From NCBI RefSeq assembly GCF_003612015.1, contig NZ_RARB01000003.1, positions 394,023 through 458,022 on the forward strand: 64,000 nucleotides of DNA, written 5' to 3'. A model generated the notes under the pieces. The model was not told the origin of the DNA. It was given only the letters and a program-made list of their open reading frames with translations, and made no database searches. The stretch's first letter is position 1, and the number at the start of each line of letters is the position of its first letter. Shown in pieces: positions 1 to 64,000 of the stretch. The DNA is from Pantoea piersonii. Its GTDB lineage: Bacteria; Pseudomonadota; Gammaproteobacteria; Enterobacterales; Enterobacteriaceae. Position numbers and translations under genes: made by a program.

Positions 1-466
1 CTCTCAGCCTGCGGAGCAGCAGACGACAGAAAGCTTTTGCCGCGAATGGGGCATCGACCTGACGCTGACGCAGCGCGGCGGCCTGCAGCCCGCGCAGCCC
101 CTGCCCGCTACGCGCGCTATCTGGCTGTTGCAGCGTAAACCGGGCAAACCGGGCGCGGGGCTGGGTAAAACCACTGGCTGGATCCATCGCGCCACGCTGC
201 AGGCGCGCGGCGTGCGCATGTGGGGCGGCGTAGAGTATCTGGCGATTGATGATGAGGGATTGCACCTGCGCCGCGACGGCGCGGTGACGTGCGTGCCGGT
301 GGATAACGTCGTTATCTGCGCTGGGCAGGAGCCACAGCGCGAGCTAGAAGCCGCGCTGCGCGCACGCGGCCAAGCCGTTCACCTTATCGGCGGCGCCGAC
401 GTGGCGCTGGAGCTAGACGCGCGCCGGGCAATCGCCCAGGCCGTACAGCTGGCGCTGACTATCTGA
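1..466 (+). CDS. fadH: 2,4-dienoyl-CoA reductase, C-terminal part (gene enters from the left edge)
   Basis: The frame is open from base 2 and ends with TGA at 464-466, so only the last ~154 residues are present. FadH reduces 2,4-dienoyl-CoA intermediates during beta-oxidation of unsaturated fatty acids, using NADPH, FAD, FMN and a 4Fe-4S cluster. The visible part matches the C-terminal dinucleotide-binding region: GLGKTTGWIHR, then DNVVICAGQEP and HLIGGADVALELDARRAIAQ close the protein as in the E. coli enzyme. An internal TTG at 128 is not the start, because the same frame is family-like upstream of it. The stop abuts the stop of convergent rlmG with no gap. Confidence 0.95.
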   Translation, partial: SQPAEQQTTESFCREWGIDLTLTQRGGLQPAQPLPATRAIWLLQRKPGKPGAGLGKTTGWIHRATLQARGVRMWGGVEYLAIDDEGLHLRRDGAVTCVPVDNVVICAGQEPQRELEAALRARGQAVHLIGGADVALELDARRAIAQAVQLALTI

Positions 467-1585
467 TCAGCGCATCTTTACCGCGCGCAGCACCACGAAC
501 TTCTGGTTCGACGCCACCAGCGTGCAGTTGCCGAACAGCTTTTTCAGCTTGTGATGATAGTCGAGGTGGCGGTTGCCGACGATGCGCAGCTCGCCGCCAT
601 ACTGCAGGCAGCGTTTGGCGTCGCGGAACATTTGCCATGCCAGATGATCGGTTACGGCGTGCTGCTGGTGGAAAGGCGGATTGCAGAGCACTGCGTGCAG
701 GCGATCTGAAGGGTAGCCGCTCAGCACGTTGTTGACGCGGAATACGCAGCGCGTCAGGTCCTGCGGACGGTTCACCTCAACATTAAGCTGGCTCGACGCC
801 ACCGCCATATAGGACTCGTCGAGAAAATGCACTTCAGCCTGCGGATTGCTTTCCAGCGCCATCAGGCCGATCACGCCGTTGCCGCAGCCGAGATCGACAA
901 TCTCGCCCTCGATATTTTCCGGCAGGTGCTGCATAAAGAAGCGCGCGCCGATATCCAGCGACGTGCGGGAGAAGACGTTGGCGTGGTTGTGGATCTGATA
1001 GGGCGTCTCATCCAGCGGCCAGACGGTGGTCGCCGCCTGCGGTGCCAGCGCGGGCGCGCTGAAGTGGCTATAGATCAGACGCGCCTTTTTCCACGCCAGC
1101 GAGGTGCGGGTTTCGCCGAGGATCTTCTCGAACAGCTGCAGCGTGGAGTTATGGATCTCTTTGGCGCGCGCCGCCGCCAGGATCACCGTATCGGCGGTCA
1201 CGACCTCTCGCAGAGCGCGCAGCTGTTGCTCCAGCAGCGCCAGGGTTTTCGGCACCTTAATCAGCACGGCGGCTGGCGCGGCGGGCAGCGCATCGAGGCT
1301 GCTGAGAAAATGCACCTCGCCGTCGTCAAGCGCGTTAAGACGCAGGTTTTGCCGCGTCGCCTGCTGGCTGAGCCAGGAGTCGCTGACGTGCCAGACCGGA
1401 CGCGGATTAAGCGCACAGGTGAGCGCGCCGAAGCTGTCGTTGAACACCAGGATCGGCCCTTCCGGCAGCGACTGCTGCAGCAGATATTCATCCGCCGCGT
1501 CCCACGCCTGAAGCGGACTCTCTTCACGCATTTGCGGGAAACGATGCAGGATCAGGGTGCGATCGACTAGTTCAAGTTGGCTCAT
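467..1585 (-). CDS. rlmG: 23S rRNA (guanine-1835-N2)-methyltransferase
   Basis: Encodes 372 residues, close to E. coli RlmG (378). It transfers a methyl group from SAM to N2 of G1835 in 23S rRNA. There is a degenerate N-terminal methyltransferase-like half and a catalytic C-terminal half with the SAM-binding loop DLGCGNG at residues 231-237 and the N2-guanine methylase signature NPPF at 302-305. Its start lies 81 bases from the divergent ygjP start, so the two share a short promoter region. The fadH / rlmG / ygjP neighbourhood is the same as in E. coli. Confidence 0.96.
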
Positions 1586-1666
1586 GAATTCTCCGGCTGG
1601 TACAATCTGGCTGTTTTACGCCCCAAAAGGGGGGCGCAGTATACTGTCTTTCGCCGGGAATCCCTA

Positions 1667-2170
1667 ATGTCCTCACTTATCTATCTGCAGGGTTATCCTG
1701 AGAACATCCTTCAGCAGGTTCAGACGCTGATCGACCATGAAAAGCTTGGCGCTTTTTTGCAGCAGCGCTACCCCGACACGCACGATATCGTCAGCGATAA
1801 AGCGTTATATGACTATACCCAGGCGCTGAAGAATCGCTTTATGCGCAACGCTCCGCCGATCAGTAAAGTGATCTGGGATAATAAAATCAAGGTCATGAAA
1901 CATGCGCTGGGCCTGCATACGGCGGTGTCGCGCGTCCAGGGCGGCAACCTCAAGGCCAAAGCGGAGATCCGCGTCTCCACCTTTTTCCGCCTCGCGCCGG
2001 AGCCTTTTTTGCGCATGATCGTGGTGCACGAGCTGGCGCACCTGAAAGAGAAGGATCACGACAAGGCTTTCTATCAGCTCTGTTGCCATATGGAGCCGAA
2101 CTACCATCAGCTGGAGTTTGACGCCCGGCTCTGGATGACGGATCAGGCGATGCGCGGCAACGCGGCCTAG
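1667..2170 (+). CDS. ygjP: YgjP-type predicted zinc metalloprotease
   Basis: 167 residues, the same length as E. coli YgjP. The conserved C-terminal half carries HELAH at residues 121-125 with further histidines at 131 and 141, the zinc-ligand layout of the YgjP/WLM group of gluzincin-like proteins; E122 would be the catalytic base. The physiological substrate is not established for the family. The frame stays open upstream to 1577, but those residues are not family-like, so the ATG at 1667 is preferred. Its TAG overlaps the stop of the convergent channel gene within one CTAG tetranucleotide. Confidence 0.9.
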   Translation: MSSLIYLQGYPENILQQVQTLIDHEKLGAFLQQRYPDTHDIVSDKALYDYTQALKNRFMRNAPPISKVIWDNKIKVMKHALGLHTAVSRVQGGNLKAKAEIRVSTFFRLAPEPFLRMIVVHELAHLKEKDHDKAFYQLCCHMEPNYHQLEFDARLWMTDQAMRGNAA

Positions 2171-3855
2171 AGAAACTCCTGCGCTTTCTGGATCAGGCTG
2201 GTTTTGGTCAGCGCGCCGAGAAAGCGTTTCTCCTGCGGATTGTTGAGCACCGGCAGCCGCTCCAGCGTTACGCGGGCGAACGCCTCCCATCCTTCACGCA
2301 TGCTTTGATTCTGGTAGACGACGGGAAAGTTGTCGTCCATCACCGTGGCGACCGGCGAATTCAGCGTGATCTCCTGCGCCAGCACCTTACGTGCGATGTC
2401 GTGAATCGAGACCACGCCGAGAAAGGCACCCGCCGCGTTGATGACGTAGACGTAGCGCTCGCGCTTCAGCGAGCTGACCGCCAGCGCCTGGCCGACCGAC
2501 TCCTGCGGCTGCAGCGCCGCGCCGGGAATAATCAGCTCCGCCACGCGCATATTGTCGAAGTCATATTTGGCTTCTGAGCGGTTAAAGTGATTGCCGACCA
2601 CCGGGTAGGTGCTGGCGGACTGCAGGCGATAGACCACCATCGAGGCGAGTACGGCGGCGATCATCACCGGAAAGAGCAGCGTGCTGTTAAGCGTCATCTC
2701 CAGCACCATCAGGATCGCCATCAGTGGCGCCTGGCTGACGGCGGCCAGCACCGCGGCCATGCCGATGGCGGCATAGAGCAGCACGTTGCCGATCGGCAGA
2801 TGGAGCGCCGCCCCCAGCGTCGCCAGCGCCACGCCGAGCAGCGCGCCGATCAACAGCGATGGCGTAAAGAGCCCGCCCACCGCGTTGGAGCCGACCGACA
2901 GCGTCGTCGCCAGCGTCTTCAGCACCAGCAGCAGCAGCAAACCCGGCAGCAGATAATCGCCCGCCATGATTTTAACGATCACTTCGTAGCCGTTGCCGAG
3001 AATATCGGTAGAAATGAGCGCCAGCACGCCCACCGCCAGCCCGCCCGCGCCCAGCCGTAGCGGCAGCGAACGGATATGGCTGAACAGCGCCTTGCTGCGC
3101 GCGATAAGCTTAATCAGCAGCCAGCCCGCCAGCCCGGCGATCAGACCTATCGCCACCGTCACCACCAGGCTGCTGATGTCCATCTGAAAACTGGCGTCCG
3201 CCAGCGGATAGAGCGCGTTGCGAAAGCCCAGCGACCACATGGTCATCACGGCGACAGACGAGGCGATGACCAGCGGGATCAGACGCTGCAGCGCCGAGAT
3301 GCCGAAGGCGATCTCGGCGACGAAGATCGCCGACGCCAGCGGCGCATGGTAGACCGACGAGAGTCCGGCGGCGGCGGCCATCGCCACCACGTCGCTGTTT
3401 TTCATATTCAGCGAGGCGGGCATCCAGCGCCCCAGCACGCTGCCGCACAGCGCGGAGAGCTGCACCATCGGTCCCTCTTTACCGATCGAGGCGCCCGAGC
3501 CGATACTGGCGATCGAAGAGAGCGCGCGGAACAGCGAGGTGCGGGTCGGTACCGCGTCGAGCCGCGCGTTAATCACCTCAAGGTAATCAGTCTTTACCGT
3601 CTGCTGCTGTTCGATGCTCACCGCATAACGCAGGAAAAAACCCGCCAGCACACCGCCCGCCCCCACCAGCAGCGGCCAGAAGATCCACGGCCAGGCGTGC
3701 ATCGCCACGGTGATCTCATTGCTGCTGCCGAACAGCAGACGGTTAATCAGTTCGATAATGCCGCGAAACGCCAGCGTCACCAGCGACGCCGCCAGGCCTA
3801 CCGGGATCGCGACCAGCAGCGTGGTCCAGTTCAGTGCGTGTTTACTTCCTTTCAA
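2167..3855 (-). CDS. ClC-family chloride channel/transporter with C-terminal CBS pair
   Basis: 562 residues. An N-terminal ClC membrane domain (about 1-430) is followed by two CBS domains (about 430-562). Selectivity-filter motifs are visible: GSGAS at 119-123, GKEGP at 125-129 with gating glutamate E127, and GGLFTP at 327-332. Where E. coli ClcA has the internal proton glutamate E203 after another Glu, this protein appears to have Glu-Ile (E181-I182), which would suit a channel or a proton-uncoupled transporter; that alignment was made by eye. The gene occupies the place of E. coli ygjQ. ClcB is the nearest named relative, but the CBS tail argues against using that symbol. Confidence 0.88.
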   Translation of the reverse strand: MKGSKHALNWTTLLVAIPVGLAASLVTLAFRGIIELINRLLFGSSNEITVAMHAWPWIFWPLLVGAGGVLAGFFLRYAVSIEQQQTVKTDYLEVINARLDAVPTRTSLFRALSSIASIGSGASIGKEGPMVQLSALCGSVLGRWMPASLNMKNSDVVAMAAAAGLSSVYHAPLASAIFVAEIAFGISALQRLIPLVIASSVAVMTMWSLGFRNALYPLADASFQMDISSLVVTVAIGLIAGLAGWLLIKLIARSKALFSHIRSLPLRLGAGGLAVGVLALISTDILGNGYEVIVKIMAGDYLLPGLLLLLVLKTLATTLSVGSNAVGGLFTPSLLIGALLGVALATLGAALHLPIGNVLLYAAIGMAAVLAAVSQAPLMAILMVLEMTLNSTLLFPVMIAAVLASMVVYRLQSASTYPVVGNHFNRSEAKYDFDNMRVAELIIPGAALQPQESVGQALAVSSLKRERYVYVINAAGAFLGVVSIHDIARKVLAQEITLNSPVATVMDDNFPVVYQNQSMREGWEAFARVTLERLPVLNNPQEKRFLGALTKTSLIQKAQEFL

Positions 3856-4002
3856 GCGCTTTCTCCACTTTTTTCAGCCTGTCGCCGTTGCGTCATCACT
3901 ATATTGGAAGGCGGATCGCAGGATCAAATTCCCTTTCTTTCCGGCGCTTGCTCCCGCTCTGCGGCGTGCTACTCTGCCGCTATTTGCCGCAGGAGAGTCG
4001 AC

Positions 4003-4995
4003 GTGATCCGTTTTGCTATTGTGGGAACCAACTGGATAACGCGCCAGTTTATCGAGGCCGCGCACGAAACCGGCCATATGCGCCTGAACGCCATCTTTTC
4101 GCGTACGCAGCAGCAGGCGGAACGCTTCGCCGAAGCCTATCCCTGCTCGCATCTCTTTACCTCGCTGGAGGCGCTGGCCGCCAGCGATCTTATCGACGCG
4201 GTTTACCTGGCGAGCCCGAACGCCCTGCACTGCGAGCAGGCGCTGCTGTTTATGGCTCATGGTAAACATGTTATCTGCGAAAAGCCGCTCGCCTCTAACC
4301 TGCGTGAAGCGGAGCAGATGATCGCCTGCGCCCGGCAGCATCAGGTGATTCTGTTTGAGGCGTTTAAAACCGCCAGCCTGCCCAACTTCGCGCAGCTGCA
4401 GCAGGCGCTGCCCGCTATCGGTCCACTGCGCAAGGCGCTGTTCAGCTACTGCCAGTACTCGTCGCGCTATCAGCGCTACCTCGACGGTGAAAATCCCAAT
4501 ACCTTTAATCCGCGCTGGTCGAACGGCTCGATCATGGATATCGGCTACTACTGTCTGGCGACGGCGGTGGCGTTGTGGGGCGCGCCGCGGGCGGTAAAAG
4601 CCAGCGCCGCACTGCTGGCCAGCGGCGTTGACGGCCACGGCAGCGTGCTGCTCGACTATGGCGACTTTGACGTCACGCTGCTGCACTCCAAAGTCAGCGA
4701 CTCGCGTATTCCCAGTGAAATTCAGGGCGAAGCGGGCTCGCTGCTGATCGAAAAGCTGTCAGAGATGCAGTCGGTTAGCCTGGTGCCGCGCCAGACCGCC
4801 ACGCAGCCGCAGGATCTCAGCCAGCCGCAGCATATCAATACCATGCTCTATGAAGCCCAGACCTTTGTGCAGCTGGTGCGGCAGCGCCGCGTCGATCATC
4901 CGGGGCTGGAAACATCGCGTATCACCGCCGCGCTGCTGACCGAGATACGTCGCCAGACCGGCGTGGTTTTTCCCGCCGACGGACAGTCTGTGTAA
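4003..4995 (+). CDS. ygjR: Gfo/Idh/MocA-family NAD(P)-dependent oxidoreductase YgjR
   Basis: 330 residues from a GTG at 4003, chosen because AGGAG at 3991-3995 sits seven bases upstream and the protein then begins MIRFAIVGTNWI, a Rossmann start. The NAD-binding domain (about 1-120) contains the family signature CEKPLASN; the C-terminal alpha/beta domain follows, with NGSIMDIGYY. The substrate is unknown; relatives oxidise or epimerise sugars and inositols. Position between ygjP and alx is as in E. coli. The long upstream extension of the open frame runs antisense to the ClC gene and is not coding. Confidence 0.9.
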   Translation: MIRFAIVGTNWITRQFIEAAHETGHMRLNAIFSRTQQQAERFAEAYPCSHLFTSLEALAASDLIDAVYLASPNALHCEQALLFMAHGKHVICEKPLASNLREAEQMIACARQHQVILFEAFKTASLPNFAQLQQALPAIGPLRKALFSYCQYSSRYQRYLDGENPNTFNPRWSNGSIMDIGYYCLATAVALWGAPRAVKASAALLASGVDGHGSVLLDYGDFDVTLLHSKVSDSRIPSEIQGEAGSLLIEKLSEMQSVSLVPRQTATQPQDLSQPQHINTMLYEAQTFVQLVRQRRVDHPGLETSRITAALLTEIRRQTGVVFPADGQSV

Positions 4996-5057
4996 ATATG
5001 TCTAAATATGAATGGCCCGCTATTGCCTCTTGCAGGGTCAGCGCCTATCTTAACTGC

Positions 5058-5196
5058 CAGCAAAGGGGAGTAACTTGTAAGCTGAACGATCGTCATTACG
5101 ATGCGCAAGCATCCGGTCGTCAGGCAACCCGGAATCTGATTCTGCGTTGTAAGTGAGACCTTGCCGGAAGGCAAGGTTTGCTTACATCCCTGTAAA
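5058..5196 (+). promoter_or_regulatory. yybP-ykoY (Mn2+/pH-responsive) riboswitch upstream of alx
   Basis: The leader contains the conserved CAAAGGGGAGTAAC core at 5061-5074 and, about 85 bases later, GAGACCTTGCC...GGCAAGG near 5155-5176, the two hallmark blocks of the yybP-ykoY aptamer known from the E. coli alx pH-responsive element. The hairpin is flanked by GTAAG/CTTAC pairing. An intrinsic terminator follows directly, so manganese binding or alkaline pausing is expected to decide between termination and translation of alx. Outer boundaries are approximate. Confidence 0.88.
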
Positions 5197-5197
5197 G

Positions 5198-5229
5198 CGG
5201 CTGATGTCTTCTGACCTCAGCCGTTTTTT
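5198..5229 (+). terminator. Expression-platform terminator of the alx riboswitch
   Basis: CGGCTGA (5198-5204) pairs with TCAGCCG (5217-5223) and is followed by six T residues (5224-5229). It lies between the aptamer and the alx start, 20 bases before the ATG, so it is a conditional terminator rather than a gene end. Confidence 0.85.
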
Positions 5230-5249
5230 ATTTCAGGGCAGGAAAAGTT

Positions 5250-6221
5250 ATGCAGACGGTAGGAACGCCTCTTCTCTGGGGCAGCTTTGCGGTAGTGGTG
5301 CTCGTCATGCTGGCGATCGATCTCTTTTTACAGGGACGGCGCGGCGCGCAGACCATGAGTTTTAAACAGGCGGCAGTCTGGTCGCTGATTTGGGTATCGG
5401 TGTCGCTGCTGTTCAGCGCCGCCTTCTGGTGGTATCTCGAGGGCAGCGCCGGTCGGGAAGTCGCCACGACGCAGACGCTGGCGTTTCTAACCGGCTATGT
5501 GCTGGAGAAAGCGCTGGCGGTCGATAATGTCTTTGTCTGGCTGATGCTTTTCAGCTACTTCTCGATTCCCGCCGCGCTGCAGCGCCGCGTGCTGATTTAC
5601 GGCGTGCTGGGCGCGATTGTGCTGCGCACGATTATGATCTTTGCGGGCAGCTGGCTGGTAACGCAGTTTAGCTGGATCCTCTATCTGTTCGGCGCCTTCC
5701 TGCTGCTGACCGGACTCAAGATGGCCTTCTCCAGAGAGGATGATGAAAACGCGGTGGGCGACAAGCCGGTGGTACGCTGGCTGCGTAAACACCTGCGTAT
5801 GACCGACGCGCTGGAGGGTGAGAAGTTTTTTACCCGCAAGAATGGCGTGCTGTTTGCGACGCCGCTGCTGCTGGTGCTGATTATGGTGGAGCTGAGCGAC
5901 GTGATCTTCGCGGTTGACAGCATTCCGGCGATTTTCGCCGTGACCACCGATCCCTTTATCGTGCTGACCTCTAACCTGTTCGCCATCCTCGGCCTGCGCG
6001 CCATGTACTTTCTGCTGGCTAACGTCGCCGAGCGCTTCTCCATGCTGAAGTATGGTCTGGCAATCGTGCTGGTCTTTATCGGTATCAAGATGCTGATCGT
6101 CGAGTTCTACCATATCCCGGTGGCGATCTCGCTGGGCGTGGTCGGCGCCATCCTCGGTTCAACCCTGTTGATTAACGCCTGGGTGAATCGCAAAAGCGAC
6201 CAAAAACAGCGCTCGCAATAA
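5250..6221 (+). CDS. alx: TerC-family membrane protein Alx (Mn2+ exporter)
   Basis: 323 residues (E. coli Alx 321). A polytopic inner-membrane protein of the TerC family with about nine hydrophobic segments. Conserved acidic membrane motifs are visible: [12 protein letters not shown] near 90-100 and [14 protein letters not shown] near 212-225, expected to bind metal. E. coli Alx is alkali-induced and exports manganese; the riboswitch in front of this gene supports the same role here. The ATG at 5250 is preceded by GGAAAAG. A strong terminator follows at 6228. Confidence 0.95.
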
Positions 6222-6227
6222 TCCGCT

Positions 6228-6257
6228 ACAGGGGCAGGTAATGCCCCTGTTTTATTT
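6228..6257 (+). terminator. Rho-independent terminator after alx
   Basis: ACAGGGGCA (6228-6236) pairs with TGCCCCTGT (6242-6250), five-base loop, followed by TTTATTTT. It isolates alx from sstT. Confidence 0.88.
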
Positions 6258-6456
6258 TGCCAGTCACTGGTGCGACATTTCATCGCTCTGTCACACTTCC
6301 TTCATCCAGCATAATAGAAATCCGATCCCCCTCGCACAGACAGAATTATCTCTTTCCTCGCCCGCTCTTTTCCTTATACTCCGCCGGGCAAACCGCTTCA
6401 GGCGCGTTAATCGACGTCCTCTGAAGCCACATCCCGCTACAACCTAAAGAACAATT

Positions 6457-7689
6457 ATGCAGAACTCTCTTTCCGGTCGTCTGGGCGCGTTACTCGCAGG
6501 AAGCCTGGTAAAACAAATCATGGTAGGGCTGGTGGCCGGTGTGGCGCTGGCCTGGGTCTCGAAGGATGCCGCGCTGGCCGTCGGCCTGCTGGGCGAACTC
6601 TTCGTCAGCGGACTGAAGTCCGTTGCGCCGCTGCTGGTACTGGTGCTGGTGATCGCTTCTATCGCCAGCCATCAACAGGGTCAGAAGACCAATATCAAAC
6701 CTATTATCGCGCTCTATCTGTTAAGCACCTTTTTCGCCGCGGCGATCGCGGTGGTGTTGAGCCATCTGATGCCGCAGACGCTGACGCTGGCGGTCGGCAA
6801 AACCGAAATTACGCCGCCGTCGGGCATAACTGAGGTGCTGCGCGGCCTGCTGATGAATATGGTAGCGAACCCGATTACCGCGCTGATGGAAGCAAACTAC
6901 ATCGGCATTCTGGTGTGGGCGATCGGCCTCGGCCTGGCGTTCCGCCACAGCTCGCCCGGCACCCGCGCCCTGCTTAACGATGTCTCACATGCGGTGACCT
7001 GGCTGGTGCGCTGCGTAATTCGCTGCGCGCCGGTCGGCATTTTCGGTCTGGTGGCGTCGATTCTGGCCTCTACCGGCTTTGGCGCCCTGTGGCAGTATGC
7101 GCATCTGCTGGGGCTGCTGCTGGGCTGTATGGCGTTAATGGCGCTGGTGGTGAACCCGCTGCTGGTCTACAGCAAGATCCGTCGCAACCCCTATCCGCTG
7201 GTCTTTACCTGCCTGCGCGAAAGCGGCGTAACCGCCTTCTTTACCCGCAGCTCGGCAGCCAATATTCCGGTGAATATGGCGCTGGCGAAACGCCTGAATC
7301 TGGATGAGGATACCTATTCGGTCTCTATTCCGCTGGGGGCGACCATCAGTATGGCGGGCGCATCCATCACCATTACCGTGCTGACACTGGCGGCGGTGCA
7401 TACGCTGGGTATTCAGGTTGACGTGTCGACCGCGATTCTGCTGAGCCTGGTGGCGTCGCTGTGCGCCTGCGGCGCGTCGGGCGTGGCGGGCGGTTCGCTG
7501 CTGCTGATCCCGGTCGCCTGTAATATGTTCGGCATACCGAACGAGCTGGCAATGCAGGTGGTGGCAGCCGGTTTTATTATCAGCGTGCTGCAGGACTCCG
7601 CCGAAACGGCGCTGAACTCCTCTACCGATATTCTGTTTACCGCCGCGGTTTGCCAGGCTGAAGCCGAGCGCGAAGCCAGCCGGGCTTGA
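6457..7689 (+). CDS. sstT: Sodium:serine/threonine symporter
   Basis: 410 residues, a dicarboxylate/amino acid:cation symporter (SLC1-like) of the inner membrane that takes up serine and threonine with sodium. Hydrophobic throughout; the family re-entrant hairpin region is seen as [15 protein letters not shown] (around residue 260) and the [17 protein letters not shown] stretch around 290, both typical of SstT. The start follows AAAGAACAATT, a modest ribosome site. E. coli ygjV, normally downstream, is missing; a 103-bp repeat and a terminator stand there instead. Confidence 0.95.
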
Positions 7690-7718
7690 TCTTGCAGACA
7701 GCTCAGTAGCTTGAAGAG

Positions 7719-7821
7719 CGGGTGGCAGGGTACGAAGAGCAAAGCGTCCCGCGCCAGGGAAGGCGCGGGCCGAGCGAGCATGGATGCGTTAAGCGACTTT
7801 GCGATCGGACCCTGCCACCCG
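7719..7821. repeat. 103-bp intergenic inverted repeat (REP/MITE-like)
   Basis: Perfect 13-base outer arms CGGGTGGCAGGGT (7719-7731) and ACCCTGCCACCCG (7809-7821) enclose further pairing: CCGCGCC with GGCGCGG in the centre (around 7750-7769) and GCAAAG against CTTTGC nearer the ends. The interior includes GAGCGAGCATGGATGCG. There is no coding capacity. Such long cruciform-capable intergenic elements are typical of dispersed non-autonomous repeats, but no second copy was recognised in this window, so dispersal is inferred. Confidence 0.7.
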
Positions 7822-7848
7822 TGAAGGGCACAGCACTAATCGACCACA

Positions 7849-7874
7849 ATGGCGACCTCAAGGTCGCCATTTTT
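7849..7874 (+). terminator. Terminator downstream of sstT
   Basis: ATGGCGACC (7849-7857), loop TCAA, GGTCGCCAT (7862-7870), then TTTT. It is oriented for the sstT transcript; the opposite strand lacks a U-run after the stem, so it is unlikely to stop the convergent uxa message. Confidence 0.82.
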
Positions 7875-7884
7875 GTCTGACAAA

Positions 7885-9375
7885 TTATAACGTCACGCCG
7901 CTTTTAAAAATCGCCAGCTCGCGAAAATCGTTCTTCTCGTTGTTGGTCAGCTTGCCGCTGGCGATCGCCACGATGGTGTCGACGAAATCCTCCAGCAGCG
8001 CATCCATGCTCATCCCTTCCAGCAGACGGCCAGCGTTAAAGTCGATCCAGTGTGGCTTCTTCTCTGCCAGCGGCGAGTTGGTCGCCAGCTTCACCGTCGG
8101 CACAAAGCCACCGTAAGGGGTGCCGCGCCCGGTGCTGAACAGCACCATATGGCAACCCGCCCCCGCCAGCGCGCTGGTGGCGACCGCATCGTTGCCAGGG
8201 GCGCTCAGCAGATTCAGCCCCGGCGTTTTCAGCCGCTCGCCATACTTCAGCACATCCACCACCTGGCTGGAGCCCGCTTTCTGGGTGCAGCCCAGCGATT
8301 TCTCCTCCAGCGTGGTAATACCGCCCGCCTTGTTGCCCGGCGAGGGATTCTCGTAAATTGGCTGCTGGTGGTCGATAAAATAACGCTTGAAATCGTTAAT
8401 CATCGCCACGGTTTTCCCGAAGGTCGCTTCGTCGCGACAGCGGCTCATCAGGATACGCTCCGCGCCGAACATCTCCGGCACCTCGGTCAGCACCGTGGTG
8501 CCGCCGTTAGCGATCATCTGATCGGAAAAGCGCCCCAGCAGCGGATTGGCGGTAATGCCGGAAAAACCGTCGGAACCGCCGCACTCCAGACCAAACTTCA
8601 GCTCGCTTAGCTTGCCCGGCTGGCGTTTGTCGTGACGCATCACCTCATACAGGGCATGCAGACGCTCCAGACCCGCCTCTACTTCATCGTCGTGCTGCTG
8701 GCACACCATAAACTGGATGCGATCGCTCTCCGGCAGACCCAGCGTCTCGCGGAAGACGTCGACCTGGTTGTTTTCACAGCCGAGGCCGATAACCAGCACC
8801 GCGCCAGCGTTGGGATGACGCACCATATTTTGCAGCATGGTGCGGGTGTTCTCATGATCCTGCCCCAGCTGCGAGCAGCCGAAGGTGTGGCTAAACAGAA
8901 ACGCGCCGTCGGTGCCCGCCGCGTTGTCGGTCTCTTTAAGAAAGCGCTGCAGGATCTGACGCGCAATGCCGTTGACGCAGCCGACGGTCGGCAGGATCCA
9001 GAGCTCATTACGGATCCCGACATCGCCGTTGGCGCGGCGATAGATCTGCACCTCGCGATCCCCAGGCTGCGGCGGCACCTCGACAAACGCCGGCTGATAG
9101 TCGTACTCATCCAGATCGCTCAGGTTAGTGCGCGCGTTGCTGGAGTGGATTACCTCGCCTGCGGCGATCGGCTGCGTGGCGTGGGCGATCGGCAAGCCGT
9201 ACTTGATCACCAGTTCGCCCTCACCGATGGGCCGCAGCGCGAACTTATGGCCGCGCGTAACGGCCTGCAGCAGCTGCACCGCCGTCTGCTGCAGGTCGAT
9301 AGTCTGCCCCGCTTCTAAGTCGCGCAGCGCTACCGCGACGTTATCCTGAGAGTGAATCTTAATCGCGTCTTGCAT
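7885..9375 (-). CDS. uxaA: Altronate dehydratase
   Basis: 496 residues, full length for UxaA (about 495). Dehydrates D-altronate to 2-keto-3-deoxygluconate, an iron-dependent step of galacturonate breakdown. An N-terminal SAF domain (about 1-95) precedes the large D-galactarate dehydratase/altronate hydrolase domain, with conserved stretches HTFGCSQLG, GLGCENNQ and GLECGGSDGFSGI. Last gene of uxaC-uxaB-uxaA: four bases separate it from uxaB, so translation is probably coupled. Confidence 0.96.
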   Translation of the reverse strand: MQDAIKIHSQDNVAVALRDLEAGQTIDLQQTAVQLLQAVTRGHKFALRPIGEGELVIKYGLPIAHATQPIAAGEVIHSSNARTNLSDLDEYDYQPAFVEVPPQPGDREVQIYRRANGDVGIRNELWILPTVGCVNGIARQILQRFLKETDNAAGTDGAFLFSHTFGCSQLGQDHENTRTMLQNMVRHPNAGAVLVIGLGCENNQVDVFRETLGLPESDRIQFMVCQQHDDEVEAGLERLHALYEVMRHDKRQPGKLSELKFGLECGGSDGFSGITANPLLGRFSDQMIANGGTTVLTEVPEMFGAERILMSRCRDEATFGKTVAMINDFKRYFIDHQQPIYENPSPGNKAGGITTLEEKSLGCTQKAGSSQVVDVLKYGERLKTPGLNLLSAPGNDAVATSALAGAGCHMVLFSTGRGTPYGGFVPTVKLATNSPLAEKKPHWIDFNAGRLLEGMSMDALLEDFVDTIVAIASGKLTNNEKNDFRELAIFKSGVTL

Positions 9376-9379
9376 AGCA

Positions 9380-10828
9380 TTATCCCAGTGTGCTCAACGC
9401 CTCACGCATGCCGTGGACGATGATATTTTGCAGGTGTCGGCTGACCTCGGCCGCCAGTTGCGGCTGCCGGGTCAAATCTTCGCCCCAGTGCTGCGCGTCG
9501 CTTAACACCTCGCGCACCAGCTGTTCCGGGGAAATCTGGTCGTTATTGAGTGCCTGCCAGTTTTTTTCAAAGCGCGCCAGCCAGTGCGCGTCATCCTGTA
9601 GCGGCCAGCTTTTCTCCCCCGACGCGCCACGATAGAAGGCGATCAGCGCCGCCAGCGCGAAGGTCAGACGCGGCGGCCAGACGCCGTTTTGCGCGTGCGA
9701 CGCCAGCAGCGGCGTCAGCAGGCGGGTGCGGAACTTGGTCATGCCGTTCAGCGCGATGGAGAGCAGCGCATGGCGGATAAAGGGATTACGGAAGCGTCGC
9801 TCTACCGCATCGGCGAAGGCGAGCAGCTCGCTGCGCGGCAGGTCCAGCGTAGGAATGATCTCCTCGCGCAGCAGACGATCGACAAAACCTGAGATAGCCG
9901 GATCTGCCATCGCTTCGCCGACACTCTCCAGCCCAGCCTGGAACGCCACCGGCACCATGGCGGTATGTGCGCCATTGAGGATCGCCACTTTCTGCGCCTT
10001 CCACGGCGCGATATCCTCGACCAGCCGCACCTGCGGCGCCAGCGCATCCAGCTTCAGCTCGTCGAACAGCACGCGCGGTCCCTGCAGAATGAACTGGTAA
10101 TACACCTCGCCCGCCACCAGAAAACGATCCTCGTAGCCCAGCTGAGCGGCGAGAGCCTCGCTCTCCTGCGGGAAACCGGTCACGATGCGGTCCACCAGCG
10201 TGTTGTAGAACATGCAGTGCTGCGTTACCCAGGCGGTAAAACTTTCTGGCAGCTGCCAGTGTCGCGCATAGCGCAGCACCAGCTCGCGCAGGGCGTCGCC
10301 GTTATGGTCGATTAGCTCGCAGGGCACAATCAGCCAGCCTTTGTCGCTGGCGCCGCTGAAGTGCTCGAAGCGCGCCCATAGCAGCTGCGTCAGCTTGCCG
10401 GGAAAGCTGGAAGCGGGCGCATCCGTCAGGCGATCGCGCTCGGCAAAGGCGATGCCCGCCTCGGTGGTGTTAGAGAAGACGAACCGCATCTGCGGCGCGC
10501 GCGCCAGCGCCAGAAAGTCGTCATGCTGGAGATAAGGCTGGATCTCGCGATTCAGACTGCGGATCAGGCGCGTTTCGCTGACGCGCTCGCCCTGTTCGTT
10601 CAGACCGCGGATCAGCGTGGTATAAAGTCCATCCTGCTGGTTCAGGCTGTCGCTGACGGCACGGTTGCGCGGCCGTACCACCACGACGCCCGCGTCGGTG
10701 CCCTGATGCTGGTTCAGCCAGTCGAGCTGCCAGTCGATAAAGGCGCGCAGAAAGTTGCCCTCGCCGAACTGGATGACGCGCTCGCTGTAGATCGCGCCGG
10801 GAAAATCGTGGCGATTTAGCCGCTGCAT
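9380..10828 (-). CDS. uxaB: Tagaturonate reductase (altronate oxidoreductase)
   Basis: 482 residues, the length of E. coli UxaB (483). A mannitol dehydrogenase-family enzyme that reduces D-tagaturonate to D-altronate with NADH. The N-terminal Rossmann half includes [22 protein letters not shown]; the C-terminal helical half has the family region [12 protein letters not shown] with a catalytic lysine just before it (QKVAILNG). In E. coli uxaB is unlinked from uxaCA; here it lies between uxaC (two-base gap) and uxaA (four-base gap), giving one operon for the three steps. Confidence 0.96.
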
Positions 10829-10830
10829 TA

Positions 10831-12246
10831 TCAGGCTCCCAGCTCTATGCCGAAGTAGTCGCGCGCGTTGTTAAAGCAGATGTTTTGCACCATCTGGCCC
10901 AGCAGCGCCTCGTCGCCCGGCGCTTCGCCGTTTTCTACCCAGCGACCAATCATCTGGCACAGCAGGCGGCGGAAATATTCGTGACGCGTATAAGAGAGGA
11001 AGCTGCGGCTGTCGGTCAGCATGCCGACAAAGCGGCTAAGCAGGCCAATTTGCGCCAGCTGCGTCATCTGACGCTGCATGCCGTCGAGCTGATCGTTGAA
11101 CCACCAGGCGGAGCCGAACTGCATTTTGCCCGCTTCGCCCTCTCCCTGGAAATTGCCCGCCATGGTCGCCAGCACCTCGTTGTCACGCGGGTTCAGGCAG
11201 TAGAGAATGGTTTTCGGCAGCGCGTTATGCAGGTTCTGCGCGCCCAGCAGCTTCGCCAGCGGTTCTGCCAGCGGCTGGTCGTTAATCGAGTCGAAGCCGA
11301 CGTCCGGGCCCAGCAGTTCAAACTGGCGGCGGTTGGTGTTGCGCAGCGCGCCGATATGGTACTGCTGCACCCAGCCGCGACGCGCATATTCGCCGCCCAG
11401 CCACACCAGCACGGCGGTTTTAAACTGCGCAATCGCCTGCGCGTCCGGCGCGTTGCCTGCGCGGCGAGCGGCCAGAATGGCGTCCAGCGTCGCGTCGTCC
11501 GCTTCGGCGTAGAGCACGACGTCAAGCGCGTGGTCTGAAACCTTACAGCCGTGATCGGCGAAATAGTCGAGGCGTTTGCTCAGTGCGCTGCGCAGATCGT
11601 CAAAGCGGCGCACGCTGATGTCGGTCAGCGACTCCAGCTTCTCGATCCATGCCAGGAAGCCTTCCGCCTCAATATTAAAGGCTTTGTCCGGACGCCAGCT
11701 CGGCAGCACCTTGACGCTGAAGCTGCCATCCTGCGCCAGCGCGCGATGGTGCTGCAGGTCATCCAGCGGATCGTCGGTGGTGCCGACCATCTTCACATTC
11801 ATCTGCTGCATAATGCCGCGCGCGGTAAAGTCATCCTGCGCCAGCAGCGCGTTGCAGCGCTCCCAGATGTCGTCGGCGGTTTTTTCAGAGAGCAAGGTAT
11901 CGGTTATGCCGAAAGGACGACGCAGTTCAAGGTGCGTCCAGTGATAGAGCGGATTGCCGATAGTGTGCGGTACGGTGCGCGCCCAGGCGTCGAATTTTTC
12001 GCGGTCGCTGGCGTCGCCGGTGCAGAAGGCTTCCGGCACGCCGTTAGCGCGCATAGCGCGCCACTTGTAGTGATCGCCCTTCAGCCAGATGTCATAGAGG
12101 TTGGCAAAGCGGTAATTTTCGGCAATCTGCTGCGGCGGAAGATGGCAGTGATAGTCGAAAATCGGCTGATCCTTTGCATAGTCGTGATAAAGGCGACGAG
12201 CAAATTCGGTATCCAGCAAAAAATCCTCGGTCATAAAACGCGACAT
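10831..12246 (-). CDS. uxaC: Glucuronate/galacturonate isomerase
   Basis: 471 residues from the ATG at 12246. An in-frame ATG 45 bases upstream is rejected: the family starts with [20 protein letters not shown], and AAGAGGAAG lies at the right distance from 12246. UxaC isomerises D-glucuronate to D-fructuronate and D-galacturonate to D-tagaturonate. It is an amidohydrolase-superfamily TIM barrel with the metal motif HCH (in FDYHCHLPP) near the N terminus and the conserved end of the family, [14 protein letters not shown]. First gene of the uxaCBA operon; an ExuR-like operator and a CRP site lie upstream. Confidence 0.96.
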
Positions 12247-12280
12247 ACTTGCTTCCTCTTGATAGAGCCTGAATGCGCTC

Positions 12281-12299
12281 AAAGTTATCATACCAATTT
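12281..12299 (-). promoter_or_regulatory. ExuR-type operator overlapping the uxaC promoter
   Basis: AAAGTTATCATACCAATTT is a degenerate copy of the palindrome found before exuT and exuR, and its right half equals the E. coli ExuR half-site ACCAATTT. On the minus strand it contains TATGAT (12287-12292), a good -10 hexamer about 40 bases before uxaC, so a repressor here would occlude RNA polymerase. Confidence 0.65.
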
Positions 12300-12319
12300 T
12301 AGTCAGCTACAGAATTCTT

Positions 12320-12335
12320 TGAGATCTCGCTCACA
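12320..12335. promoter_or_regulatory. CRP-cAMP binding site in the uxaC-exuT intergenic region
   Basis: TGAGATCTCGCTCACA matches the CRP consensus TGTGA-N6-TCACA in nine of ten core positions. It is 74 bases upstream of uxaC and 285 upstream of exuT, fitting catabolite activation of uxaCBA. A weaker half-site, TGTGA at 12443, lies nearer exuT. Confidence 0.65.
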
Positions 12336-12462
12336 TAAATAGCAGCAACGCCCTGTCCTCATGGACGTTTTTGCTCTCTGTAGCGTGCTAAATGGCTGTC
12401 CTGACGCAGATTTAAAGTATCCCATATTGCAAAAGGGGCTTTTGTGATGGCTCTCAACTTTT

Positions 12463-12481
12463 AAAGTTGTATAACAAGTTA
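12463..12481 (+). promoter_or_regulatory. ExuR-type operator upstream of exuT
   Basis: AAAGTTGTATAACAAGTTA: left arm AAAGTTGT, centre ATA, right arm ACAAGTTA. It contains a likely -10, TATAAC (12470-12475). The same 8-3-8 palindrome recurs before exuR, and both genes belong to the ExuR regulon in related bacteria. Confidence 0.68.
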
Positions 12482-12619
12482 CGCTCTCGACCCGTAATGG
12501 CAAGGTAAACACAGGGCCGCATTCGCGTGGCCTGCGGGCGTGAGGTAAGCCGAATCACGGTTGTCCCGCTCCAGATAACAACAGCGGCAAGACCGCAGAC
12601 AGAACACTGGAAGAGGTAA

Positions 12620-13927
12620 ATGATGCGTAAGATTAAAGGGCTACGCTGGTATATGATCGGGCTGGTGACGCTGGGCACCGTGCTGGGTTATCTCACCCGT
12701 AATACCATCGCCGTCGCCGCGCCGACGCTACAAACCGATTTACATATCACCACCCAACAGTACTCCTACATCGTGGCGGCCTACTCCGCCTGCTATACCG
12801 TTATGCAGCCGGTCGCGGGCTACGTGCTCGATTTGCTCGGCACCAAAGTCGGCTATGCCGTGTTTGCCGTACTCTGGGCGATTTTCTGCGCCGCGACGGC
12901 GATGGCAGGCAGCTGGGGCGGCTTTGCGCTGGCGCGCGGCGCAGTCGGCGCGGCGGAAGCGGCGATGATCCCGGCGGGCCTGAAAGCGAGCAGCGAGTGG
13001 TTCCCGGCTAAAGAGCGCTCTGTCGCCGTGGGCTACTTCAACGTCGGCTCCTCGATCGGCGCTATGCTGGCACCGCCGCTGGTGGTGTGGGCGATTGTGG
13101 CGCACAGCTGGCAGATGGCATTTATCATCACTGGCGTGCTGAGCCTGATTTGGGCGCTCTGCTGGCTGATCTTCTATAAGCATCCCAAACAGCAGACCAA
13201 ACTCAGCGACGAAGAGCGTCAGTACATTATTTCCGGCCAGGAAGCGCAGCATCAGACCGGCAACACTAAAAAAATGTCGGCGCGTCAGATTCTGCGCAAC
13301 CGCCAGTTCTGGGGTATCGCCCTGCCGCGCTTCCTGGCGGAACCCGCCTGGGGCACCTTTAACGCCTGGATCCCGCTGTTTATGTTCAAGGTGTATGGCT
13401 TCAACCTGAAAGAGATTGCGCTTTTCGCCTGGATGCCGATGCTGTTCGCCGATCTCGGCTGCATCCTCGGCGGTTATCTGCCGCCGCTGTTTCAACGCTG
13501 GTTCGGCGTCAACCTGATCGTTTCGCGCAAGCTGGTGGTGACCATGGGCGCGGTGCTGATGATTGGCCCCGGCACTATCGGCCTCTTCACCAGCCCCTAT
13601 GTCGCTATCGCGCTGCTCTGCGTCGGCGGCTTTGCCCATCAGGCGCTCTCCGGCGCGCTGATTACGCTCTCTTCCGACGTCTTCGGCCGTAACGAAGTAG
13701 CCACCGCCAACGGCCTGACCGGCATGGCGGCCTGGACGGCCAGCACCATGTTTGCGCTGGTAGTTGGCGCACTGGCCGATACGCTGGGCTTCAGCCCGCT
13801 GTTCGCCGCGCTGGCGGTGTTCGATCTGTTAGGCGCCGTGGTGATCTGGACGGTCCTGCGTAATCAGCCGGTCTCTGAGCTGGAGAAAGAGGTCGTGCCG
13901 CCGCAGGGAGCAACCGTACGCGGCTGA
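12620..13927 (+). CDS. exuT: Hexuronate (galacturonate/glucuronate) transporter
   Basis: 435 residues, a major facilitator superfamily protein of the anion:cation symporter (ACS) branch with 12 predicted membrane helices. It imports D-galacturonate and D-glucuronate with protons. The start MRKIKGLRWYMIGLVTLGTVLGYLTRN and the region RFLAEPAWGTFNAWIPLFMFK are near-identical to E. coli ExuT. Two ATGs stand in tandem (12620 and 12623); AAGAGG at 12611-12616 fits the second slightly better. Divergent from uxaCBA and followed by exuR. Confidence 0.96.
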   Translation: MMRKIKGLRWYMIGLVTLGTVLGYLTRNTIAVAAPTLQTDLHITTQQYSYIVAAYSACYTVMQPVAGYVLDLLGTKVGYAVFAVLWAIFCAATAMAGSWGGFALARGAVGAAEAAMIPAGLKASSEWFPAKERSVAVGYFNVGSSIGAMLAPPLVVWAIVAHSWQMAFIITGVLSLIWALCWLIFYKHPKQQTKLSDEERQYIISGQEAQHQTGNTKKMSARQILRNRQFWGIALPRFLAEPAWGTFNAWIPLFMFKVYGFNLKEIALFAWMPMLFADLGCILGGYLPPLFQRWFGVNLIVSRKLVVTMGAVLMIGPGTIGLFTSPYVAIALLCVGGFAHQALSGALITLSSDVFGRNEVATANGLTGMAAWTASTMFALVVGALADTLGFSPLFAALAVFDLLGAVVIWTVLRNQPVSELEKEVVPPQGATVRG

Positions 13928-13969
13928 GGCAGCCAGCTGCTGACACGCCCGCCAGGTGGGAAAACAAGC

Positions 13970-14000
13970 GTCCCGCGTCATAATGACGCGGGACCTTTTA
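13970..14000 (+). terminator. Terminator between exuT and exuR
   Basis: GTCCCGCGTCA (13970-13980), loop TAA, TGACGCGGGAC (13984-13994), then CTTTTA. The 11-bp stem is strong; it separates the exuT transcript from exuR, which has its own operator right after. Confidence 0.85.
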
Positions 14001-14012
14001 TTTAGCGGCCGC

Positions 14013-14031
14013 AAAGTGGTATAACAACTTT
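14013..14031 (+). promoter_or_regulatory. ExuR-type operator upstream of exuR (autoregulation)
   Basis: AAAGTGGTATAACAACTTT is a palindrome with arms AAAGTGGT/ACAACTTT (one mismatch) around ATA. It contains TATAAC (14020-14025) as probable -10 and ends 22 bases before the exuR start, arguing for autorepression. Confidence 0.7.
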
Positions 14032-14053
14032 ATTTGCGACACGGGAATACGCT

Positions 14054-14827
14054 ATGGAACTGACCGAACCTCGTCGACTTTACCAGCAGCTCGCCAGCGA
14101 TCTGAAAAGCCGTATCGAAACAGGCGCTTATCCTGTAGGCGATAAGCTGCCTGCCGAACGCCTGATCGCGGAAGAGATGAACGTCAGCCGCACGGTGGTG
14201 CGCGAAGCGATTATCATGCTGGAGGTAGAAGGCTACGTTGAGGTACGCAAAGGTTCCGGTATTCACGTTATAGCCAGCCAGCAGCAAAACCGCGTGATGA
14301 CCTCAAGCCAGCTCGAATTCGCCACTTTTGGCCCCTTCGAACTGCTGCAGGCGCGTCAGCTGATTGAGAGCAACGTCGCCGAATTCGCGGCGACGCAGGT
14401 GACGCGGCAGGACATTATCGAGCTGATGGCGATTCAGGAAAAAGCGCGTCAGGAAGATCACTTCCGCGACTCGCAGTGGGACATGCAGTTTCATGTGCGC
14501 ATTGCGCAATCCACCCAAAACAGCGCGCTGGCGGCCATTGTCGAAAAGATGTGGCTGCATCGCCTGCACAATCCCTACTGGCTTAAACTCCACGAACATA
14601 TCGACCAGCGCAGCATTCTCAGCTGGTGCGACGACCACGATCAGATCCTCAAGGCGCTGATGCGCAAAGATCCCGCCGCCAGCAAACTGGCGATGTGGCA
14701 ACATCTGGAAAATACTAAACAGATGCTGTTTAACGCGACCGCCGATGATTTTGAATTTAATGTGGATCGTTATATGTTTGCCGAGAATCCCGTTATCCTG
14801 CCGGACGGCTCTAGCCATTCACATTGA
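14054..14827 (+). CDS. exuR: Hexuronate regulon repressor, GntR family
   Basis: 257 residues (E. coli ExuR 258). An N-terminal winged helix (about 8-75) has the GntR signature [28 protein letters not shown]; a FadR-type helical effector domain (FCD) follows. It represses exuT, uxaCBA and itself until hexuronate or a catabolite binds. Three matching palindromes in this module are its likely targets. The ribosome site (CGGGAA) is weak, fitting a low-level regulator. Confidence 0.95.
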
Positions 14828-15149
14828 TTCTGCTGCGTTTTCGCGCAGGAAAGTCAGTTAATCTGCAATAGTGTCAGGTCGTGTAAAGCTCCTTTTGACG
14901 GACCTTGTCAAAGGGTAAAACTCCTGTGCGACGGACACATCCCCCTGTCTCAGCCCTGTAGTTTTTGTTACAGTTAGCGCCCCTTTTTTACCCTTTGCGA
15001 CAGGGTTTAAAAATTCGCTGGTTAAACAATCTGTTCTGGAAGGATCCGGAAAACTCTGCCCAGACTGTGCTCCTAAAACAGATAACCAAACGCCGGTCTG
15101 CGCTTATGTCCTTTGAGACGCGTTAAACAATGATGTTCAGGAATGATTG
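14828..15149. other. Intergenic region between exuR and yqjA
   Basis: About 320 bases with no plausible gene. E. coli yqjA is activated by CpxR, and single GTAAA-like words occur here, but no pair at the spacing of a CpxR box was found. No convincing terminator for exuR: a short CTGCG/CGCAG hairpin right after its stop lacks a U-run. The yqjA promoter was not assigned. Confidence 0.5.
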
Positions 15150-15827
15150 ATGGATATTTTGCATGCGTTGCTGCAGGCCTTGTGGCAACAGGATTACGAA
15201 ACCCTTTCCGATCCGACGCTGGTATGGGCCATTTACGGCGTGCTGTTCATGATCCTCTTTCTGGAGAATGGTCTGCTGCCCGCCGCGTTTTTGCCGGGCG
15301 ATAGCCTGTTGATTCTGGTGGGCGTGCTGATCGCCAAAGGTACCATGAGCTTCCCGCTGACAATTCTGGTACTGACTACCGGCGCCAGCCTCGGCTGCTG
15401 GGTCAGCTATATTCAGGGCCGCTGGCTCGGCAATACGCCGACGGTACAGAAGTGGCTCTCTCATCTTCCTGCACAATATCACGCTCGCGCGCACAGCCTG
15501 TTTCATCGCCACGGCCTGTCAGCGCTGCTGATTGGCCGCTTTATCGCTTTCGTGCGCACCCTGTTACCGACGATTGCCGGTCTTTCTGGCCTGGATAACG
15601 CCCGCTTCCAGTTTTTTAACTGGGTCAGCGCGCTGCTCTGGGTAGTGATCCTCACCGTACTCGGCTTTGCGCTGGGCAAAACGCCGATCTTTCGTCGCTA
15701 TGAAGATGAAATGATGTTCTGTCTGATGCTGCTGCCGCTGGTGTTGCTGGTTATCGGCCTGGTGGGCTCGCTGGTGGTGCTGTGGCGCAAGCGCCAGGCG
15801 AATCAGAATGGTAAGGGCGAATCATGA
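15150..15827 (+). CDS. yqjA: DedA-family inner-membrane protein YqjA
   Basis: 225 residues. DedA/VTT-family protein of the inner membrane; in E. coli YqjA, with its paralogue YghB, supports proton-motive-force-linked drug and alkali resistance and cell division. The motif [18 protein letters not shown] near the N terminus and [20 protein letters not shown] in the middle are the family core, with acidic and arginine residues needed for function. A TTG codon three bases upstream could also initiate, but the ATG at 15150 matches the family. The 3' end overlaps mzrA by four bases (ATGA), so translation is coupled. Confidence 0.95.
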
Positions 15828-16186
15828 AAATTTATCGCCCCATTCCCCGCCGTATGCTGCCCTGGCTGGCGATCGCCGCGCTGCTGCTGCTGGCGATCGG
15901 CCTGACGCCGATGCTGCTGCAGCATGAAAGCGTGGTGCAGATCCGCGTTTCTCATGCCGGCGGCCCGCTGCCTGACGGGTTTTATCTCTATCAACAGCTG
16001 ACGGCGCAGGGCATCCGCATCAAAAGCATTACTCCTTCAGGCGATGCGCTGATTATTCATTTCGAAAACGAAGAGCAGAGCCTTGCCGCGCAAAAAGTGC
16101 TGCGTCGTTTGCTGCCGGACGGCTTTGTCGTCGCCAGACACCCCGATTCGGCTTCCGCCTCCTCAACCATGCTGAATATTTCCTGA
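15824..16186 (+). CDS. mzrA: Modulator of EnvZ/OmpR, MzrA
   Basis: 120 residues (E. coli 127). A small bitopic inner-membrane protein with one N-terminal membrane segment (about 11-28) and a periplasmic domain. In E. coli it links the Cpx response to EnvZ/OmpR by binding EnvZ. Identity rests on its place directly after yqjA with ATGA overlap, its size and topology, and residual similarity; the periplasmic domain is less conserved. A hairpin at 16191-16224 follows but lacks a U-run. Confidence 0.88.
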
Positions 16187-16249
16187 CCCGCTGTTGCCGT
16201 CTTGCGCTGACAGGACGGCAACAGAATAATCTGTATCCCCCCGTCTTTT

Positions 16250-16278
16250 TTGAACTTTTTACAGGCGCTGTCTATGCT
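16250..16278 (+). promoter_or_regulatory. Likely RpoS-type promoter of yqjCDEK
   Basis: TTGAAC (16250-16255), 17-base spacer, TATGCT (16273-16278) inside CTATGCTTA. The C before the -10 and the CTATxCT form are features of sigma-S promoters, and the E. coli yqjCDE genes are RpoS-dependent, so general stress control is inferred. Confidence 0.6.
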
Positions 16279-16364
16279 TAGTGGATGGCTCAGCTATCTG
16301 ACACGCCAGGAGATGACGCTGTCTGGTCACGGCAGGTCAGTAACAATGGAAGGTAACAAGCCTG

Positions 16365-16739
16365 ATGAAACATCAATTACTTCTTGGCCTCGCGCTGTTT
16401 TCTCTCTCGGGTTCGCTGATGGCGGCGGAATCGCTTTGTCAGCAGAAAGAGCAGGACATTCAGCATGAAATTGCGATGGCGAAACAGCATAACAATCAGC
16501 GTCGCGTCAATGGACTGGAGCGCGCCTTAACCGAAGTACGCGCCAGCTGTAGCGACAATAAACTGAAAGCCTCTCACCAGGCGCGCATCAAGGCGCAGCG
16601 AGAAAAAGTCGCAGAGCGCGAACGCGAGCTAAAAGAAGAGCGTCAGGAGGGCGACGACAGGGAAAAAATTGCCAGACGTGAACATAAATTGGAAGAAGCC
16701 CGCCAGGATCTGAAAAAGTTACAGGCGGAGCCTTATTAA
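16365..16739 (+). CDS. yqjC: DUF1090 periplasmic protein YqjC
   Basis: 124 residues with a cleavable signal peptide (about 1-20, ending LMAA) and a long charged coiled-coil remainder rich in Glu, Arg and Lys. Two cysteines, C25 and C62, could form a disulfide. Belongs to DUF1090; the function is unknown. It opens the yqjC-D-E-K cluster, and the stress-type promoter upstream suggests stationary-phase expression. Confidence 0.92.
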   Translation: MKHQLLLGLALFSLSGSLMAAESLCQQKEQDIQHEIAMAKQHNNQRRVNGLERALTEVRASCSDNKLKASHQARIKAQREKVAERERELKEERQEGDDREKIARREHKLEEARQDLKKLQAEPY

Positions 16740-16775
16740 TCCGGACTCAATCACTGAAGCTAAAAGGAACATTAC

Positions 16776-17081
16776 ATGTCAAAAGACACTTCATCAGAAC
16801 ATTTGCGTGCTGAGTTAAAAAATCTGGCGGATACGCTGGAAGAGGTGCTGAGCAGCACCACGGATAAGTCTAAAGGCGAACTGGATAAGCTGCGTCAGAA
16901 AGCGCGCGTAGCGCTCGACAGCTCACGCGAGAAGCTGGGCGATTCCGGTGAATATCTGGCGCAAACCACGCGTGAAGCCGCGCAGAAAGCAGACGGCTAC
17001 GTGCGTGAAAACCCCTGGCATGGCGTTGGCATCGGTGCGGCAATTGGCGTGGCGATCGGCATCCTGATTTCACGGCGTTAA
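16776..17081 (+). CDS. yqjD: ElaB/YqjD-family ribosome-anchoring membrane protein
   Basis: 101 residues. A soluble helical N-terminal part (about 1-75) is followed by ENPWHGVGIGAAIGVAIGILIS, the short C-terminal membrane anchor typical of the ElaB/YqjD/YgaM family. In E. coli YqjD tethers inactive ribosomes to the inner membrane in stationary phase. The gap to yqjE is two bases. Confidence 0.94.
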   Translation: MSKDTSSEHLRAELKNLADTLEEVLSSTTDKSKGELDKLRQKARVALDSSREKLGDSGEYLAQTTREAAQKADGYVRENPWHGVGIGAAIGVAIGILISRR

Positions 17082-17083
17082 TT

Positions 17084-17482
17084 ATGGCGGATTCTCAGCA
17101 GAGCCACGGCCCCGGCAAAGGGGTCATCAACATCGGTCAGCGCATCGTCACTACGCTGGTCAGCATGGTCGAGACCCGTGTACGTCTGGCGGTGGTCGAG
17201 CTGGAAGCGGAAAAGGCCAACCTGATTCAGCTGTTGCTGATGGTTGGCCTGACCATGTTGTTCACCGCCTTCGGACTGATGAGCCTGATGGTGTTGATTA
17301 TCTGGGCCGTCGACGCGCAGTATCGTCTGATGGCGATTGGCATTACGACCGGCGTACTCTTTCTTCTGGCGATTATTTTCGGCCTGTGGAGCCTGCGCAA
17401 ATCGCGTCAGTCCACGCTGTTGCACCATACGCGCAAAGAGCTGGAGAATGACCGTCAGCTGCTGGAGGATAACCGCGCATGA
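17084..17482 (+). CDS. yqjE: Phage holin-like inner-membrane protein YqjE
   Basis: 132 residues with two central hydrophobic segments (about 45-70 and 78-102) and amphipathic ends, as in the Actinobacterial holin-X/YqjE family. Role unknown, though constantly found between yqjD and yqjK. The stop overlaps the yqjK start (ATGA), implying translational coupling. Confidence 0.92.
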   Translation: MADSQQSHGPGKGVINIGQRIVTTLVSMVETRVRLAVVELEAEKANLIQLLLMVGLTMLFTAFGLMSLMVLIIWAVDAQYRLMAIGITTGVLFLLAIIFGLWSLRKSRQSTLLHHTRKELENDRQLLEDNRA

Positions 17483-17766
17483 GCAGCAAACAGGAACGTG
17501 AAGCGCGCATTCATGCGCTGCTGAGCGATATACAACAGCAGCGGCTCGATCTGAGCGCCAGCCGCCGTGATTTTTTGCTAAGCACCGCGCAGTATGACCG
17601 CGGCTGGCTGACGTTCCTCAGCATGCGGCGTTATCTGGCCATTGGCAGCAGCGCGCTGGCTATCTGGTCGGTGCGCAGCCCGAATAAATTTATGCGCCTG
17701 CTCAAGCGCGGCTTTGGCGTCTGGAGCACCTGGCGCATGCTGAAAGCGGCCCTGCCGCAGCGCTAA
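17479..17766 (+). CDS. yqjK: YqjK-like protein
   Basis: 95 residues, mostly helical and basic, with a short hydrophobic segment around 52-65. YqjK family, function unknown; last gene of yqjCDEK and followed by a terminator. Identity relies on position and overall similarity (SKQEREARIHALLSDIQQQRLDLS). Confidence 0.88.
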   Translation: MSSKQEREARIHALLSDIQQQRLDLSASRRDFLLSTAQYDRGWLTFLSMRRYLAIGSSALAIWSVRSPNKFMRLLKRGFGVWSTWRMLKAALPQR

Positions 17767-17781
17767 TTTTTCTCTTCCTGT

Positions 17782-17810
17782 AGCCGGTGCGAAAACGCCG
17801 GCTTTTCTTT
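17782..17810 (+). terminator. Terminator after yqjK
   Basis: AGCCGG (17782-17787) and CCGGCT (17798-17803) with a ten-base loop, then TTTCTTT. Ends the yqjCDEK transcript. Confidence 0.78.
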
Positions 17811-17972
17811 ATCAGATTTCCTGAATAACACCTACAGAATATCTCGCTTACAACCTTTCCCCTCCGCGACTATTATCTCCAGCTATCAGCTCAGCAAACG
17901 GCTAAACCGCCTTATGCTGGGAACTATATAACGCAGGCGCTGCTGTCCTGCCGTAAAATTAGCCTGGAGTAA

Positions 17973-18389
17973 ATGATGAAAAAATTCGAAGATACTGGCC
18001 TGCTGCTGGCGCGCATTTTAATGCCGATCCTGTTTATCACTGCCGGCTGGGGCAAGATCACCGGCTATGCGGGCACGCAGCAGTATATGGAAGCGATGGG
18101 CGTACCCGCCTTCTTCCTGCCGCTGGTTATCCTGCTGGAGTTCGGCGGCGGCCTGGCGATTCTGTTCGGCTTCCTGACCCGTTTTACCGCGCTCTTTACC
18201 GCGGCTTTCACCATCCTGACGGCGTTCCTGTTCCACAGTAACTTCGCGGAAGGTGTCAACCAGCTGATGTTTATGAAAAACCTCTCTATCGCGGGCGGTT
18301 TCCTGGTGCTGGGCCTGGTGGGTCCAGGCGCGTACAGCCTTGATCGTCTGCTGCGTAAAAAAGCGCAGCCGGTGGGCGCACTTCGCTAA
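17973..18389 (+). CDS. yqjF: DoxX-family membrane protein YqjF
   Basis: 138 residues with four predicted membrane helices; DoxX family, highly similar to E. coli YqjF (RILMPILFITAGWGKITGYAGTQQYMEAMGVP). E. coli yqjF responds to aromatic compounds such as nitrotoluene breakdown products under YhaJ control, and a YhaJ gene lies about 9 kb away here. ATG-ATG tandem at 17973/17976: GGAG at 17966-17969 gives better spacing to the second, and the E. coli protein starts MKK. Confidence 0.94.
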   Translation: MMKKFEDTGLLLARILMPILFITAGWGKITGYAGTQQYMEAMGVPAFFLPLVILLEFGGGLAILFGFLTRFTALFTAAFTILTAFLFHSNFAEGVNQLMFMKNLSIAGGFLVLGLVGPGAYSLDRLLRKKAQPVGALR

Positions 18390-18422
18390 GCACACATCTG
18401 GCGTAATGCCGCATATACTTAG

Positions 18423-18450
18423 CAGGGCGAGGAGACTCCTCGCCCTGTTT
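18423..18450 (+). terminator. Hairpin between yqjF and yqjG
   Basis: CAGGGCGAGGA (18423-18433), loop GAC, TCCTCGCCCTG (18437-18447), then TTT. The stem is very stable but the T-run is short, and it ends 14 bases before the yqjG start, so it may only attenuate or may also hide the yqjG ribosome site. Confidence 0.6.
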
Positions 18451-18464
18451 GCACTGGAGGCGAT

Positions 18465-19439
18465 ATGGGCCAACTGATCGAAGGTGTCTGGCATGACACC
18501 TGGTACGATACCAAATCAACCGGCGGACGCTTCAAGCGCACTGAAGCGGTCTGGCGCAACTGGGTAACAGCGGACGGCAGCGCTGGCCCAACGGGCGAAG
18601 CGGGCTTCAAAGCTGAACGCGATCGCTATCATCTGTATGTTTCTCTCGCCTGCCCCTGGGCGCACCGCACGCTGCTGATGCGTAAGCTGAAAGGGCTGGA
18701 GTCGATGATCGACGTCTCCGTGGTGCATCCTTTGATGCTGGAAAACGGCTGGACATTCGACGACGATTTTCCCGACGCCACCGGCGACAAGCTCTATCAG
18801 AACGAATTTCTCTATCAGCTCTATCTGCATGCCGATCCCCACTACACCGGACGCGTCACCGTGCCGGTTCTGTGGGATAAGCAGCAGGGCACCATTGTCA
18901 GCAACGAATCGGCGGATATTATCCGCATGTTCAACAGCGCTTTTGACGCTGTCGGCGCCCGCGCCGGGGATTACTATCCTCCCGCCCTGCGCGAGAAGAT
19001 AGACGAGCTGAACGGCTGGATTTACGACACGGTTAACAACGGCGTCTACAAATCGGGCTTCGCGACTTCGCAGGCGGCCTATGACGAGTCGGTGACGGCG
19101 CTGTTTCACTCGCTGTCGCGGCTGGAGCAGATTCTGGGCCAGCACCGCTACCTGACCGGCGATCAGCTGACCGAAGCGGATCTGCGCCTCTGGACCACGC
19201 TGGTGCGTTTCGATCCGGTTTACGTCACCCACTTTAAGTGCGACCGTCATCGCATCGGCGACTACCTCAACCTGAGCGGCTTTCTGCGCGATATCTATCA
19301 GATGCCGGGCATCGCCGATACCGTGAATCTGCCCCATATCCGCCATCACTATTACGTCAGCCATAAAACCATCAACCCGAACGGCGTCATTTCGCTGGGT
19401 CCGGCGTTTGACTGGGATGAGCCGCACGGCCGCGGTTAA
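18465..19439 (+). CDS. yqjG: Glutathionyl-hydroquinone reductase
   Basis: 324 residues (E. coli YqjG 328). A xi-class glutathione transferase that reduces glutathionyl-hydroquinones. The thioredoxin-like domain carries the catalytic cysteine in SLACPWAHRTLL (C59 region), and the GSH-binding NESADIIR segment follows; the all-helical C-terminal domain spans about 170-324. Cytosolic. Order yqjF-yqjG is conserved. Confidence 0.95.
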   Translation: MGQLIEGVWHDTWYDTKSTGGRFKRTEAVWRNWVTADGSAGPTGEAGFKAERDRYHLYVSLACPWAHRTLLMRKLKGLESMIDVSVVHPLMLENGWTFDDDFPDATGDKLYQNEFLYQLYLHADPHYTGRVTVPVLWDKQQGTIVSNESADIIRMFNSAFDAVGARAGDYYPPALREKIDELNGWIYDTVNNGVYKSGFATSQAAYDESVTALFHSLSRLEQILGQHRYLTGDQLTEADLRLWTTLVRFDPVYVTHFKCDRHRIGDYLNLSGFLRDIYQMPGIADTVNLPHIRHHYYVSHKTINPNGVISLGPAFDWDEPHGRG

Positions 19440-19568
19440 TCGTTCGCGCCGTCTCCTTGCCGGGACGGCGTGCGTCTGAACTGTTATAAAAATTCTGCGC
19501 GGTTCTGTGTCTCCTCCGGCTCACTGTTATCTGTTCTACTGAGCAGAAAAGTGACGGTGAGGTGAACA

Positions 19569-20051
19569 ATGGACGCCATTAAACAAATCTTAATCGATGA
19601 GATCGCTACGCTTAATCGTGAGGAACGCCGCGACAACCGCCCGCGTTTTAGCTTCTCTTTTCTGAAAACCCATCCCGGGCTTTGGGCAGTCATGTATCTC
19701 TGCTACGCCCTGTGCGTGGCGCTGATTTTTTCTACCGAAATGCTGGGCTGGCCCGCCTTCTGGTTCGCTACCATTTTCGTACTGGTCATGAGCTTTCTGA
19801 TGCTGCTGGATATCAACCCGAAATACCGCTTCGAGGATATCGACGCGCTGGATCTGCGCGTCTGTTATAACGGCGAGTGGTACTACGTGCAGCCGGTTTC
19901 TGAAGGCGGCGTGAAGAAGATTTTGAATCTGCCGGATGCGCCGGAGCAGGTGAAAAGCGGCATTCATCGTCTGCTACAGCAGAAAGGCGAAGTCGATTTC
20001 TATGACATCTACTATCTGACCTGGGGCCACCAGCAGGCAGCGCAGGTTTAA
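19569..20051 (+). CDS. ylaC: YlaC-family inner-membrane protein
   Basis: 160 residues. The pattern LNREERRDNRPRFS, a pair of hydrophobic segments (about 37-57 and 60-78), then INPKYRFEDIDALDLRVCYNGEWY matches E. coli YlaC. Function unknown. In E. coli ylaC lies elsewhere (near hha/tomB), so the context is different here. The TAA overlaps the stop of the convergent MocR-type gene by two bases. Confidence 0.85.
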   Translation: MDAIKQILIDEIATLNREERRDNRPRFSFSFLKTHPGLWAVMYLCYALCVALIFSTEMLGWPAFWFATIFVLVMSFLMLLDINPKYRFEDIDALDLRVCYNGEWYYVQPVSEGGVKKILNLPDAPEQVKSGIHRLLQQKGEVDFYDIYYLTWGHQQAAQV

Positions 20052-21451
20052 ATCTTACGCTGTTCGGCAATCAGCCTTCCCAGCGTCTCGACCGCCGCTT
20101 CGGCGCGTGTATCCCACGGCCAGGCGGCGTTAATGCGAAAACAGTGGGTAAACTCCTCGCCCGCTGAAAACAGCCGCCCCGGCGCGATGCTGATCCCCTG
20201 CTGTAACGCCTGCTGATAAAGCTGTGTCGTGTCATAGCCGCGCGGCAGCGTTACCCACAAAAAGAAGCCGCCCGGCGAATCGCTCACGCTGGCGCCGTCC
20301 GGCAGCACGCGGCGCAGCGCCTGACGCACCCACTCTTTACGCCGCGCCAGCGTCTGCCGCAGTTTTTTCAGATGGCTATCGTAGCGGCGCGTGGCGAGAA
20401 AATCCGCCAGCGCCAGCTGCATCGGCGCGCTGGTAGAGAGCGTGCTCATCAGCTGCAGGCGCTGGATGCGCTGCGCGTGCTGTCCCGCCGCGACCCAGCC
20501 GACGCGGAACCCGGCGACCAGACATTTGGAAAAGGAGCCGCAGTGCAGCACGTCGCCGCCGCGATCCCAGTATTTCGCCGGATGCGGCGGTTCATCGCCT
20601 GTCCAGAGTTCAGCGTAAACATCATCTTCTATCAGCGGCACCTGATAGCGCGCCAGCAGCGCTACCAGCTGCGCTTTGCGCGCGGGCGAAAGGGTAACGC
20701 CAAGCGGATTTTGCAGCGTAGTCATCAGCCAGCACGCTTTCACCGGCCAGCGCTGCAGCGTCTCTTCCAGCTGCTGCATATCAATGCCCTGCTGCGCGTC
20801 GCTCGGCACCGCGAGCGCTTTCAGCTTCAGCCGCTCGATCGCCTGCAGCGCGCCATAAAAGGTCGGCTGCTCGATAACCACATAATCGCCTGGTTCGGTA
20901 AGCGCCTGCAGGCTGAGATTGAGCGCTTCCAGCGCACCGTTGGTAATCACGATTTCATCTGGCGACAGCGTAATGCCCTGCCGCGCATAGCGCTGCGCCA
21001 GCATCTGCCGCAGCGCCGCATTGCCGGGTGGAAGATTATTGAGCGCGTCGAGCGGCGTCAGCTGATGTGAGACATTGGTCAGTGAGCGCATCAGCTGACG
21101 CTGAGGAAAGAGTTCGGGGTCGGGGAAGGCGGAGCCAAAAGGTACAATGCCCGGATCGCGGATCGCCTGCAGCACGTCGAAGACAAAATCGTTAATATCG
21201 ACCTGCTCGCTGAGCGCCACCTGCGCTGGCGCGGTTTGCAGCGCGCGCGGCGCGACGTAGTAACCGGACTGCGGACGCGAGACAATCCAGCCCTGGCTTT
21301 CCAGCACCTCGTAGGCGTGCATCACCGTCATCAGGCTTAGCCCGTGCTGCGCCACCTGCTGACGAAGCGACGGCAGCTTCGTGCCTGGCAGCCAGATACC
21401 CGCCTCGATCTGCTGCTGAATCTCATCCGTCAGTTGCTGGTATTTCGCCAC
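20048..21451 (-). CDS. MocR/PdxR-type regulator (GntR winged helix fused to PLP aminotransferase fold)
   Basis: 467 residues. A GntR-type DNA-binding domain (about 1-72, with LPSLRQQVAQHGLSLMTVMHAYEVLESQGW) is followed by a fold-type I aminotransferase domain. PLP-site residues are visible: NPLGVTLS, EDDVYAEL and the lysine of GSFSKCLVAGFRVGW. The closest named relative is YjiR. Such proteins usually sense PLP or an amine and regulate a nearby gene, but the neighbours (convergent ylaC, upstream rnpB) give no clear target. Confidence 0.88.
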   Translation of the reverse strand: MAKYQQLTDEIQQQIEAGIWLPGTKLPSLRQQVAQHGLSLMTVMHAYEVLESQGWIVSRPQSGYYVAPRALQTAPAQVALSEQVDINDFVFDVLQAIRDPGIVPFGSAFPDPELFPQRQLMRSLTNVSHQLTPLDALNNLPPGNAALRQMLAQRYARQGITLSPDEIVITNGALEALNLSLQALTEPGDYVVIEQPTFYGALQAIERLKLKALAVPSDAQQGIDMQQLEETLQRWPVKACWLMTTLQNPLGVTLSPARKAQLVALLARYQVPLIEDDVYAELWTGDEPPHPAKYWDRGGDVLHCGSFSKCLVAGFRVGWVAAGQHAQRIQRLQLMSTLSTSAPMQLALADFLATRRYDSHLKKLRQTLARRKEWVRQALRRVLPDGASVSDSPGGFFLWVTLPRGYDTTQLYQQALQQGISIAPGRLFSAGEEFTHCFRINAAWPWDTRAEAAVETLGRLIAEQRKI

Positions 21452-21568
21452 GGGCTGCTCCTTTCGTTGCCGCCGCGCAGTTTAGCATGGCAAGGTCCTG
21501 AGGCAACGGGGAAGCCCCAAACGCAGCGAGCGTGGCGCAAACGCGGGCGGCAGCTTGCTCCAGAAAGC

Positions 21569-21593
21569 AAAAACCCCGCTTGCGCGGGGTTTT
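21569..21593 (-). terminator. Terminator of rnpB
   Basis: On the minus strand GAAAACCCCGC, loop, GCGGGGTTTTT: the arms CCCCGC/GCGGGG lie at 21574-21589 and the T-run at 21569-21573. It is located directly after the 3' end of RNase P RNA. Confidence 0.88.
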
Positions 21594-21603
21594 CACCTGA
21601 AAA

Positions 21604-21980
<377 letters not shown>

Positions 21981-21988
21981 GGCGCCGG

Positions 21989-22017
21989 ATGATAGGGCAT
22001 TCGCCCGCAATTGTCAC
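21989..22017 (-). promoter_or_regulatory. rnpB promoter overlapping the rsmI stop codon
   Basis: On the minus strand GTGACA (22012-22017), a 17-base spacer and TATCAT (21989-21994), then nine bases before the RNA's 5' end. The -35 hexamer includes the rsmI TGA (22014-22016). This near-ideal spacing supports independent transcription of rnpB. Confidence 0.75.
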
Positions 22018-22877
22018 GTCTCTTGCTGATCAAGAGCAAAGCGATAGAGCGCATTTTTCTTCACGCCGTGGATTTCCGCGGTCAGCGCCGCCGCCTTTTT
22101 CAGCGGCAGCTCTTTCTGCAGCAGCGCCAGCGTGCGTAGCGCTTCGGCGGGCAGCGCCTCTTCGTCCGGCTTATGCCCTTCGACGACCAGCACCATCTCC
22201 CCTTTGCGACGATTCTCATCTTCTTTGACCCAGGCAAGCAGCTCGCCCACCGGCGCGCCATGAATCGACTCCCAGGTCTTGCTCAGCTCGCGCGCCAGCA
22301 CCACATAGCGCCCGGGGCCCAGCTCGTTCGCCATATCCTGCAGGCTGTCGAGCAGACGATGAGTAGACTCGTAGAAAATAAGGGTGCGCGGCTCCTGCGC
22401 CAGCGCGCGCAGCGTGTCGCAGCGCGCCTTGGTTTTGGCGGGCAGAAACCCTTCGTAACAGAAACGATCGGACGGTAACCCGGCGGCGCTTAATGCTGTG
22501 ACGGCGGCGCAGGCGCCTGGCAGCGGCACCACGCGAATGCCCGCCTCGCGGCAGCGGCGTACCAGATGGTAACCCGGATCGTTAATCAGCGGCGTCCCGG
22601 CATCCGAGACCAGCGCGATGCTCTGCCCTTCCTGCAGCTTCGCCAGCAGCAGTTCGGCCTTCTGCTGTTCATTGTGGTCGTGAAGTGCGAAGAGCCGCGC
22701 AGCGATGGCGAAATGTTGTAGCAACAGTCCGGTATGACGTGTATCTTCCGCTGCGACCAGATCGACGCCCGAAAGCACCGTCAGCGCCCGCTGGGTGATA
22801 TCACCCAAATTACCAATCGGGGTTGGAACGATGTAGAGCGTGCTGGCAGAAATCTCTGCCCGATCGAGTTGTTTCAT
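22014..22877 (-). CDS. rsmI: 16S rRNA 2'-O-ribose C1402 methyltransferase
   Basis: 287 residues (E. coli 286). A tetrapyrrole-methylase-fold enzyme that 2'-O-methylates C1402 in the decoding centre. The N-terminal [21 protein letters not shown] and the glycine-rich [12 protein letters not shown] are the family signature for SAM binding. Divergent from lpoA with 62 bases between the starts, as in E. coli. Confidence 0.96.
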
Positions 22878-22939
22878 TGTTTCATCCGAATTGCCGATTT
22901 AATATTGAGCATCTTGAAAAAAACATCACTGGATACAGT

Positions 22940-24961
22940 ATGCTTCCTTCAAAAGTCGTTCGTCATAAAGCAGGACGCTTTGTGCCTGTCCTTCTTGCTG
23001 GGCTGATTTTAGCCGCCTGTAGCGGTCAGGGGCCGCAAACCTCAAACGTTAATATTCAGGGACCCGTGACCGGCGGGTCTGATTACTATCTGCAGCAAGT
23101 GCAGCAAAGCAGCGATGATAGCAGGACAGACTGGCAATTACTTGCCATCCGTGCCCTGATGAAAGAAGGAAAGTATCCACAGGCTGGCCAGCAGCTTAAC
23201 CAGCTGCCGAGCCGCCTCAGCGACACGCAACAGCAGGAACTGCTGCTGCTTAAATCGCAGTTCCTGTTTAGCCAGCAGAACGTGCCGGGTGCGACGCAGC
23301 TGTTGAATCAGGTGAAAGTCGACGACCTGTCGAAAGAGCAGCAGGCGCGCTACTACGGGCTGCAGATCGCCGCCGCGCAGGGTAAAACCTCGCTGGCGCT
23401 GCTGCGCGCCTATATTGCGCAGGAGCCGCTGCTGACCGGCGACGATCATCAGAAAAATATCGATGCCACCTGGCAGGCGCTGACGCAGATGACGCCGCAG
23501 GAAGCCAGCAGCCTGGTGATCAACGCCAGTGAAAATACCCTGCAGGGCTGGCTGGATCTGCTTAACGTCTGGCGCGCCAACGCGCAGGACGGCGAGATGC
23601 TGAAGTCCGCACTTAAAGACTGGCAGACGCGTTATCCGCAAAACCCGGCGGCTAAAACCTTGCCGACGCCGTTAAGCCAGGCGCAGAACTTTACCAAAGC
23701 GTCAACCAGCACCATCGCGCTGCTGCTGCCGCTGAACGGTCAGGCGCAGGTCTTCGCCAGCGCGATTGAGAAAGGTTTCAACGATGCGAAAAACGGCGCC
23801 CTGAACGCTGCGCCGCAGCCGACCGCGCCGACCGCAGCAACAGGCGCGCAGCCTGCGCCAACCGGCGCAGCTAACGCGGTGGTCAGCCCGGCAGCCGCCT
23901 CGATCACGCCAGCCGAGTCCCCGCAGCCCGCCGCGCAGCAGCAGCAGCAGCAGCAGCAGCAGCCAGCCAGCGCTCCCTCCAGCAGCGCGCAGGTCAAGGT
24001 GTATGACACCAGCAGCCAGCCGATTCAGCAGGTGATGCAGCAGGCGCAGCAGGACGGCGCCACCCTCGTGGTCGGTCCGCTGCTGAAAAACAACGTTGAA
24101 GCGGTCGCTAACAGCCAGACGCCGCTCAACGTTCTGGCGCTTAACGCGCCGGAGCAGATCCAGAACCATCCGAATGTTTGCTACTTTGCGCTTTCTCCTG
24201 AAGACGAAGCGCGCGATGCCGCGCACCATATGTGGGATCAGGGCAAACGCCAGCCGCTATTGCTGGTGCCGCGCAGCAGCTTCGGCGATCGCGTGGTTAA
24301 TGCGTTTGCGCAGGAGTGGCAGAAACTGGGCGGCGGTGCGCCGCTGCAACAGCGCTTCGGCTCGACTGCTGAGCTGAAACAGGGCATCAACAGCGGCGCA
24401 GGCATTACGCTGAGCGGCACACCGGTTACTACGCAGCCGGCTGAACCGCAGGGCGTTGCCATCGCCGGGCTGAACATTCCCTCGCCGCAGCAGAGCGCGC
24501 CGCCAGCGGCGAGCAGCGGCGGCAACGTCGATTCGGTCTATATCGTTTCGACGCAGGATGAGCTGCAGCTGATCAAGCCGATGATCGCCATGCGCACCGG
24601 CAGCCGTAGCGCAGCGTCGCTCTACGCCAGCTCGCGCAGCTATCAGGCTGGCGCAGGCCCCGATTTCCGCCTGGAGATGGAAGGACTGCAGTTCAGCGAT
24701 ATTCCGCTGCTTTCAGGTCGTAATCCGGCGCTGATGCAGCGGGCAGCGCAGTCGTTCAACAACGACTATTCGCTGGTTCGCCTTTATGCAATGGGCATTG
24801 ACGCCTGGACGCTGGCGAACAGTTTTAATCAGATGCGCCAGATGCCGGGCTTCACCATTGACGGCAATACCGGCAAGCTGAGCGCGAATCAGGATTGCGT
24901 GATCAACAGGGCGTTGTCATGGAGCCAGTACCGTCAGGGCGCGATCGTTCCCGCCTCCTGA
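22940..24961 (+). CDS. lpoA: Outer-membrane lipoprotein activator of PBP1a
   Basis: 673 residues from the ATG at 22940; the longer open frame to 22823 runs over the rsmI start and is not family-like. A lipoprotein signal ends LILAAC with lipidated C27. The N-terminal TPR-like domain (about 30-255) and C-terminal LppC/periplasmic-binding-like domain (about 380-660) flank a disordered Ala/Pro/Gln linker containing nine consecutive Gln. LpoA crosses the periplasm and stimulates the transpeptidase of PBP1a. The gene end overlaps yraN. Confidence 0.95.
23936..23962 (+). repeat. (CAG)9 trinucleotide repeat inside lpoA
   Basis: Nine uninterrupted CAG units encode the poly-Gln stretch in the linker between the two LpoA domains. 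Slippage by whole units would change linker length without a frameshift. Confidence 0.95.
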
Positions 24962-25314
24962 CCTCGCGGCGCCTTGGCGCTGAACAGGAACAGCGCGCCC
25001 GGCGCTATTTAGAGCGCGCCGGGTTGCGCTGGATCGCCAGCAACGTGACTTATCGCGGCGGCGAGCTGGATCTCATCATGCGCGACGGCGCATGCTGGGT
25101 GTTTGTGGAGGTGCGCTACCGGCGCGATGCGCGCTACGGCGGCGCGCTGGCCAGCGTCACCCGCCTCAAGCGGCAAAAACTGTTGCGCGCCGCCGCCCTT
25201 TGGCTGTCGCAGCGCGGCGGCAGTTTTGATACGGTGGATTGCCGTTTCGACATCATCGCCATTACCGGTACGGCGCTGGAGTGGCTGCCCAATGCCTTTA
25301 ATGCAGACGTATAG
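24919..25314 (+). CDS. yraN: UPF0102 protein YraN (nuclease-fold)
   Basis: 131 residues, the same as E. coli, from ATG 24919; an upstream in-frame GTG at 24895 is less likely. It begins 43 bases inside lpoA. UPF0102 proteins have a PD-(D/E)XK-like fold: [11 protein letters not shown] and VFVEVRYR supply the expected Glu/Asp and Glu-x-Arg positions, and DTVDCRFD is also conserved. Function unknown, suspected in DNA processing or uptake. Confidence 0.92.
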
Positions 25315-25328
25315 AACCAGGTGGTCGT

Positions 25329-25916
25329 GTGCAGGACAGAATTAAAGCGTGTTTTACTGAAAGTATCCAAACCCAGATTGCCGCCGCGGAAGCGCTGCCG
25401 GATGCCATTTCCCGCGCCGCGATGACGCTGGTGCAGTCCCTGCTTAACGGCAATAAAATTCTCAGCTGCGGCAATGGCGCATCGGCCGCCAACGCGCAGC
25501 ATTTCGCCGCCAGCATGATTAACCGCTTCGAGACTGAGCGTCCCAGCCTGCCTGCGCTGGCGCTCAGCGCGGATAACGTGATGCTGACGGCGATCGGCAA
25601 CGATCGTCAACACGATGAAATTTACGCCAAACAGGTGCGCGCGCTGGGTCAGACCGGCGACGTCCTGCTGGCGATCTCCACCCGCGGCAACACGCGAGAT
25701 ATCGTCAAAGCGGTAGAAGCCGCGGTTACCCGTGATATGACCATCGTTGCGCTCACCGGCTATGACGGCGGCGAGCTGGCGGGCCTGCTGGGTCCGCACG
25801 ACGTGGAAATTCGCATCCCGTCGCACCGTAGCGCCCGCATCCATGAGATGCATATGCTGACGCTGAACTGTCTGTGCGACCTGATTGATAACACCCTGTT
25901 TCCACACCAGGAATGA
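25329..25916 (+). CDS. diaA: DnaA initiator-associating protein DiaA
   Basis: 195 residues from a GTG at 25329. SIS-domain (phosphosugar isomerase fold) protein with [20 protein letters not shown] and the STRGNT phosphosugar loop. In E. coli a tetramer binds DnaA and promotes orderly assembly at oriC. It is close to GmhA; synteny (yraN-diaA-dolP) decides for DiaA. dolP follows 14 bases later. Confidence 0.94.
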
Positions 25917-25930
25917 CTGAAGGAGCAAAC

Positions 25931-26503
25931 ATGAAAGCATTGAATGCTGTCGCCATCCTGTTAACCGCCATGCTGTTGCAGGGCTGCGTCGCCGTTGTCG
26001 CCGGCGGCGCGGCCGTCGCCACCAAAACCGCCACCGATCCGCGCACCGTAGGCACCCAGGTAGACGACGGCACGCTGGAGCTGCGCGTCAGCAACGCGCT
26101 GGCAAAAGATCAGCAGATTAAAACCGACGCGCGCATCATCGCCACCGCCTATCAGGGCAAAGTGCTGCTGACCGGCCAGGCACCGTCGCAGGATATCGCC
26201 AGCCGCGCTAAGCAGATCGCCATGGGCGTAGATGGCGCGACCGAGGTCTATAACGAAATTCGCATCGGCCAGAAAGTGAGCCTGGGCACTTCGTCGTCCG
26301 ATACCTGGATCACCACCAAAATCCGCTCGCAGCTGCTGGGCAGCGATCAGGTGAAATCGTCGAACGTGAAGGTGACGACCGAGAACGGCGAAGTGTTCCT
26401 GTTAGGTCTGGTGACGCAGGAAGAGGCGAAAGCAGCGGCGGATATCGCCAGCCGGGTCAGCGGCGTGAAGCACGTCACTACCGCATTCACCATGCTGAAG
26501 TAA
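25931..26503 (+). CDS. dolP: Outer-membrane lipoprotein DolP with two BON domains
   Basis: 190 residues from ATG 25931, with AAGGAGC at 25919. Lipoprotein signal ending LLQGC, then BON1 (about 45-113) and BON2 (about 120-188), ending VKHVTTAFTMLK. DolP (formerly YraP) binds anionic phospholipid at the outer membrane and division site and supports envelope integrity and BAM. A sigma-E target in E. coli; that promoter was not identified here. Confidence 0.95.
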   Translation: MKALNAVAILLTAMLLQGCVAVVAGGAAVATKTATDPRTVGTQVDDGTLELRVSNALAKDQQIKTDARIIATAYQGKVLLTGQAPSQDIASRAKQIAMGVDGATEVYNEIRIGQKVSLGTSSSDTWITTKIRSQLLGSDQVKSSNVKVTTENGEVFLLGLVTQEEAKAAADIASRVSGVKHVTTAFTMLK

Positions 26504-26519
26504 CAGGCAAAGAAACGGA

Positions 26520-26547
26520 ACGGGCGGCCTGAGCCGCCCGTTTTTTT
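26520..26547 (+). terminator. Terminator after dolP
   Basis: ACGGGCGGC / GCCGCCCGT with loop CTGA, followed by seven Ts (26541-26547). The last two Ts are part of the convergent yhaK stop codon (26546-26548), so the two gene ends are packed together. Confidence 0.9.
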
Positions 26548-27250
26548 ATACCGGTATATCAATCACCAGCGCCCGCGTCGCGGTTTTCGCCCGCAGCCGG
26601 ATCTGCTGCTCCTCCTGCAAAAACGCCCCGTCGCCGCAGCCCAGCTTCTCCTGCCGCTCGCCTGAAGTTGCCGCCTCCAGCGAACCGTGAATCGACTGCA
26701 GATAGGCACGTGGCCCGCGCAGCGTCAGCGACTGCTCTTCGCCTGGCGCCAGCAGCAGCTGGTGAACCCACACCTGCTGACGCAGTTGCAGGCTGTTGCC
26801 CGCGCCGTCCGGCGAGGCGATCAGCTGCAGCTTGCCGCGCTCCGACAGCGCAATCTTCTGCAAGGTCGGGTTTTCACGCTCGGGACAGGCAGCCAGCCAG
26901 AGCTGCATACGCGTCAGCGGCTGGTCCTTGCGCAGGTTGATTTCGCTGTAGCTGACGCCCTGCTGCGTGGCGAGCAACAGCGCTTCGCCCTCGCGCGCGA
27001 CGATATGATTGCCTTCGCTGTCGCGGTACTCCGCCTCGCCCTGCAGCACGATATTCAGCACGTCGACCTGCGGATAGGTGCGCGGCTGAAAGGCGGCCCC
27101 TGGCGCCAGCACTTCCTGATTCAGCACCCGTAGCGAGGCATAGCCCATGAGTTTGGGATCGAAATAGTGACCAAAAGAGAAACTGTAGCGTGCCTGCAAC
27201 CAGCCGAAATCGGCCTGACCGCACGCGGACGCGCTGCGCGTCGTTATCAT
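26546..27250 (-). CDS. yhaK: Pirin-family bicupin YhaK
   Basis: 234 residues (E. coli YhaK 233). Pirin-like bicupin: FGHYFDPKLMGYASLRVLNQEVLAPGAAFQPRTYPQVDVLNIVLQGEAEYRDS is the N-terminal cupin and the C-terminal cupin runs from about residue 150. E. coli YhaK lacks the usual pirin metal histidines and is proposed to be a redox sensor. Divergent from its usual neighbour yhaJ, with 130 bases between starts. Confidence 0.93.
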   Translation of the reverse strand: MITTRSASACGQADFGWLQARYSFSFGHYFDPKLMGYASLRVLNQEVLAPGAAFQPRTYPQVDVLNIVLQGEAEYRDSEGNHIVAREGEALLLATQQGVSYSEINLRKDQPLTRMQLWLAACPERENPTLQKIALSERGKLQLIASPDGAGNSLQLRQQVWVHQLLLAPGEEQSLTLRGPRAYLQSIHGSLEAATSGERQEKLGCGDGAFLQEEQQIRLRAKTATRALVIDIPV

Positions 27251-27380
27251 AATTTACCTCCAGCTCGCTGCGGCAGAGAGCGGCCGCAGACCTGATACCC
27301 ATTATGGTAAAAGGCTGGACGCCGTATTGTTAGCCAGTTAATCTGCCGTGCATATTCAAATTTCCTGAAAGAGAGTTCGG

Positions 27381-28280
27381 ATGGCTAAAGAGCGTGCCTT
27401 AACCCTGGAAGCGTTGCGCGTGATGGATGCGATCGATCGTCGCGGCAGTTTTGCGGCGGCCGCGGATGAACTGGGGCGTGTGCCATCGGCGCTCAGCTAC
27501 ACCATGCAAAAGCTGGAAGAGGAGCTGGACGTGGTGCTGTTCGACCGCTCCGGCCACCGGACGAAATTCACCAACGTCGGGCGCATGCTGCTGGAGCGTG
27601 GACGCGTGCTGCTGGAGGCGGCGGACAAGCTCACCACCGACGCCGAAGCGCTGGCGCGCGGCTGGGAAACGCATCTGACTATCGTTACCGAGGCGCTGGT
27701 GCCGACCGACGCGCTCTTTCCGCTGGTGGAGAAGCTGTCGGAAAAAGCCAATACCCAGATTTCGCTGGTGACTGAGGTGCTGGCGGGCGCGTGGGAACGG
27801 CTGGAGCAGGGTCGCGCGGATATCGTTATCGCACCCGATATGCACTTCCGCGCCTCGACCGAAATCAATACGCGTAAGCTCTACACCATGATGAGCGTCT
27901 ATGTCGCCAGCGCCGACCACCCTATTCATAACGAGCCGGAACCGCAGTCGGAAGTGACGCGCGTGAAGTATCGCGGCATCGCGGTAGCCGATACGGCGCG
28001 CGAGCGCCCGGTTCTGACAGTGCAGCTGCTGGATAAACAGCAGCGCCTGACGGTGAGCAGCATGGACGACAAACGCCGCGCGCTACTGGCGGGCCTTGGC
28101 GTCGCCACTATGCCCTATTCGCTGGTGGAGAAAGATATCGCGGAAGGTCGGCTGCGCGTCGTCAGCCCGGAATATACCCGCGAAGTGGATATTATTATGG
28201 CGTGGCGACGCGACAGCATGGGCGAAGCCAAAGCCTGGTGCCTGCGCGAGATCCCGCGTCTGCTGGCGAAAAAAAGCTAA
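27381..28280 (+). CDS. yhaJ: LysR-type regulator YhaJ
   Basis: 299 residues. An N-terminal LTTR winged helix (about 6-65, MDAIDRRGSFAAAADELGRVPSALSYTMQKLEEEL) and a periplasmic-binding-like effector domain (about 92-295). In E. coli YhaJ controls yqjF in response to aromatic compounds and, in pathogens, virulence genes. It is divergent from yhaK, its expected co-regulated target. Downstream is the unrelated amino-sugar-acid cassette, convergent with it. Confidence 0.93.
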   Translation: MAKERALTLEALRVMDAIDRRGSFAAAADELGRVPSALSYTMQKLEEELDVVLFDRSGHRTKFTNVGRMLLERGRVLLEAADKLTTDAEALARGWETHLTIVTEALVPTDALFPLVEKLSEKANTQISLVTEVLAGAWERLEQGRADIVIAPDMHFRASTEINTRKLYTMMSVYVASADHPIHNEPEPQSEVTRVKYRGIAVADTARERPVLTVQLLDKQQRLTVSSMDDKRRALLAGLGVATMPYSLVEKDIAEGRLRVVSPEYTREVDIIMAWRRDSMGEAKAWCLREIPRLLAKKS

Positions 28281-28325
28281 ACGCGTTCCTGCTCCAGTCG
28301 GCCCTCAGCAGGCTGGAGCCTTATC

Positions 28326-30236
28326 TTACAGCCGCCCCAGACACTCAATTGCCACCGCCTTGAATTCGGCGAAATCTTTGCTGTCGCGCAGCCGGGCTAC
28401 AGCCCTTTCGCGTAAAAAAGTCACGAACAGGTCGTAGATCGCCATCGCCTCTTCATACTCGCTTTTGCTGATCGCCAGCAGAAAGATCACCGAGGCGGTA
28501 TCCTCTCCCCACGCAATGCCCTGCGGCGCCAGCACCGTGTAAACCACGGTCTTCTTCGCCAGCAGGCCGAGCGAGTGCGGCAGCGCAATGCCTTCGCCCA
28601 GCATGGTGCTGACGATCGCCTCACGCTCCTCGACCGAGGGATAAAAGCTCGCGTCGACAAAGCCTTCCGCCTCCAGCCGATCGCACAGCTGACGAAACAG
28701 CTGTGACTGCGTCATCGGCTTATCGACAATCAGGAAGTGCTGCGCGTCGAAGAATTTCTCCAGCATATAGGGCCGGGTGCGATCCACCAGCACCAGCTTG
28801 CCGATCTGCTCCAGCTGAAAGCCGGTGGGGAACGGCGATATCACCACTACCGGCTTATCCTTCTCGCTCAGGCGCGTGGTGGAGATAACGAAATCTTCGT
28901 CGATGCGCGTGCGCTCCTCATATTCGCGCTGCGACAGGCGCCCCGTGACCTGCAGCTGCGGATACTTGCGCAGCAGCATCGCCTCAATCATCCGCAGCGT
29001 CGAGTTGCCGCTGTCGCACACCAGCAGCACCTGCGGGTGGCGCTGGTAGCCGACGTCGTAATGCCGCTCCAGCCCGACGCCGATATGCAGCACCAGAAAG
29101 CCGATTTCGTTTTCGCTGATAACGTAAGGCGTATATTTGCCCCAGCTGGAGACCGCCGACAGCGTGACGTCATAGGCCATAGGGTAGTGCTGTTTAATAT
29201 TGCCCAGCAGCGGGTTTGGGATATGGATCTGGTAACGCACGCGGGTGATCATCGTCTTAATATGCGTTAACAGATCGGCGCGCAGCTGCTCGTCGCCCTG
29301 CAGGTTGTAGTTATAGTGGGTATTAATATAGCTGAGCAGATAGTCCACCAGCGCGTCGGCGTCATCGGCGTTGATGGCGCTCGGCGCGACCTCCTGCATC
29401 TGGCGCGCCGCGATATTGACGCGCAGCCACCCCTCTTCCGCCGGCGATACCGGCTTGCCCACCAGCGGCCGCAGCAGATTAATCAGCTCGTGTGCCGCCT
29501 CGCGCACGTCGAGACCGACATCCTCCGCGCCGGGATCGCTGAGCGGGTAACCTTCGCTGATGCGCCGCACCGCCACGGCGCAGTAAAGGCGCAGATAGCG
29601 CTCTCCCTCATCGCTGAGGCGAACGTTGTGGCGCGACAGGCACTGCTGCAGCAGTGGGCGCAGCGTCTCCAGAATATTGCTGTGCAGCGCTTCGATAGTG
29701 ATAAGCGGGCTGTCGGCCTGTTCCTGATCGATCTGCCACAGCAGATCGGTTAAGCAGGTACGGATCGCCACTTCGCTGCCGAACAGCTTCATGCCGTAAT
29801 GGGGTTTGCTTTCGATATTCAGGTGATAGCGCGCCAGCCATTCACGCACCTCGGTCATATCGTTTTGCAGCGTGGCGCGGCTGACGAACCACTCATCCGC
29901 CAGATCCTCCAGCTTGAGCGACCAGGCGGCGGTCAGAAAGCGCGTCAGCATATAGCGCACCCGCTCGGCGGAAGTGCGCGGCACGCGCAGCGGCGAGCGT
30001 TTTTGCAGCTCCAGCCGCTGGAAACGCTGCGCATCCTCGATTTTTAGCTGATACCCCTCGCCGCGGCTGAGCACGAACTGCGCGCCATACTCCTCCAGCA
30101 GCGCGTTGAGCGCGCTGATATCGGCGCGTACGGTGCGCGTTGAAACGGCGAAGCGCCGCGCCAGCTCATCCTGAGGCAGCGTTTCGTTTTGCAGGGCGTC
30201 AAACAGCTGTGCAAGGCGTTGATTAGGAAATCTCAA
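28326..30236 (-). CDS. PRD/EIIB/EIIA-containing transcriptional activator (BglG/MtlR type)
   Basis: 636 residues. HTH11/Mga-type DNA-binding segments span about 1-170. PRD1 is about 175-275 and PRD2 about 285-395, with H325 and H384 in the usual phosphorylatable places. An EIIB-like domain (about 402-490) has C407 in VCDSGNSTLRM, and an EIIA-type domain (about 495-635) has H554 in GIALPHS. In PRD1 the second histidine seems replaced (RLYCAVAVRRI). The architecture means control by PTS phosphorylation. It lies 130 bases after dgaF on the same strand and is the probable regulator of the cassette. Confidence 0.88.
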   Translation of the reverse strand: MRFPNQRLAQLFDALQNETLPQDELARRFAVSTRTVRADISALNALLEEYGAQFVLSRGEGYQLKIEDAQRFQRLELQKRSPLRVPRTSAERVRYMLTRFLTAAWSLKLEDLADEWFVSRATLQNDMTEVREWLARYHLNIESKPHYGMKLFGSEVAIRTCLTDLLWQIDQEQADSPLITIEALHSNILETLRPLLQQCLSRHNVRLSDEGERYLRLYCAVAVRRISEGYPLSDPGAEDVGLDVREAAHELINLLRPLVGKPVSPAEEGWLRVNIAARQMQEVAPSAINADDADALVDYLLSYINTHYNYNLQGDEQLRADLLTHIKTMITRVRYQIHIPNPLLGNIKQHYPMAYDVTLSAVSSWGKYTPYVISENEIGFLVLHIGVGLERHYDVGYQRHPQVLLVCDSGNSTLRMIEAMLLRKYPQLQVTGRLSQREYEERTRIDEDFVISTTRLSEKDKPVVVISPFPTGFQLEQIGKLVLVDRTRPYMLEKFFDAQHFLIVDKPMTQSQLFRQLCDRLEAEGFVDASFYPSVEEREAIVSTMLGEGIALPHSLGLLAKKTVVYTVLAPQGIAWGEDTASVIFLLAISKSEYEEAMAIYDLFVTFLRERAVARLRDSKDFAEFKAVAIECLGRL

Positions 30237-30366
30237 AGCGGTCTACCTGTTACGGCGCTGGCATGCATTCAGCGGCATCATGTCGAAAAATAGCAGCCTA
30301 AAGCGAACGGCGCGTTACGTCCAGGCAAGCGCCGACGCCCTGTGAAGCGCGCCGGCGTGGTGGTCG

Positions 30367-31107
30367 TTACGGCAGCAGTTTTTTGCAAATCGCCAGAAGC
30401 TGGCGCACATCTTCCACCCGCGTATCGCCGCTGGCGGGATCGATAATGGAGCTGTAGACGTGCGGGATGATTTTACTGACGCCTGCCTCCAGCGCGATCG
30501 TCAGGATCGCTTCGACGTTATCGAGATCGATGCCGCCGGTCGGCTCCAGCCAGAAGTCATGCGCCGCGCACGCCTGGGCGACGGCGCGATACTCGTCGAC
30601 CGCCTTCAGCCTGCCCATCGGGAAATATTTCACCGAGCTGCCGCCCATATCCTTCAGCAGCGCGATGGCGCTGTCGATCGGCACCAGGGCGTCGCTGCCC
30701 TGCGAGCTTAGCGGGCCGGTAGAGATTTTTACCAGACCCGGCGTGCCGGTCGGCGAAATCAGCCCGTTAACCACGGTTTGTGACTGACCGAGCAGCGCGC
30801 GGCTGGTGGCGACGCCGGTGAATACCTGGTTAACGTGCTGCGGCTGCAGCACGGCGGAAATTTCGCTCACCATTTTTGACTGGTTCGGGTCGCCCGCGCC
30901 AAGTCCGACCGAGAGCGCGTTATCGATCAGCGCGGCATATTCGCGCATATCGGCGATAGCCGCCTCGTTGCTGCTGTAGTTTTTTGACAGCACCCCTACC
31001 AGCACATGTCCTTCCGCCGCTTCCCAGATGGCGCGCGCGTTCGCTTTCGATCCGGCCAGCACGTTAAGGCACAGACGATCCTGATAGAAATTTGGGGTCA
31101 GCTTCAT
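30367..31107 (-). CDS. dgaF: 2-dehydro-3-deoxy-phosphogluconate aldolase, DgaF type
   Basis: 246 residues of the KDGP aldolase family (Salmonella DgaF-like). It would split 2-keto-3-deoxygluconate-6-phosphate into pyruvate and glyceraldehyde-3-phosphate. Visible features are VKISTGPLSS, with a probable Schiff-base lysine, KYFPMGRLK and EPTGGIDLDNV, forming a TIM-barrel phosphate site. Its start overlaps the dgaE stop by four bases (ATGA). The symbol is by homology; the cassette differs from the Salmonella dga operon in its transporter and regulator. Confidence 0.88.
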   Translation of the reverse strand: MKLTPNFYQDRLCLNVLAGSKANARAIWEAAEGHVLVGVLSKNYSSNEAAIADMREYAALIDNALSVGLGAGDPNQSKMVSEISAVLQPQHVNQVFTGVATSRALLGQSQTVVNGLISPTGTPGLVKISTGPLSSQGSDALVPIDSAIALLKDMGGSSVKYFPMGRLKAVDEYRAVAQACAAHDFWLEPTGGIDLDNVEAILTIALEAGVSKIIPHVYSSIIDPASGDTRVEDVRQLLAICKKLLP

Positions 31108-32225
31108 GCGATTTTTTCTCCGTTCAACAGCGCCTGGATCGCGGTGAAAATGGTGTGCAGCTGCTCAGCGCTGACGCTGCGGACATCCGCCTCGATAATG
31201 CCTTCATTGGCCTTGTAGCCGCGAAAATAGATAGCGGTCTCGCCGCTCTTCAGCGCCTGTACGATATCGCCGGTACGCTGACCGATAGCCGCCTCGTCGA
31301 ATTTGATCTCGGCACGGGCGATATCGCGCCCTGCCGCGTCCCAGACTACGCGGGCGCTAACGCCGTGCAGCTGGTTGAGATGGTCGATAAAGGGCGTCAT
31401 CTTCTCTACCATCTGCGCGCCGCTCACCTTTTCCAGCCGTAAATAGTTTTCAATCGCCTGCGTCAGGCCAAGGATCCCCTCCTTGCCCACCTTCATCGCC
31501 CGGCCGATACCGCTGCTCTGCCGCTTCACCCATTCAACATACTGCTGTCGGCCGATTACCAGCCCGCTGGTCGGCCCTTCAATCGCCTTCGCGCCGCTGT
31601 AGATCACCAGATCGGCACCGTACTGGTAGTAGCACTGCAGATCCTCTTCGGCGGCCGCATCGACGATCAGCGGGACGCCGTGCTTGCGCGCCACCACCGC
31701 CGCCTGCTCGACGCTTAAATGACTTTTTTGCACGCAGTGGTGAGATTTAACGTAGAGGATCGCAGCGGTTTGCTGCGTGATCGCCGCCGCCAGCTGCTCA
31801 GGTGAACACTCGTTGCTGTAGCCCGCTTCCACCAGACGGCCGCCGCCCAGCGCCACCATGCTGCCGACCGGCGCGCCAAAATTGACGTTATGGCCTTTCG
31901 GCACCACGATGTCGTGCGGCACCTCGAGCGGCGCGGCGTGCAGGTTATCCAGCAGCCAGTCACTCTCTTTCACGATGACCGCTGCGACGCACTGCGCAAT
32001 GCCCGCCGAGGCGCAGGAGACCACTACCGCGTTTTCGACATTCAGCAGCCGGGCGATATACGCGCCGGTCTTGTTGACCAGATCTTTCATTTCAAAATAG
32101 TGGCTGAGGCCGGTCTGCACGGTATCGACCACCTCAGCAGAGGGCGTAGAGACGCCGAGGATCGTCATGCGGCCCGAGGCGTTGATAACCGGCTTCAGGC
32201 CATATTTTTCATAGATCGAAGACAT
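31104..32225 (-). CDS. dgaE: D-glucosaminate-6-phosphate ammonia-lyase, DgaE type (PLP enzyme)
   Basis: 373 residues, fold-type I PLP enzyme of the SelA-like group. The PLP lysine is K213 in YSGAKAIEGPTSG, and D189 (LIVDAAAEED) would pair with the pyridine nitrogen. DgaE removes water and ammonia from D-glucosaminate-6-phosphate to give 2-keto-3-deoxygluconate-6-phosphate, the substrate of DgaF. It overlaps the amidohydrolase gene by 17 bases and dgaF by four, so the three are translationally coupled. The actual amino sugar acid is not proven here. Confidence 0.88.
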   Translation of the reverse strand: MSSIYEKYGLKPVINASGRMTILGVSTPSAEVVDTVQTGLSHYFEMKDLVNKTGAYIARLLNVENAVVVSCASAGIAQCVAAVIVKESDWLLDNLHAAPLEVPHDIVVPKGHNVNFGAPVGSMVALGGGRLVEAGYSNECSPEQLAAAITQQTAAILYVKSHHCVQKSHLSVEQAAVVARKHGVPLIVDAAAEEDLQCYYQYGADLVIYSGAKAIEGPTSGLVIGRQQYVEWVKRQSSGIGRAMKVGKEGILGLTQAIENYLRLEKVSGAQMVEKMTPFIDHLNQLHGVSARVVWDAAGRDIARAEIKFDEAAIGQRTGDIVQALKSGETAIYFRGYKANEGIIEADVRSVSAEQLHTIFTAIQALLNGEKIA

Positions 32226-33342
32226 TGGCTTTCCCTTCTTCTGTCAGGAACCACTCGCCCGCCACCACGGCGGCCAGCGGCGTAAGATGTTTCTCCCCGG
32301 TGACCTGTTCGCCTTCGGAATCAACAAACAGGCGGGGTGCTTCTGTGACGCTGAAAATGGTGAGATCGGCGTCGAAACCCGCCTCCAGACGCCCCTTTCG
32401 CGTCAGATGCAGCCCATCCGCCGCTTTCCAGGTAACGCAGTCGATCACCTGCGGCAGCGTCATACCGACGCTGAAAAATTTCGACATGACGTGCGCCAGG
32501 TTATGCACCGGGCCGTTGAGGCGGTTGCGGCAGTAGATATCCGAGCTGATGGTGTCAGGCAGAATGCCCTGCGCGATGGCGACGCGCGCCACCTCGAAGC
32601 TGAAGCTGGCGCTGCCGTGGCCGACGTCCATCTTCACGCCGCGCGCGATAGCCTTTTGCACCGACGCCTTGAGTTCGCCCTGCGGCGTCAGTACGCGGTT
32701 GGGCTTGCCGTTAAAGCAGTGGGTGATGATATCGCCTGCGGTGAGCCGGTCGGCGATCTGCGCCAGATCCGGCGGGTTGTTGCCGATATGCACCATAAGC
32801 GGCAGATCCCCGACCCGCTTCTGGATCGCTTTGGCTTCGATCAGCGGCTGAATGCCGTTCTCGCCGACCACGCTGCTGCTCATGCGCGCCTTCAGGCCGA
32901 CGATAAAGTCAGGCAGCCGCTCGACGGCTTTCTGCACCGCATCGCCGTCGATCTGTCGCATATCCGCCAGTTCGTTCTGCGTCACGATGCCGGTGCGCGC
33001 GATATTGATCAGCGCGTAAACCTGCGTACTGGCCGCCCGCGTAATGGCATAGAAATCATCAACATGGTCTGCGCCGGTGCTGCCTGCGTCGATCACCGTG
33101 GTAACGCCGGTGGCGACGCCGATGGCGTCCGCCTCGTCATGATAGATCGGCGATTTGGGGTAGCAGTGCACATGAGAATCGATCCAGCCTGCGCTGACGT
33201 AATAGCGCCCGGCCAGATCGCGTTCGCTTTTTGCTTCGCCCTGCACGCTGTCGGCAACGACGGCGATTTTCCCGTCCTGAAGAGCGATATCCACCCGCCG
33301 CTCATCCGCCAGCCTTGCGCGACGAAGAATCAGATCGAACAT
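32209..33342 (-). CDS. Amidohydrolase/deacetylase-family metallohydrolase
   Basis: 377 residues of the amidohydrolase superfamily. A binuclear metal centre can be read: H57-x-H59 (DSHVH), carbamylated-type K151 (GLKARM), H185, H208 and D268 (SSDIYCRN). Its nearest functional classes are dihydroorotase-like and N-acyl amino-acid or amino-sugar deacylases. In this operon it would deacylate or open a lactam of the amino sugar acid before DgaE acts; that is inferred from position only. Preceded by a GC-rich intercistronic hairpin. Confidence 0.85.
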   Translation of the reverse strand: MFDLILRRARLADERRVDIALQDGKIAVVADSVQGEAKSERDLAGRYYVSAGWIDSHVHCYPKSPIYHDEADAIGVATGVTTVIDAGSTGADHVDDFYAITRAASTQVYALINIARTGIVTQNELADMRQIDGDAVQKAVERLPDFIVGLKARMSSSVVGENGIQPLIEAKAIQKRVGDLPLMVHIGNNPPDLAQIADRLTAGDIITHCFNGKPNRVLTPQGELKASVQKAIARGVKMDVGHGSASFSFEVARVAIAQGILPDTISSDIYCRNRLNGPVHNLAHVMSKFFSVGMTLPQVIDCVTWKAADGLHLTRKGRLEAGFDADLTIFSVTEAPRLFVDSEGEQVTGEKHLTPLAAVVAGEWFLTEEGKANVFDL

Positions 33343-33356
33343 AGCACCTCCTTAAC

Positions 33357-33382
33357 GCGGCGGCCCGCTGACGAGCCGCCGC
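33357..33382 (-). other. Intercistronic hairpin between DUF4310 and the amidohydrolase gene
   Basis: GCGGCGGC (33357-33364) pairs with GCCGCCGC (33375-33382) with a ten-base loop. No U-run follows. It could stabilise the upstream (transporter) part of the mRNA or dampen read-through into the enzyme genes. Confidence 0.5.
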
Positions 33383-33387
33383 CGGTT

Positions 33388-34029
33388 TCAGATAGCGATC
33401 GGGAAGATCGCGCCGAGGATCATGGCGCCCAGGATCGCGCCGCCGGTGATCGGCTTGTTCCACAGATAGAACAGCAGCGCGCCGAGCAGCGAGCCAAGCC
33501 CGATTGGAATCGAAGCCGCCATCGCGGAAAGGATGATCAGCGGCCCCAGAAAGCGGCCGGAGGCGTTGCCTGCGCCCATCATGACGTCCGCACCGTAGGT
33601 AGAGTCGCTCTGGTTAATGGTGAACTTGCGCGCCAGGATGATGATGTAGCCGATAGCCAGGCCAATCACCAGGCCCGTCGCCAGCGAGGCGGCGAAATTC
33701 GCTACCGGGAAGACGATGCCCGCCCCGAGCAGCAGCGCCGGAACGCCCAGGCCAACGCCGGTCTGGATGGCGCCGCCGATGTCGAGGATGCCCACCAGCG
33801 AGCCTTCGATGATGCGCGCAAAGAGAAAACTCGCGCCGAAGGCCGCTACCGCGCCATAGACGCCGGTTTCCATGCCGGCGCGCAGCATAGAAACAAACGC
33901 CACTTCATTAAACGCGCCGATGCCGTAGAGGTAGTACATATGCGTACCGGCGAATACGCCCGCCGAGAGCAGGCCGACGAAGATCGGGAAAGACCAGTCG
34001 GCGTACCAGAAGCCTTTATTTTCAGTCAT
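33388..34029 (-). CDS. DUF4310-family membrane protein (possible transporter subunit)
   Basis: 213 residues, strongly hydrophobic with about five to six predicted membrane helices and many Gly/Ala-rich stretches (GGAIQTGVGLGVPALLLGAGIVFP). Belongs to DUF4310, known from a conserved gene block first noted in Enterococcus faecalis EF_0829-EF_0839 and some Proteobacteria. No biochemical role is established. Lying beside the DUF4311 membrane protein (ten-base gap), the pair probably forms an integral complex. Confidence 0.85.
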   Translation of the reverse strand: MTENKGFWYADWSFPIFVGLLSAGVFAGTHMYYLYGIGAFNEVAFVSMLRAGMETGVYGAVAAFGASFLFARIIEGSLVGILDIGGAIQTGVGLGVPALLLGAGIVFPVANFAASLATGLVIGLAIGYIIILARKFTINQSDSTYGADVMMGAGNASGRFLGPLIILSAMAASIPIGLGSLLGALLFYLWNKPITGGAILGAMILGAIFPIAI

Positions 34030-34039
34030 ATCGTTAGCC

Positions 34040-34816
34040 TTACTTGCCGCTCAGAGAGTTGTGGATCATGTCGAGCCAGCCGGGAATGCCTAACTGGAAC
34101 GACTGCAACAGCTTCATATCGAAACCGCGGAAGAAGCCGCTCAGCACGAACAGCAGCACGATCGCCACCATCATTACTTTGGTGACTTTGTTCCAGCCGC
34201 TCTCTTCGACGCCTTTGCCGATCAGAATGCCAAGCACCAGCCCCGGTACGGCGTTGCCCATGATCAGCTGCGCCAGGCCGCCGAAAATCGTCGCCCAGAA
34301 GCCCGATTTTTTTCCGGCGTCGATCGCCGCCAGCCAGAAGATCACCGGCATGACGGTGTTAACCAGCAGGTTAGCCGCCGGCACCAGCACTTTAACCGCG
34401 GTCACCTGCAGCGCGGCGGGGACGGCCGACGCGGTGGAGTTCAGGAAGGCCACGACGATCATGCCGATAATGCCGCAGGCGACGGCCATCTTTTTCGGGT
34501 CATGCAGGGTTTCGGCCAGGTTGCGGTTTTTAACCATCAGCGCGGCCGCGCCCCAGTTGGGAATGATGCGGTGGTCGACGTCCTGAGTGAAGGAGCCTGC
34601 TGCGACGGAAGATGCCCAGGCATTGAAGAAAAAGCCGAGACCAAAGGAGAAATGCGAGGCGGGATCGCCCTCGCAGGAGTTGAGCTCGCCCAGCGTACGG
34701 AACGCGCCCATGCCCTGCGACGTCGGCGCGTGGAACATGCGCGCCGCACCGGCGCCAACGCCCACACCGACCAGCCCCCCAATGATCAACGACTTAAACA
34801 AAATAATTAAAAACAT
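34040..34816 (-). CDS. DUF4311-family membrane protein (possible transporter subunit)
   Basis: 258 residues, polytopic, with a hydrophobic N-terminal helix (FLIILFKSLIIGGLVGVGVG) and about six further segments. Conserved-looking polar stretches are RMFHAPTSQGMGAFRTLGELNSCEGDP and QDVDHRIIPNWGAA. DUF4311 occurs only together with DUF4310, DUF4312 and the SFCGS protein, which argues for one machine. No similarity to EIIC or EIID PTS proteins is evident by eye. Confidence 0.85.
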   Translation of the reverse strand: MFLIILFKSLIIGGLVGVGVGAGAARMFHAPTSQGMGAFRTLGELNSCEGDPASHFSFGLGFFFNAWASSVAAGSFTQDVDHRIIPNWGAAALMVKNRNLAETLHDPKKMAVACGIIGMIVVAFLNSTASAVPAALQVTAVKVLVPAANLLVNTVMPVIFWLAAIDAGKKSGFWATIFGGLAQLIMGNAVPGLVLGILIGKGVEESGWNKVTKVMMVAIVLLFVLSGFFRGFDMKLLQSFQLGIPGWLDMIHNSLSGK

Positions 34817-34844
34817 GTTTTTTTACCTTTGTTGTCGTCTGTTT

Positions 34845-35144
34845 TTACGGTGCCGCCGTGAATGTCACCTGCCCGGTATCAATCACGGTGACGCTGACGG
34901 AAATCTCCAGCTCAACGCTGTAGTTCCGCCGCTGGCGCGCCAGAAAGAAGAACAAAAACTTCTCCGTTCTGACGCTCTCCTGCGCGCGCAGCACCCGAAC
35001 ATCCAGGGGTTCAATGCGCAGCAGAATTTTTTGCGTCGCGCGCAGAACCTGGTTCTGCACGTGACTCAGGGCATCGGCAAACGCCTTCTCTTTGCTGTCG
35101 CCTTTGCCCTGCACCGTCACCTGAGTAACGTATTGTTCTTTCAT
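34845..35144 (-). CDS. DUF4312-family small cytosolic protein
   Basis: 99 residues, soluble, alternating strands and one helix, with H28 (ALSHVQNQV) its only histidine. Family DUF4312, function unknown. Starts two bases after the SFCGS gene stop, so translation is coupled. Its size and a single histidine make an EIIA-like phosphocarrier conceivable, but this is inference only. Confidence 0.83.
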   Translation of the reverse strand: MKEQYVTQVTVQGKGDSKEKAFADALSHVQNQVLRATQKILLRIEPLDVRVLRAQESVRTEKFLFFFLARQRRNYSVELEISVSVTVIDTGQVTFTAAP

Positions 35145-35146
35145 AA

Positions 35147-35503
35147 TCAGCTGCCGTGCTTCTTGTTCCAGGCCTGCACCAGCCGCTCGCCTAACTCTTC
35201 TTTGTCCATAAAGCCGAAGCCAAGCACGTTGGCCCCTTCGTTGATGGCGGTGACGCCTTCGTCAACGGAGCGCATACCGTGGCGCGCTTTGTAGCCATAT
35301 TTGTTCTGGGCAGTGATGGCGCCCGCGCCGCCGCTGCCGCAAAAGGAGATACCGAAGTCGGCGTTTTCCGCCTTCATCACGTCGCCCAGCTTCATGTCCG
35401 CTGCGACGCCCGGTACGACGACGGCGCGCCCGCCCGCTTTTTCTACGCCTGCGGCCACTTTCTGTCCTTTACCTAAACGATCGCCAATCACTACGGTCAC
35501 CAT
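35147..35503 (-). CDS. Glycine-rich SFCGS-family protein
   Basis: 118 residues from ATG 35503, with AGAGGAA seven bases upstream; the frame extends seven codons further but lacks a ribosome site there. Named for the motif SFCGSGGAGA (C55), a Cys followed by a glycine-rich loop on an alpha/beta fold, plus H75. The loop resembles nucleotide or phosphate-binding loops, and a Cys at its head recalls EIIB proteins, though the position is internal. Function unknown. Confidence 0.83.
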   Translation of the reverse strand: MVTVVIGDRLGKGQKVAAGVEKAGGRAVVVPGVAADMKLGDVMKAENADFGISFCGSGGAGAITAQNKYGYKARHGMRSVDEGVTAINEGANVLGFGFMDKEELGERLVQAWNKKHGS

Positions 35504-35524
35504 GGTTATTTCCTCTTTATACAA

Positions 35525-35857
35525 TTAGTTAGAACGAGCCACTTCTATATGGACGGAGAGAAGCCAGGCCTCTTCGCGCGGCAGATTGCCGAACAGATCG
35601 ACGATCTGCTGCGCCAGCTGCATGGTTTCCGGCGAAATATCCTCAAACAGCTCCTCTTCCACCTCCGGAAGCGGTTCGCCAGTCAGCGAGCGCTGCGCCA
35701 TGGCGCGGACGTGCGAAGCCAGCATCTGCTGCTGCACCGCGTTCGGCTCTATATCGTGTCGGGCATAGATCGCCGCGATTTGCGCCATGACCTTGTCGGC
35801 CAGGGCCTGAATCTCTTCCGGCGTTGCCTGCCGTACCGAAGCTCCGTTGCTGCTCAC
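35525..35857 (-). CDS. Stand-alone PRD-domain protein
   Basis: 110 residues from GTG 35857, chosen because AGGAG lies seven bases upstream and the longer open frame is not family-like. It is a single PTS-regulation domain with the two typical histidines, H49 (LASHVRAMAQR) and H103 (LLSVHIEVA), and no DNA- or RNA-binding part. First gene of the cassette. It may be a phosphorylatable partner or decoy for the large regulator. Confidence 0.82.
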   Translation of the reverse strand: MSSNGASVRQATPEEIQALADKVMAQIAAIYARHDIEPNAVQQQMLASHVRAMAQRSLTGEPLPEVEEELFEDISPETMQLAQQIVDLFGNLPREEAWLLSVHIEVARSN

Positions 35858-36150
35858 CTTGCTACTCCTGTTCACGAAAATTCGCGTTACGAATAAATTA
35901 CGGCGTGCCGCGGCGGAAGTGCAGACGCACTTTTTCCGCATGGAAGTGGAAATCACAGGGCAGGCTGTGCGCCAGATCGCAGGACGCATGGATTGTGTGA
36001 CAGAGGCCGCGTTATGCGTGGATTGCGCCCGATTGCGCCATTAAAGAAGAAATGTGCGCACGTCCTGCGGCGCGGCGCGCATCAGGAGCGGATTCAGATA
36101 AGAAAATATGATGACGATGCGAAGCCGGTCGCGCGGACCGGCCCGATAGA
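35858..36150 (-). promoter_or_regulatory. Leader/control region of the amino-sugar-acid cassette
   Basis: 293 bases between cybC and the first cassette gene. A hairpin at 35913-35939 (GCGG/CCGC outside, AAGTGC/GCACTT inside) lies in the likely leader. Direct repeats GATTGCGCC at 36021 and 36031, plus a degenerate GATTGTGTG at 35991, are spaced 10 and 30 bases apart. A GCCGGTC/GACCGGC hairpin at 36124-36142 follows the cybC stop without a U-run. No sigma-54 promoter and no clear -35/-10 pair was found. Confidence 0.5.
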
Positions 36151-36537
36151 TCAGCGGAATTTTTTATGGTTGGCGTTGCGGATATCCGCCAGCTTCTTCG
36201 CTTCGGCTCTGGCGCCGTCCAGGTTGTTGGCTTTCGCCAGCTCGTTAACCACATCAATCTGCGCAATCAGCGAGTCAAGCCCGGCGTGGTAATCTTTGAT
36301 CGGCGCGCTGTCGGCTGGCTGACCTTCAAGCTTCTCCGGCGTCGATTTTTTAGCGTCCTGCGCAGCCTGACGCATCTCGCCCAGCGCTTTCTGCATCGTC
36401 TGCGCGTCGCTGGTTTTCATAACGGTATTCAGCCCGTCTTTCAGGGTATCCATATCATTTTCTAAATCCGCCGCGTAAAGGCTGGCGCTTCCGAACAGCA
36501 AAGAGAGAGACAACATAGCAATCACATGCTTACGCAT
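36151..36537 (-). CDS. cybC: Soluble cytochrome b562
   Basis: 128 residues including a signal peptide (1-22, ending SLYA). The mature four-helix bundle binds a noncovalent b-type heme. Axial ligands fit: Met7 of the mature chain (ADLENDM) and the C-terminal histidine in RNANHKKFR (H102 equivalent). It is a periplasmic electron-transfer protein of unknown partner. Next to pmbA as in E. coli. Confidence 0.95.
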   Translation of the reverse strand: MRKHVIAMLSLSLLFGSASLYAADLENDMDTLKDGLNTVMKTSDAQTMQKALGEMRQAAQDAKKSTPEKLEGQPADSAPIKDYHAGLDSLIAQIDVVNELAKANNLDGARAEAKKLADIRNANHKKFR

Positions 36538-36562
36538 CGGTATATCCTTTTTTATTGTGGGT

Positions 36563-36590
36563 AAAAAAAAGCAGCCAGAGCGGCTGCTTT
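36563..36590 (-). terminator. Terminator after pmbA
   Basis: On the minus strand GCAGCC, loop, GGCTGC, followed by eight Ts (36563-36570). It lies between the pmbA stop and the cybC start, so cybC has its own promoter. Confidence 0.88.
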
Positions 36591-36606
36591 CAGGAAGCGA
36601 GTTTTC

Positions 36607-37947
36607 TTATTGTCCGGCGATTTTCATCTCCGGCAGCAGCACCGAGCCACATTGTATGTTGCTGCGGGTTTCAATGTCGTTACCGACCGTGACTATATTT
36701 CGCCACATGTCCTTGAGATTTCCTGCAATAGTGATCTCGCTCACAGGATACTGAATCTCGCCGTTCTCGACCCAGTAGCCGGCCGCGCCGCGCGAATAGT
36801 CGCCGGTAATGGCGCTGACGCCCTGTCCCATCAGTTCGGTAACGACCAGGCCGCGTCCCATTTGCTTCAGCAGGTCGTCAAAGCTGCTGCCCTGCCCGGC
36901 GATGCGCCAGTTGTGAATGCCGCCCGCATGACCGGTGCTTTTCAGGCCCAGCTTGCGCGCCGAGTAGCTGGTCATCAGCCAGGTTTGCAGTACGCCATCC
37001 TTAATGATGTCGCGCGCCTGGGTACGTACCCCTTCGCTGTCGAACGGCGTTGACGCCAGGCCTTTTAACAGATGCGGATGCTCCTGAATCGTGAGCCACT
37101 CCGGCAGGATCTGCTGGCCCAGCGCATCGAGCAGGAAAGTCGATTTACGGTAGACGCTGCTGCCGCTGATGGCACCGACCAGATGGCCGAACAGGCCGGT
37201 GGCGACTTCCGGCGCGAAAATAACCGGCGCTTTCATGGTGGAGAGCTTGCGCGGCGCCAGGCGCGACAGCACGCGACGCGCGCACTCTTCGCCGACCCAG
37301 TCGGGACTTTTCAGATCTTCAAAAGCGCGGCCGATGGTGTAGGCGTAATCGCGCTCCATATTGCCGTCCTGCTCGGCGATAACGCAGCTGGAGAGCGAAT
37401 GACGGCTGGAGCAGTAGCTCTGCAGCATGCCGTGGCTGTTGCCGAATACCTTAATGCCGACGTGGCTGTTGAAGCTGCCGCCTTCGGTATTGGTGATACG
37501 CGGATCCGCCTTCAGAGACGCCTGCTCCGCCTGGGCGGCGAGCTCGATGGCGCGATCGGCGTCGATCTCCCAGGGGTGATAGAGATCGAGATCCGGCGCC
37601 TCGAACGCCAGCAGATCGGCATCCGCCGGTGCGGCGTAAGGATCCGCCGAGGTATAGCGCGCGATATCGATCGCCGCCTGCACGGTGCGTTTGATCGCTT
37701 CCGGGCTGAGATCGGTGGAGGAGGCGCTGCCCTTGCGGTTCTGGTGATAAACGGTGATACCGAGCGCGCCGTCGCTGTTGAACTCGACGTTCTCCACTTC
37801 GCCGTAACGGGTGCTGACGCCGATTCCGGTGGTTTTGGTCACTGCCACTTCCGCGCCGTCGGTGCTGGCTTTTGCCAGATCGAGCGCCTGCGCCACTGCC
37901 TGTTCCAACACTTTTCGCTGTTCTGCAACCTGAGTAGATACGTTCAT
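36607..37947 (-). CDS. pmbA: Metalloprotease TldE (PmbA)
   Basis: 446 residues (E. coli 450). TldE subunit of the TldD/TldE protease, which degrades unfolded peptides, matures microcin B17 and acts on CcdA antitoxin. TldD carries the HExxxH zinc site; TldE, as here, lacks it. Conserved family text includes [42 protein letters not shown]. Divergent from darP, as in E. coli. Confidence 0.96.
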
Positions 37948-38064
37948 CGGCCTGCCGTCTAATCTTATGTATGAAAGTTTTGAGTCTATCAGAGTCAGAG
38001 AACAATTTCGCAGTCACCCGATAAACTGATAGGATTAGCCTCTTTTTTTAGGGGAGCCCAGAAA

Positions 38065-38607
38065 ATGACCAAACAGCCCGATGAGTGGCTCGACGATGTG
38101 CCGGATAATCAGGAAGAAGATGATGAAGAGATTATCTGGGTCAGTAAAAGCGAAATTAAACGCGACGCTGAAGAGCTGAAACGCCTGGGTGCCGAACTGG
38201 TCGATCTGGGCAAGAACGCCCTGGAGAAGATCCCGCTGGATGAAGAGCTGCTGGCCGCTATCGAACTGGCGCAGCGCATCAAAAAAGAGGGCCGCCGTCG
38301 TCAGCTGCAGCTGATCGGCAAAATGCTGCGCTCCCGCGACGTTGACCCGATCCGTCAGGCGCTCGATAAGCTGAAGAACCGCCATAACCAGCAGGTTGCG
38401 CTGTTTCACAAGCTGGAAGCGCTGCGCGATCGTCTGATCGATCAGGGCGACGAGGCGATGAACGAGGTGATTACCCTCTATCCCCACGCCGATCGTCAGC
38501 AGCTGCGCAGCATGATCCGCAACGCGCAGAAAGAGAAAGCGGGCAACAAACCGCCGAAATCGTCACGTCAGATTTTCCAGTATCTGCGCGAGCTGGCGGA
38601 AAGCTAA
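38065..38607 (+). CDS. darP: Ribosome biogenesis factor DarP (YjgA)
   Basis: 180 residues (E. coli 183). An acidic N terminus ([33 protein letters not shown]) and a helical remainder, as in DUF615. DarP helps late 50S subunit assembly, promoting peptidyl transferase centre maturation. AGGGGAG precedes the ATG. The gene ends at a terminator shared with mpl. Confidence 0.95.
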
Positions 38608-38680
38608 GCGGCGCTCAGAGGCGGGCGAAGCTGCCCGTCCGAAGGCGAACGCCAACGCAGCAGACAGATAACCGCATAAA

Positions 38681-38710
38681 CAAGCGCCCTGAAACGGGCG
38701 CTTGTTCTTT
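38681..38710 (+). terminator. Terminator between darP and mpl
   Basis: CAAGCGCCC (38681-38689) and GGGCGCTTG (38696-38704), then TTCTTT. Best oriented for darP; the opposite strand has only TTTATG. Confidence 0.78.
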
Positions 38711-40062
38711 CAGGCGAGGCGATCCAGCAGCTTCTGATGGATGCCGCCAAATCCGCCGTTACTCATGACCAGGATCGAATCGCCCGGCTGAGCGGCTTTC
38801 GCCACCATCTCGACCAGCGTATCGATGTCGGCGCTCCAGTGCGCCGGCGGCATGCAGGCTTCAGCAACGTCAGAGACCTGCCAGGGAATATGGTGCGGCT
38901 GGAACAGAAAGACCTCGTCCGCACGCGCCAGCGACGGCGCCAGATCGTTTTTGCTCACGCCCATTTTCATGGTGTTGGAGCGCGGCTCCAGCACCGCCAG
39001 GATACGCGCTCTGCCGCCGACTTTGCTGCGCAGCGCGGATAAGGTCGCCAGAATCGCCGTCGGATGATGCGCGAAGTCGTCATAGACCTTAATGCCGTTC
39101 ACTTCGCCGCGCAGTTCCAGACGGCGGCGCGCGTTGATAAAGCTGTCCAGCGCCTGCGCCGCGTCTTCCGGTTTGACGCCGACGTGACGCGCGGCGGCGA
39201 TCGCCATCAGGCCGTTATGCATGTTGTGCTCGCCGACCAGCGACCAGTTCACCTCGCCAGCTTTCTCGCCGTCGAGCAGCACTTCCCAGCGCGAAGCGTC
39301 CGGCGTCAGTTTCTTCGCCTGCCAGTGACCGCCTTCGCCGACGCTCTCCTGCTCGCTCCAGCAGCCCATCGCCATCACCTGGCGGATATTGTGATCGTGC
39401 TCCGGCAGCAGGATTTTGCCCTGGCCCGGCACGATACGCACCAGATGGTGGAACTGCTTCTGAATGGCGCGCAGATCGTCGAAGATATCCGCGTGATCAA
39501 ACTCCAGATTGTTGAGGATCAGGGTGCGCGGGCAGTAGTGAACGAATTTGGAACGCTTGTCGAAGAAGGCGCAGTCATATTCATCCGCCTCGATGACGAA
39601 GAATGGACTTTTTCCTAATTTTGCCGAGACGTCGAAGTTGCCGGGCACCCCACCGATGATAAAGCCAGGTTCCAGTCCGCACGACTCCAGAATCCAGGCT
39701 ACCATACCAGAAGTGGTTGTTTTACCGTGAGTTCCTGCTACCGCCACCACCCAACGATCGCGCAGTACAAAGTCATGCAGCCACTGCGGGCCGGAGAGGT
39801 AGGGAATATTGCGCTCCAGCACCGCCTCTACGCAGGGGTTGCCGCGCGTCATGGCATTGCCGATGATAACGAGGTCCGGCGCGGGATCGAGCTGAGAGGC
39901 GTCGTAACCCTCTGTTAATTTAATGCCCTGCTGCTCAAGCAGCGTGCTCATCGGCGGATAAACGTTGGCGTCCGAACCGGTCACCTGATGGCCCAGGGAA
40001 CGTGCCAGCATCGCCAGACCGCCCATAAACGTGCCGCAAATCCCAAGGATATGAATGCGCAT
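38710..40062 (-). CDS. mpl: UDP-MurNAc:L-Ala-gamma-D-Glu-meso-DAP ligase
   Basis: 450 residues from ATG 40062; an upstream in-frame Met at 40074 is not family-like. Recycles cell-wall tripeptide by joining it to UDP-MurNAc with ATP. Mur-ligase features: N-terminal MRIHILGICGTFMGGLA, P-loop AGTHGKTTTSG, central FFVIEADEYDCAFFDKRSKF and C-terminal ARRRLELRGE. Cytosolic. Divergent from fbp. Confidence 0.96.
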   Translation of the reverse strand: MRIHILGICGTFMGGLAMLARSLGHQVTGSDANVYPPMSTLLEQQGIKLTEGYDASQLDPAPDLVIIGNAMTRGNPCVEAVLERNIPYLSGPQWLHDFVLRDRWVVAVAGTHGKTTTSGMVAWILESCGLEPGFIIGGVPGNFDVSAKLGKSPFFVIEADEYDCAFFDKRSKFVHYCPRTLILNNLEFDHADIFDDLRAIQKQFHHLVRIVPGQGKILLPEHDHNIRQVMAMGCWSEQESVGEGGHWQAKKLTPDASRWEVLLDGEKAGEVNWSLVGEHNMHNGLMAIAAARHVGVKPEDAAQALDSFINARRRLELRGEVNGIKVYDDFAHHPTAILATLSALRSKVGGRARILAVLEPRSNTMKMGVSKNDLAPSLARADEVFLFQPHHIPWQVSDVAEACMPPAHWSADIDTLVEMVAKAAQPGDSILVMSNGGFGGIHQKLLDRLA

Positions 40063-40230
40063 AACAAGATCCATTACTCAAAAGTTCGGCGCACAGTGTA
40101 ACCCCGCTCGCAGAGTTAAGAAACGGATTAGGACTATGGTTTTTGAAGTTCAATCGGCTAAACTGCGTACGCAAACGTTGGCGGTTTGACAGGCAGGCTG
40201 CCACTCCATCGAAGATTCAGGGAATGTGTT

Positions 40231-41235
40231 ATGAAAACGTTAGGCGAATTTATCGTCGAGAAACAGCACGACTTTCCTCACGCTACAGGTGAACTGACGG
40301 CGCTGATTTCCGCTATCAAGCTGGGCGCGAAAATTATCCATCGCGACATTAACAAAGCTGGCCTGGTGGATATTCTCGGCGCAAGCGGCGTTGAAAACGT
40401 CCAGGGCGAGCAGCAGATGAAGCTCGATCTCTTCGCGAACGAGAAGCTTAAAGCGGCGCTGAAAGCGCGCGGCATCGTGGCGGGGATCGCCTCGGAAGAA
40501 GAGGACGAGTTTGTAATCTTCGAAGGAGTAGAACACGGTAAATATGTGGTGCTGATGGATCCGCTGGACGGCTCCTCAAATATCGACGTTAACGTCTCTG
40601 TCGGCACCATCTTCTCTATCTACCATCGCGTCAGCGCCCCTGGTACGCCGGTAACCGAAGCGGACTTTATGCAGCCGGGCCACAAGCAGGTGGCGGCAGG
40701 TTACGTGGTATATGGCTCCTCGACCATGATGGTCTATACCACCGGCTGCGGCGTGCACGCCTTTACCTACGATCCGTCGCTCGGCGTCTTCTGCCTGAGC
40801 CACGAGCGCATGACCTACCCGCCGACGGGCTACACCTACTCCATTAACGAAGGCAACTATATTCGTTTCCCGCAGGGCGTGAAGAAATACCTGAAGTTCT
40901 GCCAGGAAGAGGATCATGCCACGCATCGTCCTTACACCTCGCGCTATATCGGATCGCTGGTAGCAGATTTCCATCGCAACCTGCTGAAAGGCGGCATCTA
41001 CCTCTATCCGAGCACCGCCAGCCACCCGAACGGCAAGCTGCGCCTGCTCTATGAGTGCAACCCGATGGCGTTCCTCGCCGAACAGGCGGGCGGCAAGGCG
41101 AGCGACGGCGCGAACCGTATCCTCGACATCCAGCCGGAAACCCTGCATCAGCGCTGCCCGTTCTTCTGCGGCAACAACGCAATGGTGGATGACGTTGAGC
41201 GCTTCCTGCGCGAGTACCCGGACGCGGCGCAGTAA
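40231..41235 (+). CDS. fbp: Fructose-1,6-bisphosphatase class I
   Basis: 334 residues from ATG 40231; the extra 15 codons upstream are not family-like. The key gluconeogenic enzyme, Mg-dependent and inhibited by AMP. Metal and catalytic motif [13 protein letters not shown] near 110-122; the C-terminal substrate site has [20 protein letters not shown]. It follows mpl divergently as in E. coli. Confidence 0.97.
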
Positions 41236-41291
41236 GTTCGCAAACGTGTAAAACAGACTGCGTTCCGCGTGCTGATTGACGCGGAACGACA

Positions 41292-41320
41292 AGGGCGCGA
41301 ATATCGCGCCCTTTTCTTTT
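41292..41320 (+). terminator. Terminator after fbp
   Basis: AGGGCGCGA (41292-41300), loop ATA, TCGCGCCCT (41304-41312), then TTTCTTTT. A second hairpin, CGTTCCGCGT/ACGCGGAACG, stands just before at 41261-41288. The T-run reaches the stop of the convergent chemoreceptor gene at 41319. Confidence 0.88.
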
Positions 41321-42878
41321 ACGCCGTTTCCAGACGGAACAGCGAGACCGTGGACTGCAGATGCTGCGACTGCGCCTCCAGCGACTGCGTAGCCGCCGTG
41401 GCCTGCTCTACCAGCGCCGCGTTCTGCTGCGCCACCTCATCCATCTGCGTCACCGCCTGATTAACCTGCTCAATGCCGCGGCTCTGCTCATCCGACGCCA
41501 TGGAGATCTCTTTCATCAGCGTCGTGACACGCATCACCTCGCTGGAGATCTCATCCATGGTTTCGCCCGCGCGCGTCGCCATATCGCTGCCCTCTTTCAC
41601 CCGCGTCTGCGACTCGGAGATCAGCCCGCGGATCTCTTTCGCCGCGTTGGCGCTGCGCTGCGCCAGAGTGCGCACTTCATTCGCGACTACGGCGAAACCG
41701 CGTCCCTGCTCGCCCGCGCGCGCCGCTTCTACCGAAGCGTTCAGCGCGAGAATATTGGTCTGGAAGGCGATGCCGTCGATAACGCCGAGAATATCGCCGA
41801 TGCGGTTCGCGCTGTCGGTAATTTCCTGCATTTTTTCCATTACATAGCAGACCACTTCCGCGCCGCGATCGGCCGTGTCCGAGACGCTGTTCGCCAGCTT
41901 ATGCGCCTGCTGCGCGTTGGCGGCGTTAAGGCGTACCGTGGCGGTAAGCTGTTCCATGCTGGCCGCCGTCTGCTCCAGCGACGCCGCCGACTCTTCGGTG
42001 CGCTGGGAAAGATGCACGTTGCCCGCCGCCAGCTCGCGGCTGCCGACGTCGATCTGCTGGCTGGCGTCGAGCACCTGACTCACCTGCACGCGCAGCGCCT
42101 GCTGCATCTCGCCGAGCGCGCGGTTAAGGCGGCCCAGCTCGTTGTCGCCCGGAGGCGGCAGCGTCTGCGAGAGATCCCCTGCCGCAACCTGTTCCAGATG
42201 CGCGATGGCACGGTTAAGCGGCAGCAGCAGCAAGCGACGCATCAGCACCCAGGCCAGCACGAACAGCAGCAGCGTCAGCGCCACCGCTGCGCCGATCAGC
42301 GCCTTCATAAAGGCTTCGTTTCTGGCCGCCTGCGCCAGCTGCGCGTCGGTGACCTGATCGGCGTAGCTGCCAAACGCCCCTACCGCGTTGCTGTAGTTAA
42401 GCGCCAGCTTAGCGAGATTGCCTTCCAGTACGCTGTAATATTCATCGGTATACTGTTTTTCCAGCGCGCTCATGATGGGTGTGATGCCCTGCGCCAGATA
42501 GGCGTTCCAGGTGGCGACCACCTCGTCGGCCAGCTTTTTGCCCTGCTCCGTCACCGTCCCGGCTGCAATAAAGGCTTTCATGCTCTGCTGCGACGCCTGG
42601 ACGTCAGCCTGTGCCTGCTTCACCGAGGCGGTGCCCTCATCCAGCAGGCCGATCTCGATTTTGCGCACCGCCAGCGCGGCGGTGGCGCGCGCGCGCATCA
42701 GATCGCCGTTGCTTTGATAGAGCGCGTTGAGTTCGATACCCTGAATGCGGTTGATAACATCCAGCGATCGGTTTCCTTTGTTAATGGCAATAATCCCCAT
42801 GACGCTGACCGCCAACAGCAGCAGAGTCATAAAGGCGAGTAAAGCTAATAGTCCTGTGCGTAGTGAGAGCTTATTCAT
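41319..42878 (-). CDS. Methyl-accepting chemotaxis protein (Tar/Tsr-like)
   Basis: 519 residues from ATG 42878; 20 upstream in-frame codons are rejected because the protein then begins properly with MNKLSLRTGLLALLAFM, a membrane anchor. TM1 is about 10-32, a four-helix periplasmic sensor about 33-190, TM2 about 192-214, then HAMP and a signalling domain with the hairpin tip [36 protein letters not shown]. No NWETF-type CheR tether is visible at the C terminus. The ligand is unknown. Confidence 0.92.
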   Translation of the reverse strand: MNKLSLRTGLLALLAFMTLLLLAVSVMGIIAINKGNRSLDVINRIQGIELNALYQSNGDLMRARATAALAVRKIEIGLLDEGTASVKQAQADVQASQQSMKAFIAAGTVTEQGKKLADEVVATWNAYLAQGITPIMSALEKQYTDEYYSVLEGNLAKLALNYSNAVGAFGSYADQVTDAQLAQAARNEAFMKALIGAAVALTLLLFVLAWVLMRRLLLLPLNRAIAHLEQVAAGDLSQTLPPPGDNELGRLNRALGEMQQALRVQVSQVLDASQQIDVGSRELAAGNVHLSQRTEESAASLEQTAASMEQLTATVRLNAANAQQAHKLANSVSDTADRGAEVVCYVMEKMQEITDSANRIGDILGVIDGIAFQTNILALNASVEAARAGEQGRGFAVVANEVRTLAQRSANAAKEIRGLISESQTRVKEGSDMATRAGETMDEISSEVMRVTTLMKEISMASDEQSRGIEQVNQAVTQMDEVAQQNAALVEQATAATQSLEAQSQHLQSTVSLFRLETA

Positions 42879-43034
42879 GATGTTGTTTTCCGTTTGCTTA
42901 TATAAAGGCAGAGAATCCAGCAGCCCTAAAACGTACAAGTTATCGGCAGTTGCGCAGGGAAACTTTATCGCTATTGATGGTCATTAGCCTGATCATCACC
43001 CAGGCTTAGCCCCTTCAGAAAAAGGATCGCAAGA

Positions 43035-43448
43035 ATGAAAATGTGGATTGCCGCCGCAGGCTTGCTGGTATGCGCCTCCGCGCAGGCGCAGCAGAACCCC
43101 GTCGACGAGGCGCTTAAGCACTGCCTGAATGACGCCTCCACTACCCTGGCGATAGTGAACTGCTACGGCCGCGCCAGCCAGGCGTGGGACAGCGAGATGA
43201 ACGCGCAGTATGCGCAGCTGATAAAGCAGCTCAGCGGCGAGCCGAAAGAGAAACTGCGCCGCGCGCAGCGGCAGTGGCTGACTTACCGCGACAGCTGGCA
43301 GGCGGCGAGTGCGGCTTATTTCACCCACACACAGGGCTCGCTGGCGCAGGTTTCGCTGGCGGCGCAGGGCGTCGATCTGGTGCGCAATCAGGCGCTGATG
43401 CTGCGGTCGCTGAATAAAGGCAGTTGCACCCGCGACGCCGATTGTTGA
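43035..43448 (+). CDS. LprI-type (DUF1311) secreted protein
   Basis: 137 residues with a signal peptide (1-18, SAQA). Cysteines in the mature part ([19 protein letters not shown]) fit disulfide pairing. The motif [18 protein letters not shown] is the lysozyme-inhibitor LprI/DUF1311 signature; the family includes periplasmic lysozyme inhibitors. Preceded by AAGGATCG. Activity on lysozyme is not shown for this protein. Confidence 0.82.
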
Positions 43449-43519
43449 TTAATGGGGGGTATCTCTTACTCACGCGCTGGCGCTGGCCAGCGCATCCGTC
43501 TTTTTTTCAGGGAGAAATC

Positions 43520-43969
43520 ATGGCTGCGTATGCCTCTACCCTTATTCTTATCGGCCTCGCGGTCCTCAGCTATTTCGTTCACAACAGCGCGGTCACTATC
43601 TCTATTCTGATCCTGCTGGCAATCAAGCTCACGCCGCTGTCGCAGTTTTTTCCCTACGTTGAGAAACAGGGCATCCAGCTCGGCATTATTATCCTGACGG
43701 TCGCGGTCATGGCACCGCTCGCCAGCGGTTCGCTTCCCGCCTCCTCGCTGCTGAAATCTTTTGCCAGCTGGCAGTCGATCGTGGCGATTCTGGTGGGCAT
43801 TTTCGTCGCCTGGCTGGGCGGACGCGGCGTCAGTTTTATGAGCGTGCAGCCGTCGGTGATCGGTGGCTTATTAATCGGCACGGTGATTGGCGTCGCCTTC
43901 TTTCGCGGCGTGCCGGTCGGACCACTGATTGCTGCGGGGATCGTCTCGCTGTTTGTGGTCGCGAAGTAA
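43520..43969 (+). CDS. yeaL: UPF0756 (DUF441) membrane protein YeaL
   Basis: 149 residues from ATG 43520 with GGGAGAA upstream; the frame is open further into the end of the previous gene but is not family-like. Four predicted helices; [44 protein letters not shown] is the DUF441 signature. Function unknown. In E. coli yeaL lies elsewhere, so this position before ppa is different. Confidence 0.9.
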
Positions 43970-44024
43970 GGCGAGGAGCATTCCGAAAGGTCAAAATTGG
44001 GGCATACTTTCACAGGCAGTTGGC

Positions 44025-44030
44025 TATAAT
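44025..44030 (+). promoter_or_regulatory. Likely -10 element of ppa
   Basis: A perfect TATAAT 38 bases before the ppa start, within the small palindrome GGCTATAATAGCC. No good -35 at 16-18 bases upstream was seen. Confidence 0.5.
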
Positions 44031-44068
44031 AGCCGACACTCAACATGTGACTATTGAAGGAATGCCCG

Positions 44069-44599
44069 ATGAGTTTGAACCAGGTGCCTGCAGGTAAAGA
44101 ACTGCCAGAAGATCTCTACGTTATCATTGAGATCCCGGCTAACGCCGATCCGATCAAATATGAAGTCGACAAAGAGTCTGGCGCCCTGTTCGTGGACCGT
44201 TTCATGTCCACGGCGATGTTCTATCCGTGCAACTATGGCTACATCAACAACACGCTGTCGCTGGATGGTGATCCGGTTGACGTGCTGGTTCCAACCCCTT
44301 ATCCACTGCAGCCGGGCTCCGTGATCCGCTGCCGTCCGGTTGGCGTGCTGAACATGACCGACGAATCGGGTCAGGATGCGAAAGTGGTCGCCGTGCCGCA
44401 CACCAAGCTGACCAAAGAGTACGATCACATCAAAGATGTGAACGACCTGCCGGAACTGCTGCGCGCGCAGATCACCCATTTCTTTGAGCACTACAAAGAT
44501 CTGGAAAAAGGCAAGTGGGTGAAAGTTGACGGCTGGGCAGACGCCGAAGCGGCGAAAGCTGAAATCGTTGCCTCTTTCGAGCGTGCGCAGAAGAAGTAA
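44069..44599 (+). CDS. ppa: Inorganic pyrophosphatase
   Basis: 176 residues from ATG 44069; an in-frame ATG at 44054 is not used in the family, and GAAGGA lies properly before 44069. Hydrolyses pyrophosphate to pull biosynthetic reactions forward; essential, cytosolic hexamer. Metal-binding motif DGDPVDVLV and YNYGYI-like [11 protein letters not shown] region are present. Followed by a duplicated terminator. Confidence 0.97.
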
Positions 44600-44615
44600 T
44601 CTGTCGCCGACCGAT

Positions 44616-44650
44616 ATAAAAACACCGTCCCCTGGACGGTGTTTTTGTTT
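44616..44650 (+). terminator. First of two near-identical terminators after ppa
   Basis: AACACCGTCC / GGACGGTGTT with loop CCT, flanked by A-rich and TTTTTGTTT sequence, so it can act in both directions. A near copy follows about 84 bases later. Confidence 0.88.
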
Positions 44651-44700
44651 ACAGCGGTTAGGGTTCAGTGGGCGATATGCCCGCCTGCAGACGCTTCCGG

Positions 44701-44736
44701 TAAAAAAACACCGTCCTCTGGACGGTGTTTTTGTTT
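44701..44736. terminator. Second, duplicated bidirectional terminator (ppa / ytfP)
   Basis: Same stem, AACACCGTCC / GGACGGTGTT with loop TCT, preceded by seven As and followed by TTTTTGTTT. The ytfP stop codon (44735-44737) lies in its tail. It can end both ppa read-through and the tamA-tamB-ytfP message. Confidence 0.87.
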
Positions 44737-45091
44737 ATGCGTCTGACGGTGGATCGTCGCGCCGTAGCCAGTCGCCGCTGGCGATGCGCTGACGCCCCTT
44801 AACCGGGCGCTGGTAGACGTAGAGCCATGCGCTGCCGTAAGGCGTTTGCATCAGCTGGCGTTTGTATTCGCCAGCCTTTGTGCGCAATGCATCCAGCTCA
44901 CCCAGCGTGGTGGCATCGATGCGGTAAACTTCACAATAGACGGTTCCTTCGCCCGGGATCACGCCCGGATAATGGCCAAGACTGTAGAGCTCATAGCCCT
45001 CAATCTGCATATCCCCCAGCCATTGCGCATTCGTCATCCAGTGACTGTTTCCCTGTTTGCGCCGTAAACTGCCGTAGACAATTATTCGCAT
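44735..45091 (-). CDS. ytfP: Gamma-glutamylcyclotransferase-fold protein YtfP
   Basis: 118 residues (E. coli 113). GGCT-fold domain with the substrate loop YGSLRRKQGN near the start and GEGTVYCEVYRID in the middle. Relatives cyclise gamma-glutamylamines or glutathione; the substrate here is unknown. Last gene of tamA-tamB-ytfP, two bases after tamB. Confidence 0.93.
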   Translation of the reverse strand: MRIIVYGSLRRKQGNSHWMTNAQWLGDMQIEGYELYSLGHYPGVIPGEGTVYCEVYRIDATTLGELDALRTKAGEYKRQLMQTPYGSAWLYVYQRPVKGRQRIASGDWLRRDDPPSDA

Positions 45092-45093
45092 TG

Positions 45094-48000
45094 CTAAAAC
45101 TCAAACTGATAGAGCAAATCAAGAGCCTGGTCCACACCGGACACGGCTTCCAAATAGAGTTTGGGCATCAGGCGATAACGCAAGGTTAACGTCGCCAGTG
45201 AATCAAATATGCCAACACCATATTTTACTTGTAGACCCGGCAGCACATAGCCACTGACCTGCACCTGCTGGCTGTCGCCAACGCCGGCAGTATCAAGGGC
45301 AAGATTGCTGACGCCGAACGTCTCGCCGATTTTACCCACAACCTGCCCACTTTGTGCAACCCCCAGACCCACTAAGGCAGAAGTTAATGCGTTGCTGTCG
45401 CCGTCCGTTCCCAGTCCCTGGCCGCGCAGCAGGTAGGAGAGCGCTTCCTGCTGCGACATCGCCGGATCGGAGAAGACCTCGACTTTCGGCTCGTCCGCCA
45501 GTCCGGTGACGCGCAGGCCAGCCGTCACGTCATTTTCTGTCGCCTCGGGATTACGGATCGCCTCAAGGTTGATATAGGGCTGATCCGGCGGCCCGGCGAA
45601 CTGCAGCTCGCCTTTACGCACGATAAGATCCTGGCCGTAAGCATGGAAGCGGCCGGACGGGATATTAATCTGGCCGTTGAGGCCCAGCCCGGTTTTATCC
45701 TGCACCACTTTCAGGTCGCCGTTAAGCTTCGCTTTCAGGCCAAAGGCGGACAGGCGAACATCGTTGCCGACGTGAATGACCAGATTGCTGTTAATCGGGA
45801 TCGCGGCGGTTTTCGGCTGAATCGGCTGCAGGTTTTTATCCAGCAGCACTTCGTCCGACGAGACGCCTGTGGCGCTCTCCGGCACTTCCTGCACCGTAAT
45901 GCGCGCCCAGGGAATATCTACGCTGCCATCCAGACTGAAGGCCGCTGGCGTCGCTTCGAAGACCAGATCCGGCGAGACGTCCATGCGCACCATCGGCGGA
46001 ACGGTGACCCGCACGCGGCTGCCCTGCGCGGCAATACGCGCGCGCCAGTTGTCGAGCTGGCTCCAGTCCGCATTGCCGTTGAGGTTGATATTGCCCTGCG
46101 CGGTTTGCACCAGTCCATTGAGCGTTGAGCTCATGCCGTTGAACACCATGTTCAGGTTAGCGGCGGTGAGATCGACCGGCATAAAGTTGCCGTCGACGTC
46201 GACACCCTGCAAACCAAGCTGGCCGAAGATCTGCGGCTGCTTCACGCTGCCGCCGAGGCGCAGGCTGCTGTTCAGGTTGCCTTTGATCTTCTCGCCCTGC
46301 GCCAGCGCTGGATTGAGCATCGTCAGTGAGATATTGCGGATATTGACGTTGCCGCCCAGCGTACGACGGTTCTGCGGATCGCTGATCTGCACGTTGCCAT
46401 CGAGCTGGCCATTGTTGGCAATGCGGATCAGCCAGTCGAGATCGGCGCGGCCGTTGCGCAGCGCCGCGTTGAGGTTCAGCGTGTTGAAGTCGACAGGCAG
46501 CGTATTGCCCTGCACATCCTGCCTGACCTTAACGCCGCTGCCCTTCAGCGAGACGGTGCCGGTCGGCAGCGCGCCGTCCGCCGTCCAGTTTACGCGCGCG
46601 TCGCCGCTGAATACGCCCGCCAGCTGGGTGGCATCAGGCAAGAACGGCTTGATCATCGCCAGGTCGAAGCGGTTAAGCGCGATATGCGCATGACCGCTCG
46701 GGCCAGCTTCGACCGGCTCCGGCACGCAGAGCTGCGCGTTGGGGTTCTGCCAGCAGTGCGGGCCGATGGTGGCGGTCTGCTTCGCGTTCAGGTAGTCGAT
46801 CGCCATCGCGCGCGTCAGTCGCCATTCGCCAACCGGCGTATCGAAGCGCGTGTCGTTAAGCGCCCCTTTCCAGCGCTGCTGCTGACGATCAAAGCTGCCG
46901 CTAAGCGCCAGCTGACCAGAAACCGGCTCGCCCTGCACCTGCAGCTTCAGCTGATGCTGTTTTTCATTGCCGTCGGCGTTGAGCGTCAGCAGGCTGATAG
47001 TAAGCGCATCCTGTTTCAGCTGCTCGACGCGCAGCTGCAGCTTGCCGGCGATCTGATCGCTGGAGCGGACGTCGCCGTCCAGCGTTACGCGCCGGATCTG
47101 CAGCTGCTGCCAGCGCAGGCCGGTGGCGTTAAGATCGGCCAGCAGCTGCGGCGCCTGCAAGGTGCCGCGCGCCTTGATGGTGCCTTTAGCAACGCCACCC
47201 AGCCCCGGCAGCGCGTTATCGAGATGGGGCGCGTCGATGGTGGCGTCAAGATTGAGCGCGTCGCCCAGCGAGCCTTTCACATCCAGATTATTGCGGCCCA
47301 GGGCGATTTTCACGCCCGGGATCTCCCACTGGTTATAGCTGTTGCCCTTCAGCGACCCTTCGGCGCTTACCGCATTCTGCTTAACGTTGCCCTTCAGCTG
47401 CAGCTGCGGCACGCTCACCTGCCAGCTGCCGCCGTAGAGGCTGCCGCGCGTGGTGATTTTACCGTCCAGCTTCGCTGGCCAGTCAGGATACTGGCGCGCG
47501 GTGTTGATGCCGGAGAGCGTCAGCTCGCTGCGCCAGCTAATGGCTTTGCTCCAGTCCACCAGCGCCGTGAGATCGACGTTGCCCTGCAGCGCGCCGATGC
47601 GCAGCTTGTCGAGGTTGAACTGCTCGACGTTGCCTTTGCCGTCCAGCGCCACGGTGGCGGGCGGCACACTGTCGCCTTTCACCGCCGTACGCAGCGACAT
47701 CACGTAGTCAGTGGCTTTGCCTTTGAACTGATAGTCGAGATTATCCGCCTGATACTGCACCGCGCCGGTCAGCGGCCAGCGCAGCTGCGGGCTGGTGAGA
47801 TGCAGCGACAGCGGCAGGCCCGCCACCGCCAGCTGGGTGGCGGCGTCGAGCCGGGCGCGGACCGGACCGGAGAGGTTGAGGCCCAGCTTCAGCTCGTCGC
47901 GCATGGCGCCGCCCAGCTCGAGCTTGATCTTCTCTCCTTTCAGCGGATCGACGTTCGCCGTGCCGTTGAGCGTGAAATTTACCGGCCAGTTGTCCGCCAG

Positions 48001-48864
48001 CGTCGCTTCGCCGCTGCCGTTAAGCTGGCCAAGCGTCGAGTCGACGTCCAGCGTCTGGAGCTGCAATCGTCGGTCGGCCGTTTTCGCTTTCAGCAGCAGG
48101 CGATTTACCGCAATATCGGTATCGCCAGTGAGACGCAGCTGCTCGCCAAGGATCTCCTGCACGTCAATATCGAGCGGCAGACGAAAATCGGGCAGCTCCG
48201 GCAGCAGCGGTTTCGCAAACATCGCCTGCAGGGTTTCGCCCAGCGGCTTTTCGTCCGGCTGCGGTTTCTGCACTTTCGGCTGCACCACCTCTTCGCTGGC
48301 GACCTGTGCCGCTTTCGGCAGGGCCACCAGCAGACTCTGGATATGCGTCGGGTTGAGCGTCAGCGCGCGCCCCTGCCACTGCAATCCGGTGGTGAAATCG
48401 AGCAGCGAAATGGCAGTATCGTCGATTTTCACATTGATGTTATGCAGGCCGAGATGGCGCAACGTAACGGGATAAGGCGTGCTGAGATCGCCGCTGCCAT
48501 TATCCTCTTCCTGCGGCGCCTCCTGCGCGGGGGCCATCTTTTTGCTGTCGACCACCACGCTGACATCTTTCAGCGCGATGTCGTTAACGCACACCGAAGA
48601 GTGCAGCAGGCAGTTGAGATCGACCGCCAGATGAAAGGTGCCGGCGTCGACGCTGACGCCGGGCATTTCATAGCGCAGCCCGCTAATGGTCAGGTTGCGC
48701 CAGCCGCCCTCGACCTGTTTGATCGATAAACCCGGTACCCAGCGCGCCGCGCCGTTCAGCACCAGATGCAAGCCAGGCGTCGTGCCGATTAAAAACGCCA
48801 CGCCTCCCAGCAGCACTACCAGAAAAATCAGGATGCCGATCAGGACCTTTTTCCACAGCTTCAT
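45094..48864 (-). CDS. tamB: Translocation and assembly module subunit TamB
   Basis: 1256 residues (E. coli 1259). An N-terminal membrane anchor (about 7-27) is followed by a very long beta-helical groove of repeated short strands spanning the periplasm and a C-terminal DUF490 domain ending LDLLYQFEF. With TamA it inserts some autotransporters and takes part in phospholipid transport to the outer membrane. The ATG overlaps the tamA stop by four bases. Confidence 0.96.
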
Positions 48865-50600
48865 AGTTCAGGCCCCAGTCCGATATAAAATTGCAAACCA
48901 TGCTCCTCGCTGTCGCCAATCGGCCGGGCAATATCCAGTTTGATCGGCCCGACCGGCGACGCCCAGCGCACGCCGAAGCCCGCGCCGGTTTTAAAATTGC
49001 TCTGTTTGATGTCGTTGACCGCTTCACCCGAGTCAATGAACGCCGCGCCCCACCATTTGCCGGTCACGTTGTACTGATACTCCAGCGAGCCGGTGGCGAG
49101 CTTCGAGGCGCCGGTCAGCTTGCCGTCCTCGTCGCGCGGGGAAATATCTTTGTATTTGTAGCCGCGAATACTGCGATCGCCGCCCGCGAAGAAGCGCAGG
49201 TCAGGCGGCACCTTTTCAAAGTCGTTGGTTTCGATCCAGCCGAGATTGCCGCGCGCCACGAAGCGATGTTTATCCGCCAGCGTGCGGATCCAGACGTTCT
49301 GCGCCTGCAGGATCAGGAAGTCGACGTCTGAGCCCCAGGTAGTGTCGGAGACATCCACCGAGTAGCGTTGCGAATCGCCCCATGTCGGCATCAGGCCGCC
49401 GCGCGAGCGGGTGCGGTTGAGGCTGACGCCCGGATAGAGCAGCATCGTGGTGTTGGTAACGCTGCCCTGGGTAAAGTGATCGAGGCTCCATTTCAGGTTG
49501 ATCGCCTTCTGCCAGCCGGAGCTGTTCTCCCAGTAACGCGATACGCCGAGCGTCGAGGTGTCAGCTTTGGTGTCGTTCAGATCGGTGCGCTTCAGGCCGC
49601 CGGAGAAGATGTAATACTGCTCCAGCGGGCTTTTCAGCAGCGGCACTTTGTAGCTGAGGTCGAGCTGCTGTTCCGGCGCGGAGAGATAGGCGTCCGCCGT
49701 CAGGCTGTGGCCGCGATCGTTGACCCAGGGCTTTTTCCAGCTGCCTTTCAGACGCGGGCCGACATCAGTCGAGTAGCCGATACCGGTTTCGATGGTGTTT
49801 TCGGTGCGCGGCGACACCACCGCGCTCAGCGGCAGCACTTTGGTTTTTCGCCCCTGCGCGAATTCCGGCGCGACCACCACCGAGTTAAACCAGCCCGTCG
49901 CCGAGAGACGCCGGTTCAGCTCGGCGAGATCGCGCGAGCTGTAGTAGTCGCCTTTCTTAAAGGGAACCAGGTTTTTCAGATACTCTTCGCGGATCTGCGA
50001 GCCGGAGAAGCTGACGTCGCCGAAGCGATAGCGCTGGCCGCTGTCATAGTCGATATCCCAGAAGGCTTCGCGCCGTTCGACGGAGACGCCGAGCTGGCTC
50101 TTTTTAAAATCGCCGTCGAAATAGCCGTTGCGCAGCGCCAGGTTCGAAAAGCCGCTTTTGAATTTGTCATACTCGCCGTGGTTGAGCTGCCGCCCTTTTT
50201 TCGGCGTCCCCTCTTTCACCCAGGCCCGGTAGTCGGGATCGCGCAGCGCGTCGCCTTCGAGCACGATGGTGCTGCCTGCGATTTTTACCGGCTCGCCGGG
50301 TGTGACATGGGCGATGAGCACCGGTCGTCCGCCGTGCGGCGGCGCGGGACGCGATTCAAAATCGATGTCGGGCTCGTAGTAGCCGAGCGCCTTAAGCCCT
50401 TGCTGGATCGCCTCTGAAACACGTGCGCGAAAACGGCCATCGTTCGACACCTCATCGGCGCCGATGGTCGAAAGGCGAGCACGCACGTTTTTGTTGAGAT
50501 CCCCGGTTAAGCCCTGCACTTCAAGGCGCACTTTCGCTGCCTCAGCGACTGGCGCGGCGGCCAACAGGCAGGTCATAAAACAGACGTGAATTCGTGGCAC
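48861..50600 (-). CDS. tamA: Translocation and assembly module subunit TamA
   Basis: 579 residues (E. coli 577). Signal peptide about 1-21 (ending AEA), three POTRA domains (about 22-270) and a 16-stranded Omp85 barrel to the C terminus. Typical pieces are [18 protein letters not shown] (loop 6 with the RGY/F motif) and the final [12 protein letters not shown]. Acts in the outer membrane with TamB. The usual divergent neighbour msrA is missing. Confidence 0.96.
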
Positions 50601-51047
50601 GCGTACTCCTGTTAATCATGCCGCCCCCTATTCCGCGGGGCGTGATATATCCCTGATATAAGAACATCGCAGCGGCGCAGTCATCATCATAGCCGTATAA
50701 AGCGGCCTGCGGCTGCGAAAAAACGTTAACAAAGCCAAATAGCGCCCTATTGTCAGCAAATGACCGGACTGATACAACCGCTGCGCAGCATAAGCGCTCG
50801 CCACTCGGATTAATCTGAGCGAAACGGCGTCACCGGGATCTCTGGCGGCGTTGAGGGCGCTGCTGCTATAATCAGCGGCGCAGGTTACGCCTGCTCTATT
50901 TCTGCCCCGGCGCTGCTCCGCACCGTCGATAAGGCGCAGACATTTTTGGCACGGATAGCCCAGACTACGAGGTGAGTACAATCGGTACGCCCTTTGCGTG
51001 CGCTGCCCAGGCCAAAAATGACAAGTGGATAACCTTTTGGATAACCT
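50601..51047. other. Intergenic region tamA-paeA where msrA is absent; holds a paeA promoter
   Basis: 447 bases between divergent starts. In E. coli msrA (about 640 bases) lies here, too long for this gap, and no MsrA motif (GCFWG) was found in any frame. An extended -10, TGCTATAAT, is at 50864-50872 on the plus strand, about 170 bases before paeA, giving a long leader. A hairpin-like GCGGCGC-rich stretch surrounds it. No gene is supported. Confidence 0.6.
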
Positions 51048-52376
51048 ATGTTAGATAGCTTGCTTGTCATATTATTGCTGATCGTGATCAGCGCCTTTTT
51101 CTCTCTCTCGGAAATCTCGCTGGCCGCCGCCCGCAAGATCAAACTGAAACTGCTGGCCGATGAAGGCAATATCAACGCGCAACGCGTGCTGAAAATGCAG
51201 GAAACGCCCGGCACTTTCTTTACTGTCGTGCAGATCGGCCTGAACGCGGTCGCCATCCTTGGCGGTATTGTCGGCGACGCGGCGTTCTCGCCAGCCTTCC
51301 GTAGCCTCTTTAACCGCTTTATGGAGCCGGCGCTCGCCGATCAGCTCAGCTTTATCTGCTCCTTCGTTATCGTCACCAGCCTGTTTATTTTGTTCGCCGA
51401 TCTGACGCCGAAACGCGTCGGCATGATCGCGCCGGAAGTGGTGGCGCTGCGAATTATTAACCCGATGCGTTTCTGCCTGCTGGTGTTTAGCCCGCTGGTA
51501 TGGCTGTTTAACGGCCTGGCGAACGTCTTCTTCCGCGTCTTTAAGCTGCCGATGGTGCGTAAAGACGACATTACCTCCGACGATATCTACGCGGTGGTGG
51601 AAGCGGGCGCGCTGGCGGGCGTGCTGCGTAAGCAGGAGCACGAGCTGATTGAAAACGTCTTTGAGCTGGAATCGCGCACCGTGCCCTCCTCCATGACCTC
51701 ACGCGAAAACGTGGTCTGGTTCGATCTGCGCGAAGACGAAACCATGCTGAAAAGCAAAATCGCTGAGCATCCGCACTCTAAGTTTCTGGTGTGCGACGGC
51801 GATATCGACCATATCGTCGGCTATGTCGACTCTAAAGAGCTGCTGCTGCGCGTGCTGGCCAATCAGAGCATGGCGCTCAACAGCGGCGTGCAGATCCGCT
51901 CGGCGTTGATTGTGCCGGATACGCTGACGCTCTCTGAAGCGCTGGAAAGCTTTAAGACCGCCGGTGAAGACTTCGCGGTGATCATGAACGAATACGCGCT
52001 GGTGGTGGGCATAATTACCCTGAATGACGTGATGACGACGCTGATGGGCGATCTGGTCGGCCAGGGTCTGGAAGAGCAGATTGTGGCGCGCGACGAAAAC
52101 TCCTGGCTGGTAGAGGGTGGCACACCGATCGACGACGTAATGCGCGTGCTGCATATCGACGAGTTTCCGCAGTCGGGCAACTACGAAACCATCGGCGGCT
52201 TTATGATGTATATGCTGCGCAAAATCCCGAAACGCACCGATTTTGTGAAGTTCGCCGGGTTTAAGTTCGAAGTGGTGGATATCGACAGTTATCGTATCGA
52301 TCAGCTGCTGGTGACGCGGATTGACGATCGTCCGCCGGTGCTGAATGTGGCAAAAACCACGGAAGCTGAAGAGTAG
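51048..52376 (+). CDS. paeA: Polyamine export protein PaeA (YtfL)
   Basis: 442 residues (E. coli 447). An N-terminal CNNM/DUF21 membrane domain (about 1-190, starting LLVILLLIVISAFFSLSEISLAAAR), two CBS domains (about 205-335) and a CorC/HlyC C-terminal domain (about 350-430). E. coli and Salmonella PaeA export cadaverine and putrescine and protect stationary cells. Divergent from tamA because msrA is lost. Confidence 0.93.
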   Translation: MLDSLLVILLLIVISAFFSLSEISLAAARKIKLKLLADEGNINAQRVLKMQETPGTFFTVVQIGLNAVAILGGIVGDAAFSPAFRSLFNRFMEPALADQLSFICSFVIVTSLFILFADLTPKRVGMIAPEVVALRIINPMRFCLLVFSPLVWLFNGLANVFFRVFKLPMVRKDDITSDDIYAVVEAGALAGVLRKQEHELIENVFELESRTVPSSMTSRENVVWFDLREDETMLKSKIAEHPHSKFLVCDGDIDHIVGYVDSKELLLRVLANQSMALNSGVQIRSALIVPDTLTLSEALESFKTAGEDFAVIMNEYALVVGIITLNDVMTTLMGDLVGQGLEEQIVARDENSWLVEGGTPIDDVMRVLHIDEFPQSGNYETIGGFMMYMLRKIPKRTDFVKFAGFKFEVVDIDSYRIDQLLVTRIDDRPPVLNVAKTTEAEE

Positions 52377-52384
52377 AAAATCAG

Positions 52385-52409
52385 AGGGCGCCGACGGCGC
52401 CCTTTTTTA
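52385..52409 (+). terminator. Terminator after paeA
   Basis: AGGGCGCC (52385-52392), loop GAC, GGCGCCCT (52396-52403), then TTTTTA. The convergent ytfK stop starts at 52410. Confidence 0.9.
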
Positions 52410-52616
52410 TCAGTTGAACTCCGCCTGAAGGCGCAGAACCTGACGGTTAATTTCGGACATCACGCTCAGGTGCTGGATGTCCTTTACGCGCGGGATCAAC
52501 ACTTTCCCTTTGTCGAATTCGAACGCGCCAACGTCCTTGATATACATCCTTCCTTTGAACAGCGTTTTTACATATTTCGCTATTTGCAGTGGATTATAGC
52601 GTTGGAAGATCTTCAT
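52410..52616 (-). CDS. ytfK: SpoT stimulator YtfK (DUF1107)
   Basis: 68 residues from ATG 52616, with AGGAGTT seven bases upstream; the longer open frame is not family-like. DUF1107 signature [23 protein letters not shown] and [15 protein letters not shown]. In E. coli YtfK raises SpoT-dependent (p)ppGpp during phosphate or fatty-acid starvation. Cytosolic. Confidence 0.93.
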
Positions 52617-52931
52617 GCTGTCTAACTCCTGTACATTTATAAATACGCTTCGCCGTTTCCAAGTTCGGTACGAGCCCATGAAGCGCAAAGTGCCGGTAAA
52701 CTATAGAACACTCAGCTGGGATAATGTTCCGAAAACTGAACTTTTTTACTGAATTGACACATCATTACAGAATAGTCTGTTATCACGCTTTACCAACACA
52801 GTATAAATCCAAACTTGTTAAGAAATTGTGGCATGAATAACAAACCTGACACCTTAACAAGACAGGCGCATCATCCCTGCTTACTATTGCAGAAAAATGA
52901 CCAACTGGTCCGATCACTAAGGAGACTCACA

Positions 52932-53486
52932 ATGCGACTCGCCTGTGCCCTGTTTGCGCTGGTTTTATTACCCGGCGCGGTTTTCGCCCATAGCCTGAAA
53001 GAAGATCAGCGCGTGCCTGCGGTCGGCGTCGACGATAAAGGCGAGCTGCTTTACCAGCAGGATGACTTTAGCTACAAACGCTGGAACAGCGCGCAGCTGC
53101 CGGGCAAAGTGCGCGTTATTCAGCACATCGCCGGTCGCTCATCCGCTAAAGAGAAAAACGCCGCCGTGGTTGAGGCGATCAAAGCCGCGGCCTTCCCGCA
53201 CGATCGCTATCAGACCACGACTATCGTTAACACCAATGATGCTATTCCCGGTACCGGCATGTTTGTGCGCAGCAGCATTGAGAGCAACAAAAAGCAGTAC
53301 CCCTGGTCGCAGTTTATCGTCGACAGCAAAGGCAACGTAAAGCATGCCTGGCAGCTTGCAGATGCCGGTTCGGCCATTGTGGTGCTGGATAAGAGCGGTC
53401 ATGTCCGCTTTGTTAAAGACGGCGCGCTGACGCAGGAGGAAGTGACGCAGGTCATTACGCTGGTGCGCACGCTGCTTAAACCATGA
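52932..53486 (+). CDS. ytfJ: YtfJ-family periplasmic protein
   Basis: 184 residues, equal to E. coli YtfJ, from ATG 52932 with AGGAG about eight bases upstream. Signal peptide about 1-19 (VFAH), then a thioredoxin-like fold without a CxxC pair: PGKVRVIQHIAGRSSAKEKN stands at the usual redox position. Role unknown. The 117 codons of open frame upstream are non-coding. Confidence 0.93.
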   Translation: MRLACALFALVLLPGAVFAHSLKEDQRVPAVGVDDKGELLYQQDDFSYKRWNSAQLPGKVRVIQHIAGRSSAKEKNAAVVEAIKAAAFPHDRYQTTTIVNTNDAIPGTGMFVRSSIESNKKQYPWSQFIVDSKGNVKHAWQLADAGSAIVVLDKSGHVRFVKDGALTQEEVTQVITLVRTLLKP

Positions 53487-53494
53487 ATGAAAAC

Positions 53495-53517
53495 GGGAGG
53501 CTTTCGCCTCCCTTATT
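53495..53517. terminator. Terminator between ytfJ and cysQ
   Basis: GGGAGGC (53495-53501), loop TTTC, GCCTCCC (53506-53512), then TTATT; on the other strand GTTTTC. Convergent gene ends share it. Confidence 0.78.
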
Positions 53518-53519
53518 GA

Positions 53520-54260
53520 TCAAAACAGCGACACGCGAAAACCGGGATTGAGAAAAGATTCACGCGGCGCGTAGTCCAGGGTTTTGCCTTGCCAGTCGTG
53601 GACGTGCGCGCCAGCCGCAACGGCGACGGCGTGCCCCGCGCCGGTATCCCAGATATTGGTCGGCCCGAAGCGGGGATAGAGCTGCGCTTTGCCCTCCGCC
53701 ACCAGACAGAACTTCAGCGAAGAGCCGATGGCGACGGTCTGATGCTCGCCCAGCTGCTGCAGATACTCTTTCAGCTCGTCATCGGCATGGGAACGGCTGA
53801 CCACGACCAGCGGCGGTCGCGCCTCCTGCACGTGGATCGGCGTCTTATGGCCACCCTCTTCTTTCCAGGCTTTGCCCTCTGCGGCGGAGTAAAGCACGCC
53901 GAGCGCAGGCGCATATACCACGCCCATCACCGGTTTGCCCTGATCGATCAAGGCGATATTGACGGTAAACTCGCCGTTGCGCTTGATAAACTCTTTGGTG
54001 CCGTCGAGCGGGTCGACCAGCCAGTAGCGCTGCCACTGTTGCCGCTCGCTCCATGAAGGTGGATCCTCTTCCGACAGCACCGGCACTTCCGGCGTCAGCT
54101 GTTTCAGCCCCTGCAGAATAATATCGTGCGCGGCAATATCCGCAGCGGTCACCGGGGAGTCGTCGGCTTTGCGGGAAACGTCTACCGGCGTTTCCTTTTC
54201 ATAAACCAGCATGATCGCGTTGCCCGCTTCGCGCGCCAGCTGGCAGATTTGCTCTAACAT
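53520..54260 (-). CDS. cysQ: 3'(2'),5'-bisphosphate nucleotidase
   Basis: 246 residues. Inositol-monophosphatase-like enzyme that removes the 3' phosphate from PAP/PAPS, by-products of sulfate assimilation. Metal motifs: [17 protein letters not shown] and [15 protein letters not shown]. Divergent from cpdB with 272 bases between the starts, the same pairing as in E. coli. Confidence 0.96.
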
Positions 54261-54532
54261 CTTTCACCTCCTCATCGGTGGCGACTGCACGACGTCATCG
54301 TGCGCCACATCGGTTAAATTTTAGCAGCTACTGCGCCGCCGCCCGGGCTTCCGGGCGCTTTTCTCTCAATATTTTAACAATATCAATATCATAGATTGCG
54401 CCTGGCCGCTATGCCGTACAGTAATCACCCTTTTCAACCTGTAAAACGTTAAACCCATCACGTATTCCTCTGACACATCATCATTCTTTTACATTAATTT
54501 GAGAGACTTACTCTTTTGCAGCAGGAGCACGC

Positions 54533-56476
54533 ATGTTTAAACCCACTATCACCTTTCTGGCGCTGAGCCTTTCAATGAGCCTACACGCCGCCACCGTTGA
54601 TTTACGTCTGCTGGAAACCACCGATCTGCACAGCAATATGATGGACTTCGACTACTACAAAGATACCCCGACCGAGAAATTCGGACTGGTACGTACCGCG
54701 TCGCTAATCCATGCCGCGCGTCAGGAAGTGAAGAACAGCGTGCTGGTGGATAACGGCGATATTATTCAGGGCAGTCCGCTTGGCGACTATATGGCGGCGA
54801 AAGGGCTACAGCAGGGCGAGATCCATCCCGTTTATAAGGCGCTGAATACGCTGGATTACAGCGTCGGCAACCTTGGCAACCACGAGTTCAACTACGGTTT
54901 GCCCTACCTGCGCAAGGCGCTGGCGGGCGCGCGTTTTCCCTATGTGAACGCCAATATCATCGATCTTAAGACCAACCGCCCCATGTTTACGCCCTGGCTG
55001 ATTAAGCCTGTTCAGGTGACGGATCGCGACGGCAAGAGCCAGCTGTTGAAGATCGGCTTTATCGGCTTCGTACCACCTCAGATTATGGTGTGGGATAAAG
55101 TCAACCTGCAGGGCAAAGTGCGCGTAGAGGACATCACCGAAACCGCACGGCGCTATGTGCCGCAGATGCGCGCGCAAGGTGCGGATCTGGTGGTGGCTAT
55201 TCCCCACTCCGGCCTCAGCAGCGAGCCTTACCATGCGATGGCGGAGAACTCGGTCTACTACCTGAGCCAGGTTGCAGGCATTGACGCTATTCTCTTTGGC
55301 CACGCCCATGCGGTTTTTCCCGGTAAAGATTTCGCCGCCATCAAAGGGGCCGATATTGAAAAAGGGACGCTGAACGGCGTTGCAGCGGTGATGCCCGGCA
55401 TGTGGGGCGATCATCTCGGCGTCGTGGATCTGGTGCTGACCCATGAAGGTGGCCGCTGGCAGGTCAGCGACAGTCGAGCGGAAGCGCGCCCGATTTACGA
55501 TGCGGTGCAGAAAAAGTCGCTGGCAGCGGAAGATCCGGCGCTGGTTAAAGTGCTGGCGGAAGATCACCGCGCCACGCGGGAGTTTGTGGCGAAACCGATC
55601 GGTAAGTCTGCGGACGTGATGTACAGCTACCTTTCGCTGGTACAGGACGATCCGACCGTGCAAATCGTCAATAACGCGCAGCGCGCTTACGTAGCGCATT
55701 TTATTCAGGGCGATCCCGATCTGGGTCGTTTGCCGGTGCTCTCCGCCGCCGCGCCGTTTAAAGCGGGTGGTCGCAAGAACGATCCCGCCAGCTATACCGA
55801 AGTAGAGAAAGGCGACCTGACCTTCCGTAACGCCGCCGATCTCTATCTCTATCCTAATACGCTGGTCGTCATGAAAGTGAGCGGCGCACAGGTAAAAGAG
55901 TGGCTGGAGTGCTCCGCCGGTCAGTTTAACCAGATCGATCCGCAGCGAAGCAGCGCGCAGTCGCTGATCAACTGGGATTTCCGCACCTATAATTTCGACG
56001 TGATCGACGGCGTTAATTACCAGATCGATGTGACTCAACCGGCGCGCTACGACGGTGAATGCCAGCTCATCCATCCCGACGCTTCGCGTATTAAAAACCT
56101 CACCTGGCAGGGCAAGCCGGTCGATCCGCACGCCACCTTCCTGGTCGCCACCAATAACTATCGCGCCTACGGCGGCAAATTCGCAGGCACCGGAGATAAA
56201 TTTATCGCCTTCGCCGCGCCCGATGAGAACCGCGCGGTCGTCGCGGCCTATATCAGCGCGGAGACCAAAAAACAGGGCGAAGTACGTCCGCAGGCGGACA
56301 ACAACTGGCGACTGGCGCCGATAAAGAGCAGCACCCCGCTCGATATCCGTTTTGAGACCGCGCCGGGCGAGAAGGCAACCGCCTTTATCCGCAGCCATGC
56401 GCAGTACCCGATGCAGCCGCAGGGCAACGATGAGATCGGTTTTGCTATATGGAAGCTAGATTTACAGCAGAAATAA
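54533..56476 (+). CDS. cpdB: 2',3'-cyclic-nucleotide 2'-phosphodiesterase / 3'-nucleotidase
   Basis: 647 residues, equal to E. coli. Signal peptide 1-19 (LHA). The N-terminal calcineurin-like metallophosphatase domain has [24 protein letters not shown] and [10 protein letters not shown]; the 5'-nucleotidase C-terminal domain follows from about 370. Periplasmic salvage of cyclic nucleotides. AGGAGC precedes the ATG. Confidence 0.97.
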
Positions 56477-56482
56477 GGGCGT

Positions 56483-56507
56483 AAAAAAGCCAGCCTGCAG
56501 GCTGGCT
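56483..56507 (-). terminator. Terminator after fklB
   Basis: A perfect 20-base palindrome (56488-56507, arms AGCCAGCC/GGCTGGCT) followed on the minus strand by a T-run. On the plus strand (cpdB) only TTCATC follows, so it serves mainly fklB. Confidence 0.78.
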
Positions 56508-56569
56508 TCATCATTCTGATACGCTGCGCAATTGCCGGGTGTGCGCCTCGTTAATCGCGCAGGCGTTGC

Positions 56570-57190
56570 TTACAGAATTTCCAGCAGCTCAACTTCGAAG
56601 ATCAGGGTGCTGAATGGCGGAATTGATGCGCCAGCGCCACGCTCGCCGTAGGCAAGGTTGTGCGGAATCGTCAGTTCCCACTTCGAACCGACCGGCATCA
56701 GCGTCAGCGCTTCAATCCAGCCTGCGATCACGCCGGTCACCGGGAATTCTGCCGGTTCGCCGCGCGCGACCGAGCTGTCGAATACCGTACCGTCGATCAG
56801 TTTGCCCGTGTAGTGGACGCGCACGCGATCCTGACGTGACGGGACTGGACCGTCGCCCTGCTTGATCACGCTGAACTGCAGGCCCGATTCGGTGCTGTTG
56901 ACGCCTTCGCGCTGCGCGTTTTCAGCCAGGAAAGTCTGACCTTCGGCAGCCATCGCCTGCACGCGCTCACGACGCACGCCTTCAGCGCGCTCGTGCACTT
57001 CACGCAGCGCACGATGCACGACGTCAACCGGCACCGCCGGCGAATTCCCTTCCAGCGCGTCGCGCAGGCCCGCGAGCAGCGCTTCCGGCTGAAGTCCCTG
57101 CAGACCAGACTCCAGCAACTGCTGGCCAACCTGTAAACCAATTCCGTAACTTGCTTGTGATTCGACGCTGTCGAATGAAGGGGTCGTCAT
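56570..57190 (-). CDS. fklB: FKBP-type peptidyl-prolyl isomerase FklB (FKBP22)
   Basis: 206 residues from ATG 57190; the open frame runs much further, but family members start MTTPTFD. An N-terminal helical dimerisation domain (about 1-90) and a C-terminal FKBP domain with [18 protein letters not shown] and [35 protein letters not shown]. Speeds prolyl bond rotation in protein folding. Cytosolic homodimer. Confidence 0.96.
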
Positions 57191-57408
57191 CTTGATACCT
57201 GTCTCTTTCGCTAATTTGAACCGGAAGCATATCAGCGCGGGCCGCTGGCGTAAAATCCCACGCCGCGCAGGTGACTTTTCGCGGTGAAACAGAAACAATA
57301 CGCAGGTCATATTTCTAAAGGCTGGCAGGCACGTCGCGCCCGTATTGCCCATACTATAAATCTGGACGAGGGCAACTTTTCCAGAGCACTGAAAAGAAGA
57401 GAAGATAC

Positions 57409-58080
57409 ATGGGTCAAATCGCCCCACAACGCCGCAGGACGCGCGCGCCACGCACATTGCGCACATTGCGCCAACGCTTCGCCTGGCGGTCTGTTAAACC
57501 GCCGCGCGCCGCTGGCGATGAGGAGGATTCACGAATGGCTTCAGACGCGCCTTCCCGCTTGCCCGCCTGGATCAGTAAAGTCTGGCACTATACGGATCAC
57601 ATCCGCTGGATGGCCCCGCTGCCGCCTGCGCACCGGCGCGGTATCATTATCGCCCTGCTGGTAATGCTGCTGGCGTTTTTATGGCCGTCTAGCTCGCCGC
57701 AATATCCTGTCGAACGTCCGCAGACACAAAGCACGGAAAAAGAGGTGCCGATGCAGGCGGAGATTTACGACCAGAAAGCGCCGCAGCAGAATACGCAGCC
57801 GCCGAAAGCGGATTCACAGGGTGAATGGCACAACTATACCATCGCCTCAGGCCAGACGCTGGCGCAGCTGTTTCGCGACAATAATCTGCCGGTGGGCGAC
57901 GTGTTCGCCATGGCGCGCGTAGAGGGCAACGATCAGCCGCTGAGTGCGTTGCAGAGCGGGCAGCAGGTGAAGATTCGACAGAATGCGCAAGGCGTGGTGA
58001 CGGGACTGACCGTGGACGGCGCTAACGGCCCGGTGCTCTTTACTCGCCAGCCGGACGGCACTTTTATCCGCGCGCAGTAA
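57409..58080 (+). CDS. ytfB: OapA-family cell-division-associated protein YtfB
   Basis: 223 residues if started at 57409. An alternative ATG at 57535 with a strong GAGGAGG would give 181 residues; the longer form is preferred since its basic N terminus looks coding, but this is uncertain. A membrane segment ([15 protein letters not shown]) follows DPLPP-like [10 protein letters not shown], then a disordered linker and a C-terminal LysM-like/OapA domain ([26 protein letters not shown]). E. coli YtfB binds glycans at the septum. Confidence 0.88.
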
Positions 58081-58133
58081 AAACCTGGTTTTACGAACGG
58101 GCCGCTTTTCCTGTCGGGCCCGATCGCCAGATA

Positions 58134-58163
58134 CAAAAAAGCCGGCGCAAGGCCGGCTTTTTC
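58134..58163. terminator. Bidirectional terminator between ytfB and rplI
   Basis: GCCGGC (58141-58146), loop GCAAG, GCCGGC (58152-58157), with six As before and five Ts after; it fits both convergent transcripts. Confidence 0.9.
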
Positions 58164-58179
58164 GCATTACCGAGTAAAA

Positions 58180-58641
<462 letters not shown>

Positions 58642-58668
58642 TTAAAGTCGTTAATGGACAGTTGCCGA

Positions 58669-59218
<550 letters not shown>

Positions 59219-59224
59219 GAATGA

Positions 59225-59720
<496 letters not shown>

Positions 59721-59993
59721 CGCGCCCCTGAATGCAGCTGAAAAATTGACGCGTAATCATACTGACGCCGGGCGCTAAACTCAAGCGCACATTTCATTAA
59801 ATCGTCATTAAAGAGGCTTTATGTGCTAACCCCTGAAATTCATCGGGTTGCGCCTCACTCCATCAGTTTTTCTGATAAAGGCGTTCAGCGCTGCCGTCTG
59901 GTATCGGCGCTGGCGCGCACTAAACTTAATCATGGCGCGGCGAGATTGCTTCGCGGCGTCGCAGAGTGTGTTCCCATCAGTGAGGAGTCGGGC

Positions 59994-60200
59994 ATGAAAA
60001 CGTTCGTCATCGCCACTTTACTGGGTCTCTTCCTGTCTCCACCCGCCCTTGCCAGCCAGACTGACTGTGCGCAGCAGATAAGAAGTAACAGCAGCAAAGC
60101 GGCTTCAGGCTATGTCTACGTCAATCGACTGGACGCGCCGGGCAATACGCACGCCAGCGCCACCACCAGCGCGGCGGAGCGATTGTCGAATCAGCTGTAA
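59994..60200 (+). CDS. Small secreted protein of unknown function
   Basis: 68 residues from ATG 59994, with GAGGAG at 59982-59987. A convincing signal peptide (MKTFVIATLLGLFLSPPALA) leads to a 48-residue Ser/Ala/Asn-rich mature chain with one cysteine. It does not match a family I know. It occupies the place where E. coli has yjfY (a DUF1471 protein), to which it shows no clear similarity. The frame is open for 57 codons upstream, but without a ribosome site. Confidence 0.55.
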   Translation: MKTFVIATLLGLFLSPPALASQTDCAQQIRSNSSKAASGYVYVNRLDAPGNTHASATTSAAERLSNQL

Positions 60201-60246
60201 TACCTGCAGGGCAACGGGCTGACGGGGTTCCGCCAGCCCGGCTGCG

Positions 60247-60996
60247 TTACAGATGCTGTTTAAAGAAATCCGTCAGCGCGCGCAGAGCGAAAGGGGTAAT
60301 TTTATGGCCAATTGCTTTTTCTGAAAGGAAGGTCATATTGTCCGCCTCGCCGCTGGCCCGCAGCGCCTCCACTAACCGCGCCGTTTCGGCGAAAGGCACC
60401 ACGTCGTCCGCTTCCCCATGCCACAGCAGCAGCGGCCGGTTCGCCAGCGCCTCCAGCTTTTCGCAGGGATCGTAAACCGCCAGCGGCGCCATAAGCCGAT
60501 CGAACTGCGCCTGCTCCTCTGGCGTGCTCACCTGCAATGGCGGAAAGAGCGACCGGCTCAGCTGCATAAAGTAGCCGGAGCCCATCAGACAGGCGACGCT
60601 GCGGATGTGCGGATAGCGCGCCATCGCGCCCAGCGCGGTCATGCCTCCCAGCGACGCGCCCGCCACGCCGAAGCGGTCGCCGTCAATCAGGCCAGCGGCG
60701 CGCAGCGCGTTTTCCAGCTGCGGCATCTCGTCAATATTACGCTGCAGAATCTGCCAGAAACGGGCGAGTCGTACGGCGTCGTTGCCATTATCGCGCGCGC
60801 CGTGCAGGTCGGCGTCAGGCATCACGGCGCGAAATCCCGCCTGCGCCAGCGCCACGGCCAGATAAGCGTAAACCTCTTTAGACGAGGTGAACCCATGGTA
60901 AAGCAGCACCGTCGGCAGCGCCGCGTCGCGCTGGCCCGCTGGCGCGGCGTGCAGCACCTGAATGCCCGCCAGCCGTTCTGTATTCAGTTCAATCAT
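60247..60996 (-). CDS. yjfP: Alpha/beta-hydrolase (esterase) YjfP
   Basis: 249 residues, equal to E. coli YjfP. Alpha/beta-hydrolase with the nucleophile elbow GASLGG (S117 region), LLYHGFTSSKEVYAY as oxyanion strand, and LWHGEADDVVPF holding the catalytic Asp; the catalytic His is in KAIGHKI. Carboxylesterase activity is known for the E. coli protein. Confidence 0.94.
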   Translation of the reverse strand: MIELNTERLAGIQVLHAAPAGQRDAALPTVLLYHGFTSSKEVYAYLAVALAQAGFRAVMPDADLHGARDNGNDAVRLARFWQILQRNIDEMPQLENALRAAGLIDGDRFGVAGASLGGMTALGAMARYPHIRSVACLMGSGYFMQLSRSLFPPLQVSTPEEQAQFDRLMAPLAVYDPCEKLEALANRPLLLWHGEADDVVPFAETARLVEALRASGEADNMTFLSEKAIGHKITPFALRALTDFFKQHL

Positions 60997-61152
60997 GCTC
61001 GCCCCGCTGTGGATGTCGACTCCGCTGAGTTTACGTGCCCCAACCTTAATCTGCGAACAACTTCACAAATCCTTTACAAGATTTAGGGGGTAAACCTTTT
61101 GCTGCCGATGCCGTTAATCGTATATCCCCCAAATCCCATCCAAAGGTATCTT

Positions 61153-63084
61153 ATGAAGCGTCTCTCTCTCAGCCCCATGAGTCTTGGAGTTAAGCTGTCT
61201 GTACTGACGTCTCTCAGCGTCGCGCTGTTGCTGTTCGCCCTGACACTGACCCAAAGTCACAACGCCTCCCGCCAGCTGCAAAGCCTGGCCACGGACGACA
61301 TGCACAATCAGGTGCAAGGCATCAGCGAAATGGCAACGATGTTTAACGCCACCCTCACCGAAGAGGTGGACAACTATACCCAGCTGTTCGCCAGCTTTTT
61401 ACCGCAGCGCTTTAGCCGCGACGAGAGCTCGCGCATTCAGGTAGGGGAATTCTCGACCCCGACCCTGCGCGCCGGACTCAAAACCCTGAACCTCGATCAG
61501 GTCGCGGTCGATGACTTTTTACAGCGTACTACCGCCGTTTCCACCATCTTCGTACGCGACGGCGATGATTATTACCGTGTCTCCACCTCGCTGAAAAAAG
61601 AGGACGGCAGCCGCGCCATCGGCACCCGCCTCGACCGCAGCAGCGCGGCGTGGAAAAGCGTGAGCCGTGGCGAGATCTATCGCGGGCTGGCGACGCTGTT
61701 CGGCCACCGTTACATCACGCAGTATCAGCCGGTTAAAGATGAGGGCGGTACAGTTATCGGCATCCTGTTCGTCGGCGTACAAATCGATAAGCAATACGCG
61801 CTGATGCGCGACAAAGTGCTGGCGCGCAAGCTGGGCGACAGCGGCCATTTCTACGTGCTGAACGGCGCGCCAGGCGCAGCACAGGGACAGTATCTCTTTG
61901 CCGCGCAAAATGAAGGCAAGCAGCCAGTCTGGGACGCCAGCGTGCAGCAGGCGCTGCTGAGCCAGCCGCAGGGCGTGCAGGAAGTCGAGCTGGATGGCGA
62001 AAGCAAAATGCTGGCATGGCAACAGCTTCCGGGCTGGAACTGGATTATCGTCGGCGAAGTGAGCCGCGACACGCTGCTGGCGCCGATTACCCACAGCCGC
62101 AACCTGTTTATGCTGACCGGCCTGGCGCTGGTGCTGATTTTTGCGTTGGGCTTCGTGCTGTACAGCCGCCGCGCCATTACCCGACCGCTGCAGCAGGTGA
62201 TCCACCTGGCCGAGCAGTACGCGGCGGGTAACCTGCGCGTGCATCTGGACACCCAACGCCATGACGAAGTCGGCCAGCTGATTAGCGCGATTAACGGCAT
62301 CGGCGACGGGCTGGAAAAGATTGTCAGCCAGGTACGCGTCGCCGCGCAGGAGATCAGCGACGGCACCGATACCATCGCTGCCAGCAGCCTCAATATCAGC
62401 GAGCAGATCGGTCGCCAGGCGAGCAGCGTCGAAGAGACTTCAGCCAGCATGGAACAGTTCGGCGCGACGGTAGAGCATACTGCCGATAACCTGCGTCAGG
62501 CGATGACGCTGGTAGCGGAAGCGAGCGGCCTGGTGACGCACGGCAGCCAGACGGTGAGCCGTTCGGTGAATACCATGTCGGCGATCCAGGTCTCTTCTAA
62601 GAGCATTGCCGATATCACGCACGTTATCGAATCCATCGCTTTCCAGACCAATATCCTCGCGCTTAACGCGGCGGTAGAAGCGGCGCGCGCGGGCGAGCAC
62701 GGACGCGGCTTCGCGGTGGTGGCGGCGGAAGTACGCGCGCTGGCGCAGCGCAGCGCGCAGGCGGCGAAAGAGATCGACGGCCTGATCGCCACCTCGATCC
62801 GCAACGTCTCAGAAGGTCACCAGCTGTCGCAGCAGACCCACGACGCCATGACCCATATCGTGTCGCATATCGAACAGGTGCAGGCGCTGATGAGCGAAAT
62901 CAACGTCGCAGCGCAGGAGCAGGCGGCAGGCATTGGGCAGGTCAACCTGGCGATGAATCAGATTAGTCAGGCGACCCATGAAAATAGCGAGCTGATGGCG
63001 CAGGCGGATGCTTCGGCGCAGAACCTGAGCCACAAAGGTCATCATCTGACGCAGTTAGTCAGCGTATTTCATCTGAAATCCTGA
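61153..63084 (+). CDS. Methyl-accepting chemotaxis protein with Cache sensor
   Basis: 643 residues from ATG 61153 (AAAGG upstream); 18 earlier in-frame codons are unlikely. TM1 about 10-33, a Cache_3/Cache_2 periplasmic sensor about 40-315 ([32 protein letters not shown]), TM2 about 322-342, HAMP, and a signalling domain with [36 protein letters not shown]. The ligand is unknown; Cache_3 receptors often sense organic acids. It takes the place of the E. coli ula region. Confidence 0.92.
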
Positions 63085-63140
63085 CCCTCTTTTGGGACGG
63101 TGGCTTACACTTACTGCACCGTCCCTCTGGAGGAAACGTT

Positions 63141-63467
63141 ATGCGTTACGCTTACTTACTGACAATGGCGCTGCTGTTAAGCGGCTGCTCGGCGATGAAA
63201 ACCACGCCGCAACCGCCGCCTGCGCCCACTCACCAGGCGCAGGAGATCACGCGCGCGCAGAGCGCCGGTTTGCCAAGGCTCGGCAGCATCACCACGCAGG
63301 TACGCGGTTCGCCGGATGACGCGCAGCGTTCGCTGGCGGCGGAGGCCAATCAGCGCGGCGCGGTTTACTATCAGGTGATTATGCTGGACGAAACGGTGAC
63401 GCCGGGATACTGGTACGGCACGGCGATCCTGTACGGCGCATCACCCACCGCTGGCGCGCATCAGTAA
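63141..63467 (+). CDS. bsmA: Biofilm peroxide resistance lipoprotein BsmA
   Basis: 108 residues. Lipoprotein signal ending LLLSGC, then a DUF1471 (YhcN-like) domain, with GLPRLGSITTQVRGSPDDAQRSLAAEANQRGAVYYQVIMLDE. E. coli BsmA (YjfO) promotes peroxide resistance in biofilms. GGAGG precedes the ATG. Its 3' end overlaps the antisense aidB 3' end by 27 bases. Confidence 0.93.
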   Translation: MRYAYLLTMALLLSGCSAMKTTPQPPPAPTHQAQEITRAQSAGLPRLGSITTQVRGSPDDAQRSLAAEANQRGAVYYQVIMLDETVTPGYWYGTAILYGASPTAGAHQ

Positions 63468-64000
63468 GCGCTCAGCCACCAGGTTTTCCAGCGGACGGAC
63501 GCCGCGACTGTCGAGCCACTGCCGGCACCATGCATCCGCCAGCGGCGGCTCGGCATATTTCAACAGCTGCGCGCCCGTCGCCAGCAGAAACAGGCGCTGG
63601 GCGGTGTCACGTGCCTGGCTCTCCTGCAGCCGGTTCAGGCGCAGTTTTAGCTGTCGCCAGCCAGCGTCAAACAGACGATTGACGCCCCTGACCGCGTCGA
63701 ACTCCTGATTCAGCATCTCCATTACGCCCGGCTGCTTACGCAGCACGCGTAGCACGTCCAGGCACATCACGTTGCCCGATCCCTCCCAGATGCTGTTGAC
63801 CGGCATATCGCGATAGAGACGCGGCAGCTCGCTCTCTTCGCAGTAGCCGATGCCGCCCAGCACCTCCATCGCTTCAGCCACAAACGGCATTCCCGCTTTG
63901 CAGACGGCGTATTTTGCCGCTGGGGTGAAGAGCCGCGCGAACACGCCTTCCAGCGGCTGCGCCGGTTGCGACCAGGCGCGCGCCAGCCGCATCAGCAGCG
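63441..64000 (-). CDS. aidB: Adaptive-response acyl-CoA-dehydrogenase-like protein AidB, C-terminal part
   Basis: The frame runs out at the right edge, leaving about the last 185 residues of some 540. Contains the final acyl-CoA dehydrogenase region (AVCKAGMPFVAEAMEVLGGIGYCEESELPRLYRDMPVNSIWEGSGNVMCLDVLRVL) and the AidB-specific DNA-binding helical end. In E. coli it is part of the Ada alkylation response and binds DNA with FAD. The last residues differ from E. coli (ends RASGG). Confidence 0.96.
   Translation of the reverse strand, partial: LLMRLARAWSQPAQPLEGVFARLFTPAAKYAVCKAGMPFVAEAMEVLGGIGYCEESELPRLYRDMPVNSIWEGSGNVMCLDVLRVLRKQPGVMEMLNQEFDAVRGVNRLFDAGWRQLKLRLNRLQESQARDTAQRLFLLATGAQLLKYAEPPLADAWCRQWLDSRGVRPLENLVAERLLMRASGG

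Follow-up and report, generated by a model that had tools for sequence, protein, structure and literature searches.

A nine-gene DUF4311/DUF4310 cassette of Pantoea piersonii as a candidate operon for the catabolism of N-acylated 2-amino-2-deoxy aldonic acids

Within the 64,000-nucleotide stretch of Pantoea piersonii DNA analysed here (the window), nine co-directional genes on the minus strand (28326..35857) place predicted enzymes of amino-sugar-acid breakdown beside a block of membrane and soluble families (the DUF block), and the question is what such a cassette takes up and how the substrate is degraded. All nine ORFs were confirmed (Table 1), and the order claimed in the earlier note, namely PRD, SFCGS, DUF4312, DUF4311, DUF4310, amidohydrolase, DgaE-type lyase, DgaF-type aldolase and regulator, was borne out by the ORFs together with the family models. 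The coupling overlaps and short gaps described there were also found, with 4 bases shared by the lyase and aldolase genes and 17 bases by the amidohydrolase and lyase genes; the regulator gene lay 130 bases beyond the aldolase gene. The start of the PRD gene was corrected to the GTG at 35857, and the ATG at 35503, matching the homologues, is the more likely start of the SFCGS gene. No mannose-type PTS gene was present among the nine genes.

Table 1. Positions of the nine cassette genes in the window and the family models supporting them
Feature	Position	Strand	Support
Small PRD protein (EF_0829/AHA_3910 family)	35525..35857	-	GTG start; TIGR03582 124.9 bits, cut-off 69.35
Glycine-rich SFCGS protein, probable RpiB/LacAB relative	35147..35503	-	TIGR03577 222.8 bits
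DUF4312 small protein	34845..35144	-	TIGR03578 129.7 bits; PF14189
DUF4311 membrane protein, proposed permease subunit	34040..34816	-	TIGR03580 507 bits
DUF4310 membrane protein, proposed second permease subunit	33388..34029	-	TIGR03579 390 bits
cog3964/EF_0837-type amidohydrolase, proposed N-deacylase	32209..33342	-	TIGR03583 554 bits, cut-off 432
DgaE-family PLP ammonia-lyase	31104..32225	-	TIGR01437 588 bits, cut-off 385
DgaF-type KDGP aldolase	30367..31107	-	TIGR03581 393 bits; NF047796 378 bits, cut-off 300
HTH/Mga/PRD/EIIA regulator, PTS-phosphorylated type	28326..30236	-	Pfam domains

Of 80 related loci, 77 had the full nine genes in identical order, so that the order is more than chance; two of the other three loci end at contig ends, and one was without a detected DUF4312 ORF. 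The Pfam/TIGRFAM profile search suggested earlier was run, and the seven EF-named NCBIfam models (TIGR03577 to TIGR03583) and TIGR01437 were passed above their curated cut-offs; the PRD/EIIA regulator was above no NCBIfam cut-off. The claimed membership in the E. faecalis EF_0829-EF_0839 set holds, the window cassette having the same families in the same order, and E. faecalis differs in having, as additions, MupG, a kinase, a lactose/cellobiose-type IIC and, at the EF0835 position, a small protein; its regulator also showed no EIIA domain. Protein searches covered the best 120 among up to 7999 scored candidates. Among plasmid records, DUF4311 was found in 6, the identical 6 having SFCGS, and a lyase relative in 194, mostly rhizobial, with 33-37% identity among the matches listed; the viral contigs searched held no relative.

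The cassette is explained best, and somewhat probably, as an operon for the catabolism of an N-acylated 2-amino-2-deoxy aldonic acid, for example N-acetyl-D-glucosaminate, through a DUF-block permease, a deacylase, a lyase and an aldolase. DUF4311 and DUF4310 would make up the membrane permease, whose soluble partners would be SFCGS, DUF4312 and perhaps the small PRD protein; the product delivered by the DUF block would be phosphorylated, and the acyl group would be taken off by the amidohydrolase. Removal of ammonia by the DgaE-type lyase would then yield 2-keto-3-deoxygluconate, with the 6-phosphate as its probable form, and 2-keto-3-deoxy-6-phosphogluconate would be cleaved by the DgaF-type aldolase to pyruvate and glyceraldehyde 3-phosphate, the operon being switched by the PRD/EIIA regulator according to PTS phosphorylation. 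As to the uptake, deacylation and breakdown claimed in the earlier note, the N-acyl form of a 2-amino sugar acid fits the evidence, and nothing was found in favour of the lactam form. We infer the N-acyl substrate from the families of the deacylase, lyase and aldolase, from the gluconate symporter that accompanies these enzymes in Priestia and from the lack of a deacylase in three mannose-type-PTS cassettes, a type known from D-glucosaminate use. A lactonase gene, present in 29 of the 80 loci and absent from the window, may indicate a lactone in some hosts.

Judged by its sequences, the enzyme half encodes the Salmonella Dga pathway in a variant form, made up of deacylase, DgaE-type lyase and DgaF aldolase. 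Solved relatives were found for the amidohydrolase (8wzy, 2ics, 2ogj) and for the aldolase (3m0z and others), and relatives of the cog3964/EF_0837 amidohydrolase reportedly deacylate D-configured acyl substrates. In the lyase, H162, H163 and the catalytic lysine K213 align with the Salmonella enzyme 7lc0; both histidines are described as catalytic in the Salmonella enzyme (PMC9529869). The DgaE-type assignment made earlier stands on the broad DgaE-family model and fails on the strict D-glucosaminate-6-phosphate lyase model (NF047797, 365 bits vs 600), which was counted against the preferred pathway, as was a ten-row lyase tree in which the DUF-linked enzymes did not form one clade, nor did the mannose-PTS-linked ones.

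The DUF block is best read as an uptake unit, because related cassettes without it have known transporters instead, a pattern of exchange seen in few cassettes. Mannose-type PTS IIA-IID with DgaE and DgaF was found in L. paracasei and in two enteric genomes, where neither a deacylase nor a kinase was seen; a lactose/cellobiose-type PTS with MupG, deacylase, DgaE, DgaF and kinase in C. difficile and Niallia; and a gluconate:H+ symporter with deacylase, DgaE, DgaF and kinase in Priestia, the sugar kinase accompanying the lactose/cellobiose-type-PTS and gluconate-symporter cassettes. In the Salmonella dga operon the place of the DUF block is taken by a mannose-type PTS IIABCD. This D-glucosaminate operon, dgaABCDEF (PMC4987338, PMC9529869), resembles the window cassette in having a DgaE-type lyase and a DgaF-type aldolase in one operon and PRD-type, PTS-controlled regulation, and differs in its sigma-54 activator DgaR and in having no deacylase. 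Several results were counted against the permease role: the DUF4311 model from AlphaFold2 (pLDDT 84, pTM 0.71) had no clear fold match in the PDB, no transporter family was recognised for DUF4311, and the DUF4310 model was unusable (pLDDT 49). No EII family was matched by SFCGS, DUF4312, DUF4311 or DUF4310 at E <=10, a range in which the HMMER filters remove the majority of hits with E above about 0.1. DUF4311 was 67% identical to its E. faecalis counterpart, and the literature searched catalogues the DUF block as a unit, with no paper found on its function.

Possible, though clearly the less likely course, is an unphosphorylated route, in which the DUF block acts as a secondary transporter of the ordinary kind, deacylation and deamination proceed without phosphate, the PTS parts are regulatory only and 2-keto-3-deoxygluconate is phosphorylated by KdgK encoded elsewhere. 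A KdgK orthologue was found elsewhere in the genome in 21 of 25 DUF4310 genomes, among them that of the window (G572, a 31-position fragment match, was left out of 26), and counts against the preferred pathway because it makes this route possible. The kinase that accompanies these enzymes in Priestia, C. difficile, Niallia and E. faecalis points the same way, E. faecalis having DUF block and kinase together, which was likewise counted against the preferred pathway, and so does the score of the lyase under the strict cut-off. Precedent is given by the Ong pathway of marine bacteria (Pseudoalteromonas, N-acetylglucosaminate; PMC9537276), which shares deacylation, deamination and a KDG-6-P product, and differs in the D-aminoacylase-like OngB, the other PLP enzyme OngC, the SSS-family transporter OngIT and a kinase step after deamination. 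Against the unphosphorylated route, four kinase queries at E 1e-6 had no match in the retrieved flanks of the 80 enteric DUF-block loci, and KdgK at E 1e-20 had no match in three genomes rated 100% complete, all with the full cassette; a kinase search that was empty in 6 of 6 genomes lacked a positive control and was not counted. Further, the cassette ends with ptsP (PTS EI gene) in two closely similar Bartonella plasmids, and the ptsP product of the one scanned was an HPr-EI fusion, which is circumstantial as regards phosphoryl transfer from HPr to the substrate.

The SFCGS protein is probably a relative of RpiB/LacAB that has retained the catalytic cysteine. This residue, Cys62 in the numbering of the longer ORF that begins at 35524, was invariant in 12 of 12 sequences and aligned with the catalytic cysteine of RpiB, so that motif and position are shared. 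The SFCGS protein differs in the gene's place beside membrane partners, in scores under the family cut-offs (TIGR02133, E 1.7e-4; PF02502, 18.9 bits against a gathering cut-off of 24.7, E 0.0015) and in Asn95 at the site of RpiB His99 (the PDB chain has Asn there and the E. coli gene His). Its match to DUF2620 (E 0.0053) was under the cut-off as well. On the SFCGS profile, with figures from the best 14 rows, E. coli RpiB scored 12.2 bits (1 of 2000 RpiB shuffles higher) and the best YhfU 12.5 bits (0 of 2000 YhfU shuffles higher); among SFCGS-sequence shuffles, 2 of 2000 beat RpiB (12.6, 12.3) and 1 of 2000 the best YhfU. Since shuffles sometimes outscore RpiB, the kinship is only probable.

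A similar set of genes was found in the yhfSTUVWXYZ operon of E. coli (annotation: putative or uncharacterized), where YhfY is a match to the small PRD family, the resemblance of YhfU to SFCGS is weak (profile comparison P 0.008, probability 5%), YhfT is a membrane protein and PLP enzymes are present, the other enzymes being different (PTE-like Php, phosphopentomutase-like YhfW, YhfX). YhfU and YhfY are likely counterparts of SFCGS and the small PRD protein, beside another uncharacterised membrane protein, and the gene order in Cetobacterium is PRD-DUF2620-YhfT. Homology of YhfT to DUF4311 or DUF4310 was rejected, as neither profile comparison reached significance (P 0.23, probability 0.3% for DUF4311; P 0.006, probability 6% for DUF4310). 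The parallel suggests a PRD/RpiB-like/membrane module that recurs in the DUF cassette and the yhf operon and is possibly a new phosphorylating permease. In its full form this proposal is doubtful: PRD, SFCGS, DUF4312, DUF4311 and DUF4310 would form an unrecognised permease family, with phosphate passing from HPr through the PRD histidine and the SFCGS cysteine to the substrate crossing DUF4311/DUF4310, and yhf (YhfY, YhfU, YhfT) would be a second branch. Should the block prove to be a permease, it would represent a kind of transporter with no recognised relative, common to gut, plant and insect bacteria. The transporter exchange together with the yhf parallel gives a testable proposal for four uncharacterised families and for some genes of an E. 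coli K-12 operon that is itself uncharacterised.

The similarity to RpiB/LacAB and the kept cysteine could instead make SFCGS, with DUF4312, a soluble isomerase acting on an aldose or ketose amino sugar before the lyase, only DUF4311/DUF4310 being transport proteins; this is unlikely, as no such isomerase is named in annotated DgaE/DgaF cassettes without the DUF block and RpiB His99 is replaced by Asn95. A function of the DUF block as a sensor in the membrane, or as some other complex with a regulatory role, as the regulatory-looking small PRD protein and the lack of a recognised transporter fold might suggest, is improbable, given that relatives have permeases at its place and that PTS and gluconate-symporter queries found no other transporter in the 80 loci except a weak IIB match near the edge of L059.

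As the general substrate, LPMO-oxidised chitin was considered and rejected: LPMO_10 was found in 9 of 26 DUF4310 genomes (G572, the fragment match, included) vs 45 of 191 others, with 7 of the 9 in one genus, and was absent from the window's own genome. In the upstream regions, a CRP-like palindrome with <=1 mismatch was seen in 19 of 81 (no control run) and not in the window, one simple sigma-54 pattern in 0 of 81, and scans for promoters and terminators gave results no higher than those of shuffles.

For the regulator described earlier as PRD/EIIB/EIIA, the HTH_11, Mga, PRD and EIIA_2 domains were over the Pfam cut-offs, and the EIIB domain was named by no Pfam match; an EIIB-like stretch may nevertheless be read from Cys407, which, with H325 and H384, was present in 79 of 79 aligned regulators. 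The small PRD protein scored below the PF00874 cut-off (21.2 bits vs 23), and its conserved histidines of the PRD-phosphorylated kind, H49 and H103, were found in 84 of 84 sequences, among them that of the window.

The earlier note had proposed a cassette of nine genes in the order PRD, SFCGS, DUF4312, DUF4311, DUF4310, amidohydrolase (the proposed deacylase), DgaE-type lyase, DgaF-type aldolase and PRD/EIIA regulator, and all nine were present in the window in that order. In the profile search that the note called for, the EF-named NCBIfam models were passed by seven of the proteins and the DgaE-family model by the lyase. The complete ordered set was found in 77 of 80 loci of other genomes (the best matches of 493 confirmed places, from enterics near the window's genome), two of the other three being truncated at contig ends and one having no detected DUF4312 ORF. 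Eleven more loci were taken from other genera of the order; ten had the nine genes, and the remaining one was cut short. The cassette is real and widespread. In the same-genus genomes G003, G005 and G017, the DUF4311 match was split into two or three pieces, which may reflect cassette decay or assembly errors.

Coordinates of the features
Feature	Record	Position	Strand	Basis
Nine-gene cassette	window	28326-35857	minus	
Ninth gene, HTH/Mga/PRD/EIIA regulator	window		minus	domain search
YhfT homologue	L135 (genome G027)	7000-8355		

The cassette most likely serves to catabolise an N-acyl amino sugar acid and to import it through a permease of unknown type. The lyase passed the broad DgaE-family model but, at 365 bits, fell short of the 600 bits set by the strict one, like the lyases of the same cassette in E. 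faecalis (369 bits) and Bartonella (359 bits); its histidine pair is the one discussed in PMC9529869. The strict DgaF model was passed by the aldolase, and in the E. faecalis record L012 the aldolase, between the lyase and kinase genes, consisted of two ORF pieces instead of one. The amidohydrolase was of the EF_0837/cog3964 type (solved relatives 8wzy, 2ics and 2ogj). Enzymes of cog3964, reportedly from work by Ornelas in 2013, hydrolyse acyl groups adjoining D-configured carbons, and N-acetyl-D-glucosaminate would suit such a specificity. A 6-phosphogluconolactonase-like gene was located between aldolase and regulator in 29 of the 80 loci (range L018-L097, Mixta included) and also in the Klebsiella record (L014), where it matched PF10282, and the window has no such gene; a lactone form of the substrate is hinted at in the hosts carrying it.

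Comparison of the transporters of related cassettes placed the DUF block (SFCGS to DUF4310) in the permease position of its relatives. In the plasmid collection, a DgaF relative was found in 12 records and DUF4311 in 6, and the neighbourhoods were examined in five of the six records that had DgaF but not DUF4311; the one left over was a second L. paracasei plasmid. DgaE and DgaF were accompanied by a mannose-type PTS (IIA, IIB, IIC, IID) in L. paracasei, with deacylase and kinase absent from the annotation; by deacylase, MupG, a sugar kinase and a lactose/cellobiose-type PTS in C. difficile; by deacylase, kinase and a gluconate:H+ symporter in Priestia; and by IIC, MupG, kinase and deacylase in Niallia (unannotated, assigned by similarity). 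Alicyclobacillus held only a distant aldolase in a different context. The MupG type and the DUF block were united in E. faecalis, and two enteric genomes carried the DUF cassette together with a mannose-type PTS Dga operon lacking a detected deacylase; the deacylase thus accompanied the DUF block, the MupG type and the symporter type and was absent from all three mannose-PTS cassettes. Both patterns, the permease position and the deacylase distribution, come from few independent cases, uncorrected for phylogeny, with 194 lyase-relative records, mostly rhizobial, outside their scope. Since neither DUF-type nor mannose-PTS-type lyases formed a single clade in a ten-row tree, partners have been exchanged.

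Kinases occurred where the acid should enter without phosphate (symporter) or be freed by MupG. None was found in the 80 DUF loci or, with two queries, in the 10 nine-gene loci from the order's other genera, and this difference suggests that the DUF block would deliver a phosphorylated acid, as a mannose-type PTS does. Against this, 21 of the 25 DUF4310 genomes, among them that of the window, encoded an orthologue of KdgK, the 2-keto-3-deoxygluconate kinase, outside the cassette; three of the four without a detected orthologue were rated 100% complete and one 75%. In support of phosphate delivery, ptsP lay at the cassette end on two Bartonella plasmids, nearly identical and therefore counted as one event, and its product, scanned on one plasmid, was an HPr-EI fusion; this fusion, however, could serve solely the PRD/EIIA regulator. 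Six of the 80 loci (L075, L088, L089, L090, L091 and L093) had an HPr-like gene on the regulator side, adjoining the cassette or a short way from it, and so did L183, where it was scanned as PF00381. It resembles ptsO of the rpoN cluster and so probably just marks the insertion site.

A new phosphorylating permease formed by the PRD protein, an RpiB-like protein and the membrane subunits is a conceivable and testable reading. Two histidines of the small PRD protein were invariant across all 84 sequences compared. SFCGS matched a ribose-5-phosphate isomerase model (E 1.7e-4) and, beyond its own family, only two Pfam families, PF02502 LacAB_rpiB (E 0.0015) and DUF2620 (E 0.0053), both below cut-off; its Cys62 was aligned to the RpiB cysteine, RpiB His99 was replaced by Asn, and a shuffle control of the kinship gave moderate agreement only. 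The predicted DUF4311 model (pLDDT 84, pTM 0.71) had no clear match among solved structures, and that of DUF4310 was unusable. The E. coli control genome gave a weak DUF4311-model signal, below cut-off and not locatable.

The gene order PRD, DUF2620, YhfT in Cetobacterium parallels PRD, SFCGS, DUF4312, DUF4311, DUF4310 of the cassette. E. coli YhfY matched the small PRD model without reaching its curated cut-off (1.6e-6), and its family with 86% probability in profile comparison, with the first PRD histidine kept and the second not. YhfU (DUF2620) weakly resembled SFCGS. YhfT did not significantly resemble either DUF4311 or DUF4310 by profile comparison. In the 15 kb of G027 that holds the YhfT homologue, no YhfU, YhfY or other yhf gene was detected.

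A full-text search with the DUF names, EF loci and annotation phrases, with subscription papers mostly outside its scope, found no paper on the function of the DUF block. EF0838/EF0839 feature in Tn-seq and urine-expression studies of E. faecalis (PMC7701990, PMC2912369), dgaEF is listed among duplicated E. faecalis genes (PMC7396535), and an L. plantarum regulon table gives a DgaE-family gene with PTS IIC and DUF871 genes at nearby locus tags (PMC9019972).
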